DNA of 64,000 nt, from positions 9,426,541-9,490,540 of the forward strand of contig OZ020256.1 of assembly GCA_963971285.1 (NCBI GenBank), in the 5' to 3' direction. The position numbers and the translations under genes were made by a program. Shown one piece after another: positions 1 through 64,000 of the stretch; the first letter of the stretch is position 1; each line of letters opens with the position of its first letter. The notes below the pieces were generated by a model. That model saw nothing but the letters and a program-made list of their open reading frames with translations. It did not search any database and was not told the origin of the DNA. This DNA comes from Astropecten irregularis (lineage: Eukaryota; Echinodermata; Asteroidea; Paxillosida; Astropectinidae).

Positions 1-660
1 TGTAATAATATAATGGTAACTTAAGCTGGTGTAACGTGTAGAAGTTAAGGCCATGCAATCTGAGTTTTTACTATTATTGCCACATTCTGCATGATTCTGA
101 GTCAAGACCAATAATGCTGACTGTGGTGCGTCTGAGCCCGAGTTAGACCGATGATTAATATGATCTGAGCCCATGCCAAGACCAATACCTAATAACTGAG
201 TCCAAGTCAAGGCAAATTTGACTTCTTTGTGAATCTAGGTCAAGACCAATATCAAGCACTGTCAGAGTGCACTTTGAAATGTATAGGTATTGATTGGTAA
301 AAATGTGTGTATAAATGCAGCAACACTACTTCATTAATGAGTCACCACATTGTTCGAATGTAACCACTGTGCATTGGAGACAAATCAAGGTAGCTGTCCT
401 ATTCTTCTTAGTTGTGCCATTTATAACAGAAGAGTGTAGCTTTCAACATTGCCGTAAAATACTTTTGCGCTACACATTGCCATGTATAATAGCCAACATA
501 AATTCTACATACTTTCCTCATATTCATCGTAAAAACATTTATTTAAACATTAATTGCAAGTTGAATTTATCATAGTTATCCACTTCATAAGTGATACATG
601 TACATTCATGTAACTGAAATAAGATATGAAATATGCCATTTGATTGTATGATATCAACAG
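1..660. other. intron upstream of first visible Kelch exon
   Basis: No coding sequence is recognisable here. Because the exon at 661 opens in phase 0 after a clean acceptor (ATATCAACAG), this stretch is inferred to be the 3' part of an intron of the Kelch gene whose BTB/BACK exons lie left of the window. Positions 100-260 hold loosely repeated text around words such as CAAGACCAAT and GAGTCCAAG, a degenerate tandem repeat. Confidence 0.5.
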
Positions 661-3600
661 TTCCTGAGTGATATTATAGACAACAGCACGTTGTTCCAAG
701 GCCAAGAGGAGTGTCAACGTCTTGTTTTTGAAGCTATGAAATACCACCTTCTGCCCGAACGGCGACCTCTCATGCAAAGTGCACGTACAAGACCACGCAA
801 GTCCACTGTTGGCACATTGTATGCAGTGGGTGGAATGGACAGTACTAAAGGTATGTTTGCTGATGTTCAGAAGAAATACATGTTTTGACTGCCAAAAATA
901 AATGCATATCAAAGGGTGAATCGGGGAAGCTTTAAGGAAAGGCAGAGGCTAGGGGGGATTGAAGTGGAATGTGATCTGGCATTGGTGAGTGCAAACATAA
1001 ACAAGATGCTGATTCATTCCCTCTCTCCTAACCCCCTTTCAGGAACTGTCAAACTTGAGCTTAATCTGTTCAATGTTCAACTTTAAATTATGCAAATGCT
1101 GGATCTGATTCCGCAATCTTACTTAACCACATCCCCCTTGCTGGATCAAACCCCCCTTACTGGATCAAACCCCCCTTGCTGGATCAAACCCCCCTTACTG
1201 GATCAAATCCCCCATGCTGGATCAAATCCCCCTTACTGGATCAAGTCCCCCTTACTGGATCAAACCCCCCTTGCTGGATCAAACCCCCCTTACTGGATCA
1301 AATCCCCCTTGCTGGATCAAATCCCCCATGCTGGATCAAATCCCCCCTTGCTGGATCAAATCCCCCTTGCTGGATCAAATCCCCCTCGCTGGATCAAATC
1401 CCCATCGCTGGATCAAATCCCCCTCGCTGGATCAAATCCCCCTCGCTGGATCAAATCCCCCTCGCTGGATCAAATCCCCCATGCTGGATCAAATCCCCCT
1501 TGCTGGATCAAATCCCCTTACAGGATCAAATCCCCCTTACTGAATCAAATCCCCCTCGCTGGATCAAATCCCCCTCGCTGGATCAAATCCCCCTTGCTGG
1601 ATCAAATCCCCCTTGCTGGATCAAATCCCCCATGCTGGATCAAATCCCCCATGCTGGATCAAATCCCCCTTGCTGGATCAAATCCCCTTACTGGATCAAA
1701 TCCCCCTTACTGGATCAAATCCCCCTCGCTGGGTCAAATCCCCCTCGCTGGGTCAAATCCCCCTCGCTGGATCAAATCCCCCTCGCTGGGTCAAATCCCC
1801 CTCGCTGGATCAAATCCCCCTCGCTGGGTCAAATTCCCCTCGCTGGATCAAATCCCCCTCGCTGGGTCAAATTCCCTCGCTGGGTCAAATCCCCCTCGCT
1901 GGGTCAAATCCCCCTCGCTGGGTCAAATCCCCCTTACTGGATCAAATCCCCCTCGCTGGGTCAAATCCCCCTCGCTGGGTCAAATCCCCCTCGCTGGATC
2001 AAATCCCCCTCGCTGGGTCAAATCCCCCTCGCTGGATCAAATCCCCCTCGCTGGGTCAAATTTCCTCGCTACTGATGCCACACTATATAAGGCAACCAAA
2101 TTAGTGGTTTATTGTACTTTGTCAAAATGACACAGATATCCACATTTCATACAAATTAAATTTTAAAATTAAAAGTATTTTTAGCATTTATGCAAAACTG
2201 ATACCATTTAATGCCTTTCATTATTAATGCATTTAATGAGAACAAGAGTCAACTACCAACATCATTTTGTCTAAGAGAAATTTTAAAACAATTTCCACAT
2301 ATGATTGTGTGCAAAAGTGTTCACAGGTGTGTCAGTTTATACTTGATCCTATAAAGTATAAAATGCTATTCTACAAATCATGTGTGTGTCAAAAGTGGAA
2401 TTCTGAGAGAAGTAAACATGCAGTGTTTACTATCTCATCCCATGAGACACATTTTGTCCATCTGTGTACATGTATTTGCTGCTAAGCAACTATTGATATG
2501 TATTTTTTCAGGAGCCACAAGTATAGAGAAGTATGACTTACGCACAAACACATGGACTCACATTGGCAATATGAGTGGACGTAGACTTCAGTTTGGTGTG
2601 GCTGTCTGCCAAGATAAGCTCTATGTAGTCGGTGGCCGAGATGGGTTGAAGACTCTGAATACTGTGGAGTGTTATAATCCTGTTGGTAAATCATGGAGTA
2701 TGTTGACACCTATGGGAACACACAGGCATGGCCTAGGTGAGTGTTATTATCAATACATGCAATTCAATTCTGCATTCTTGTCACATTCATCTGTGAATAC
2801 ATATTTAGGAATTAATTGGAAGCAAAGGATTTGGTGCCCACTGGGATTTGACTTGACCGCTGTTGACTTTATAGTCATCACATCACATGTAAGAGTATGA
2901 AATAGATTTAGATAAGTCATTAATTTACCAACAACCCTAAACACAAATGAAAACTGAAGGAAAGCAACATACAAAAAAAGATAATCTTCAAGTGGATGGA
3001 AGAGCCAAGAGCAAAAGTACAAAATGGGATTGCATTATATAACACTGATAACAGTGCTAGGCTTAATATGAATGACCTTCAAAATTAATAATTAACTTAC
3101 CATCTAACTTAAACCTTATTCATTGTTGTTTTAATTGTGAATATTTAAACCATTTGATGTTGTTTACTGACTTGCAGGGGTTGGTATGTTGGAGGGTCCC
3201 ATGTATGCTGTTGGTGGGCATGATGGTTGGAGCTATTTATCATCAGTTGAAAGATATGATCCACAGAGTAAACAATGGAGTTATGTTGCCTCTATGTCTT
3301 CACCAAGGAGCACAGTAGGAGTAGCAGTACTGGACAACAAGTAAGTCTCAACACAATGCATACCGTACCACAAGGTACATTTATGCACCATCATGAAGTA
3401 TACATACTTAACTACCGGTAATGTAGTGCCACCATCTGAGGTTTTGGCCTTTCATGTTTTAGCAACCAATGCAGATTGTGGGAAATTTATGTTCTGGATT
3501 CACACGTGTGAGTTTTATGACAAATGTAGTGTTTCAGTTTTGCACATGCTTTGTAATTTGATAATTGTATCTGTATAATAAGCTATTGCAAATATCTTCT

Positions 3601-6032
3601 GTACAAAATGGAGAACTGCTTACATTCTTTATACCCAAAACATTCATACAGCGACTGGCAATCATGAAATGAGAAGAAAGTCACTGGCTTGAATTAGTCT
3701 ATTCAGCTAGTGGACTTCACATGAAGTATTTGAGTTTCAACAGACTCCCTAAGAATTCTAGTCTGGGCTAGAATAAGTTGCAAGTTTTATGTTTGGGTTC
3801 TCTCTAGATGATCAATGCATACATGGTATAGCACCTATTTATCTTCTTGTTTTCATTCAAGAGGTTGAATTATTTTGTCTATAAATGAGTCTTATCCAAA
3901 TCAAGTCCAGTGTTAACTGCTTAGTTCAATCTGCTGCAGTTCAGTTAGGAATAATCTATGTGAACTAGATGCTGACAGATCAGATATGGTTCCTATCTCA
4001 GCTTTTGGATTAGAACGAATGCACCCCACTTCCATGGTGCAAGGTCTCATATAGATGTCTGAGGTTAAATTGTCAGTCCGTTGCAATTACATACATAATG
4101 AGATACCAGCCACCTAATACAATTTTACCATATTTCACAAGCAAATTTGTTGAAAATTTGACCAGCTTTTCTCTCATGGGAAGTAATGGACTTTATGCAT
4201 TCTGCACTGGATGTTATAACAAATTAGAATGCTGCATGCAAAAGCAACATGCTCATGTCAGTAGGGTGCAAGTTATGACTACTGTTTTAATACAGTACCA
4301 GTGTGAAATAATAACAAGAGATAACACAAAGCAATTATACCAGAAAGAATACACATGAACATACTTGTACATTAGCACACGTGTGTGATGGACCATTGAA
4401 CAGAATAACACTTTGCAGTTGAAAGAAAATGATCTTACTAACAAGGGGACACTTTTAGCATGACTTTCCTAACATATTTGATTTGTCCTATTACCAGGTT
4501 ATATGCTATAGGAGGAAGGGATGGCAGTGCTTGTCTGCGTTCAGTGGAAGTATATGATCCTCATATCAATCGTTGGATGATGTGTTCTGCTATGTGTAAG
4601 AGGCGTGGTGGTCTAGGTGTGGCTGTATGTAATGGTTGTTTGTATGCAATAGGAGGACATGACACTCCCAGTCAACAGTCATCCAGGCAGTTTGATTGCG
4701 TGGAAAGGTAATGTCATACAGCAATTCATTGTAAACAAAAACATTTCAGAAAAAAAACGTTTTTATTATGTTGCAACTTATTCAATATGCATATGGCTGA
4801 AGGTAAAAGAGAACAATTGGCTGTAAGGAATGGTATTCTTGAGTTTTTCAAAATTATGAAGAAGTTGTTGTGGGGCAAATATTGTAAGATATGCACTTGC
4901 TACCGGTATCTCCTTGGCTTCTGTATACATGTACATGCTTAACATATGAATCATGTGGATTTTTTTTATATGACTGCACAGGTATGATCCACGGTCTGAT
5001 TTATGGTGTACTCTTGCACCAATGAGTCTGTGTCGTGATGCAGTAGGAGTAGCTGTACTTGGTAATCGCATCTTTGCTGTGGGTGGATATGATGGCCAAA
5101 GCTACCTCAACTCAGTGGAGAGTTATGACCCACTTGCTGGTGAATGGAGCCTTGTAAGTAATGTCTCTGTTGTCTTACTTGTTGTAGTTTGTAAAATGTT
5201 CAAATGACTTTTCCATTTGCAATTCTTGCACAGGGGAATTCAGCTGATACACAATGGAACTTTACTTCATGCAGAGCAAAATCACTCTGTACATGACAAA
5301 ATCATCTTGTGAAGTTTCAAACTTTTCTCAGCATCTTGGCTAGTTGGCATGAGGGATAACTAGGGCAATATTCACACGTACTTATCATGAGCCCCTAAGC
5401 AGGAGGATTTTCTGGTTGAACTATGGATATAGTGCAAATAGATTCATTTGCTGTCTATCTCTGTGAATTGATCCTATATTCTCAAAACAGTCAGATTGCT
5501 AAAGGTTTTCCTTTTTGAGCTTACAAAAGATATCATGCAACAAAAGTGAAAGGCTATGGAACAAAGTTAATATTGCATATTGTTTTCTTGGGCATAGCCA
5601 CAAAAAGCGGAAACAAATTGCTGACAAGCCACCAATGATACTGTGCAATCCTTTTTTAAAACAATCATCAAACAATCACAAGGGAAAATGACTGAATTTT
5701 TAAATTATTGAAAGGTGAACAAAGAAAAAATTACTGGAGCAGGATTCAAACTGGGCAACCTCCTGAATACTTTACAGGCGCTCTACCAACTGCGCTATCC
5801 AGCCCTACATATAGGGACATCACCAACGTAGGGCTGGATAGCTCAGTTGGTTGAGCGCCTGTGTGGTATTTAAGAGGTCGCTGGTTCGATTCCCGCTCCA
5901 GGTAATTTTTCTTTGTTTAACTTTCAATTAGTTTTTAAAACATGATCTTTCTTTATGTGTTTGCATATACAGGCATCTCCTCTGAATACTGGCAGGGCTG
6001 GTGCATGTGTGGTACATGTTCCCATCATTTGA
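661..6032 (+). CDS. Kelch-like protein, KLHL1/4/5 clade (3' part of gene)
   Basis: Exons: 661-850, 2512-2736, 3178-3340, 4498-4707, 4982-5153 and 5973-6032 (TGA 6030-6032), all with GT-AG borders and matching phases. The first exon begins FLSDIIDN and includes YHLLPERR, typical of the end of the BACK domain in KLHL1/4/5. Six Kelch blades follow, each with a GG pair and downstream Tyr/Trp: [46 protein letters not shown] and FAVGGYDG. The last exon is only 60 nt, encoding [10 protein letters not shown], the strand that closes the propeller. KLHL proteins usually act as cullin-3 substrate adaptors; this clade has also been linked to actin binding, so the function here is inferred from family. 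The BTB domain and start codon are outside the window. I see no frameshift. KLHL1, 4 and 5 cannot be told apart from this half. Confidence 0.9.
1133..2070. repeat. 19-bp minisatellite in Kelch intron
   Basis: About 49 tandem copies of a 19-bp unit, consensus CCCCCTCGCTGGATCAAAT. Variants are not mixed at random: units with TCAAACCCCCC lie at the left end, TTGCTGG and ATGCTGG variants in the middle, and GCTGGGTCAAAT units from about 1730 to the right end. A 19-bp period is not a multiple of three, so all three plus-strand frames stay open and give the same repeating peptide; the long open frames here are by-products. Confidence 0.95.
5660..5807 (-). mobile_element. tRNA-derived SINE, family 1, minus copy
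   Basis: Read on the minus strand it starts with a tRNA-like head (AGGGCTGGATAGC, then GCGCCTGTAAAG), has a box-B-like segment and continues into the tail TTTTTTCTTTGTTCACCTTT and CATTTTCCCTTGTGATTG. The same head and tail recur at 5811, 37194, 60690 and 63411, which marks a SINE family and not a tRNA gene. It sits head to head with the next copy. Confidence 0.75.
5811..5935 (+). mobile_element. tRNA-derived SINE, family 1, plus copy
   Basis: The tRNA-like head begins GGGCTGGATAGCTCAGTTGG (box A) at 5831 and has box B GGTTCGATTCC. A leader GGGACATCACCAACGTA precedes it, also seen in inverted form beside the copy at 63411. It ends in ATTTTTCTTTGTTTAACTTT. The copy lies in the last intron of the Kelch gene and forms a head-to-head palindrome with the copy at 5660-5807. 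Confidence 0.75.
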
Positions 6033-9000
6033 ATCAACATCATGTCAAATGTGACTTCATCATAACCAGTGCTGAACAGAGCAAAGTCACTCTGCATTCT
6101 TAACTTACATTTGCATTGTATCCTTAATGAAGTGTGTGCAAGTTTGGTCATATCAGCTGATGAAATTATCTGAATATGGAGATCTTATGTTATACAGTGC
6201 AGCAGTGATAAGTTCTTCATAATTCAGATGATTACTGAGAAGTGTAATATTTAATTGTTTGTGTCATTTACTCCAAATTTGTCTTTAGAAAGGAGTTTTC
6301 AGAATTGTCTTCTGCTCTGCAATTTTGTAATACATTTTATATGCCGTTTATATTATTAAGTATTTATTGTTTTTTATAACTTCTACAAAAATGTCTGCGT
6401 TCAACACAAATTATTTGCTTTACCGATCTGTATTTAAAAGGGGATAAATACTTAGTGTACTATATGTAGAATTAGGTCCCTCTAAAAACAGTTTTTTTCT
6501 AGTGTGATTTAACCACATCTTAGTCTTCCCCTTGTCTTCCCATAAAAAGAGATTATTTAGTCATAAAGAGATATAAATGCAGATGAAAGATGTGATAAGT
6601 TTATGGTATAAACAGGGTCCGGTCTACTAAATGTCAAACTGTAGTCTCTTGATTTATTAGGATTAACAGAGGCAGAGGGTTCTGCCTTTGACTAAGTAAG
6701 ACCCTGCTACAATCAAAAGGTTATACCACTAACTGCAGGTTTGTATTCAGTTACCTGGTCAGTTTGGTCAGTAAACAGTTTACAGCAGATTCAACCTAGT
6801 TAATAACATTCCATATAGGCTGAAGGGCTTGATAGCATTCCCAATGAATTCCCCCAGTTTAATGCCAGTTTAATGTCCTTTCCTAGTGAATTTGACACAA
6901 ATGAATGTAAGAACAATATACATGCATATTCATTCAACGATGGTCTGTGGAATAGAATGTGGATAAAGGCAAATATGCTCATTCAGGTTGTGCTTAACTA
7001 GTTGTAAATATGTTACTATTTTTAAAACGTCCTTTTTGGGGGGGGGGGGCAAGTACTTGAGAACAATAGTATTTTGATACAAGATCTTGTGTCTTTTGTT
7101 TACTGAATGTACCAGTATGTGCATACATATTGATATAAATTGGATAACTCTGTATTTCCTTGTGGAACGTGAAAATAGAAAATGCTGCAAAATGATCCAT
7201 AGTATTGCTGTTGGGGTTAGGTTAGGGCAGCACACATTCATGGTAGCTGTAAGCTCATTTCCCTGTTGATGTCATAATACAATTTATTATGATGGGTAAT
7301 CACTAATCAGTATTATACTAATTGTATCTATTTTTATTTCATGAAATGGTACTACATATACTTAAGGTCATTTGTGTATGTTTTTAGAGGTTTGGAGTGG
7401 AAGATAGTATATTACTGTGCATTTTCATAACATTATACATGTATTGTTATTTTGTAACTTTGTAACTTTGTCGAAGAGGATTATAGGAATAACTCATTAC
7501 AGGGTCTTTTTAAAAGTGTCAATTTTTCAAGAGCAGTTTTTTACCCAAAATATTCATGAGAGCATGTGATCAATGTACCCATATAGTGCTAACAGTAACA
7601 AACTTGAGTCTCTGTATGAACTAAAATGTACCTCTCTTTGATTGTGATATTACATTTGATTCATTCATGAGAATTCCTCCATATTATATGAGTACATCTC
7701 TTCTGTTTATATGTATTTATCTTTTTAGAAAACTGTAAAATACCAGACATTTTAACATGAATATGTCCAAATGCAAGTATTCATATAATTCCTTCCTTTC
7801 ATTTTTTTTCCTGTAATAATGTTCTACTATCTTCCTATTTGTTGGTATTGTTTATGTTTATGCAGATTACAACTCAATGCAAAGTATTGATTTAGCTACT
7901 TCTCCATGTTAGCCATATAACGTTGCCAGTAATATGTTTAATATAACTGTTTTGTGTGATCATTTTGTATGGAACATCACTTTTTTCCATTATCACAGGG
8001 GTTAAGTGAAAACATTTTATTTTTGCCAATAACAAATATTAAAACAAACAAAGCAGGATTGTGGTAAATTGATGGGAAAATATATCTAGTTATGTTTTTT
8101 TTTTTAACCGAAAGTGAAGTAGTATTTTCATGGAGTATTTAAAATGTTAACATAATAATGCAAAATGATGATAATAGTGAGTATGTGATTGAATGCCCAA
8201 TAAGGGCCAATAGTGGCGTATTTGTATAAGTCATGTATGCTGTATGGAAGATACATGGTTTATTATACAAATATCACATGGTTTGAGGGTGGACAGTCGA
8301 ATCTAGCTTCCCGAGGTGTTGGAAGTTGACAAACTATAGTTCCCGAGGCGAAGCGCATGATGGTAAATTGACCAATTGGGATTCGGCTGTAGGTCATGAA
8401 TGTTTGTGAGGTATACAATAATCGGACATTTATTTCGTCATATGAAGAAATAAATGCCAGATTGTTGGATATACATGTACATGTGTGGGACGTTTGCTAT
8501 GTTAAAGGCTTAAAGGCTGACAAGAAGACATCTTGTATTTGTGAATGACATGTGTCCGCCTACCTTTATGCAACATAATGAGGATAAGGTTTGCGGAGAC
8601 ACTTGTACAAACTCTTTTCCAGAAGTGTGCTTGTGAAAAGAACCGGTGAGAAGAACCTCACTTTCGGAACCACACTTCTAGAAAAGCGTTTGACTCCGTT
8701 TGTACATGGTGTCTTCGTAAGCGTTACTTTCTTATGTTACTTCCACCATGCAAAGCTTCAACTTCCTACATGAGGATAGACCGGTGCGTGGGATTTTATA
8801 AGAGAAGGGAATGGTCATGAATAAATATGCAACCTGCAGAAGCTCATAAAGTGCACAGTTATCGAAATATTTATATTTACATAGCAGTAAACCTACAAAT
8901 GCACCAAGCACGTTGTTCTGTTCGAGATCAATGGTCAAAGTCAACATAAAATGGGATATTAAATGCAAGTAGGCCAACACGTAGTACCAATGTAGGCTTG

Positions 9001-9425
9001 CAGTTTCCTTATCCCCTTTTGTAGAATTCGGCCAGTCACTCTGGTGAATACAATATTACAGTTTTTGAAACAAAATGCACTGATATGAGCCTCGTCCGAC
9101 TCTAAATAGCCTACATGATTGTGTTCGCGCCCATTCCAGTGTTTCAAAGTTGACCTATAGGTCCTCGGTTCACAAAAGGGTGTAAATTGACTATGATTGC
9201 GGATCACGTTCCTTCCAATATTTGCTAACCGGGTTTATTGTTTTATGCAGGGATGTCTATCTTTACAATTGAATTATATATACTGTGTGTGGACTTGGTT
9301 GCATTATTGTAGGCCTAATCGGTCTGCTGGTGAAATGATATAAAATACTTGGCTTCATTCACTCAAGTTGTATAGTTTACTGGGCGAACCTACACCGTAC
9401 TCTTGACGTAGGCCTATAATTAGAG
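6033..9425. other. Kelch 3' UTR and intergenic region
   Basis: No gene recognised. The 3' UTR of the Kelch gene must begin here; no canonical AATAAA was seen close to the stop, so its end is not placed. A run of ten or so G lies at 7027-7036. Around 8240-8460 there is foldback-like sequence with CCCGAGGCGAAGCGC, similar in style to the core at 37911-38085. The final part (about 9240-9425) must hold the promoter and 5' UTR of the first SLC5 gene; no core promoter motif is convincing. Confidence 0.5.
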
Positions 9426-12400
9426 ATGGATGTGAATAATGGCGATACGACCAGTAACCTTCAAGGACTGGACATTGCTATCATTGTTATAGTCTTCATT
9501 CTTGTTCTGGCAGTTGGAATATGGGTAAGAAAATATCACATTTGTAAGGTTATGCTGCCCATGTGCTGATGAATACATTATACCACTCCTTTCTCAAAGC
9601 TCGACGGCTCCTGCCCCATCTCGTGAATCCATTTTTATAATCATGGATATTGTTTGGCCGCGGTCCGGAAGTAGATTCTCTGGTATGAAAAGGAAAACAG
9701 AGCTTCATATTCACTGAAAAACAACCTATATTTTCAGCATAGGCCTATGGATGACAGAGACCAAGCTGGAGCCTGAACCAGAGCTGAGGTTTGAGAAAGG
9801 CCCCTGGGGCCGAATTCATAAAACTGAAAACGCGTCGCAGAGTTAAGTGCACGGGCACTCGGGTAAATGTACATCTTTCAATATAAGCCCCATTTGTGCC
9901 ATTTGTTTTGTGCAGTATAGCACGACCATTCCCAGTAATAAGGGCTGACCCGTGTGAGCTAAACGAATGCACCCATAGTTCAACTTTACTAGTACTTTAA
10001 GACTGGTTCCAGCTTGGCTTCATACAGTGTCGTTTTCTTATAAGGTTACTGTACAACAAAAAACATCATTCAAAATAATTGGAGGAATGTATAGGCCTAC
10101 GCCTAATCGTCATGTATTTCGTGTTTTCGTTGGTTTGGTTAACTGGGATGATGACATTTTAAACAGATTTTACTAAAATTGTATAACAATCCTGTGATAT
10201 TTCTGTCTCGTACTTTTCCATACTTTATTTCTTTTTTCAGTCTGCCTGGACGTCCAATCGTGGAACCACTAATGGCTACTTCTTGGCTGGTAGAAGCATG
10301 TCCTGGTGGTTGGTAAGTATAAGTTAGGACACACTATACCTAGCCCCTGCTCAGCTAACCTACATGCGTTGGTGAATAATTCTAAAGGAATCATAATTAT
10401 TATAAGGTTATAAATTTTGATTATGAATTATTTGTTCACTTTCCAGGTTGGTTTGTCTTTGTATGTCAGCAACATAGGAAGCAGTTCATTCATTGGTTTG
10501 GCGGGCACAGCATCAGTTTCTGGCTATGCAGTTATTGCGTATGAGTTTCACGTAAGTAAGGATTTTTGTCACTTATAGGCCTATTATTATACAGTATATA
10601 CCTGTATTTTTGTTTAATCAACTGGGGGAAATGGGCGTCATAGTGGTCGTATGCCTGCTTTCAATCCATGATATACCGACTTCGTCAGGTTGGCCATGGA
10701 CGCCTGTCACATGTCACCTAAGCTCTTCACTGTGTTTAGCAAATACGACGGTATCTTCTTTTTTCACCTATAAAGTGTTGCCTAAGTCCCACATTATAGT
10801 AACAACAATCAAGTTGTGCATATTGTATATACAGAAAAATGAGAAAATGGTTTTCTCGAACGAAATCCGTGAATGCCACGTCCACCAAATACCTTTTGTA
10901 ATAATATTTTCAGTATAACTCGGTAAGTATAATAAAGCCATAAATCCAAACCAGTGCGGTAGCAGTCTTGGTATGACAAGAAGATGTCCTTCGTGTGTAG
11001 TGGCACAGGGGCACTTTCTAGTTTTGCCGGTCAGGCACGCAAATAAAATGGTTGAAATTCGGTTCTTTGGGTTAAGAGCATCGATTTTGAAACCGTAGTT
11101 GTCTTCAGCTTGTATATAAGTTGGCACATGTCACTTTCATGGTTGCAGTCACATAAACTGTAAACACATATTGAACGCGCCATCTTTTATCTTTCAGTTT
11201 CTATAGAATTCGGTTCAGGCCAAGTATTTACATAACTACAAAGGCATACTTCGTCTTCATATAAAAAAGTAATCATGAAACATACTCGACGAGGATGGGA
11301 TTCGAACCCACGCGTGCAGAGCACAATGGATTAGCAGTCCATCGCCTTAACCACTCGGCCACCTCGTCAGGATGAATTAATTGAGTTTTGTTCAAAATTT
11401 GTTGTTTTACAGGGTCTGTTTTCCCTTATTCTTCTTGGTTTTGTCTTCATGCCTGTGTATACTGCAGCAGGGGTAAGCGCATTGAATAGTCATTATGTTC
11501 GTATATTTCCTCATATTAAAGATGTATTTTGCTGTTGTAGATCTGTTAAAAATACTGGTAATTTTAACAACATCACCAATCCCATTTCCCTTCAAGGTTA
11601 TCACGATGCCAGGGTATTTAAAGAAGCGATTTGGTGGTGAGAGGCTTCGGATCTTATTGTCAATTACAGCTGTGGTCCTCATCGTTCTTACCAACATGTC
11701 TGTAAGTCACATCATAAAATACATTGTGCTATATAACCACATTGGGGCAATTTGGCTGCACTCCCTATATAATGCCGAGGGGGGTAATCCCTTAATTACC
11801 GGAAATAGTGACGGAATTACAGAAAATTCAATACCCAAGATCATCAGAAATGCATTGAATTAAGCAGTTCTATTGACATTACTTCCTATTAAACTATACA
11901 AATACATGTAGATTTAAAATAATAATAATATAATAATAAAAAAGAGATGATGTAAAGATACAAAGGGAACTGGCTGTGGTAGTCTCATTAACAGATCTGT
12001 ATAGAATAATTAACAATGTCATGTACAGAATAGAATGGTTAGATGTCTACAAACTGCTATAAACCAAGAAGCAAATTTGTATAGTACATTTGGCCCATAT
12101 TAAAGTATTTATATTGGACATTTGGATATACATGTATTAATGATTAAAAGACGTCTTCTCCCGTGAAAAGGTTATAACATAGCTCGGTATGAAACATTCC
12201 CGCACCCGACATTCATCTATTATCTTTTGAAGAAAAACACGCCGCGTTAAGAGAAAAAAAGTTAAGTTGGCCGCGAGAGGGCGGAAGACGAACATTGCAC
12301 AACAAATGGACACGGCGTGTTGCGTTAGTTAAAGTATATGCATGGAGGCCAGTTATATTAAAGATAAGGGAATTATCGGGTTAAAGTTATATGAAAGGCC

Positions 12401-15400
12401 AACTGGTCATAGTTTTAACAATTCAGGATACAGAGAGCAGAAGGTGCGGGTTTCTAATGTTGTTTTCGTATCAAAACGGAAGAGAATGATGCATAGAAAT
12501 AAAAAAATACTCGACGAGGATGGGATTCGAACCCACGCGTGCAGAGCACAATGGATTAGCAGTCCATCGCCTTAACCACTCGGCCACCTCGTCCGTCGAG
12601 ACTAGATGATGAAGTTTATAATTACAATCAATTTTATTTTGCCAGTCTGTTATTAAGTCCATGGTGGTACAAAGGTTAGTATAAAGTATAGTAAACATGA
12701 TTGTATGCGTCACAAGTTGTTAGGATAATGAATGTTTGAAAAATGAAATATTCATACATTCTATACATTATTTTAATAGGTTAACAGATTTGATTGTTTA
12801 AGTCATTAGGGAAATTGAGACGTTTCATTCTTCTGCTTGAATGAAACAACTGAATAGTTACAATTATTTGACAAAACTCAACAAAACAAAATACAGGCTT
12901 TTAATTTGATGGTTTTAAAGGTGTATTGTAACCAAAAGAATTCACATAGGGTGCATGGAGTTCTCCTAAAACCGCCTTGTAATGTTTTAAGGTAATATAC
13001 TTTTGTCAAAGAAATGCATGCAGGTTCATGGGAAAAATGTCAAGGAAGATACATCTCTGTGAAAGACCAAGTCCCATACAGTGAAAACAGTGAAAAACGC
13101 CAGCAGTTTTTTTTTTTAATCTTTTCACCAATATTTTGATCTTTAAAAGATCAAAATTGTTTTTTGGTTCATTAGCTTTTATACATGGATACAGCATTTC
13201 AGGCAGGAAATTTAATGATATGTTTCTACTCTCACTATCTTTGTTCCTTTGGTAGCATACCGAAACAGAAATCTTAACAGATTTACCTTAAGATTAGGAA
13301 ATTGATAGGAATTGTTGTTAATATGAATAAAGCAAGTAAACTAAGTGCCTGATGTTTGCAATCAATTTGTGTCCGCTTGGTTACAGTATCTTTGATTCTT
13401 TTCGTCATATACAGTCTGAGATGTATGCCGGTACCATCATTATCCAACAAGCTCTCAACTGGAATCTCTATTTAGCTGTTTGTCTGTTGCTGACAATGAC
13501 CGCCCTTTATACGGTAGCTGGCGGTTTAACCGCGGTAATCTATACTGATGCTCTGCAGTCGGTTATCATGATTGGTGGAGCTATTGTTCTATCGGTTATT
13601 GGTAGGTATATTATTGTATGAACTTGGTGATGCTTCAAATAACTGTCCGTATTGGGAGGGAATATGTTTGTACTGTCGACTTTTCATTTGATTTCTTTAA
13701 AGCATTCGTGGAAATAGGCGGACTTGAGAATCTGCATTTGAAATTCATGACGAGTATACCGACTCCGACCTTCTTAGCGGGGAACACATCATGTGGTATT
13801 CCCAAGGAGGAATCCTGGCATATTTTTCGAGATGCAACGACGTCTGACCTGCCGTGGCCCGGAGTTTTATTCGGTATCTTTCTACTGTCTGCCTGGTACT
13901 TCTGTACCAATCAGGTGGGTCTGTGTCTAGATTTGTTCAGAGGACGGGAGTGAAGTTGAGTTAATCTGATTGAACTTCTGAAGATTCCTAATTTTGTTGC
14001 ATGAAATATATTCCTTTTCACGGTTAAGAAGCTAAAAAGCTAAAAAGTTAAAACGAGCACTTGGTTATAATGTGATTTATGAATTTGCGTTCAAATTACA
14101 TGAGGTCTCCTGATGATGACTATAGCAGGTCGAAACGTTGAGACCTAACCAGACGTGCGACGAAATAAAAGTGCGAAAGTAAGAACGAATATTACATGGT
14201 GTTTCCGCAAAGCAATCCATATAAACATGAATATAGGCCTCCACATCACCCAAAATAGTAATCCAAGAAGAGAAATATCCAGACATAGCAGACGTGATAT
14301 TTTGTCTATAAACTTGTACATGATACATACATTGACGCAAAGGTTTTTATCATTTTGATCATATTTTAACATGTGGGGTCAAAAATGTCAGAGCATGAAC
14401 GGAACGGTTAATAATTGTTCTCTTTTGATATTGATAAAATTAATTCTTTATATACAATTCATTCCAATGTAACTATGCCGGAATTTTACATGGACAAACA
14501 AAAAACGAAATACCCACATTATTACAACAGGTTCTGGTGCAGAGATCGTTATCGGCTAAGAATGTGACTCACTCCAAGGCTGGTACCCTGCTAGCAGCTT
14601 TACTGAAGATTCTACCTATGATTCTTATGATATATCCAGGCATGATAAGTAGGGCGCTATGGCCAGGTGAGTGATGCATGGAACAGTCGTATGTGTTTAA
14701 ATACATTTCGTAAAATCATACTCATGCTATTATTCGGGTATTACTTTAAGGTGAATTAAATGAACTTCATATAGTGAACGTCTTAGTGAGAAAACTGACA
14801 AATTCGATGTCATTTTTATTCCTCCCGAAATTAGATTATGTTGCCTGCCAGGATTCTGAAACTTGTTCTAAAGTTTGCGGTAATCCAAACGGTTGTTCAG
14901 ACATCGCTTACATCAGACTGTTGCTTAAACTCATGCCAACAGGTCAGTGTCAATTTATATGAAATCCATGTTTTAAAGTGATAGGATACATTTTGATTCG
15001 TGCTCAAGCATGTATACAGAGAAATATTTCAATGTTCCTTACAATCACCTATAGGCCTATACGGAGCTATATAGGCTGGGTAGGGCCGTGGCAAGACTCG
15101 GTAGAAGAGAGTGTCAAACTTTCCATAGCAATTTTATACAGCGTATTAGAATGAAACATGGCATGGCTGAAGCCTGGCAAACCTGGTTAAGGGTGAATTT
15201 TCGAACATCGTATTCAATACCAATCGTATAAATGAATGAAAATTTAATGCAGTTTTTCCCTATGTAAAAAAACCCCGATGTTGTCGTAATGTGTACCTAA
15301 CTGCAGAATCACGGACAGAATTATACTGTCAATATTAATCAATACATTTTACATGCACTCATTTCAGAGTATAAAAAGTTCTTCCAAATGCCCCTTTTCA

Positions 15401-18400
15401 AGGCAGCTTTGAAAACTCTGTTGAGTGTTTTTTAATAATAATTTTGTACTTTCCCATATCAGTATGGTGCATGCTTGTTATCACCAAGCGGGTGACTGTG
15501 TATCATAATTCATTACTGTAAAGAAATGAAATTGATAGGTCTAACTCATCTAAATACGTTGGCGGTGGTCTCCTTTTTACCAAGGTTAAATAATTATGTG
15601 GAAAGAGGACAGGGCTCTAATTTTTGAGGTAAATTATGGGGTAAAACGGCAACGAAGATGTGACATTTTACAGACGAGACACTTAGCTGAGTATTGGTTC
15701 CCCTATATTCACTGAATGGCTACCCAGACCAAAACGTCGCGTGACGGGACTGACAGGTTCGCAAAAGTGGGTTACAACATTTTGCCAATGAATGAAACAA
15801 ATTCAGACCGTTTGAAATTGAAATCTTTTTTTCCTTGTTCAATGTTCATTGGAAGTGGCGCCCAGTGCACGTGCATGCCCCATTCTGTTGTTGTGTTGTT
15901 TTGTTTCATTTTAATTGAACTGTTTTGTTTCCAGGTCTAAAAGGTTTGATGATGGCAGCCATGCTTGCAGCCTTGATGAGTTCTTTGACGTCAGTTTTCA
16001 ATAGTGCAAGTTCTATAATTACCATGGATTTGTGGATCAAAGCACGACCTCTAGCGACAGAAACAGAACTTGTCATTGTTGGCAGGTAAAGAGCATTTTA
16101 AAACGGAACACAGTAAAACATTGTTTACAATATTAATTTGTAATGCTATAATCACAAACAACGGGCACCGAAATGACGCCCCTGTCAAAACATCAAATAC
16201 CCATCTTTCCGATAATTCAAAATCAGCTTTAAAAAGGAGTCAAGTCGTTTTATAATGATTCAAATTAATAAGATTAATGTGACGTATATTACCCTTTCAA
16301 TCAAATATCACCTTTGAATAATAAATGACACATATATCTGAAAAGCTTAGTTCTTTAGCTTTCATTTAATACATTCATAATTATGATACACACTTCACGC
16401 ATGAATGAATAAAGACAATGAAGCAAGGCTATAAACGTTGTTTTACACAACTATAGTTGACTTAAAAAAAAAATCACATTTCTAAAAAGTACATTTCATA
16501 CCCTTTCAAATGATGCCTCGGTCAGGATAAAATGAGCAAGGGATGGCAGAGATGTTTTGCTTTTGAATATGGATTGAATTTCCATTTTTTGTAATCATTT
16601 GTTTCGTTCACACCTGACCGATTTTTGGCATGAAAGGATGCAGAGATTAAAATAACTTAATCTCGAAAAATAAATGACACATCAAAGCTTAGTTCCCCCT
16701 CTTCCGTACAAAGCTATGCTGATGCAAAATTATGCGTACTTTCCATGACTTATCGTGAATGAATCCGTTTTGGCTGCTTGCCTGTCTTATAGAAATAAAC
16801 AAAGAAAACAGAAGACTGGTAGATGTTCTGCATGTCTGATCGTCAACAAAACATGGGGCGATGTGTTTATCCATATTTCAAGGCAGGACATCTCTGTCAT
16901 CCCTTGGTCAATTTTCTGACTGAGAATCATTTGAAAGGGCAGGAAATGTATTTTCTAGAAATGTGATTATTTCTTTAAAATCAGTTAAGGTTGTGCGAAC
17001 AACTTATTGATAGCCTTGATTCGTATTGTCTTTATTCATTCATGCGTGAAGTGTGTAACATAATTATGAGTGGTACTAATGGTAGTATCATACTTTGGTA
17101 CCATACTGAAACAGAAATCTTCACAGATGTACCTATAACTTACAGGGCATAAAGATGGTGATGGTAGAAACAAACCTTTAATGTTGTTTCTGCCTGAAAT
17201 GCTGTACTTATCGAGAAAAGAGTTAAACTAATGACCCCAAACCATTTTGATCTTTTAAAGATAAAAGATAACAGTGGAAAGACTTAAGAAATACTGTGGG
17301 CGTTTTTCACTGTTTTCAGGGCACCGTATGGGATTGCAAATTTCACAGATTCTTCCTTAATATTTTCGCCCATGGATCTGCAATTCTTTGACAAAAACCG
17401 AAGTATGATATAACCTTTAAATGAAAGATTAAGTTTTTCAGATGTGTGCTAATTCGAAAGTGAAATTTAAGTTTAATTTAACATTGATAAATATCGGTTT
17501 CGTTTTTTTCACTGAGCTAGTTTGGTACTTATCCCACAGGCTATACGTTCTAAAGCGTTCTAAAACAATATATCATCAGTGCGAATACACATTGAAACGG
17601 TTGACTGAATAACACAAAACTTGTTTTGTTGTGTGATGTGCAGATTGTGTACTTTGGTCCTGGCTGCTATAAGCGTGCTGTGGCTACCTTTGATTCAGGT
17701 CTTTGGATCCGGTCAGCTCTTCGTCTATATCCAGTCTATTACATCCTACATGTCTCCACCAATCTTAGCCGTCTACACAGCAGGGATATTCACAGAACGA
17801 GTTACAGAGCCCGTAGGTGGTGGCCATACCCTCAGTTTGTTTCCAAAGTTTCCTTACATTTCAAAGTTGATAAAATGCGCTCCATTTTGATTTCTTTTAT
17901 TCTTCAGTGCAGTTTGCAATTTATATCCCCGATCCTATTTTATTCATACAGGGTGCTTTTTGGGGTCTCCTTCTCGGTGAAGTTGCAGGATGTACTTGGA
18001 TGGTTCTTGATTTTATTTTTCTGGCACCTGCTTGTGGTGGCGTGGACAATCGCCCAATGGCACTTCAGAAAGTCCATTACTTACATTTCGCCATCATAAA
18101 TTATGCAGCTACAACACTGTTCATTGGTGTAATCAGTCTGCTGACTAAACGCATCCCGAGAGAAAAGGTAATGATGTTTCAAAATGTCTCCGTTTACACA
18201 AGTATTAATTGCTCATGATAAAATGAAAATGGTAAATGAACATGGTATTGACTGACATAAGTTGATTGATATTATGAACACTACAAATCAAGAGAATAAC
18301 ACTACACGAATAATGATAAGTGAGAATGACGATAAAGACACCACTGTGTACATGTATTGTGATAATTACTGTGATGATCATGATGAAACGCGGCATGACG

Positions 18401-19644
18401 ATGTAAATGTTGATTATCTTCATATTACAAAAGGGCAGTTATATACAGTTTCCACATTCAGGTATTCAGTAATGGATGAATATAATGTCTTGGTCCACAG
18501 CTGATTAGATTGACTTGGTGGACAAGGAAGAGTAAGTATCCACGTCAGCCCATGTCAGAGAAAGAGAACAAGAAGAACATCGAACGACAACTCAGGAAGA
18601 AACAAATTGCATCAGGAAAACAAAACAGTAAGGTTGAAAATAGTGTCATCGTGCATGTTTGTATATAGCCGTCATGACATTTATGACCGCTTCATGTGCC
18701 AATCACAACCACTAACTGCACCCCGTTATTGCGCACGTCGTGGCAGTTGAATGCTATTATAATACCTTTTTGTTCACTCGATTTCTTCGTACCGTAACTA
18801 AACAAACAAAGAAAGCTTATTCAGAAAAATCATGCCAAAATGTTCGCAGATTTGTGCCACAAAATAATGTAGTCTGGTTCCCGGACCCAAAAAGCTCCCG
18901 ACTATTGTCTGTCAATTTTTTTTAATAAGAGTCGTTAGGGAATCTTTGGGCAGGGAACCAGACTAAAAATAATACGATGTATCGCATGTCACGTCATTGT
19001 GTGTACAGAGGCCTAAATTATATTTGTGCTAACATCGCACATCACAAAACATGCGCAGATATTTGTGAATTTGTGATGTAAGACGTATAAAACATCACAA
19101 ATGTGCCTAGACATTTGTGATATTTGATGTCCCTCCCTATGCGCCACCAGTCTTTGCCGTCTTGCGCATGGTATGCATAGCTAATTTCACGCTGTCAATA
19201 ATGTAACGCGCGCCCCGAGTGTCATGTGTCATGGCGACCGCCACATCTCGCCCTGGGTACGAAACCACACTATACTGCTCTCTACAAAGAAAATAAAAGA
19301 ATTATGTTGAAACATGAAACGACGAATTTCGTAGAAAATATTATGTACGTTTTGGTATTATAGGCTTCAAAACTTAGAGTGACCCAGATTACAAATTTAC
19401 ACATTTTACTTCCACCATTTTGTCTTGGTTTGCAGAGAAACAACCGTCGTATCTACGCAGTGCCTGGAACCTTCTATGTGGCATTGAATCATCCCCACCA
19501 TCTGAAATATCTCAAGAGGAAATGGAAGAGATGGAAATGCGTATGACGTCAATAGCAGAAGATCCAAAGTTGAGCAGATTAGTCAGTCTTGCTTGTCTTG
19601 TCGTCTGCTTTTTAGGCTTTTTGGCTTTCGGATTATTCGCTTGA
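9426..19644 (+). CDS. SLC5 Na+/solute symporter, copy A (SGLT/SMIT2-like)
   Basis: Fourteen exons: 9426-9524, 10241-10312, 10447-10551, 11413-11472, 11597-11701, 13415-13601, 13703-13914, 14531-14666, 14835-14942, 15935-16085, 17644-17812, 17952-18167, 18501-18627, 19436-19644. All borders are GT-AG and phases match; 1956 nt, 651 aa. Family marks: [10 protein letters not shown] (exon 5), [18 protein letters not shown] (exon 6), [20 protein letters not shown] (exon 9), [13 protein letters not shown] (exon 10, sodium-site region) and AWNLLCG before the last membrane segment. The family moves sugars or inositol with Na+ across the plasma membrane; substrate here is unknown. Against human SGLT1, N78, E102, Y290, K321 and Q457 are kept (N66, E90, Y275, K306, Q442), but H83 is S71, T287 is S272, W291 is F276 and D294 is N279. 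Closest match from memory is SLC5A11/SLC5A9. Confidence 0.92.
9806..9860. repeat. fragment of GGGGCCGATTTCA-type foldback element
   Basis: The sequence CTGGGGCCGAATTCATAAAA followed by an ACGCGTCGCAG stretch resembles one end of the foldback element at 39287-39796. It lies in intron 1 of SLC5 copy A. Only one end is recognisable, so it is called a fragment. Confidence 0.5.
11287..11368 (-). tRNA. tRNA-Ser(GCT), intron 3 of SLC5 copy A
   Basis: On the minus strand the gene begins GACGAGGTGGCCGAGTGG, has the anticodon loop CTGCTAA (anticodon GCT, reading AGC/AGU), a long variable arm typical of serine tRNA, the T-arm GGGTTCGAATCCC and the closing stem CCTCGTC with discriminator G. It is 82 nt. 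A run of six T follows about 15 nt downstream on the minus strand, a Pol III terminator. It lies antisense to its host, 44 bp before exon 4. The copies at 12512 and 24268 are identical in sequence. No SINE-like tail is attached. Confidence 0.95.
12512..12593 (-). tRNA. tRNA-Ser(GCT), intron 5 of SLC5 copy A
   Basis: Identical to the gene at 11287-11368, including the anticodon loop CTGCTAA and the long variable arm. On the minus strand it is followed within a few bases by a run of seven T, a strong Pol III terminator. It occupies the intron equivalent to the one holding the third copy in SLC5 copy B, so this position probably predates the duplication of the SLC5 gene. Confidence 0.95.
12987..13292. 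mobile_element. MITE, CATACTTTGGT family, copy 1
   Basis: It begins TTAAGGTAATATACTTTTGT, has a central palindrome near GATCTTTAAAAGATC, and ends CAGATTTACCTTAA, matching the layout of the copies at 17081, 31146, 43617 and 59530. The equivalent intron of SLC5 copy B has the flanking text (GGAGTTCTC, CCGCCTTGTAA) but no element, so B looks like an empty site. Confidence 0.7.
14105..14230 (+). repeat. unclassified dispersed repeat fragment
   Basis: The text GTGCGAAAGTAAGAACGA followed by ATGGTGTTTCCGCAAA recurs on the opposite strand at 28615-28705 (with changes), so this is a dispersed repeat. The preceding TGATGATGACTATAGCAGG and GTCGAAACG resemble text near the 3' ends of some retroelement coding regions, but this is only a suggestion. 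Confidence 0.5.
15570..15665 (+). repeat. dispersed repeat shared with 57480-57610
   Basis: The blocks AAGGTTAAAT, GTGGAAAGAGGACAGGGC and AAATTATGGGGTAAAA occur in the same order on the minus strand at 57480-57610. The copy is in intron 9 of SLC5 copy A. Its class is unknown. Confidence 0.55.
16379..17069. mobile_element. large foldback element in intron 10 of SLC5 copy A
   Basis: The left end AATTATGATACACACTTCAC and the following GCATGAATGAATAAAGACAA reappear as a reverse complement at about 17030-17069 with a single clear mismatch in the first 40 bp. Similarity continues inward (ATTTCATACCCTTTCAAATG against the reverse of CATTTGAAAGGGCAGGAAAT). Arms are roughly 185 bp with about 320 bp between them. 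Confidence 0.7.
17081..17419. mobile_element. MITE, CATACTTTGGT family, copy 2
   Basis: Begins GGTAGTATCATACTTTGGTA and ends AAGTATGATATAACCTTTAA. Its internal blocks match copy 1 and the copies at 31146, 43617 and 59530 in reverse order. It abuts the large foldback element at 16379-17069. Confidence 0.7.
18872..18963. mobile_element. 92-bp MITE with TA target duplication
   Basis: Terminal inverted repeats GTCTGGTTCCC and GGGAACCAGAC, directly flanked by TA on both sides. This fits a small non-autonomous Tc1/mariner-type element. It lies in intron 13 of SLC5 copy A. Confidence 0.7.
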
Positions 19645-19765
19645 ATTTACGAGAACTAAATGGACGACTAGTGCATTCAAGAAAGAGGAATGTTATCACT
19701 GTTTTGAAAGTAGTATCTTTTCGCGGGAATCAAATATTATTTATTTTCGTATAAAAAATTACATA

Positions 19766-19771
19766 AATAAA
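19766..19771 (+). promoter_or_regulatory. poly(A) signal of SLC5 copy A
   Basis: AATAAA lies about 120 bp after the stop codon at 19642-19644, a plausible distance for the first usable polyadenylation signal. No cleavage site can be confirmed. Confidence 0.5.
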
Positions 19772-20440
19772 GTTCACGTGAGCAATTTCAGAACAATAGC
19801 TTAGAGGTAGGAATGGAAACGATTTATCATTGATACACGCATATACGTTGCAACTTGCAACTAGACAATTATTATGGGAAAGGAAAACAAACAACACATT
19901 AGTTAACGGAATGGTTTGGTTTTGGTTTGCTTTGGTTTATTTTCATCTTCTTTAACTGTACAGAAAATCACAAATTATGCACATAAATAGAAATACACAA
20001 CATTTACAATACACTGTAATCACTAATGAATGCATACAATAGACAAAGATGAAGGGTACTAGGTAGAAAGCAAAGGCTTATACAAGACCTGTAGGCCTAT
20101 TAATTAATTGAATCAATATATCAATACTCCTAAACATGGTATAACTGACCGTCGAAAATGTTGATTACAATTACATAACAATGTATGAGAATAAGGGAGT
20201 CCTGTATTAAAAATCCTTCTTTGGTCAAGATGGTAATTTTTAAACAATTGATATGTATTACTGGTGAGTAGAAACCTCTTAATATTTGTCTTAAAACAAT
20301 AAACAGTACTCGACAATTTAAACTATTCCAGAAAATTGGGCCCTGATGTCTGACAGTTGATTTAAAGAAATTTGTTCGAGCACCAGAGATGTGGAACTTA
20401 GAGAAACAATAAAAGGAATTCAAGTATAACAGATTAATTA

Positions 20441-20640
20441 CGGTGCCCGCCGATACACTCCGCTGACCCCAGCTAGCTCGGTGGCCTAGCTGTATGGCAT
20501 CTGGACTAGTAAGCAGGAAGTCGTGGGTTCGAATCCCACCTGAGCCAGCGCAGGATTTTTTCATGTGTGCTCAAAAGGCACTTAGTGAAGTGCTTATCTA
20601 TTTCATTGAAGGGCAATCAATTGTTTGCAATACAAGGAAA
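20441..20640 (+). mobile_element. tRNA-derived SINE, family 2, copy 1
   Basis: The head runs AGCTAGCTCGGTGGCCTAGC, has box B GGGTTCGAATCCCACC and continues in a shared tail TCAAAAGGCACTTAGTGAAG and TGCTTATCTATTTCATTG. The same head and tail occur at 63113-63270; the head recurs inverted at 23050-23220. Confidence 0.75.
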
Positions 20641-21972
20641 TTTCATCTGATTGTATGTCTTACAAGAAAATAATGCACTTAACCGTATACAGCTGCTCTT
20701 GTATACGATTTCTTTTATCTTTTTTATTGGGGGGGGGGGCTATAGCACCCTTAACCGCCTCTTGATTCGCCGATTGTTCACATAAAAACGAATATTTCAG
20801 TCTTGAAAATACGTCACTGGCTCTGGAATATTGTCATGATACATGTATTTTCGAAATTGCATTTGCAAACCCGATGACGTTCACAACGTTGTGGTAGGCC
20901 AGCTCTGTTGTGTGGATTTGGAAAACTGAACTGAATGATTTAAATGTATGTTGTCTCTTTAAAAAAGAATTTACAAAAATATGGAAACCGGATGGATCTT
21001 TTGATGTGTCACATCTAGCTCGAAAATGAGGCATGACCTACTGAAATTACTTTGGAGTGCACGTGTGTAGTTCACATGACCTATGTTATTTTTATAGAGA
21101 GAATTATCACATCACGTGACCTACGACGAAAATGTGTTGATGATGGTCAAATACCCCATGTTTTGGTTAGTCTGGTCACTGGTGCTGCTATTACTTCATC
21201 CAATTTAAAATCGTCTTTACATCAATGTTTTGATGAATGTAAATAATTCTTAAGGTATGGCGGATATCCGTTTCAAAGGTCAATGGGATACTGAACATTT
21301 TATACTGGTAAATATTTCAGGCCATAACTGAATGTACCATTGAGGTAGAAATTGACTCCATGAATGGACTAATGAGCAGTTTATATGTTTATGACATGAA
21401 TCTTAACGATAATACTTCCTAATACTTGCTAATGGTTGACTTAACTTAAAACAAACATTCCCGTGTGATTTGAACTGAATGCTACAACGTTGGCTCAGTA
21501 ACCGTCCTTGGTGATTATCTGCTTGAAGACAAACTGTTTGTTGTATTTCCTAAAAATGAAAAAAATACTATGGAAATTTTAAAAGTCTACGGCTAATGAA
21601 GCCCAATAAACCGCAATATAATGATTGAATCATTCAAACTAGGTTTTCCTGCAGCTGTCTACAACTTTTGGTTTTTGAATCTAATGAAATAACATAGACT
21701 TTAGTCTTGTATTATGTCCATAGGCTAATTATTGTTTGATCCCTGGGTTGTAGTGATATAAATGATACAGAAATACTATTCAAATATTTAGAAACGTTAT
21801 ATAACACCGGATGATAAGATATAAATCTGACCTCAGGGTAAATGTTCATTTGTTGGATTTCTGTAGAATCGAGCCACATATCATAACGAGCAAGTAGACC
21901 GTATTATACCTTGCCTATTCATTGCATGATTGCTCGGGGAATTACAGCGTCTATGCATGCATCATGGGAGCT

Positions 21973-24900
21973 ATGGATTTGGACTATGATGATACGACTA
22001 ATACCTTAGAAGGATGGGACATTGCTATCATTGTCCTAGTCTTCCTTCTTGTCTTGCTACTTGGAATTTGGGTGAGGCATTGCAAGCATATTAGTTTATC
22101 GCTAAAAGTTTATAGAAATCAAAACTGATCTAAAGGAGGTGTGCTTTTTTCAAACGTATAGGTCTGAATGTATTCAATGACAAAATAATGTTTTCTAAGA
22201 TAACAAATATTTTATCTGAGATTTCGCATGTATAAACTATGTACATGCAGTTGCAGTTGGTGAAAGATTATTTTAACAAAATGGTAATCAATCTGAATAA
22301 TAATAAGAGTAACAATAGACATAATATGATTTGTTTCTTTGATGTGTATTTAATTAACATAATTGGACTGAAATTATGGATGCAATATGTAGGCCCTACT
22401 CCTTAAACAAAACATAGTACACGTCCTGAATAATTATTCAATGACAAGTGATGTAATGATCCGTAGGGTGGCAAAGTCTATCCAGCCTATGATAGTGTTC
22501 TACATTCATGTCTACCACTTACTATGATATTAGTTATGATATTTGATTCTTTAGTCAGCATGGGTGTCGAATCGTGGGACAACCAGTGGCTATTTCCTAG
22601 CTGGTCGGAGCATGTCATGGTGGTTGGTAAGCACAAATTCAAATATTTAGTATTAATGTAATATTATGATATGGAAATAATGTCTGCGATACACGGTGTG
22701 CCTATTGAGGAGCATATTTTCGAATTCATTTACGCCTATATACAACCTGTTTGAATGTTCATTGTCCCTGCATAGGGAACATTCAAATGGGGGGTGGGGG
22801 GGATACAGTCATGACAGAAAGTCAGGTCCCTTACCTCAACTTTCCGCATAGTACAGCAGATTTGCAGGAAAGTGTCGTACCACCGACGAGTGCAACATGA
22901 GTCTTTCATCCATAGCCTGTAATTCTGAAAACGGTTTGAAATCCAAAGACATATTAATTATTCAACTGTTTATAATGTGATGTATGGAATGTTGCGGTAC
23001 AGACAGGGTATACCCGATTATTTTTCTTAGTTAACAGCATCCATATTCAAATTAGGCTTTCCCTTCATCACCGACGTGGATGAGCACTGTACACTCAGTG
23101 CTTGTGAGTGCACGTGAACAAATCACATGCTGGCTCGGGTGGGATTCGAACCCACGACCACCTGCTTACTAGTGCAGATGCCATACCTGCTAGGCCACCG
23201 AACTAGCTGGGGTCAGCGGGGTGAATCGAATCCAATATTTAATATTTAATATTCATGAACATCATGATATTATAATGTTAATTGTCAACTTTTGCCACGT
23301 TTCCAGGTTGGTTTGTCTTTGTATGTCAGCAACATAGGAAGCAGTTCATTCATTGGTTTGGCGGGCACAGCATCAGTTTCTGGCTATGCAGTTATTGCGT
23401 ATGAGTTCCATGTGAGTTACAATTTGAACATTAGACTTGACAGAATGTCTTACTTGCATTATAAATGAGAACACAATTCAACAGATTTTATGTGACACGT
23501 TTGTTTGCAGGGATTGTTCTGCTTAGTCCTTCTTGGTTTTGTCTTCATGCCTGTTTACATCTCAGCAGGGGTGAGGAAACACATCTTTCAATCATTTATT
23601 GTTTTTCTTAAATGGTTTGAAGCAAATCTGCAATAGGTCTATTTACGAACAATATATGAAATGTGAATTGATAAGACCGTGCTACTGCGTATACAAACAA
23701 CACGCCTATCCCATAGTGGCAAAACCCCGTTTTTCTCGCCGACATAATTATAGGATAGGTTAAAGCGTTTTTTGTTTTCATAATTGTGTTTAACATGAAG
23801 GTATTCACCATGCCCGAGTATCTCAAGAAGCGATTTGGAGGCGAGAGGCTGCAAATCCTACTGTCAGTTGTGGCTGTTATCCTCATTGTTCTGACCAACA
23901 TATCGGTAAGAAACATAACCATGCAGCCAATCTTACTTTACAATAAAATAAACCGAAATAAGCCGTAGTTGAGTATGTGAGTCATTGATTCAATTGGTGC
24001 AGAGCACAGTGGACATTTTGCGTTAGCCAATCACCGACTCGGTCAACTCGTGATATCAAAACGCAAGACATAACTGCTTGGGATTGGAAAGGAAATAGGT
24101 TTTGGTGCAGACATTATGCCTTTTCATGGCTGGTTCATTCAGTTTCATCAGTGGAGAATGTATCATAACGTCGGCACACAACCAGCAGAAAGACTTGATA
24201 ATGACAGAAGGGGGAAACTCGCCGCTGTTTACATAATTATTTCAGAAATAATGATGAAAAATATTACCGACGAGGATGGGATTCGAACCCACGCGTGCAG
24301 AGCACAATGGATTAGCAGTCCATCGCCTTAACCACTCGGCCACCTCGTCCTTACATCATTATGCTCTGTAACTAAACGAATTCACATACTGCAAATTCAT
24401 TTGGTTTCTTAATAAAGGGTGTATGGAGTTCTCCCAAAGCCGCCTTGTAAAATTTAACCTTTACTGACTTCCCGGGGAATTATGGTCATAATAGTAATGT
24501 GTGTATATAAGGCAAGTAAACTAAGTGCCTGATGTTTGCAATCAATTTGTGTCCGCTTGGTTACAGTATCTTTATTCTTTTCGTCATATACAGTCTGAGA
24601 TGTATGCCGGTACCATCATTATCCAACAAGCTCTCAACTGGAATCTCTATTTAGCTGTTTGTCTGCTGCTGACAATGACCGCCCTTTATACGGTAGCTGG
24701 CGGTTTAACCGCGGTAATCTATACTGATGCTCTGCAGTCGGTTATCATGATTGGTGGAGCTATAGTTCTATCGGTTATTGGTAGGTATATAGTATTGTAT
24801 GAACTTGGTGAAGCTTCAAATAACTGTCCGTATTTATGGAGGGAATATGTTTGTACTGTCGACTTTTCATTTGATTTCTTTAAAGCATTCGTGGAAATAG

Positions 24901-27900
24901 GCGGACTTGAGAATCTGCATTTGAAATTCATGACGAGTATACCGACTCCGACCTTCTTAGCGGGGAACACATCATGTGGTATTCCCAAGGAGGAATCCTG
25001 GCATATTTTCCGAGATGCAACGACGTCTGACCTGCCGTGGCCCGGAGTTTTATTCGGTATCTTTCTACTGTCTGCCTGGTACTTCTGCACCAATCAGGTG
25101 GGTCTGTGTCTAGATTTGTTCAGAGACGGGAGTGAATTTGATTTAATCTTATTGCACTTCTGCTAATTTGTTGCATGAGAGCCTTATCAAAATTAGGTTC
25201 AAAATAATGATATTTTCTAAATGGGAACCGTTTTATGAGGCTTTTAAGGAAACTGAACCTGAGTTTGCAATATTCCTGAAAATAAATTTTTTTGGGAGAT
25301 AAATTCATTGAATATGATTACCTTAATCAGTTATAATTACTTTTAATTAGTTGATAGGGATTTAGTTGATAACGATGGCATTGGATACGTTGCTCTAAAA
25401 TTATGAAGCACTTGCGAAACAATACAAACAATTAATTTTCGCGAGAAAGCTGTCAATGATAGGTTGTTTGGTTGAAATTGGATCATGATTAAGCATTTCT
25501 GTTATATCAATTACAAGGGTACTTATGAGTACATGGGTCAAATATAAAAACGAAATGCACACATTATTACAACAGGTTCTGGTGCAGAGATCGTTATCGG
25601 CTAAGAATGTGACTCACTCCAAGGCTGGTACCCTGCTAGCAGCTTTACTCAAGATTCTACCTATGATTCTCATGATATATCCAGGCATGATAAGTAGGGC
25701 GCTATGGCCAGGTGAGTGATGCATGAAACAGTCGTATATATATATTTAAATACATTTGTAAAATCACACATTCATGCTATTAATCGGGAATTACTTTAAG
25801 TCGAATTTAATCCATCAACAAGTTGAATTCAACTTCATTGCAGAGTGAACGTCTACGTGAAAAAATTGAAAAAGACTTATTCTATGTCATTTGTTCCTCC
25901 CGAAATTAGATTATGTTGCCTGCCAGGATTCTGAAACTTGTTCTAAAGTTTGCGGTAATCCAAACGGTTGTTCAGACATCGCTTACATCAGACTGCTGCT
26001 TAAACTCATGCCAACAGGTCAGCTATAATAATACAACAATCTTTCCAGTCATAATCTTGCTCAGTTTGATACACAAATCATTCAATATTTTTTCTGAATG
26101 TTTCAGTTCACATGACGTCCACACAGACATCGACCCGACCGTCATTTTTGTATGCTCTGAAAATAAATACATAAAAATGCATAACAATCATTGGAACCTA
26201 TAATTTCAAAAATTTAATAATTATACGTTTGCCATTAATTTCCCCTTTTCTGCATAATAAGACACAAATTGCGTATAAAGTCCAGATTTTTGTGAATGCA
26301 TTTACTCTCCTGTCGAAGATGCTTATCCCCCACCATGTCACTTCCTTCTGTTAGGTTTGAAAGGTTTGATGATGGCATCCATGTTGGCGGCTTTGATGAG
26401 TTCTCTGACGTCTGTTTTTAACAGTGCCAGTTCTATTCTGACTTTAGACCTGTGGACCAAAGTGCGTCCACTTGCTAGTGAAATGGAACTCGTTATAGTC
26501 GGCAGGTAAAAACACACCATCACGGTATGGAATTCCATCTCTTCCATATTGCAGCGAATATTGGGCCGTTCTTGTATTATACTTTAGTACGACAAATCGT
26601 TGCGCGTAGCGGCGACTCATGCAACGGCAAGATAGTGACACGGAACTCCGCCTTCAAACCACTGGTGTCGATTTCTTTTCATGATTGGGTGGGATGATTG
26701 GTGATTTGGTGTCCTATGCGAGGGAGCGAAGCGACCGAGCGGGGGGGAGGCTGTGGGAGGTGGGATACCCCCCTCCCAAACCAGGGACTTTTTAATTGAC
26801 AATTGACAACAGTTGACCGTATTCAGAAGAATTAAACATAGTATGAATTCACTGCGAAGACACAAAAACAACGATGGTCATATGTAATATACAATAAACT
26901 TGAATGACATTCAACCTCGAAATATTGGGGGGGGGGGGGGGGGGTGATAATGCACTCCATCCCACACCTCAAATATTGGGGGGATATATCCCCCCGGGAT
27001 CGACACCCATGCTTCAAGCCATCGAGTAAGTCGCCGCAACGATGTGTCACAGTGTCAATAATGATAGGCCTACACCATAACAGTATGACTATTTCAAAAT
27101 GTAAGGACATCTCGACAACATTTTAAACGGACACATAACATGTTGCGGCGACTTAAGCCCACCGCACACTATACGATCCGACTACGACCCGACTGGTTTT
27201 TGGAAGGATCGCAAAGCATCCTGGGAGTCTTAACCGTGATTCGACAATATTGCCTACTGGCCATCAGAGTGGGTCTGCGACTGGGAACAATCACGGTTAA
27301 GACTCCCAGAATGCTTTGCGATCCTTCCAAAAACCAGTCGGGTCCTAGTCGGAATGTCGATCGTATAGTGTGCGGTGGGCTTTACTCGACGGAAAGATAC
27401 GATGCGACGGGGTCGTCGAGCCGTCGCGTCGTATCTTGCCGTCGCATGTGGAAGTCGCGACGCTTGTCGTAAAATAGTATACAAGGAAGATTCCTTATAT
27501 CTTATAATGAGATAAGTTATACAATTAATAACCTGTGAACATTTATTTTCTTCTGATCTCAAAAATCATGTGATATTCCCCTGCAAAGGTCGGCGAGGTT
27601 TATTGTGTGAGTTGACATTACAATGCGTTAACGTCGAATGATAAGTGGATTTGATATCGATATTCTTTCTTGATTCTTTATTCAGATTATTCACTATTAT
27701 CCTAGCTGTCATCAGCGTGTTATGGCTACCATTAATCCAACTCTTTGGATCCGGTCAACTTTTCGTCTACATTCAGTCAATATCATCCTACATGTCACCA
27801 CCAATCTTTGCCGTCTACACCACGGGAATGTTTTCTGAGCGCATCACAGAGCCGGTCAGTTCCTACAGGGATAGTTTCAGAGTTTGTATTGTGGGCCGGG

Positions 27901-30805
27901 CAGGGACATCGCACCTCTCAAATATCCAAGCAGATTGGGCTCTTCCAATAGTTCAATGGCTCAGTTGAGTTGTCCTCCGAATCAATCATGGGCAGTAGTC
28001 CCTAAATCATAATTGGCTAGAGATTTCCCCAAACCTGGACTATTCAAAAAGAGAACATATTAAAATGCAGTTTTTGACGGGGCAGGGTGGGGAAATAAAA
28101 AGAAACTATACATCTCTAATGATTACGGCCAAATCTGAATAATGAGATACGAATAATGGTCATCGCTTATGTCTCACAATGTTAAGGAAACACAAATATT
28201 TTGGCCGATTTATAAGGTATCGTTCATAATGATTTAATGAGATTGAATTGAAAATGTTGTATTTATTTACTTTCCTTGTTAGGGAGCTTTTTGGGGCCTG
28301 CTTCTCGGCGAGGTGACAGGCATCACTTGGATGATCCTTGATTTTATCTTCCAAGCTCCTCCTTGCGATGGAGTGGATGATCGTCCTCTAGCCCTTCAGA
28401 AAATACATTATTTACATTTCGCTCTGATGAACTATGCAGCCACTGTGTGTTTCATCGTCATCATTAGTCTTTTGACTAAACGAATTCCACGCGAAAAGGT
28501 AAATGGTGAAAGCTGAGACATCGGTGATGAAGGTGATGGTGATGGTGATGGTGGCTTTGACTTCTGACGATAAATATGGTTTCAAGAAAGATTTGAGGTT
28601 TTGCATGGTAACAGTTGGTTTGTGGATCGGTTTGCAGAAACACCATAAATAATCGTTCGTACTTTCGCACTTCTGATTTCGTTCGCACTTCTCGTAAGGT
28701 GGTTTCGTTGTGGTGACCACGGGTGCATGATGGGGATGGTTTTGAGGGCGGAGAGTGTGGGATTACAAGTCTGGTGATAAATATGGTGTCATGGAGTCAT
28801 CATAAATATCTTTATGTCTGCAATTTGCACATTTAAAAAGAAGAATGGACAAATGAGTTTCCTCTGATGTTGACCACATTGTACCCAATTGTTTCTTAGC
28901 TGATTAGATTGACCACATTGTACCCAATTGTTTCTGAGCTGATTAGATTGACCACATTGTACCCAATTGTTTCTGAACTGATTAGATTGACCACATTGTA
29001 CCCAATTGTTTCTTAGCTGATTAGATTGACCACATTGTACCCAATTGTTTCTTAGCCGATTAGATTGACCACATTGTACCCAATTGTTTCTGAGCTGATT
29101 AGATTGACCACATTGTACCCAATTGTTTCTGAGCTGATTAGATTGACCACATTGTACCCAATTGTTTCTTAGCTGATTAGATTGACCACATTGTACCCAA
29201 TTGTTTCTTAGCCGATTAGATTGACCACATTGTACCCAATTGTTTCTGAGCTGATTAGATTGACCACATTGTACCCAATTGTTTCTTAGCTGATTAGATT
29301 GACCACATTGTACCCAATTGTTTCTTAGCCGATTAGATTGACCACATTGTACCCAATTGTTTCTTAGCTGATTAGATTGACCACATTGTACCCAATTGTT
29401 TCTTAGCTGATTAGATTGACCACATTGTACCCAATTGTTTCTTAGCTGATTAGATTGACCACATTGTACCCAATTGTTTCTTAGCTGATTAGATTGACCA
29501 CATTGTACCCAATTGTTTCTTAGCTGATTAGATTGACGACATTGTACCCAATTGTTTCTTAGCTGATTAGATTGACCACATTGTACCCAATTGTTTCTTA
29601 GCTGATTAGATTGACCACATTGTACCCAATTGTTTCTTAGCCGATTAGATTGACCACATTGTACCCAATTGTTTCTGAGCTGATTAGATTGACCACATTG
29701 TACCCAATTGTTTCTTAGCCGATTAGATTGACCACATTGTACCCAATTGTTTCTTAGCTGATTAGATTGACCACATTGTACCCAATTGTTTCTTAGCCGA
29801 TTAGATTGACCACATTGTACCCAATTGTTTCTTAGCTGATTAGATTGACCACATTGTACCCAATTGTTTCTTAGCCGATTAGATTGACCACATTGTACCC
29901 AATTGTTTCTTAGCTGATTAGATTGACCACATTGTACCCAATTGTTTCTTAGCTGATTAGATTGACCACATTGTACCCAATTGTTTCTTAGCTGATTAGA
30001 TTGACCACATTGTACCCAATTGTTTCTTAGCTGATTAGATTGACCACATTGTACCCAATTGTTTCTTAGCTGATTAGATTGACGACATTGTACCCAATTG
30101 TTTCTTAGCTGATTAGATTGACCACATTGTACCCAATTGTTTCTTAGCTGATTAGATTGACCACATTGTACCCAATTGTTTCTTAGCTGATTAGATTGAC
30201 CACATTGTACCCAATTGTTTCTTAGCTGATTAGATTGACCTGGTGGACCAGAAAATGTCAGCTTCCGCGGAAACCAATGTCAGAACAGGAAAACAAGAAA
30301 AACATAGAACGGGAAAACAAGAAGCGGGCAATTGCTTACGAGAAACAAAGTGGTAAGAACACAACAAATAATGATTAGAATTATTCTATCTTTTAAATAA
30401 TTACTCTGCTTATTTGCAATGAAGACTGACGGTTTGTCCCAGACTTTTTGCTTTTGTTTTGAAAGAAATATCAGCTTCTCGGTACATCACATGTTTTGAC
30501 AATTGTATTGACGGAATAGATGGAAATTAATTTGTCTTCATCTGTTTCAACTGTATTTACTTGTATATTTACTGGTAATAATTATATTTCTTTCAGTTGA
30601 ACCACCGTCTGGTTTTCGCCGCGCCTGGAACCTTTTGTGTGGACTTGATACATCCACACCACCGGACCTTACTAAGGACGAACTGGACGAGATGGAAAAA
30701 CGAATGACGTCACTGGAAGAAGATCCAAAGTGGGCACGGATTGTCAACGTTGCCTGCTTGGTCGTTCTTTTCATTGGTTACGTGGCTTTTGGATTATTTG
30801 CATAG
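21973..30805 (+). CDS. SLC5 Na+/solute symporter, copy B (SGLT/SMIT2-like)
   Basis: Fourteen exons: 21973-22071, 22555-22626, 23307-23411, 23511-23570, 23801-23905, 24594-24780, 24886-25097, 25576-25711, 25910-26017, 26355-26505, 27686-27854, 28283-28498, 30226-30352, 30597-30805 (TAG). Every exon equals its counterpart in copy A in length; 651 aa. The ATG at 21973 aligns with the start of copy A; an in-frame ATG at 21964 is a less likely alternative. Same family marks as copy A, including the unusual GSSSFIG and WYFCTNQ. The residue matching SGLT1 T460 is Ser (QSISSY) where copy A has Thr. Exon 3 and exons 6-9 are nearly identical to copy A, other exons clearly diverged. Intron 6 is 105 nt with no in-frame stop, so its retention would add 35 residues. 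Intron 12 carries the 39-bp array that duplicates its own splice acceptor. Confidence 0.92.
23050..23220 (-). mobile_element. tRNA-derived SINE, family 2, copy 2
   Basis: On the minus strand it shows the same head as the copy at 20441 (AGCTAGTTCGGTGGCCTAGC, box B GGGTTCGAATCCCACC) and a tail with GCACTCACAAGCACTGAG that differs more. It lies in intron 2 of SLC5 copy B. Confidence 0.7.
24268..24349 (-). tRNA. tRNA-Ser(GCT), intron 5 of SLC5 copy B
   Basis: Same 82-nt sequence as the genes at 11287 and 12512, with GCT anticodon, long variable arm and closing stem CCTCGTC. A run of five T follows on the minus strand. Antisense in intron 5 of SLC5 copy B, the counterpart of the intron holding the 12512 copy. 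Flanking sequences differ, so identity is confined to the tRNA gene. Confidence 0.95.
26640..26990. repeat. G-rich low-complexity patch in intron 10 of SLC5 copy B
   Basis: Contains GAGGGAGCGAAGCGACCGAG, a phrase common in dispersed repeats, several runs of C and G, and an uninterrupted run of about 18 G at 26927-26944. No coding potential is evident. Confidence 0.5.
27156..27381. mobile_element. foldback MITE with TTA target duplication
   Basis: Arms of about 90 bp: the left opens AGCCCACCGCACACTATACG and the right closes CGTATAGTGTGCGGTGGGCT. The loop is about 45 bp. TTA flanks both ends directly, the signature of PIF/Harbinger-type (Tourist) elements. It sits in intron 10 of SLC5 copy B. 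A separate short hairpin follows at 27388-27443, and the outer words GTCGCCGCAAC (about 27030) and GTTGCGGCGAC (about 27141) form another inverted pair. Confidence 0.75.
28615..28705 (-). repeat. unclassified dispersed repeat fragment, second copy
   Basis: On the minus strand it reads GTGCGAAAGTACGAACGA and then ATGGTGTTTCTGCAAACC, matching the fragment at 14105-14230. It lies in intron 12 of SLC5 copy B, left of the 39-bp array. Confidence 0.5.
28871..30240 (+). repeat. 39-bp tandem array carrying a copied 3' splice site
   Basis: About 35 units of 39 bp. Each unit has CTGATTAGATTGACC (the first 15 coding bases of exon 13), then ACATTGTACCC, then AATTGTTTCTTAG (pyrimidine tract and acceptor). 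The exon-edge word starts at 28900 and repeats every 39 bp to 30226, where the last copy runs on into exon 13 (TGGTGG). Variants: CTGAG instead of CTTAG in several units, CTGAA in one (acceptor AG lost), CCGATT for CTGATT, and GACGAC for GACCAC. Copy A has a plain 333-bp intron here with the same exon edge but no array. Confidence 0.97.
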
Positions 30806-31145
30806 GAACGGAAATCAAAAATATAGTGGAAGATCACCACGTCTGAAAGTAAACTCTGAGGCAAACGTCACACTAGGTAATGCAATCAGTTCCAGGCAAT
30901 AGGCCCCTATTCAAGAAGAAATAACACCTCTACGTTTTGACATTATTTCTTGAGGATAGTAAGACACTGCTAGAAAAATGTTTGCAGTGTGACTGGTTGC
31001 TTCTAAGTTGTCCGTGAAATACCTCGGGTGGATGAGCAAGAGGATTTAACACTTTTTGATCTTTTAATTTGGTAAAGATCCACTGTTCACTTTCGAAGCG
31101 TTTGACTCTTCACTTTTCCCATTTTGTTGAGGTAAACTTTACCCT

Positions 31146-31500
31146 TAAAGGTAACTTCATACTTCGGTTTTGTCAAAGAATCGCAGATCCATGGTCAGAA
31201 ATATCAAGAAAGATACAGTAACAGTCATCTGTGAAATTTCCAGTGCCATACAGTGCCCACTGTTTGAGAAAACAGTGAAAACCTCTTACGGTATTTTCAA
31301 ATATAATCACAGGAGTTTTGATCTCACCCCGAGATTAAAACTGTTTCGTTGGTTGTACTCTTCTCTGGAAAATTACAGCATTTCAGGCAAACACATTTTA
31401 ACGGTATGTTTCTATACCATCACCATCTTTATACCCTGTTTTAGATGAATATGGAAAAGTTTCTATTTTGGTATGCTTCCAAAGTATGATAGTTCATGCC
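31146..31500. mobile_element. MITE, CATACTTTGGT family, copy 3
   Basis: Begins AAAGGTAACTTCATACTTCG, includes GATACAGTAACAGTCATCTG and TTTAACGGTATGTTTCTA in the same order as the 43617 copy, and ends near CCAAAGTATGATAGTTCATG. Confidence 0.7.
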
Positions 31501-33289
31501 TTAACAATTATTGATCATAAGAATGAATATGACAACAGTTTAATTAATTGCTTCAGAATGAATTGGTGCAGACGACCATGGTACTGCTTCTCGGTTTAGG
31601 GGTGGGAATGTGGGCTGAAAATATCGTCTCGTATCTAAAACTAAATGGGGAAATTATGTTCTCGAACTTGCAATCTGACGAGGTTGTTTATTGATGATGC
31701 AACATGTTTTACAACAGCCAGAAATATCAGAATATCACGCTGAATATCACGCCAATACGCACCATTATAAGAAGGAAATGTGCAACACAAGAATGTACCG
31801 TTTCAATTTTTTTTATTAAGTCTTAAAATAATGATCCGTACTTACTTTCACACCAATTTGCATTTTACCATCGGGACAATACTCTAATCCACTTGCACCG
31901 TTTCACTGACATGAACTCAAGTGTAAGGTTGGTATGGTAAATAAGATGGGTATACAATGTACTGAACAACCAAAATCCAATGCAATGTCAATCGTGTTCA
32001 TAGTAGAAAGAGTGACAATAGGTACAGAGAAAAGGGCTAAAGGAAAGATATTCTACAAAAATAATAATAAACCACACAATAACACCCCAAACAGCTTCCA
32101 GCCATACACGTATAATGTCTGCCAGATGTTCTAAATCAATGTTCAAATCTATACAAATTCCAATTAATTAATGAAGATTATGCTATTATAAAAAGTTGTA
32201 TCAATTAAAACAAATATTTTAGGTGGTTTTTATACTCCATTATACTATGAATGCAATATAAATGATATATTGGTAGAGTATAGTACATGGAATAGTAGAA
32301 GACCCAAATAAATGTAGATCACAATTAAATGGCAGTTTCTTAGTAGGACTGTATTTCCCTTTTCTTCTGTTAAACCAACCCCTACAGATGCACCATGAAC
32401 TGTCACCATGTATGGTCATAAGTCTCCAGTAAACATATGCCTCTAACATGACAATATATCTCAGTTCCTTTGTCGTTAACAGTAAGAATGTAATAGTTTT
32501 GTTTTCTTACAATTTGAATGTTAATCAGTATGTCATGAAGGACTGCTGCAGTAATGGGTCTATTCAATCAAGGTGTGTATATATTAATAAAACACAACAT
32601 CATCAAATAATCACACTACATGTATGTGTGATTAGTTTGTATCAATCAGAAAACACTTCATAAAAGGAAGAAGAAATGATCAGAATCACTCTATCAATCT
32701 ATCATCTATATACACTGTATACAGTCCGCAATATTACTATTATTACAGGGGTTGAATCTCAGCAAATTCTTTGATCAACTTTCACAATTTTTTTCAAAAA
32801 TATTTCCATTGATTCTTGATCAAATGAGTGATTCCAAAATCCAATTGCAATTTTTCACAGGACCCGTCAAATATGAAATAGTCATATAATACAAAGAAAT
32901 AACAACTTTGAATATAATACAATCATTTACTAATATACAGTCATTGTACACAAAATACCTTTATATTTATACAACACACATTTGTATCTGAAGACAAACA
33001 ACACCTTAAATTGTATTAATAATCATAATTTTATATTAAAGTTATTAATGACAGTATTATGGGAAATTAGCAAAAATCAACTGCAATTTAAGATGACCAA
33101 GTAGCGTGATGTTAAATGCTGGGAGATCTAGGGAAGGGATGTAGAATTATATTTGACTGATTGACTGCATGTAACATGTACACATTGATTATGAAGCAGT
33201 TATATGTTTCATACTGGTGCAGACATTGTGTCTAACCCTTCCCTGCAAGTACATGTACTAGCATGACTTGATAGGTGTGATTTATGACA

Positions 33290-33440
33290 ATGGGAGACTT
33301 TTGAGAACTGGTCTTCAAGTCAACAGCGCACGCGCACGTACAACAGCACAGGCATGACAGGCGTGAAACAACGTGCGCATGCTCACAATAGCGTGCGTGT
33401 GCGCTGTTGACTTGAAGACCGGTCCTCAAAAGTCTCCCAT
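33290..33440. mobile_element. 151-bp foldback element with TGACA target duplication
   Basis: Ends ATGGGAGACTTTTGAG and CTCAAAAGTCTCCCAT. The arms are about 50 bp (CTTCAAGTCAACAGCGCACG against its reverse complement), the centre is rich in GCGCACG-like text. TGACA lies directly outside both ends (33285-33289 and 33441-33445). Confidence 0.8.
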
Positions 33441-35248
33441 TGACATTCAGTCAAACAGGGAGGAATATGAACATTGAATGTGACACAGTCTGTGCCCAAC
33501 CTTTGTAATTATACCTAGCAGGGATATTACACTGCTGATGAATAACCTTTGACACTAGAAATCACCAGTAAAGTTTAACGTTTAACTGATGTCAGTACAA
33601 TTTCATTTAACTACAAGTAGGAAATAGTGCTTACTGCATTTAGGAACTGCTTTGAGCATTAATGTATCAACCATCATTTAACCTTTACTCTACTTGACAT
33701 GGCTATTCTACACATTTATTACTTTAATAAGACATATGACATTGCTTCCCCACACACTATTATCTCATTTTCTTTAGATCACTCACTGCTGAAACTTTGG
33801 AATGACTTCCGACTGGTCATTTCACATGCACAACTGGGTGAATGTATGTAATTAACAGCTCCATGACAACAATTATTAACAAAATGACACAATTCGTGCT
33901 TATTTTGCTAAATCTGCCCCATAATGACCTCAAATGTATGTGCTCAACTAATTTTTAACTGCAATGGTCTAGCCATTGTTTGATATGCTAATGAAATATG
34001 AATTTGATACATACTTGACTCTTGTCATGCTTATTGTCGTGTACACAATAAAACACATTTGCATTCCAAGAGTTATATCTGTAAGAATATATATGTATTT
34101 CTTTCTGCTTAAAACTGCTTGTACCCTGATATTAATCTTAGGGGAAAGGGGGAAAACTGCTACAGTTTAAGAAACAATTTAACTTGTTTGCACAATTTTA
34201 CAAGAGAAAATGTCTGGCCATGACCCCAATGTGGATTTGATCCATGTTTGGTGTATTATGGGCCCAAATATTTTGTTTGTATACATATCATCATCAAAAA
34301 AGGTTTCCATTCGTGTCAGTAGGAAGTACATGTATAAATGTATTGATCTCTGATACAACTTAACTCACTCAAGCCTCTAACAACAACAGAAATGTCACAG
34401 ATGACAAGGTACACTGTGCATGTCATGAGACTGGTAATGGCACTGTGACTTGTATATATGTAAAGTTTAATCAAGCTATCAGGGTTAGGTCAAAGAAAAC
34501 AAATTGTCTGTTGATGATAAACTTCCTTACCAGATTTTACTGAGCAAAACTTTAGAATTGATTGGCCTTGTTCTTCTTACTGAATTGAACGGAGAGAGTG
34601 GATAATGTAATACATAACAGCAATATTTGCAGTATTTTAAATACCACACACATATCTTTTCACAAATTGTCCACAATCTACACGGTAAAATAGATTGCAC
34701 CATTTACAGTAGCATCTGGAATGAAACATTCCCTCTGAGCCTAGGCTGTATTCAGAATAAACAGAAAAACAGATCAAATGTTTCCTGTCATTTATGTATT
34801 TACCTACCAGGAGTTTACGTATATTGGGCTCTTATTGTGAAAAGAACATTTCTGATGGGAATCCTATTATTCAATGTAATTCAGTAGCCATGAGTATCAG
34901 ACTTTATAAAGTCAGTGCAAAGATCCCAACTTTATTTGCTAAAAGGATATCAGTCTGTCTTACATGTACTTGATGGTCTCTCTGTAAAATAACTTTTACA
35001 TTTGAATTACAAGTACAATGACAAGATATCCATGCACTATGATGGAAACCAATCTGCACCAATGTTAATCTACAGTACTCAGTGCATAAGTGAGTCATGA
35101 TAACCCTTTGAAATTAACTCATGTCTCGAGGAGAATAGAATACTACAGTCAATGCTGATAGTCTGGTTTAATACATGGAGAGCATATGTTAAGTCATATT
35201 GTGGTGAATGGCATAGTATGGTCCTATCACTGTATAAACTTGATGTTA

Positions 35249-38200
35249 TCATTCTATTGGATGTCCTCTACCCTCTTCTGTAGCAGTTAACAATGACTCT
35301 GTCTCAGTATTTGGACTGAATGTTGTTTCTTCCTGTGTATGATGTGGAGAGGGCTCTGGATTCAGATTACCATTCTCTCTCCTATGGGCTATCGTTGATA
35401 CATCCTTGAAGCTCATGCTGAGATCTTTGAAAGCATGTAACAAGAAAATGCCACATACTATAATGGAGAAACCTGATATTGTACCCAGTACTGAGGCAGC
35501 ATCCATTTTCATCCATTCTTGGAAGAGAATTGCAGAAGCAACTATGACACTAGTTGTGAAGAACACATAATAAATAGGCGTAACCACTGAAGTGTTAAAC
35601 ACATCTAAGGCTCGGTTTAAGTAGTTCATCTGGATGGATATAAATGTCACCAGACAAAAGATAAAGATCCAGGTCAGAGCATTGCTGAAGAATGGTAGGT
35701 CGTTGAATAGATCCTTGATTGCTATTCCAAGTCCCTTTGCAGCCATGACAGACAGGGAACCAATGATGGAGCAGATGGTTATATAGATCAGAATGTTCTG
35801 TTGTCCATATCTTGGAGCATAGTAAAAGATCATCACACCAGAAACCACAAACACCAAACAGATGTAGGTGATAAAAGCTGTTGACAAACAATCAAAAGAT
35901 AACATTCAATGTATATCATTATTTCTGTATGTGGTCATTAACAATACAATCATTCTGTATTCTGGTCAACCCAATCCAACGTCAAAATGACAATCTTAAT
36001 CACAATTTCACTTTGATCTTGAATTAGACTGTTATGTATAACTTAGAACCAGGGTCAACTGGGTGCTGGATATCTGCAAGCCTGTTAGTGTCTGGCTGAA
36101 CATAGCACAGGGCAGTGCAGATGTGTGGCAAAACACATAGGTAAAATACATACATCTTCCTCTATTTCTCAGTCCCCTCTCCATTTTTCTTTATAATTTG
36201 ATTAAACTACTGATGTAGATCCAGGACATAAAACATAAGACATGAAGACTAGCCATTGTTTCCTTTTACCTACTTTTGTTGGATATTTTGGAGGGCTTAT
36301 GGAGGGATTTCAGCTGCTTTTGTGAGAGGTCTTTATCTTTAACTGTATTAATCTAGGACCATGGGTTTAGAGAGGCTTGAGGGATACATATTAATTGTCA
36401 ACATTTGGTTGTCCAATTTTTACCTGCAAAATGTCAGTAGAATTCACACATACTGTAATAATGTGAAGAATGTCAATGGTTCCCTAAGCACTACATATGG
36501 AATGTCGATGCACTTCACCAAATAATACTACAATGTCAATAATAAATTCAATAAATGCACACGTACCTGGATCTTTGAGTCGTTCTCCTAGGTCGTCTAG
36601 TGAATTAGCTGCATCTTCTTGTGGAGCATGAATGACCATCACAGTTGATCCCAGGATGCAAAGCAGACAACCAACTTTGCCAAGGATGTTCAATGCTTCA
36701 TTCAGTAAATATGAAGACATCACAGCCCTGTGGTTAATGCAGTTAAGAGATACAATACAATCAGATAAGTACAATATAGCATCACTGATAAGGCTACAAC
36801 AGCTTCTGCCTCCTGTAATGTATTCACTCAATAAAGTACATTTGTATTTACATATCCATTCATATTTACAGTGGTAGATATTAGGGCTGATTGCAATATA
36901 ACAGTCTTACGTGGTGGGTTTAAGGAGATAGACTTAAGCTGACTTTCTCTCTTAGCCGGTGTTGAGTAAGAAAATGAAGTTAGCCTACTGCAATAAGCCA
37001 GTCTTTCCTAGCCCCTTGTGGAGTAAATGATTCACCCATATGGTTCCTGAAAAGATTTCCACTCGATGTGCACAACATGTACAGTATGAACAATGTCACA
37101 CATGCTGCTGGATGGTTTGAATCACAATGGATAAACCGGAAAACAAAATGGAAAAACTCATCAAACCTTCATCAGTATAACTCATTATCATCATCCCGCT
37201 CCAGCATGTACAGTCAATTTTTCTCTGTTCACTTTTCAATGACTTAAAATTCAGTCAGTTTCCCTTGTGTTATTTGATAATTCTCATGATATTAACCTCA
37301 GGATTCAGTCTGTCCCTCAGAAACCACTCTGTCAGAGCAAGGCTCTTCTGTCTAAATCTTCAACAATTGATATTGCAATACCATTGGGCCAACAAAAATG
37401 ATTACAACATATAATCAAGTAAGGGAAATACCAGACAAATACAGTTTTAAGCCTGCTCCAAGCAGGCTTACTCTTTTGAGACTGGCTAAGCAGTAAGACT
37501 GCTTCATTGCAATGGTCTAACTTATAGACCAACTAGTTCCAAGCTCTTTAAGACCAGCTAAGGCATATAGACATCTTTAAGACCACTTATTGCAATCCGC
37601 TCTTGAGTTCAAACAGCATGTGTAGGATAAATACTACAGAAGTTTAAGACTGATGTGAATCAAAATGCCTACAGCTGGTTAATAACATCTAAAAAAAAAA
37701 TGAATAAAAAAAAGTGGTGGTATTCACTATCTTTTGGAATCATTTAATTGGGTACTGTATCAAAATGGCTGAACTACCCCATTGAAAAAAAAAATCCCTT
37801 TAAAGGCACAGTACAGGATTGGTACGTGTAACATACCCAAACAGAAACGTTCACAGATTTACATATAACTTTCAGGGTATGAAGATGGTGTTGGTAGTGT
37901 GGGCTGCTATTATACAAATAATGAATGTTTATGAGTGGAATGGTAAAAATAATTTCATGAGGTGACAGTGTGACTGTTCCATTTCACGAGGCGAAGCCGA
38001 GTGGAATGGAACAGTCCATCTGTCACCGAATGAAATAATTTTTTCCATTCTACGAATGTGAAACATTCATTATTTGTTTTATATAACATCTAAGTAGATC
38101 TTTGTCATTTGATTTTGATTGAAGGATAACATTTTAAGAGTTAGCGAGACAAAAAAAAGCTTAAAATCTTGGCAAACTATATGCTCTTATTACAGTAACG

Positions 38201-41200
38201 CGCGTTGCACACCAACGCGTACGCGCGCACGCAGTGACAAATAAATGGAACGCCGCTTGACCAATCACGTATTAGAGTCCCTGGCGTGCAATGGTACAAA
38301 TCGGATGGCACCAAAAATGCACGGTGGATGGAACAAATTTCAACGGTTGTGACGTAAGCCATGAATTGGTGTATTTATCAAATATCACGTGACATACAAT
38401 CCTCCAATCAAATGACAAGGATCTACTAAGGTGTTATATAATCTGTGACATTTACCAATCATGTATTATACCTTTAAGTTAAGAAGCACCATTGTCCTAA
38501 ATTAGGCTAAACATACCTCATACATTGCATTATAAATTAAAACCCACAATTTGGATACACATTTTTTGCATAGGATTAATACATAATTTGCTAGCATGGT
38601 ATTACGTCTTCACTGAAGTGTACATAAAGAGGCTGAATAGTTCAATAGGTATAGTATGGGTGGTCTGACCCACAGCTTGCAAATTTGAAGCTTTCTTCAG
38701 TCTTTTTCTTTATAATTCTCCCTAAAATGGCTTCAGCTACAGTGCAGCTGTAACCATGATTGTTTATAACATGAGGATAGAAATCCAAGATGCCTAAGCA
38801 CATATCTATGCTACTGCAACAAAAGACACACAAAGTATACTTACGCAACTAGTACACTCAGAGCACCAAGTGGAGTGACAAGTGTAGCTGGTGCAAAGAC
38901 GTAGGCTACAAAGTTACAGAATTCACCCAAACCCACTGCAATAGAATTACATGTACAGTACATCAATACAATAATGATGCAATACAAGAAACAACACTGG
39001 GCCATTTTCCCAGTTCCCTTACAATGTATCATCTTGAATAAATTGAGAGAACATTTTGAGAGAATGTATAGCACAATGTGTTCATGCATAAAACAACAAG
39101 AGTCTCAAAGCTACATGTACTAACACAGTTTACTTTTGGTAATTTTTTGTTTAAAAATAGGTTAGCAGTCATAATACCATGTGATGCATGTGATTGTTAT
39201 CCAGAGCACAAACTACTAGTACTACTAGTCACAGCCAATATTACACATATTTGGTGCAAAGCTTAGCATCTACTGTACATGGAAACTGGGGCCGATTTCA
39301 CAAAGCTCCGCGACGCGTCGCAACTCGATTTGCGACGTGTAACACGTCGCAATTTTACGATGCGTCGCCCATCCATTTTACAAAACTTGCGACATCCTTG
39401 GCACAATGTGAAACACGTCGCAAGTTAAGACGTGTCTCTGGGTTGTCTTAACTATAGGCCCTTCATGCAAGCAACACAAAAATACAAGAAAATTGGCATC
39501 GATGCGGCAGCTAACGGAATGGGAATTGCGTCATTGGTATTGAGAAAATAATGTTATTGAGATAAACTTAGGCATACCGTTATTTCAGCGGCGAAAAAAT
39601 TATACCGTAGGCCTAAAATACTAATGGGTAGGCCCTATTATTACTTTTTTAGTTATTTAAATTATGTATTCACCTTTGCGCGTATTTTGGACGATGTGGG
39701 CGCGCGCGCAGGCAACTATCAGACGCGCTTATACGGCCGTTATCTGGATGCGTCTTAACTCTGCGATGCGTCGTAAGTTTTATGAAATCGGCCCCTGGTC
39801 CCTGCTGATATCTCAGCTGGTGAAAACAAATTATTGAAATTCACCCAGTGCAGTTGATCATGTTGATAGGTATCATGTACAGTACATAGGATTATCAAGA
39901 AATGTATGTTATAAAGATAAGAATTTGTTTGGTTCTCTTGTCAACATAATTATTCACTCTGCTTGTTCCAGATACAAATGCTGGGACATGTAGAATGATG
40001 CATTTGATGAATCATTGCCAATACACATGTATACAATTATACGATTACTGATTAACATAAACATCCAATATAAATTCATTACTACTGTATAAATGTTTTA
40101 AAAGGTCTTGAAATACATGTACTCAACAGAAATCACTCACATAAAAGGAATCCAGTCCACCATAACCACTCTTTGAGATAGCCATATCCTCCATCACCTG
40201 CAAATACAAGATCATAAGAACAATTCAAAATAACCTGTCACACCTGTTGAATTAATATTGAATTGTTGACTAATGATCCAGTCCCTGACCAAAAAGACAA
40301 AAAAAACCCACCCAAACCCCAGGAAATACAGTACGTGTATACCCATTAATAACTTGGTATTACAGTCTGTCATTTAAAACCTCTCTTATTTGAAACAAAT
40401 CATACAAAACTGTGCAGTGTACATTCATCACCCATTATATTGTAGTTGAAGTTCAATTTAATTGTGGATCCAAAACCAAAATGAGAACATCTACAATCAA
40501 GTGACTCAATTAAATATTCTTAAATATATGCAACACAGAATCAGCTCAAATCTATTCATAGATTTGTCTTTGATTGAATTCCAACAATTCCATTTGTCTT
40601 GATACAGATATTGTGGCTGTATGTTTATGTTTGCATACAGCCAAATGTTCATATACAACCACTCCTCAATAACTACATGTACATGTATCATATGTATGTA
40701 GTTATTGGTATACTGTGCTGTTAGGTCAAGGAATCTCATAGGTCAAAACCTGGTTACATGACACTGTACTATATTTCTCTCTGATAACTGCACATGTACA
40801 CATACTCTTCTGGAAGTACACACTGTTCCCAGATTTAAAACTTGTTTAAGTACAGTGCTTGTAATTTACTTCAAAACTCTGTGAATTAAGTTGAATGTAT
40901 CTCAGAAAAATATAAACAATTTAGGACTGGAGCTTGTCTACTGTTTTTTCTATACAGCCATGATTTCGAAAGATTTTAGAGATTTATGCGGAATACGTAA
41001 TTTCATACAAATCAGCAACGCAAAAAAAGGTTCAAATAAAATGGAATTTTATACTAGGATATAGACAAGCACCTACATGAAATGTAATGTTACGCATGCA
41101 GTAAAATTCATGTACATGTAGAAATCCATCACAGCAGTCCTGCAGCCGATTTCACAAAACGTACGTTGCGTAACTTATGCCATATCTGCTTGTGGCGCAA

Positions 41201-42300
41201 GACTTATGCCGTAGCTGCGCCACATTTTATGGCGTAAGCTGCTGACTTACGCCATATCCCGATAGTGCGTAACTGTCGTGAAATTGGTCAAAAAGTTATG
41301 GCACAACTTACACAACATTTCATTTCGTGAAATCGGCTGCTGCGCTGCTGAACCGCAGCCACTCCAAAACATGGCGTTTCAAAATGCTCAAAAATCTCAA
41401 AATCTGATACCGTAATAAAACAAAGCAAATGATGAGGAATGTGAGTGGTCTTGGTGCATGAGTCTTGTAGACATTCAATAAAAATAGCAGCCTTGGCTTT
41501 GTCTCAGGTACCGTTCATGTATGCCTCTTGGTACATGTTGTACATGTATGGTACAACAGCCATATACCACTCCTAAACTTAAAGATTATTCTACAATAGT
41601 ACACTTATAACGTGTGTAATGTATGAACACACTAGGGACCAAGTCATATTCCTGACTCAATAACAGAAGTACAGAACAGTTTCATGCATGTTAGGTTGGA
41701 CTAGGGGCATTGACATGATTGATGGCAAACGCACTGTGAAATTCAGGAAGAAGTATATAGCGTTTCTCTTTGATGTTTTTAATGACCCATCACATCATGT
41801 TTTGAATGCGAGACATACTTCTATGCAATTACAGAATTAGCAGATATATAAACGAACAATACTGTATTCAGGAGGTTTCTCAAGTGTTATGTTAAACGTT
41901 GATTTGTATCACATAAAATGCATAATGAAGCCTGACAGAACAAATATGAGCGAACAATTATCAGTCAATCTCAAATTGCAAAACAGCTGAGCTGCATTCC
42001 AGCCTTGTCTACTGTACATACCTGCTCTAGTAGAATATGTAGATATCTTAATCAATGCCTTCTTTTTAATGATGAAACTTGAGCCAATGAAAACACTGGA
42101 GCTAATAGCCAGACCCAGACCAATGTAGAAATCTCTGGTTATACTGGCAGCATCCGGTGTAGTCATGATGTGGGTAGTAGTATTATCAATCACAGCCGTG
42201 GTAGTATTCAACAGGTTATCCCAATCTGTGGGAAGATACTCAGTGGTGACTTCAGGGTTGCTTGTGTTCTCAAACCACAGTGAATGATTATCTACAGAAT
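35249..42300 (-). CDS. NIPA-family magnesium transporter
   Basis: Minus-strand exons in order: 42300-42022, 40197-40141, 38935-38845, 36727-36567 and 35877-35249 (stop 35251-35249), all GT-AG with matching phases. Family motifs: [107 protein letters not shown] and LLHAFKD. NIPA proteins are multi-pass membrane proteins (about nine helices) tied to Mg2+ transport. The long N-terminal segment before DFYIG has several N-glycosylation sites (NTS, NTT), like NIPAL1/NIPAL4 more than NIPA2. The first visible exon begins in phase 1, so at least one more 5' exon is needed; see 45777-45876. The C-tail is hydrophilic and ends GHPIE. Confidence 0.92.
36880..37600. mobile_element. possible foldback element with nested SINE
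   Basis: The left part reads GGCTGATTGCAATATAACAG and the right end, reversed, reads GCGGATTGCAATAAGTGG followed by TCTTAAA. The match is short and imperfect. A truncated SINE lies within. It is in the intron between the exons at 36727 and 38845 of the NIPA-like gene. Confidence 0.35.
37194..37285 (+). mobile_element. SINE family 1, 5'-truncated copy
   Basis: Only the end of the head (CCCGCTCCAG) and the tail TCAATTTTTCTCTGTTCACT, CAGTCAGTTTCCCTTGTG are present, matching the copies at 5811 and 60690. Confidence 0.65.
37911..38085. mobile_element. foldback element, CACGAGGCGAAGC core
   Basis: Left TATTATACAAATAATGAATG pairs with right CATTCATTATTTGTTTTATA, and AAATAATTTCATGAGGTGAC pairs with the reverse of CTGTCACCGAATGAAATAAT. 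The centre is CACGAGGCGAAGCCGAGTGG. A partial MITE end (37800-37890) lies just to its left. Confidence 0.6.
38081..38440. mobile_element. foldback element with ATATAACA ends
   Basis: The left end ATATAACATCTAAGTAGATC continuing TTTGTCATTTGAT pairs with the right end ATCAAATGACAAGGATCTAC then TAAGGTGTTATAT. Arms are about 40 bp. It lies directly against the preceding foldback element in an intron of the NIPA-like gene. Confidence 0.65.
39287..39796. mobile_element. foldback element, GGGGCCGATTTCA ends
   Basis: Left GGGGCCGATTTCACAAAGC and right TTTATGAAATCGGCCCC are inverted. The interior is CpG-rich, with repeated GCGACGCGTCGCAAC and GACGTGTAACACGTC palindromes and a matching GATGCGTC word near both ends. 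It lies in an intron of the NIPA-like gene. Confidence 0.7.
41142..41340. mobile_element. foldback element, GCAGCCGATTTCA ends
   Basis: Ends GCAGCCGATTTCACAAAACG and TTTCGTGAAATCGGCTGC. The interior repeats TTATGCCATA, TTACGCCATA and ATGGCGTAAGC in both orientations. Its outer 12 bp resemble the element at 39287, suggesting related ends with a different interior. Confidence 0.7.
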
Positions 42301-42915
42301 CTGTTGGAGAATAAGAGGACACAAGCACAAAATATTAATGTACAATCGTTACTAGATAAGGAATGAATGTATTACATCAGACTGAACAAAAAATGCATTG
42401 ATTCAGCACACTTATTGTGAATCAATCTCTTCCTCTGGTACAAAGTTCACGTGTACAGTACATGTATACTACATGTACAGTAAATATTCTATTTACAATG
42501 TACAACTAGAATTCATAATTAACGAGCTAAGAGAACATAAGCATCATGTACCTATTTACATGTGCATGTATGCATATATACATCATAAAAAAGGATGCTT
42601 GTACGTGGGTCATTTCACCATCAGGTTGGGGCATGATTAGAAATGTTATCCATTATGTATTCTGCACTGTATAACTGGACTAATTCCATTCCAATTTGAA
42701 GATTAATTAACCCTTCCCCTCCTGCATACCACAATTTACCACACATACCATGGTAAATGTGGTATCCTGAAAAAACCACAATACAACTGATTTATGTGAT
42801 TTGTGTGGTAATGCATGGTTTATGATCCAAGTTTACCCCTGTGGAAACCATGTTAATGTGTGGTAAGCAGCTCTTGTCTTGTGAGGTAGGTGCAGAGAGT
42901 TACGGTTAATCAAAG

Positions 42916-43274
42916 TTATAAGGCCTTTTCGCACTACATGTATGTCCATTTCAATCCCTGTTGAAACCAGTCCGGATCTGCCCCGATTCAACCAGGCAAT
43001 TTATTTGAACTGGATCGAAGAACCGCATTGTTCAAACTGTGTTTATGGTGAACCGGCTCATACGACACAGATCACGGTGAAAAATGCAGTTTGGAACCGA
43101 GTTTAGATTTTTAACCCTGGTCCCTTACCATGGGTCCATTTCAATCCGGTTAGAACATACTACCCTAGTTGGCTCGGGGTCGAAACTTTTCAAGTGTGAA
43201 AAGGAATGAAAACAATGTAGGGATTCGATCCGGTTCCAACCCCGAGATTTGGGATTGTGTGAAAAGCCCTATAA
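42916..43274. mobile_element. foldback element with TTATAAGGCCTTTTCGCAC end
   Basis: Left TTATAAGGCCTTTTCGCAC pairs with right GTGTGAAAAGCCCTATAA. The interior has matching but shuffled words such as TCCATTTCAATCC occurring twice and CCGGTT/AACCGG pieces. About 359 bp. Confidence 0.7.
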
Positions 43275-43616
43275 AGGGAGTGTACATTTACAGACATAAC
43301 AAAAGGCACTGTTACAAATGGGGCTCAAACCTGGTAAAATGACCTACTGTATGTATCAAGTAAGGCAGAATTGCAGACAAGTATCAACTTGTAGTTTAAA
43401 TGTAATATGTAATGTATGGCAGATTGAAGCAAAGGATGAATAGAAAGTTGGAAGTCTTTGAACATGATGAATACATGGATCATTTTACCAAGTTGAGGCA
43501 TGGTGTCCATGTATACATGTATGTTGTATATGAGTCACTACACATACATGTCCATATGAGATGCAGACAGCCATATAGCATAAATGGCTACAATGTTGGG
43601 AATACAGTTCCTACAT

Positions 43617-43980
43617 TAAAGGTAATATCATACTTTGGTTTTTATCAAAGAAATACAGATTCATTGGCAAAAATATCAAGACAGAAACAGTAACAGTCAT
43701 CTGTGAAAATTTCAGTCTCATACGGTGCCTACTTTTTTGAGAAAACAGTTTTAACAGCCACAGTATTTCTTAAGTCTTTTCTCTTTTATTTTTGATCTTT
43801 TAAAAGATCAAAAAGATTTTCGGTCGTTGTTTGACTAATTTCTGGATAAATACACCATATCAGGCGGAAATATTTTAACGGTATGTTTCTACCACCACCA
43901 TCTTCATATCCTGTAAGTTATACGTAAATCTGTGAACATTTCTGTTTTGGTGTCTTTACCAAAGTATGATACTACCTTTA
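43617..43980. mobile_element. MITE, CATACTTTGGT family, copy 4 (best preserved)
   Basis: Ends AAAGGTAATATCATACTTTG and AAAGTATGATACTACCTTTA. The centre is a perfect palindrome TTGATCTTTTAAAAGATCAA. Length about 364 bp; this copy is a good reference for the others in the window. Confidence 0.8.
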
Positions 43981-44535
43981 ACTTATGATTTTCCATCAAT
44001 AAACCTATCTTCCTAGAAGGTTTTTTTTCTTCAACATTTCACATGGAGCACCAACAACTTTACTCTCTTATAGTACATGTACATTTGGTTTTATTTGTCC
44101 TACGGGAAGAATTTCATCTTTCAGACTGTACACATATATAATAAGATGATAAAACTATCAGTGTACTGTATGTTTCCTACAAGTATGGTGCTCATATGGA
44201 AACCATTCTGAATCTACAACATGTAGGCCCTATTTCATGGCTTTACTTAATTACAGCTGAATTCTGTGCTTATGATTTTCATTCAACCCTTGGGTAAGCC
44301 CTGATATCTATGCCAAGGTAGTGAGAAATCTTGGTAATGCTAACTATACATATGATGCCAAATTGAAAATTTTTCCTTCATCCACCAAATAGGATCTACA
44401 TTAGTTAGCACAGAATTGTCTGCTTCCGTAAGCACCAATTTGTATGCTTATGGTAATATCTTGAATGCATGACAGCAACATTAAATACACATGAGCATGA
44501 AATGCCTTGCTCTGTTTATACATGTACATGTGCAA

Positions 44536-44981
44536 TAGGCTTGGGCGATTCCAGTATTTTCAGAATCGATTCCGATTCCAGGCTGGAATCGCGATTCCAC
44601 TCGGAATCGATTCCAATTTTCGCCGGCAAAAAAATAAAAAAAATAATGGCAAACTTCGGGATGTGACGTGCGGATTTCATATCAAATAGAACTATTTGTG
44701 GTTTTAGTGCAGACAAAACACAGACAGTGGCGCATGCGGTTAAGTTTTTTGATGTGTACAAATCAGCCAGGCTTTTTATTTCTTTGAAGAATGTCAGAAT
44801 TGTTTCAGTTGGTTCAACGATCCAACAACCCAAGAATGGCTCAACGCATTTTGGAATCGAAATTCAAAACTCAAAATCGATCAATTCACAGAATCGATTC
44901 CTCAACAAAGTGGAATCGCGATTCCAATTCCAAATTTGGAATTGATTCTCATCGATTCCACCATGGAATCGCCCAAGCCTA
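44536..44981. mobile_element. 446-bp hAT-like non-autonomous element, 8-bp TSD
   Basis: Perfect 18-bp terminal inverted repeats TAGGCTTGGGCGATTCCA and TGGAATCGCCCAAGCCTA. Both ends are flanked by the 8-bp direct repeat ATGTGCAA (44528-44535 and 44982-44989), as expected of hAT elements. The interior repeats GGAATCGATTCC-type palindromes near both ends. No transposase is present. Confidence 0.88.
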
Positions 44982-45776
44982 ATGTGCAATATTTACTAGA
45001 TACTGTACATACAGTAGGTTATGATTCTACAAGTACCGGGTGCCGGTATACATTTGTAAATATCTGTACGGTATGGCACAGAATATGTTTACTCATCTGG
45101 TTTGTGTACATATGAAGAACTGCATACAAGTTGTGTGCACATACAATGTACAGTGAGCAGTAGCATGAATTCTACATGTGTGTATCACCTTTAGTTTTCT
45201 TTTCCTTCCTCCATGGTTTAATACACTATGTACCATGGAGGTTTTACCCATTTCTACCTCCATGCATGTAGGCGTACATGTACATGTCGGACTTGTTTAA
45301 TACCTACACTTCCCTTTCCACTGACAGTCTTTTGCTGTTTGTGATAGTGTTTGTTATGTAAATATGTCTCTTCCCATGCCCAATGCAATGAGTATGCATT
45401 TCAGTGGAACTTGTGTGTAACCTATAGAGCAAGATTCTCCATGGTGTACATAGGTTACTTGTATAGCCTACACAGGGATTGGTCTAGTAGTTTCTGCACA
45501 AAACATTGCTATAAAAGTTCTTCATTTGAGCACCATGACAAATGGTTATGGTCTATTTGGGTTGAAAGCTAAAACCTTGAGCAAGATAATTCAGTTACTT
45601 AAGTTCAGATCAAAGCATTACAGACATGTATTAGTACTTCTGAGGTGGCACCGTTTTTCAAATGTAAATCTTCAAATTGGACGTTATTTAATTGGTTGAT
45701 TTTAATACGCTTGAATACATGGTGCTTCCTACTATGACCATGACGATGTTAAGCACACGTAGTAGTAAGTACATAC

Positions 45777-45876
45777 CTGAATTCAGTTTGAAGTACCATT
45801 CTTTGCACCAAGAAGGTCTTTTGTACCAGCACAAGTAGGGGTGGGGCTGTCTGATATTACTACTACCACGTACCAT
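45777..45876 (-). CDS. candidate first coding exon of the NIPA-like gene
   Basis: On the minus strand an ATG at 45876-45874 opens 33 codons plus one base, then a good donor (AATTCAG, GTATGT). The exon ends in phase 1, exactly what the acceptor at 42300 needs; joined, the sequence would read through the N-glycosylated N-terminal segment, giving a 438-aa protein, a normal size for NIPAL1/NIPAL4-like proteins. The peptide (MVRGSSNIRQPHPY, then CWYKRPSWCKEWY) is not one I recognise, so support is phase and splice site only. Confidence 0.35.
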
Positions 45877-46792
45877 ACAATTTTAAGGTCATACTGTACA
45901 TTTATTTACCAGTACAATTTACATGTACTCGTGTATAGAAACTAGTATATTGTGTATAAACATGCATGTAGAGTACAAGTTCAAGTACAAGTGCTACATG
46001 TATGTAAGTGTAACAAAACCTATTTTCTGCTCATATTCTACAAAAAGAGTGTGACTTGCATATTCAAATATGACTGTAACAAGGAAGTTTATCAGAACTA
46101 TCCACCATCCCACAAGCACTATATGACTTCACATTAAAAATGACAAAGGCTGAGAAAATGGGAAAAATGAAGAAAGGCAAAAGTATACACTGTCAAGAAT
46201 TACGAGTTACAACGAAGTTTGACTCCAACTTATGAGAAAACAAAATGAAGGGCGAACACAAAGGCCTTGGCAAAAGCACCTTCTGATATTCCCATATTGG
46301 ATCTGTACATACATGTACATAAGACCATTGCTGAAATTCTTGTATGCACAATGCACATGTACAATAGTACTGCCACACATTGCAAGCAACAATCATGACA
46401 ATTTCGCAGTGTACAGATGCACACAGCTCTTAATGGATGATGTATTTCAATCCTAGTGAACTGTATTTTCTAAACTGAATATATGCAGTCAATAGAATTA
46501 TCACTACAATCCTTCATGATTCCACAGACAAGTGTCTGAGGGATGTAACTTAATGATAACAGATGATATGACCCTGGCTATATGCCTATTGTATCTTACA
46601 TGTACCATGTACCAGCAGAATGTCAAGAACAAAACTGACCATTATAATAAATGTGTGCAGTTATATGATAATGTTTGATGTACATGTAGATTTAGAGAAT
46701 AATGCTAGGCTGCCAGTTTAGTCAGGCTATGGTTCCAAGAGTATTTACATGTATCTCTGCAACTGACTTGTTACTGTGTTCATAAAAGTAAT

Positions 46793-47740
46793 ACCTTCCA
46801 TTTCTTACCAACCACCTTCCATAATCATGCTAACTACCTACCATTACATACCAACCACCTTCCATATCATACTATCTACCTTCCATTACATACTAACCAC
46901 CTTCCGTATCATACTATTTACCTTCCATTACATACTACATGTAAAGTACCTTCCATTACATACCAACCACCTTCCATATCATACTAACCACCTTCCATAG
47001 CATACTTACTACCTTCCATTACATACCAACCACCTTCCATATCATACTAACCACCTTCCATAGCATACTTACTACCTTCCATTACATACCAACCACCTTC
47101 CATATCATACTAACCACCTTCCATAGCATACTTACTACCTTCCATTACATACCAACCACCTTCCATATCATACTAACCACCTTCCATAGCATACTTACTA
47201 CCTTCCATTACATACCAACCACCTTCCATATCATACTAACCACCTTCCATAGCATACTTACTACCTTCCATTACATACCAACCACCTTCCATATCATACT
47301 AACCACCTTCCATAGCATACTTACTACCTTCCATTACATACCAACCACCTTCCATATCATACTAACCACCTTCCATAGCATACTTACTACCTTCCATTAC
47401 ATACCAACCACCTTCCATATCATACTAACCACCTTCCATAGCATACTTACTACCTTCCATTACATACAAACCACCTTCCATATCATACTAACCACCTTCC
47501 ATAGCATACTTACTACCTTCCATTACATACCAACCACCTTCCATATCATACTAACCACCTTCCATAGCATACTAACTACCTTCCATTACATACCAACCAC
47601 CTTCCATATCATACTAACCACCTTCCATAGCATACTTACTACCTTCCATTATATACCAACCACCTTCCATAATCATACTATACTACCTTCCATTACATAC
47701 TAATAAGTACCTTCCATGATATAACCACCTTTCATAGCAA
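46793..47740. repeat. 63-bp higher-order satellite made of three 21-bp units
   Basis: The basic word is CCTTCCAT plus 13 bp. Three kinds alternate in fixed order: CCTTCCATTACATACCAACC A, CCTTCCATATCATACTAACC A and CCTTCCATAGCATACTTACT A. Together they form a 63-bp unit repeated about a dozen times from about 46950 to 47660. Both edges are degenerate 21-bp units without the three-part order, the usual picture of homogenised centre and decayed flanks. Confidence 0.95.
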
Positions 47741-48531
47741 AGATCCGTTAATTTATGACTAAGTAATAGCTGGTCCTTCCTCCATGGTCCTATTGATTGT
47801 GTTAATTAAATATAATGAGAGTTGTCTGCATGTTATTTGCAGTACTGCAAACATCTTCAGTTTAGGGACACTTTTATGTAGCTGCTAGTGCTACATGTTA
47901 GTACAATGTACACATCCAGACATTTGAACAATTTATGTGACTGGTTCCCTTGCTTTATGCTGGTTCTCACTTATCATGATATAGATTTGCTATGATATTC
48001 ACCAGTTACATCCATCTGCTTAGACTGTTTCTTGTGCCGGTGCAACAACATTGTGTAAGCAGGTATAGACGTCATAAACTTTTAAAACAAATATAAAATG
48101 TCTAAATACATATAACGCAATACATGTACTGTATGTGACAAATTAATTACATGTACTTCAATGTGTACAAAATCTTGTATTATCAAAATGCATGACCTGA
48201 AAATGCTTAGATGTGAAGTGTTTAAATTTAAGGCAAACATACAGTGTACACAGGTATGTGTACACGATCTTTCCCTTTGGCATTTGCTGTAATGAGATGA
48301 CACTTGAGTCTACCGAAGAGTCTAATTCACCCATGCATGTATTGTATGTACATTATACTTCAAGCCTTAAATATAAGCAGCCTTCTTATGGATACATTGT
48401 GTCTTCATGTTATGTCAACTGGGATCTGTACACCCTAGAAGCTTGTACATTAATCTAAACAGGCAAGTAGTACAATCTGAAGTAAGCTGGCCAGGAGGGC
48501 TAGCCAGGAAGAAAAGTTAGAGCAAGGCCTT

Positions 48532-48678
48532 GGGTCGATTTCACCAAACTCATCCTAATTTACTATCAATTGTAGGACTTACAGTGTATGATGCATTGCA
48601 GCCCTATGTAGGATACAATGGGTTATTCTTCATAACTTGGGTTAAGATCGATTGTAGGGCTTCATGAAATCAAACCCT
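48532..48678. mobile_element. small foldback element, GGGTCGATTTCA end
   Basis: Left GGGTCGATTTCACCAAACTC and right TTCATGAAATCAAACCC are inverted. TTGTAGGACTT and its partner AGATCGATTGTAGGGCTT lie inside. The ends recall the elements at 39287 and 41142. Confidence 0.55.
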
Positions 48679-49143
48679 GATTATACATAGAGCCTGTCTC
48701 TCATGTGTAAATGATCCACTCATATAAGACTGTCCAAACTACATACAAATATACATTGTACATGATTCGATTCCATGAAGAATTGGACATTTAAAAACCA
48801 AGTTCCTGAATCAACTCACTAGACAACATCATGATGTACATGTACATGTAGCATCCTGGCTAGCTGGTCCTTCACATAATAAAGCTTGTTTAAGGAAATT
48901 ATTCATCCATCATTGAAAACGGTACTCTTACATATATGTATGTTTTACCCCAGACAAGGCAGTTCATCTTGAAATACCATGATACCTCAATACATGTACT
49001 ATGCTACTCTTAAAGGAACCTACACTGTGCATGCGGGACATCTTACATGGGGATGTACATGTATGAGAACACTTGATTTTATGGGATAAATCAGTCTATT
49101 TACATACATGGAATATGCACATTACACCTACAGTACGTACATA

Positions 49144-49558
49144 CAGGGTGTCCCAGAAAAAAACACCCATTAATGTTAAAATTAAACTGTTTATCACTTC
49201 AAGATTCAGATATGTGATACAACCATGTCTTGGCTATCATCATGTCAAATTTCAGCATATTGAGGCTGAAATTGGCGAAAATATGACCAATTGAAAAAGT
49301 TACTCCTTAAAAACAAATTTGCAAGAATAACACGCATAGTGGTCAAATGGAAGAAAGATGAAAATCAGGTTTTGAGGTTGGGTAATTCAGTCTTAGTTTT
49401 TACACTCAATTTTAGTCCAATTTTGCTCAAATTGTACATGTACATGGTGATACCAAAGACATGGCTGTATCTCATATCTGAATCTTGAAGTGATAAACAG
49501 TTTAATGTTCATATAATAGTTCTCGACCCAAGTGTTGCGTTTTTTGGGGGTCACCCTG
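49144..49558. mobile_element. 415-bp Tc1/mariner-like MITE with TA target duplication
   Basis: Ends CAGGGTGTCCCAGAAAAAAA and GCGTTTTTTGGGGGTCACCCTG (inverted, imperfect), flanked by TA on both sides. Long inner arms match closely: AAACTGTTTATCACTTCAAG near the left against CTTGAAGTGATAAACAGTTT near the right, extending over about 60 bp. Confidence 0.78.
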
Positions 49559-50658
49559 TATACATGTACATGTAGTGTACATTAACTCATTCGTGTAAAC
49601 ATGGTAAAATATCACGTGCATGTACATGTAGTTCTGTTGAAAACCTAAAGGCTACATTTTTAAGGCAGATTCTCCTTGGTGAAATGACCTGCACGTTGTA
49701 CATGCACAACAGTAAACATACTAACATACACGCATGCAACTACTGAAGGCAAAGCAATGTAATTTACTTACGCCACACGTATGGCCTATGGTAAATATGA
49801 ATACAAGTACATCACTTGATGCATTTCATGTGGATTGAATAATAAAGCTGATTACCTTTATACATGGTCGTTGACATCATTTTGCTATTTCTCCTTCTTT
49901 ACCAAAACCCTGACCACCTTGTCATGACTATATATATGTACATGACTACATGTCACAAAATACAAGACTATTCCATAAGATACTTCACCCACTCTGTCAC
50001 AAAACATAAATGTACATGTACGTAGTAGGTACCTAGATGGTATGCCATTTGTGTACATTGTAGATAATGCTGGCATAATTATATGCAGTGCATTTTCAGA
50101 CTTTGCCCCTTTGGTAAATATTTTCAAGTCTTAAACATTGATCAATGGACATATCAATAAAAAAAACATAATGAGACAAATGCTTTACAGAATGGCACAT
50201 CCTCATGAATGACTGAATTATGATAAATGCATACAGTACCTGTATGCTAATACCTTTATGTCAAATATGCATGATATACACCACATGTAAGAATTCAGAA
50301 TGGCAGATCCATGCTCAAATCAGTTCAAGTGAATACAAATTGCTGAACCAGAATAGGATATATGCATCCCAAAATGTGCACGTTTGTGGTAGCTTTCTAC
50401 ATATGCATTGGATGCATACATGTACAGGCATGTCTCTCTCCAAGGTGTCATGTTATGTCTCAACGCTGACCATCAAGGCATCGAAGTGTCCAACACTTCC
50501 CTTTCACATGTACGTACATGTACATGTATTATTGTTCATGTACATGTATATGTGCACATGTGCTATATAGTTTACTTCATATGAAATTTATGAAGGACAT
50601 GTGCACATGTTATCAACTTGATTCAATTCTGGGTGCTGAATAGTACTGTACTGTCTTA

Positions 50659-50768
50659 TGGCCTGTTTGTTTATGAAGAATCCTGCGGATCCGGATCCCA
50701 TTTAAGCGCACCCTGCATAGGAGGTGGATCCCATTTTAGAGGATCCTGTGCGTTAAACAAACAGGCCC
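50659..50768. mobile_element. 110-bp Harbinger-like MITE with TTA target duplication
   Basis: Ends TGGCCTGTTTGTTTA and TAAACAAACAGGCCC, with TTA directly outside both (50656-50658 and 50769-50771). GGATCC-type words repeat inside. Confidence 0.72.
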
Positions 50769-51464
50769 TTAGTGACTTACATGAACCAAATCATTTGCTA
50801 CCTATCATATGCCAATCGTTACTTTATGGATTTGTTCAATCAGCTGTTGGAATAAACAAAGTACAGTAGGCCTACATGTAATTTAAAAAAATTGGTTAGT
50901 ATAAAGTGAAACATTAGGCAAACACAAACATATTTTTATGCTCTTGGATGTGCATTATTTTGGTCAGAGCAGCAAAGCTTCTATTAGATGGCAGGCCATT
51001 GCAGTTAATGTGGAAATGAAACTGGTTCATTCATCAAACATGTCAAATGCATGCTCAATTAAAAACATGTATCATTTACATGTAGCTGTAAGTGATACTA
51101 ATAGTGAATTTCACATTATAACTTAGCTGTGGTCATCAGTAAGCTGTGAATAGCGTTCCGCACTAATGACGTCACACCACGCACGACGCGCACACATACT
51201 TCCACTCACCACACGATTACATGGCCACGTTGCAGTGTTTGTCTGAGGCTCGGTGTTATTTTTAGCGCAAGTGCGTAGCGCTATTAAATATGGCAAGTCT
51301 GGAAGGAATGAGATGACTGACCAGGTGAGAAATGTGTACGTGTAGATGCATGTAATGTACATGTACAGTATGTCTGTTATACACATGTCTGTTTTGGATC
51401 ATCAGTCACGATGTGTTTAAATGTAGTATCGAAAAATTAATACAAACAAATCTTAATTTCCTTT

Positions 51465-51655
51465 TCAGTACTTGCACATGGGATCGAGTTCACCCAGTAC
51501 AATATGTCAAGTTCGGGGACGAGTCCAAGTACTAAATTACAAGTACGGGCCGAGTACTTGTTTTTTTTCAAGTACTTATGACTTAGTCTGGGCCAAGTAC
51601 ATATTGGTACTCGGGTTGTACTTGACTTTGAGTACGAGTACTCCAACACTGGATG
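51465..51655. mobile_element. AGTACTTG-rich element, possibly hAT-derived
   Basis: Many copies of CAAGTACT, GAGTACTTG and their reverse complements, ending GAGTACTCCAACACTGG, which resembles a hAT-type end (CCAACACTG). The left end is not clear, so limits are approximate. Confidence 0.5.
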
Positions 51656-53147
51656 TGTTCATGTCCAGGTGTATTGTATTAGATTTAAATCCCAAATGCT
51701 ACCAGTACAGATGCAAGTTCTAGTTACAAAAATCTGATTTTTTAAATGGGACAGCGACAATACAAAAAGAAATATTGTACATGTATGTGGTGGTATGAAT
51801 CTTGTGTGAATTCTGCATCAGCATGACTGACATTGGTTAGATTTGACACATAGACAGCAATGTTGGCAAATGAAGACAGCTTGGAATTGTATGACATGTT
51901 TGTGGTACAATAAAATGTAAGCTGTCAGGTGGTGCACACACACTCACAGTATATTTTGGGCTATGCAATCATACATAGTATCACAGCATTCTTGCCTTTG
52001 CTTTGGATGCCATTTGTCCATAATTTATCGTTTTTTAAAATAAAAACTGCCAAGTACCACCACCTCACACCACCCATTGTGTAGGGGTGGCCACACACAG
52101 ACAATTCTGAAAACACCACGCAAAAAGCTGAAATTGAAAAGTTCAGGACTAGATACTTTTGTATAGAGCAGATATACAAAAAAGCTGAAATTCTGAGTTA
52201 AAATCTAAACAAAAACATATGAAATCAGATTAAAATCTGTAGTTTCAGATCCCTAGTAATGATGTACTACAGCAGCGTTGTAGTATGTATGCACACAACA
52301 GCCAAGTAGATGGTATCCAATAATAGTCAAGGAACAAGGATATATATTTAAACATTTAACTTAATACGTCCACAAACATCAAGTTTTCTTTCAAGTCTAA
52401 AATATGTTAAATGTTCAATTTAAGCTTCCTGCAGCCAACTGCAGAAATTCACATGCAGCTTCTCATGTGCCTGTGCCTGTATCCTGCAAGCAAGCAAGTG
52501 TTAAAGACTATGTACAGTCTGAGAATGTGTTAATTCAATGTCTATGAAATGCATGCAGCATACCAGCAAACTCCAGACAGTATTAACAGTACAAACAAAT
52601 CATTACACAGAAGAATGAATAGTATGCAATGGCAATGGCAGGAACATGCAATGGACAAAAGCAACAACATCAACAACAACTTACCTACAGAGCTTTTGCT
52701 CTGAGCATCAATATTGTGAGGATTGCCCCCAAATGTTTACAAAGGATGAACAGAAAAACTTTGCAAACGTCTGTGTTCGGGATGGGTCAATTAATCAACA
52801 CACACCATAGGGAGGCAGGCTATCCAGGAAAGAAGGGGGTGACAGAAATAAGAAGGGATGAGAAAAAACAAAGAGTTGACTGACGAATTAACAGAACATG
52901 CTATGAGTATTACATGTACTACGACTACTGACTGTTATCAGTGGCAAATCCTGGAAAAAGGTTATTGACCAATTCTTCAATACTGTTCAATTCATTATCA
53001 TTATCCGGTAATTGTAATTTGGGCCAACTGTTCCAAGCAGCAGCTTCTTGAAAGAAGACTATCACTGTGAAGCAATGTTGGATGATCTATTCTGGTGTTG
53101 AGTGATTGCACTGCATGTACTTGTGCAGAATGGAGGATACTAAAGCT

Positions 53148-53226
53148 GTGTTCCCATTGGACGTATTTTGGTTAAACTACTGCAACTTTCCTGTAAATTG
53201 ACAAAATTAAGTCCAATGGGAACACA
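53148..53226. mobile_element. 79-bp miniature foldback element
   Basis: Ends GTGTTCCCATTGGAC and GTCCAATGGGAACAC with about 50 bp between. No clear target duplication was found. Confidence 0.6.
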
Positions 53227-55269
53227 CGAGCTTCGCAGCTCGCCAAAAAACAAAAATCAAAATAATTTGGAATCAGAAGTTGATTTGCGTGAACATGAAT
53301 ATCCTGACTGGACTGCATGGACCAGGTCCAGAGATTCAAAAATCAGTCTGGTAGATGTTATGATTTTTAAACAGTGTACACTGTAGTACCAGTAGTAGCC
53401 ATCAGTTTAATTTGGGATATGCTTCAGTAGGTTTAAGTATTATGTTTGCTGTTGTTAACATGTACTTCAAGTGCAACCCTTAAATCACATGTATCGCTCA
53501 TCAACGAACAATGCTTTAGTAATTGAAACCTTTTGCAAATTGCAAGCAAATGTGTCATGATAGGTGTAAATCCCTGCAAGTCATCCAAACTGCCTTAACA
53601 TTGATAAACATACTCATTAATTTCCAGTACATATAGTTTCAAACTTTGAGATGAACCACTGAAATATGATTTCAGGAACTGAATGCAAGATTGATGCATT
53701 TCACAAGTTAACATTGATGCTTAGTGATTTGCCACTGGTTTCCAACTTTCCATTATGAAATTTAAGTGCAATTTTTTTTAAAAAAATAACAAGACAAATA
53801 CAAACATGAAGGAAAACCAAAATAAAACATTTACCAACACTTGTAAATGACCAAATGACAGTATGGAAATAACAAACAAGTAAAAACATACAGTGCACAA
53901 CAAGTCAACGTACTCAAATAAAATGTTAATGTCAAAGAATTGATACTTCTAAATGTCAACTGTCCAGTAAGTAAACAATATCTGATAATATCTTTATTTA
54001 ATTTAGACTAATTAACAACCAGGACCTCACAAGCAGGTATACCTTTCTTGGAATCAACATATAAGTACAAGTAGTACTGGAATATAAATGTGCTTGATCA
54101 AAAAGTGCAGTACAAAGTACAGCTTGTATTAGTACATGTACCTTGAAAAACCATGACAACAATGTTCCTATAGTATGCATGTAAGTGACATGAGTGATGA
54201 AATTGCTCTGATTTCTTTCATTTGCAAGTTATGTATGTAAATCAAGCACTGTATACACTACTGTCTACTACAAGTAGGCCCTACATGGGTATCAATACTG
54301 TACCTCCAGAGCACAGTAAAGTTAATACCAATTCATTCTAGAACCACTTCGCGTCTGTATTAAAAAATAAAAAACGAGCCCGCCCGTGGTATTATTTTCA
54401 CCGTGCTTAAGCGAGAACATTTTTATCCGAATTTTACAGTTTTCCCCATGGACCGTTTAGTGGACTCTTCCAAAGATCATTGGTGGTGGTATTTTGATTT
54501 TTTACTCCGGATTTCGCCGTCACGGACGATTTTTGTGGTTTTGTCCGATGCGTGATATCTCGTCAACCGCGGAATGTATGACGATTTTTCCTACAAAATG
54601 GGCATCATCCGTGTAAAGGGTACAGCCAGACAAAGCGAGTCTAAATGTCACCCGCCACCTAAAATGTCAAAAGCAGCGTTATATACCGTCATCCGATGAC
54701 CACAACGGGAAATTATCGTGCTTTCTCACGTCATCCCCAACTGAGAAAGCTCCGACCGAGGTGTCATCCGCCACTGGCGTCATGAAGTGTGGCGCATTCT
54801 CACGTCATCGGGCAAAGTTTCATTTGTTTTCTAAAAACCCTATGGCGCTTTATCACGTACTCCGGATGTGAACATATTTTTTTTCCGCGAGATATCATGT
54901 CAACCGACGTGAACTGGTTAATGCACAGTTTTCTAAACAAGTCTTAGTGCATTTTGCTAACATGTATACATGTACTTTTTTTCTGGCCTGATAGTCTGCT
55001 TCACCTAATGGGTGGTTTATTGGTTAAATGGAAACGAACAATACAGATTAAGATGAATATAAGTAAACCAAGGTAATCAATCAACAAGATGAGGGATCAT
55101 GTTTTGTTTTGTTAATGTTTGAAATTCTTCGTGAGATAAAATGAGTTATATTCAACTGATAGTGTAGTATGTACAGTTAATTACATATATATATACATGT
55201 CATCATTTTAATGTATGCACCCCCATTATGAATTTGGCAAATCTTAGACAAAAAATTTGATTGATGGTA

Positions 55270-55705
55270 AAGTACAGGATTGGTAACATACCCAAACAGA
55301 AACGTTCACAGATTTACTCTAACCCTAACCGTAACCCTAAATTGTAGGATATGAAGATGGTGGTGGTATTTTTTTGTGACTGAGATGTCTGATGAGCTCA
55401 AATTTTCACAGATGATAATTCTGTTGGATCAGACAAAGTGTGATTGCTGCTCTGTGACCTTTGCTAATCAATTTTTCTTATAAAACATAAATAAAGGATG
55501 GTTTTGATCTAACCCCGAGATCAAAACTGTAAATTCGGTCTTTGTTTCACTAATTTCTGGATAAATACAGCACTTCAAGCAGAAATGTCTTAACGGTATC
55601 TACCTGTACCATCTTCATATCCTGAAAGTTAGGCCCCAGGCTACACGTATTAAATCTGTCAACATTTCTGTTTGGGCATGTTACCAATCCTGTACAGTAC
55701 CTTTA
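55270..55705. mobile_element. MITE related to CATACTTTGGT family, second subfamily
   Basis: Begins GTAAAGTACAGGATTGGTAA then CATACCCAAACAGAAACG, and ends TTACCAATCCTGTACAGTAC. Interior words (GGATAAATACAGCACTT, CTTAACGGTAT) are those of the main family. Partial copies of this subfamily begin at 37800 and 60508. Confidence 0.65.
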
Positions 55706-56392
55706 AATCCAATTAGATCGATACAAAAATGAACACAGAGACAATAACACTCTGTACCAATTAAGTACTCTAAAATTGGTTTTTACCCTTCAAAAATGAC
55801 TTTCAACAACTGAATAACCCTCCTACTATGAAATGATGAAAGCTGTTTTCACCAACTCACTCACTTTTGCAGCGAGTCATTGCATGTGTGCCATTAACTT
55901 TACATTGTATGTGTGTTGAGTGTCGTTCTTCGTGTTGCTGACTCCTCATACACTGTACATGTAATTTCCATGAAAAAATCAAAAGCATGCAAAGTTTCCC
56001 AAAACGTAGCTTGCCGACATTAAAATGTGGATACATGTAATGTACAAAATGAGCAGTTTGTGTGAGTATGACAACAGTCACCATGGTCACTGGAAATTCT
56101 GATCCTCTTCCAATTTATAATGCCAAAAATGACAACCATGGTTAATGACAATGTACAAGTAGTAAAATGTACAAGTAGTTACAATGTTAAAATGGTAGGG
56201 AAGAATTCCACTGAAACCATCACTTGTGCACAAACCCTATGGGACTGACAGAGGGAGTTTAAACAAATGGCTGCTGCTGCATTGGCAGTGTATCATTGTA
56301 GGTCAAGAAAACTTGTACATGTACAACAGACTTTACAGATACGTTACCCCGGTCTTACACAGATGTAGAGATCCAGTAAGTTTTCTCTTAAG

Positions 56393-56975
56393 CTCTGTGC
56401 GCACTGGACTTATTTTAAACCAAGCCAATGGTTATGTTAGTCTAGTGCGGACAGCCTGTGTAACTTTCCTGACAGGTAACCTAACCAACCTGAGTGGGTA
56501 GTTTAACCGAGCAAAAGGTGCCCAGGAAGATTGACCAGGTCAGTTTAACCGAGCCAGAAAAATCAAAATCTCCCATAATCTGGTCCAATGACCACAGGTT
56601 ACGTCACAGGCCTAGAACCGCGCGTGAACCAGGCGTCTATTTTGTGTTGTCAATATATCATTGCACACGCCCAAAACTCATGGAAAAACGAAAACAAACC
56701 ATTCCTATTCGACACTTCCTGATTTTTCAAAATATTTTCGAAAATTTGTTGACCTTAAATGTACTTCAACAAGTAACCAACAGAAGTGAACAAATTAATG
56801 GAAAGCGTAAACTTCGAGGCAACTTCTGGCAGCTCAGTTAGTTTACCCATCATCTCGGTAATTTCTAACTGCATCAATAAATTCAAATGTGGACTGTGGG
56901 AAGATTAACTCGTCGGAATGTTACCCATTGTCACAGTAAAGTTACCTTAAATGTTTATCCAGTGCAGGGCTTTAG
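56393..56975. mobile_element. possible foldback element, GCACTGGA ends
   Basis: Left TCTGTGCGCACTGGACTTAT and right, reversed, CCTGCACTGGATAAACATTT share a short imperfect inverted end; the interior has repeated AACCGAGC words. Weak evidence. Confidence 0.35.
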
Positions 56976-57479
56976 AGGATATAAGCCTTTTCCCGTATTG
57001 GTCGTCAGTGGAGTTCTTTCCTAATGGACATGGCACATGTGCAACAACATACATGATTTCTGACGAACAAGAAATTACATTTTGAAAATCAAAATCTCAG
57101 CAGAGGAACATCTAGATTCTAAGCAAATTTAAGATCTCTGAGACGTTCAAGATGGCCATACTACCATACTTCTTTTTACTTCTACCATGTCTAGGCCTAT
57201 AGTTTCACTACTAAGTAGTAACTAGTATAGAGCCAAGTTCGTACTTCCTGCGAGCCTATGCGGTAAGCGTTACTTGATGAGGCCCATTACTGGAAATAAA
57301 AACAATTTAATACCTTCTACTGAACATTCCAAAACGACATTTTTGACTTTCACTTTCAGCAAATGTTCCGGAGTCCTTAAAATCCTAGAAGACCTAGATT
57401 TAAGAAATTTGTGCAACATTCAAGTGTTGCATTTCGCGCTTGTTGCGCCTGTCTGATATATAGTGATACTAATAATAGC

Positions 57480-57610
57480 GTGATGCCATTTTGTCCATAG
57501 GACAGTTAAATGTCGCATTTTCATTACTGTTTTTACCCCATAATTTCCCTCAAAAATCAAAGCCCCGTCCTCTTTCCACAAATTTAACCTTGCTGATTGG
57601 AAGAGAACTT
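57480..57610 (-). repeat. dispersed repeat shared with 15570-15665
   Basis: On the minus strand the blocks AAGGTTAAAT, GTGGAAAGAGGACGGGGC and AAATTATGGGGTAAAA occur as at 15570-15665. Confidence 0.55.
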
Positions 57611-57847
57611 CACAAAGTCACGAACGTATATTAAGGAAGGGTATATTTTGCTGGCATCGTCATTCTTCTGATTGGCCAATACATCATGCCGGCCTTCTTT
57701 CTCTAAATGTTATTTTGCCAGAGGTGCGTTCTAACATGGAGGAAGGTCCTCCATGGTTCTAAATATTAGCCAATCAGAATAAGGCCATGGGATAGCAAAC
57801 AGTGTTTGCAGGAAGAATGCCGGTGTCTGCAAAGTATACACTGACTT

Positions 57848-58334
57848 AGTTGTGATGATTGTAACCCTAGGTCTGGCATGGGGACTGGGACCTTAGAGTT
57901 ACGACAAAACTGGATAACAAAAATGGGTACAATCTTTTTGGCCAACTCCTGAAATACGTTTCCACTTAGTTTTCCACTTTCCAAAATCCAAACACAAAAT
58001 CTGACTACATGGCACACTGCGCACTATTCAAAATGGCCGACTGACTGTAAACTGAGGGAATCTCGACACCTTCGGTACGTTTTGGGTCATTTTTTCTGCA
58101 TGTAATGATCTTTCGATTTCCAAAGTGGTTTTATTATTTATATGACTCATTGATAAGTACCAATCAGATCCATGTAGTCAGATTTTGTGTTTGGATTTTG
58201 GAAAGTGGAAAACTAAGTGGAAACGTATTTCAGGAGTTGGCCAAAAAGGTTGTACCCATTTTTTTTTATCCAGTTTTGTCGTAACCCTAAGGTCCCAGTC
58301 CCCATGTCAGACCTAGGGTTACAATCATCACAAC
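57848..58334. mobile_element. foldback element, 165-bp arms, TCTGACATGGGGAC ends
   Basis: Left arm 57848-58012 opens TTGTGATGATTGTAACCCTA and holds GGTCTGGCATGGGGACTGGG; the right arm 58170-58334 is its close reverse complement (only a few differences seen). The spacer is 157 bp. The end motif is shared with the element at 62440-63105. Confidence 0.85.
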
Positions 58335-59529
58335 AAACACTGACTAAGTAGGTAACTTTGCAAAAAGTTGTATTATTTCCTGTAGGGCCTATATAGTTAT
58401 GAGCCCCTTCAAGTAACGCTTACTGCCTATGCTATGCCAAGCGTCAAAGGGAATTCAGATCACGTAAGTTACACATGACATGCTGTTTCTCCTAGTCCTA
58501 GTCCTATTTTTAATGACTTTTTGTGGTAATACTTAATCAGACTTTTTCAACAGTTTTTATGTGTATACTACCTGTCACCAGGTCACATGATGAACATGCG
58601 TCATCATTCATGTTATTTCAGTAAGTTAAAACCAAACCCACCTAACGCGTTAACGTAACGTTAGTCACACAGTTCCCTCCTCCATGATTAAATTGAGTAG
58701 GCCTAGGCCCAGTCGCATAGGTACGGTAATTATGCAGTGTACACGCCAACAATTGCAACACAGCAGCGCCTGGCTATCATGACATGAAGGATCTCAATCA
58801 CCAATAATATTTACGTGTAGGCCTATACCTATTTCTCATCTATAATATACTTACCAAATGTTAACATCTTCATAAACACTCATTGATGTACCAACAATAA
58901 AACATTTAACGTTACACGAAGTAGGCCTTACTAAAATTCAGAGTGGAATCCGTCTGTTAGCGTGACTGCCTTTAGCTTCTAGCGCTTACGCCCAACCAAC
59001 CCCAAACATTCACCAATTGCTTGCCCATTTGAAAACCTTGCCCGAATAAGGATGATAGACTTAAACTATCCCTCCATTGAACAGAACCAGAACACAGTTC
59101 TCGTTTGTGAATCATTTTCTCTGTTTATATTCTTTAAAGCAAGAACGTCGATTTAATGACATGAACGAGGACTTGAATTACATAGCTTATAATTGCATTC
59201 AAATAATTTTCTCATAATGTTCGTAATTAGCCTTCGGCATTCCACCTTCAGCTGACTTCCACTGGGACCAAAATATGCTGCCTCGGTTTCGGTCCAGTTG
59301 CGGTTTTGCCATAATGTATGCCATGCCATGCCATTGCCTAGCCACATGGAGTAATGGCTGTACGTCGTAGTCAAGCTGGTACGTATTTAGTGGTCAACGA
59401 TTACGTCATTTCTAGAGGGCGGTAGATCAGTTTATTGTGAGCTAGCTAGCTACTAGGGGGACATGTCTGTGGCTCACGGGCGGTGTCCCAAAAAAAAAAT
59501 CTAGCTGCGACCACAAGTATGATATTAGA

Positions 59530-60285
59530 CCTTTAAAGATAGAACTGTATCATAGTCTGGTTTTTATCAAAGAAATACAGATTCATTGGCAAAACATCAA
59601 GACAGATACAATTATTTCATATTTATATTTATTTCTATTTAATTAATTTCTGTCTGGAGAAACCCTTTGCTTTATCATAATGAATTATGGTTATTGTTTG
59701 TATTTTCTATTATTTATTTATATTATTTGTTTATATTATTATATTTATATTATTTATGATTATTTATTTCAATTATATTTATTTAATTCAATTAGTCTGG
59801 AGAGCCCCTTTGACAGGAATATTTCTTTTTGGGCAATCCTTCGGGAGCTGATTGGATTATTATGTAGTTATTGTATTTGTTTTGTCCTGTTCTATTGAAA
59901 GTGTTAATTGTTGTTCTTGTGCTTTGTAACTTGTTCTTCCCGAGAAATGAAATAAATAAATAAAAAAATTAATAAATAAACAATAATAGCCATCTGTGAA
60001 AATTTCAGTATCATACTGTGCCCACTATTGAGAAAACAATGAAAAACGGCCACAGTATTTCTTAATGTCTTTTTTCTTTTACTTTTGGTCTTTAAAAAGA
60101 TCAAAAGATTTTCGGTCGTTGTTTTACTAATTTCTGGATAAATTACATTTCAGGCCAAAACATTTTAACGGTATGTTTCTTCCACCATCATCTTCATACC
60201 CTGTATTAAAGGTATAGGTAAATCTTTGAACATTTCTGTTTTGGTCTCTTACCAAAGTATGATACTACCTTACAGGTGTCCATGA
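59530..60285. mobile_element. MITE, CATACTTTGGT family, copy 5, split by an insertion
   Basis: The left piece (to about 59612: ACAGATTCATTGGCAAAACA, GACAGATACA) and right piece (from about 59985: ATAGCCATCTGTGAAAATTT to AAAGTATGATACTACCTT) together match the 43617 copy. They are interrupted by the A/T-rich insertion listed at 59612-59985. Confidence 0.75.
59612..59985 (+). mobile_element. retroposon 3' fragment inserted in a MITE
   Basis: About 370 bp of A/T-rich sequence ending GAGAAATGAAATAAATAAAT and further AATAAATAAA repeats, the style of a non-LTR retroposon 3' end (simple repeat tail). Contains TCTGGAGAGCCCCTTTGACA. No reverse transcriptase reading frame is present. It is younger than the MITE it interrupts. 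Confidence 0.5.
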
Positions 60286-60689
60286 TTTAATATTTTTACA
60301 TATTCCACCAATACCTGCTGTCACAAATTCCTAATATCCCCCAGAAGATATACAATACATGGACCGATTAATTCCAGACAAAAATCCCATTTGGGGTACA
60401 AAAAAACAACAACATACAACTTATTTTCACGTATTTTAATTTTCCACTGAAATTTGAAACTTTGCCACTCCTTCCCAATCAATAATGTTCAATTTTCATT
60501 TACCCGTCTAAGGTACAGTACAATATTGGTAACATACCCAAACAGAAATGTTCACTGATGATTTACGTATAGACCGATCCGATAGCACGATATACTGTCC
60601 GCCATAACTGCAGTGTCCCCGCCTGCCTTTTGTGTGGCAACAAAAGAATTAATTACGCTCCGCCGCACTCTATAATTGCAGGGTGTACG

Positions 60690-60830
60690 TTCCATGATTG
60701 GTAGAGCGCCTGTACGGTATTCCGGAGGTCGCTGGTTCGAATCCAACTTCAGTCAATTTTTCTTTGTCTTTGTTCACTTTATAATAACTTAAATTTCAGT
60801 CGGTTTCCCTTGTTGATTGATAATTAAAAG
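60690..60830 (+). mobile_element. tRNA-derived SINE, family 1
   Basis: Head GGTAGAGCGCCTGTACGG, box B GGTTCGAATCC, tail TCAATTTTTCTTTGTCTTTG and CAGTCGGTTTCCCTTGTTGA. The first bases of the head are missing. Confidence 0.7.
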
Positions 60831-61030
60831 AAAACTCGCAATTTAAGACAAAAGATATTTTCCCTGTATTTTGGGGCCGAAATTGGCTTAAAGAAAATGA
60901 GTCAAGATTTGTGAAAATAAATTCGTTTTTTATTATTATGATATTGTTGAGATGAAATTAAGCCGCGGTTGAATGATCAAAATTTGTGTACTCAATAGGA
61001 CACCGTATTGCACTTATGTACGGCAAAGAC

Positions 61031-61570
61031 TAACGTACGGAAGCCCGTTAGTGCCAGGGGTGAATATTTTTTTGACATGGGGTGAATGTTTTTTTTTTTT
61101 ACTGATTTCAATTATGATTTTATATCAACCTAAAAATGTATTTTCAATTTAAGGGGGCCCCATTTGGGAATACAATAGCTGCCGTAATATGGCGATCCAT
61201 GGCTAAGATTACATTATTTTGGAGCATCAAGAAAAGACTTCTGAACAACTGATAGAGCATACCCTAACATTAGTATCAGTACGTCCGATAGTTATCTGCT
61301 ACATGACTACAACAAATATTCACACCCTTACCCCATGTCAAAGAAATATTTTCATGCAACCACGAAAAAAAAACACATTCACACCCCATGTACAAAACCT
61401 CACCGGGTTCCAATTATGTGGCGGCCGCCAGATAACTGCTACTGGCAAAAAAAACATTCACAAATTTCACACCCCATGTGCAAAATAAAATTCTCACGCA
61501 ATCGCGAAAAAATATCCCCCGACAAAATAATATTCACCCCTGGCACTAACAGGCTTCCGTACTAACGTTA
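61031..61570. mobile_element. foldback element next to the SLC25 gene
   Basis: Left TAACGTACGGAAGCCCGTTA then GTGCCAGGGGTGAATA pairs with right TATTCACCCCTGGCACTAAC then AGGCTTCCGTACTAACGTTA. Arms are about 45 bp. Words such as TTCACACCCCATGT recur inside. Confidence 0.7.
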
Positions 61571-61776
61571 GTATATTCGGCAAGTGCACAAATTCCGGCA
61601 AGCAGTTAGACATGTGCTTAAATTTTAAAATTTGAGTGTTGTGTAGTAGGCCCCTACGTGTTACAAAATATTAATGTTAAATCATGTGCTTCTATTAGTT
61701 TTACTGCTTTCTTTCATTGATTCTGTGTCACATTATGCAGATAGGATTTATTGATTGAACTGGCATCAATGCAGCT

Positions 61777-62302
61777 ATGACAGCAGTAGGTGCCACCAGG
61801 GACAACAGACTGACTTACTTCCAAACGTTTACCTGCACAACTGCAGCAGGTATCACGAGTAGGACCCTCACCGCGCCCCTGGATGTCGTCAAAATCCTGT
61901 CCCAAGTCGGTACCAAGGAGACGAAGCATGGATTCCTCAGGACCTTCACAAACCTGTACAAGTCGCAGGGTCTGAAGGCTTTCTGGAAGGGGAATCTCAT
62001 CGGATGCCTGCGATTATCCCCCTTCAGCACGATACAGTATTCAGCATTTTATCGGCTGAAGTCAAAGCTGGCTGATGAGAATGGGCGGATGAATCCACCG
62101 AAGGCTTTGTTAGCTGGAAGCCTTGGAGGCATGATGGCTACCGTGGTAACCTATCCAACAGACATGGTCAAAACACGGCTGATAGTGCAGACCACAGATA
62201 CTAAGAGGAGGCGATATAGAGGAATAATCCACGCCTTCAATATGATCCTTAAGGAGGAGGGGCTTCTTGCTTTCTACAAGGGGCTGTATGTGTCTCTCCT
62301 AG
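61777..62302 (+). CDS. SLC25A43: mitochondrial carrier, SLC25A43-like (first coding exon)
   Basis: ATG 61777 opens a 175-codon exon ending in a phase-1 donor (CTCCTAG, GTTAGC). An in-frame TGA lies shortly upstream, and an acceptor-like CATTATGCAG ends at 61740, so the start is well supported and a 5' UTR exon probably lies upstream. Two carrier repeats are visible: LTAPLDVVKILSQVG, with the PxD of the carrier motif, then FWKGNLIGCLRLSPFSTIQY; and VVTYPTDMVKTRLIVQ with the full PxDxxKTR form, then YRGIIHAFNMILKEEG and FYKGLYVSLLG. The spacing and wording match SLC25A43 best from memory, a mitochondrial inner-membrane carrier of poorly known substrate. The third repeat must be in later exons, which I could not find before 64000. 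Confidence 0.82.
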
Positions 62303-62439
62303 GTTAGCTTTTTGGAAGGAAGGATCTCCTGTGATGTGATAAATTATCTTGTGACAGAATATCATTGTTCATACACTTTGTATTTTGGTTTGCAATAAAA
62401 CCCTGTTCCCATAAGACTATAGTAAGAGTTTGCGAATTT

Positions 62440-63105
62440 GGGATAATTGTAACGGTTAACCCTTGGTCTGACATGGGGACCTGGACCATGACCATTGTCA
62501 GACCATAGAGCTAGGGATTACAAGTCAACTCGCCCCCTAGCTGACTCGCCCCTTACCGACTCGCCCCTTACCAACTCGCCCCCTGACCGACTCGCCCCCT
62601 GACCGACTCGCCCCTTACCAACTCGCCTCCTAGCCGACTCGCCCCCTGACCGACTCGCCCCCTGGCCAACTCGCCCCCTAATTTATTCAGAAATGAGATG
62701 CAAAATGCGAAGTTAATTAGGCATCATAATTAATAACCAAATGCTTCTCACCCTTTTGTAGGGCCTACATCGTCATAAGGACAAAAACACAAAATTCAGC
62801 CAGGGGGCGAGTCGGTCAGGGGGCGAGTCGGCTAGGGGGCGAGTCGGCCAGGGGGCGAGTCGGGCAGGAGGCGAGTTGGTCAGGGGCGAGTCGGTCAGGG
62901 GGCGAGTCGGTCAGGGGGCGAGTCGGTAGGAAGCTCTATAGTCAGACAAGGGTTATAATTAAGAGAAGAGAATTACACTTGATTCAGTTGACACTGATTA
63001 GTGATTACCAAGTCCCATAATCTGTTTGTTGCAATGATCGTAAAATGGGAACATGGCCCTAACGTCCCCATGTCAGACCAGGGGTTATTACAATTATCAC
63101 AACTA
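62440..63105. mobile_element. foldback element with inverted minisatellite arms
   Basis: Outer ends TTGGTCTGACATGGGGAC and GTCCCCATGTCAGACCAG match those of the element at 57848. Inside, about ten units of about 16 bp, consensus GACTCGCCCCCTGACC, run from 62526 to 62680, and about eight units in reverse orientation run from 62800 to 62929, separated by about 120 bp. Inner flanks GAGCTAGGG and GAAGCTCTATAGTCAGACAA are also partly inverted. Confidence 0.85.
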
Positions 63106-63112
63106 ATACTCT

Positions 63113-63270
63113 GTGTGGCCTAGCGGGTATGGCATCTAGCTGTACTAGTAAGCAGGAGGCCGTGGGTTCGAATCCCACCCGAGACAGCAGATGATTATTT
63201 CATGTGCTCTCAAAAAGCATTTAATGAAATGCTTATCTATGTCAGTGGAGGGTAATAAATTATTTGCATA
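63113..63270 (+). mobile_element. tRNA-derived SINE, family 2, copy 3
   Basis: Head GTGTGGCCTAGCGGGTATGG, box B GGGTTCGAATCCCACC, tail TCATGTGCTCTCAAAAAGCA and GAAATGCTTATCTATGTCAG, as in the copy at 20441. Confidence 0.75.
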
Positions 63271-63410
63271 ATTTGATATCCATTTTTCTTATTAAGTTGC
63301 CTTTTTTTGGGGGGGGGGGGGGAGGGAGAGGGAAATTATGAGGGGAGTCAGCGCTACAAAGAACGACACTTGACATGCATGCATTGCAATGGAAAGTTAA
63401 TGGTGATCTT

Positions 63411-63510
63411 ACAAAGAAAAAAATTACTGGAGTGGGATTCGAACCAGCGACCTCCGACGTTCTTAACGGCACTCTTACAAACTGAGCTAACCAGCCCTAT
63501 GTTGGTGGTG
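63411..63510 (-). mobile_element. tRNA-derived SINE, family 1, minus copy
   Basis: On the minus strand: leader GGGACACCACCAACATA, head GGGCTGGTTAGCTCAGTTTG, box B GGTTCGAATCCCACTCCAG, then TTTTTTTCTTTG. The tail is cut short. Confidence 0.7.
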
Positions 63511-63684
63511 TCCCTTAATGTCAATTATCTTTGTTTGGCAGTTGGAAGCCATGAAATCACTCGCATACCGCTATATCCCAAGGATCATTTCATAAATACA
63601 CGCAGCACAATTGTGCCACAATGCTACAACCTGAGAAACTGTACATGGGGGATCACTCAAAGAGGATACAGCTTTTTTAATCAA

Positions 63685-63800
63685 TATAGTCATCAAATAA
63701 CCACAAGGGAAACTGACTGGAATAATTTAAGTCATTGAAAAGTGGACAAAGAGAAATTGACTGTAAACGGGATTTGAAACAGTCACCGGAATACTCTATC
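63685..63800 (-). mobile_element. SINE family 1, minus copy with short head
   Basis: The minus strand carries the tail TCAATTTCTCTTTGTCCACT, then CAGTTTCCCTTGTGGTTA, and a decayed head (GGTGACTGTTTCAAATCCCG). Confidence 0.55.
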
Positions 63801-64000
63801 AGAGTTTTTTCAATGTTGATATTCATTATTGCATTTAAGTAGAAAATTTGATTTTCTTTAATATTCCTTTCATAATCATCTGACATTACAAACCAGATAA
63901 TGGACTTGCACTTTTTGAGCTAATTAATTAATTCATACACTGTACATGTACCACCTGATGTTTTATTGTTTTGTTTTATTTGATTCGTTTACTGAAATGA

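Follow-up and report, generated by a model that had tools for sequence, protein, structure and literature searches.

A tandem array copying the 3' splice site and exon edge of an intron in an SGLT-like gene, probably a mirage-type minisatellite in an echinoderm

The window analyzed here is the whole 64,000-bp stretch of DNA C20:9426541-9490540, taken from one assembled haplotype of a 475.7-Mb genome. It contains two tandem genes of the sodium/glucose cotransporter (SGLT, SLC5) type, referred to as copy A and copy B. Copy B combines an SSF domain (PF00474, E 3.5e-26) at window positions 24525-25163 with an SGLT-type C-terminus, and two exon stretches other than exons 12-14 match PF00474. When joined, exons 12-14 (Table 1) align over all 183 residues with the C-terminal part of the solved sodium/glucose cotransporter 1 (SGLT1; E 6e-30), with the exon 12/13 junction lying within a gapless stretch of that alignment. 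Together with the same intron position in two paralogues, the SGLT1 alignment makes the predicted acceptor at 30225, whose AG occupies 30224-30225, well supported; protein homology is also what predicts that this last acceptor is the one used.

Table 1. Features of the SGLT-like locus and its tandem array, in window positions
Feature	Position	Strand	Basis or remark
Exon 13 of the tandem paralogue copy A	18501..18627	+	junction 18167/18501 same as in copy B
Exon 12, copy B, 72 codons, GAFWG...RIPREK	28283..28498	+	gapless with SGLT1 across the exon end
Intron 12, copy B, 1727 nt (401 nt minus the 34 extra units)	28499..30225	+	donor AAG/GTAAAT, acceptor TTAG
39-bp array, 35 full gapless units	28870..30234	+	TRF and unit-by-unit reading
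Intronic TTGACC that opens the array on its 5' side, one partner in the 6-bp microhomology	28870..28875	+	unit-by-unit reading
True 3' splice site: TTGAC, pyrimidine tract, TAG	30196..30225	+	branch point predicted from its motif only
Exon 13, copy B, 127 nt, LIRLTWWTR..., purine-rich body	30226..30352	+	homology to SGLT1
Terminal TTGACC, 6-bp partial unit 36, Leu-Thr codons of exon 13, exonic microhomology partner	30235..30240	+	unit-by-unit reading
Exon 14, the final coding exon; encodes the last membrane segment and the stop	30597..30805	+	homology to SGLT1

The 64 exon matches to PF00474 in the genome suggest several SGLT-like loci. The homologous intron was read fully in two paralogues. 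In copy A, intron 12 (18168-18500, 333 nt) contains no array according to TRF, and the C23 paralogue, which has the same exon 12/13 boundary (LIRTTWWTR), is free of tandem arrays over the 2501 bases read. At a third locus (L042), exon 12 was found; exon 13 did not lie within the 2001 bases fetched, and TRF reported no array there. Exons 11-14 of copies A and B are 53-79% identical, while the translated identity of their middle exon stretches (window 13345-13941 and 24525-25124) is 97-100%, with one short piece at 87%. This excess in the middle exons suggests gene conversion between the tandem copies.

Intron 12 of copy B ends in a tandem array, for which TRF gives a 39-bp period at 28870-30240 with 35.2 copies, 97% match and 0% indels. 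The first-pass annotation had described about 35 gapless copies of a 39-bp unit running up to the true exon 13, and reading unit by unit agrees: 35 full units are followed by TTGACC. Its location for the array holds as well, although the start is at 28870, one base before the 28871 it gave, and the donor is at 28499, as it had proposed. Each unit is made up of a TTGAC branch-point-like motif, a pyrimidine tract, an acceptor position and an exon edge, amounting to 24 intronic and 15 coding-derived bases, so that the exon-intron boundary is spanned. The coding-derived part, CTGATTAGATTGACC, does correspond to the first 15 bases of exon 13, and it recurs after each acceptor. When the genome was searched with up to 3 mismatches, the unit gave 35 matches, all in this array (repeat counts from the search are lower bounds), with no second allele of the array among them. 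The unit read backwards gave 0 genome matches, which argues that the array is no chance tract. A 496-aa open frame on the minus strand (window 28792-30279) crosses the array and consists of repeats of a 13-residue peptide; we give it no weight, as such a frame is expected when the 39-bp unit happens to contain no stop on that reading.

Variation among the units is sparse and patterned. Tallied from the unit-by-unit reading, 16 of 1365 array cells are variant (1.17%), all at four unit positions: 6 units carry T28G, one of which also has G30A, while T32C occurs in 7 units and C6G in 2. Within the copies of CTGATTAGATTGACC, this appears as a T>C change of the second base in 7 units and a C>G change of the last base (unit position 6) in units 18 and 32. 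Twenty of the 35 units, including units 1 and 35, are identical to the consensus. The variant code of units 11-19 equals that of units 25-33, a 9-unit block whose length is reached in 29 of 5000 shuffles, and this order of variants suggests a later block duplication. With few variant cells, four variable positions and a repeated block, the array has the marks of concerted evolution.

Across the 34 copies that precede the true acceptor, the acceptor position reads TAG 28 times, GAG 5 times and GAA once (unit 3), which confirms the earlier count of 33 copies keeping AG. What does not hold is the reading of this retention, or of the GAG variants, as a pointer to tuning. AG cells are variant in 1 of 70 cases (1.4%), much like the remaining array, so AG is not specially preserved; homogenization alone would give its retention. 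Three of the four variable positions sit close together, in a 5-bp span at the acceptor; a grouping this tight turned up in 9% of random draws, and selection on the acceptor positions was set aside as unsupported. GAG acceptors are disfavored in metazoan introns. The GAG units had been described as losing the stop while keeping the acceptor: the stop is indeed removed, but the site is probably weakened too.

Use of any upstream acceptor would lead into an in-frame stop, as the first-pass annotation had proposed. In the exon frame, a stop is met from 34 of 34 upstream positions after 12, 25 or 38 codons, and even unit 3, which has lost its AG, reads into one. The reading product is a 12-residue peptide (or one with PIRLT...), sometimes extended through GAG units before the stop. 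Such stops follow whenever a TAG acceptor recurs at a spacing that is a multiple of three. The nearest precedes the exon 13/14 junction by 127 nt; the usual decay rule requires 50-55 nt, and it could therefore apply to transcripts spliced at upstream acceptors. A protein made from such a transcript would, judging from the SGLT1 alignment, end before the last membrane segment, which exon 14 encodes, a consequence that had likewise been foreseen.

But how would the last acceptor be chosen reliably? This puzzle, already raised from the sequence, is a real one. With the true site included, 34 AG acceptors would face the spliceosome; the 33 upstream ones, 5 of which are GAG, would be decoys. Nine of the 34 upstream sites (units 14, 15, 16, 19, 28, 29, 30, 33 and 34) match the true site letter for letter between -54 and +15, so that a preference over these can only arise from position and exon context beyond that stretch. 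The body of exon 13 contains 17.0 GAA/AGA/AAG per 100 nt versus 2.6 in the array, a count that serves as a proxy for enhancers only, and 4 of 1278 overlapping window stretches reach its purine count, exon 13's own region being among those scanned. Exon 13 of copy A has 21.4 per 100 nt. Purine richness is no general exon mark, since exon 12 of copy B (3.2) lies below the non-array remainder of intron 12 (5.7). Of the nine donor consensus positions, the two GT sites of the unit match 4, donor 12 matches 8 and donor 13 a moderate 6. The branch-point pattern is yUnAy; TTGAC fits it and places its A 26 nt ahead of the final base of the intron. A second candidate, CTGAT, is found 35 nt away, within the exon-derived part that precedes; both are motif matches only. 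Hiding of the upstream sites by RNA structure was considered and rejected: folding of 29962-30352 gives a z of -0.37, which is nothing unusual.

The simplest account of last-site choice would be exon definition across the 127-nt purine-rich exon. Only the last acceptor adjoins the purine-rich exon 13 body, with the donor of that exon just 127 nt away, and for this reason it would win in most cases; the array would then be excised with the intron and be close to neutral. Perhaps there is some leakage to the nearest upstream acceptors, yielding a premature-stop transcript: upstream sites are transcribed first, and some may be used.

On balance, we consider it likely that the array is a mirage-type minisatellite, born by duplication across the intron-exon boundary, near-neutral, and tolerated as exon definition favors the last acceptor. 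The stops and the identical sites could also serve a splicing rheostat, in which a fraction of the transcripts takes upstream acceptors and runs into a stop, resulting in decay or a truncated transporter, with array length or splicing factors setting that fraction. In keeping with this, all 34 upstream positions (33 with AG) read into a stop that precedes the last junction by 127 nt or more, and 9 sites match the true one from -54 to +15. However, acceptor and stop show no sign of selection, with AG cells varying as elsewhere in the array, the stops follow from the divisibility of the unit, and the homologous intron of copy A and the C23 stretch both do without an array, which makes the rheostat unlikely. 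A regulatory role is thus possible but unsupported, and its most elaborate form, a length-tunable splicing governor where array length would set the full-length output of copy B while that of copy A is fixed, strikes us as distinctly improbable.

Two further explanations question the array or its host. The near-identity of the units and the repeated 9-unit block are what an assembly or copy-number artefact might look like, in which the assembler would have expanded the array or its natural length would differ in either direction; but 1365 bp of array inside an 18.8-Mb contig, no N in the window, variants interspersed among the units and clean edges speak against it, and we hold it to be very unlikely. 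Even less credible is that exon 13 of copy B is unused and the gene decaying, leaving the array free to grow. Nothing direct points this way, beyond the existence of a second tandem copy A, whereas exons 12-14 are open, SGLT motifs and splice signals are kept, and the alignment to SGLT1 is full-length.

How, then, could the favored boundary minisatellite have begun? TTGACC stands at both array edges, a 6-bp overlap with a chance probability of 0.0013. We infer that the first duplicate arose by slippage or end-joining between the intronic, branch-point-like TTGACC and the exonic TTGACC of the Leu-Thr codons; joining these two would explain why the unit is a full acceptor module, and unequal exchange would then have expanded the array. 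Given paralogues without the array and no other match found in the genome, an origin in place is probable. The alternative, that a dispersed satellite was inserted, was rejected, as the genome search gave no other match to the unit (at most 3 mismatches; repeat counts are lower bounds). Minisatellites are common in this genome, so that some should straddle exon edges by chance: counting arrays in which a 15-100-bp unit occurs five times or more, there are 4 in 14 stretches (140 kb) and 5 in the window. This base rate comes from 13 stretches at round, non-random positions plus one chosen for its gene (L022), and the 140-kb count covers arrays of at least 80 bp.

The window has further arrays. 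Downstream of a mitochondrial carrier exon, two arrays of ~16-bp units (62526-62680 and 62801-62930) sit in opposite orientation about 120 bp apart, with ACTCGCCCCCTACCG and its near complement as units. Upstream of a kelch-motif exon, a 19-bp array of 49 copies (1131-2061) leaves the three plus-strand frames open or almost open, with a stop near 1541 in one of them.

Boundary arrays have precedents in amphioxus. According to the accessible portions of two papers (PMC3087553, PMC3902484), mirages are minisatellite-like duplications of intron-exon boundaries with their splice signals, found in Adh3, the globins BflGb6 and BflGb9, TnC and PGBD5; they have 10-160 bp units, concerted evolution and length instability, and undisturbed splicing is reported. 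As in mirages, the copy B array repeats a splice site together with an exon edge in tandem (same portions of PMC3087553 and PMC3902484), its splice signals recur in many copies, AG being kept in 33 of 34, and its 39-bp unit falls inside the minisatellite range of ~10-160 bp that the accessible text of PMC3087553 gives. Unlike BflGb6, which has 6 and 3 copies in two haplotypes, copy B has 35, and while the array edges of BflGb6 are reported to be excluded from concerted evolution (PMC3087553), the edge units 1 and 35 here equal the consensus. Compared with the mirages as far as PMC3087553 and PMC3902484 could be consulted, every upstream copy here reads into a stop, and an array-free paralogue adjoins.

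Other systems are related more loosely. In recently duplicated human genes, internal tandem repeats at exon-intron boundaries can change splicing; half of the internal repeats are in coding exons, and boundary ones can form novel introns (PMC2812944, from the available excerpt). In contrast, the exon is unchanged here, and the extra units belong to an intron that is found at the same position in the paralogues. NAGNAG tandem acceptors similarly have several acceptors competing for one donor, but there two sites are three bases apart (PMC3250501, available excerpt), whereas copy B has 34 AG sites at 39-base spacing. Among the matches listed for boundary repeats, sea stars and echinoderms, a body of text with most subscription literature outside it, there was no echinoderm case.

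An amphioxus host, suspected on account of the mirages, was considered but not favored, and we do not treat the host group as a defining trait of mirages. The ADH3-like gene of this genome (L022) has no such array, only three short repeat rows, and none of its exon pieces reached the family cut-off; the GFP family gave no match in a genome search run without a positive control. The mitochondrial COX1 (C168, 16,335 bp) is best read with AAA as Asn (NTTFFDP) and ATA as Ile. Reading AAA as Asn in this motif corresponds to the echinoderm-type code, which flatworms share. At least 18 contigs of the assembly exceed 13 Mb, and the host is suggested to be an echinoderm, perhaps a sea star. Other COX1 stretches differ: L027 (C25:9951047-9952018, on a 14.4-Mb contig) contains 7 TGA codons and is probably a nuclear copy of mitochondrial DNA, and an uninterrupted COX1 gene (552-aa frame; L025, C131, 102,890 bp), like an uninterrupted SSF gene (601-aa frame; C149:98229-99554), looks bacterial, so that some contigs of the assembly may come from symbionts or contaminants.

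Finally, we would like to place the array in a broader context. Its edges suggest that 6 bp shared by exon codons and a branch-point-like motif gave rise to it, and the locus offers a natural experiment on whether exon definition alone picks the last among many equal acceptors. Should the governor prove true after all, nearly every unit would be a poison acceptor in an array whose length could be changed by unequal exchange, even within a body. The array is probably of the mirage kind already described in amphioxus, here long and in a new host group, and mirage-type arrays, placed in cephalochordates by the accessible parts of PMC3087553 and PMC3902484, would thereby probably extend to an echinoderm.
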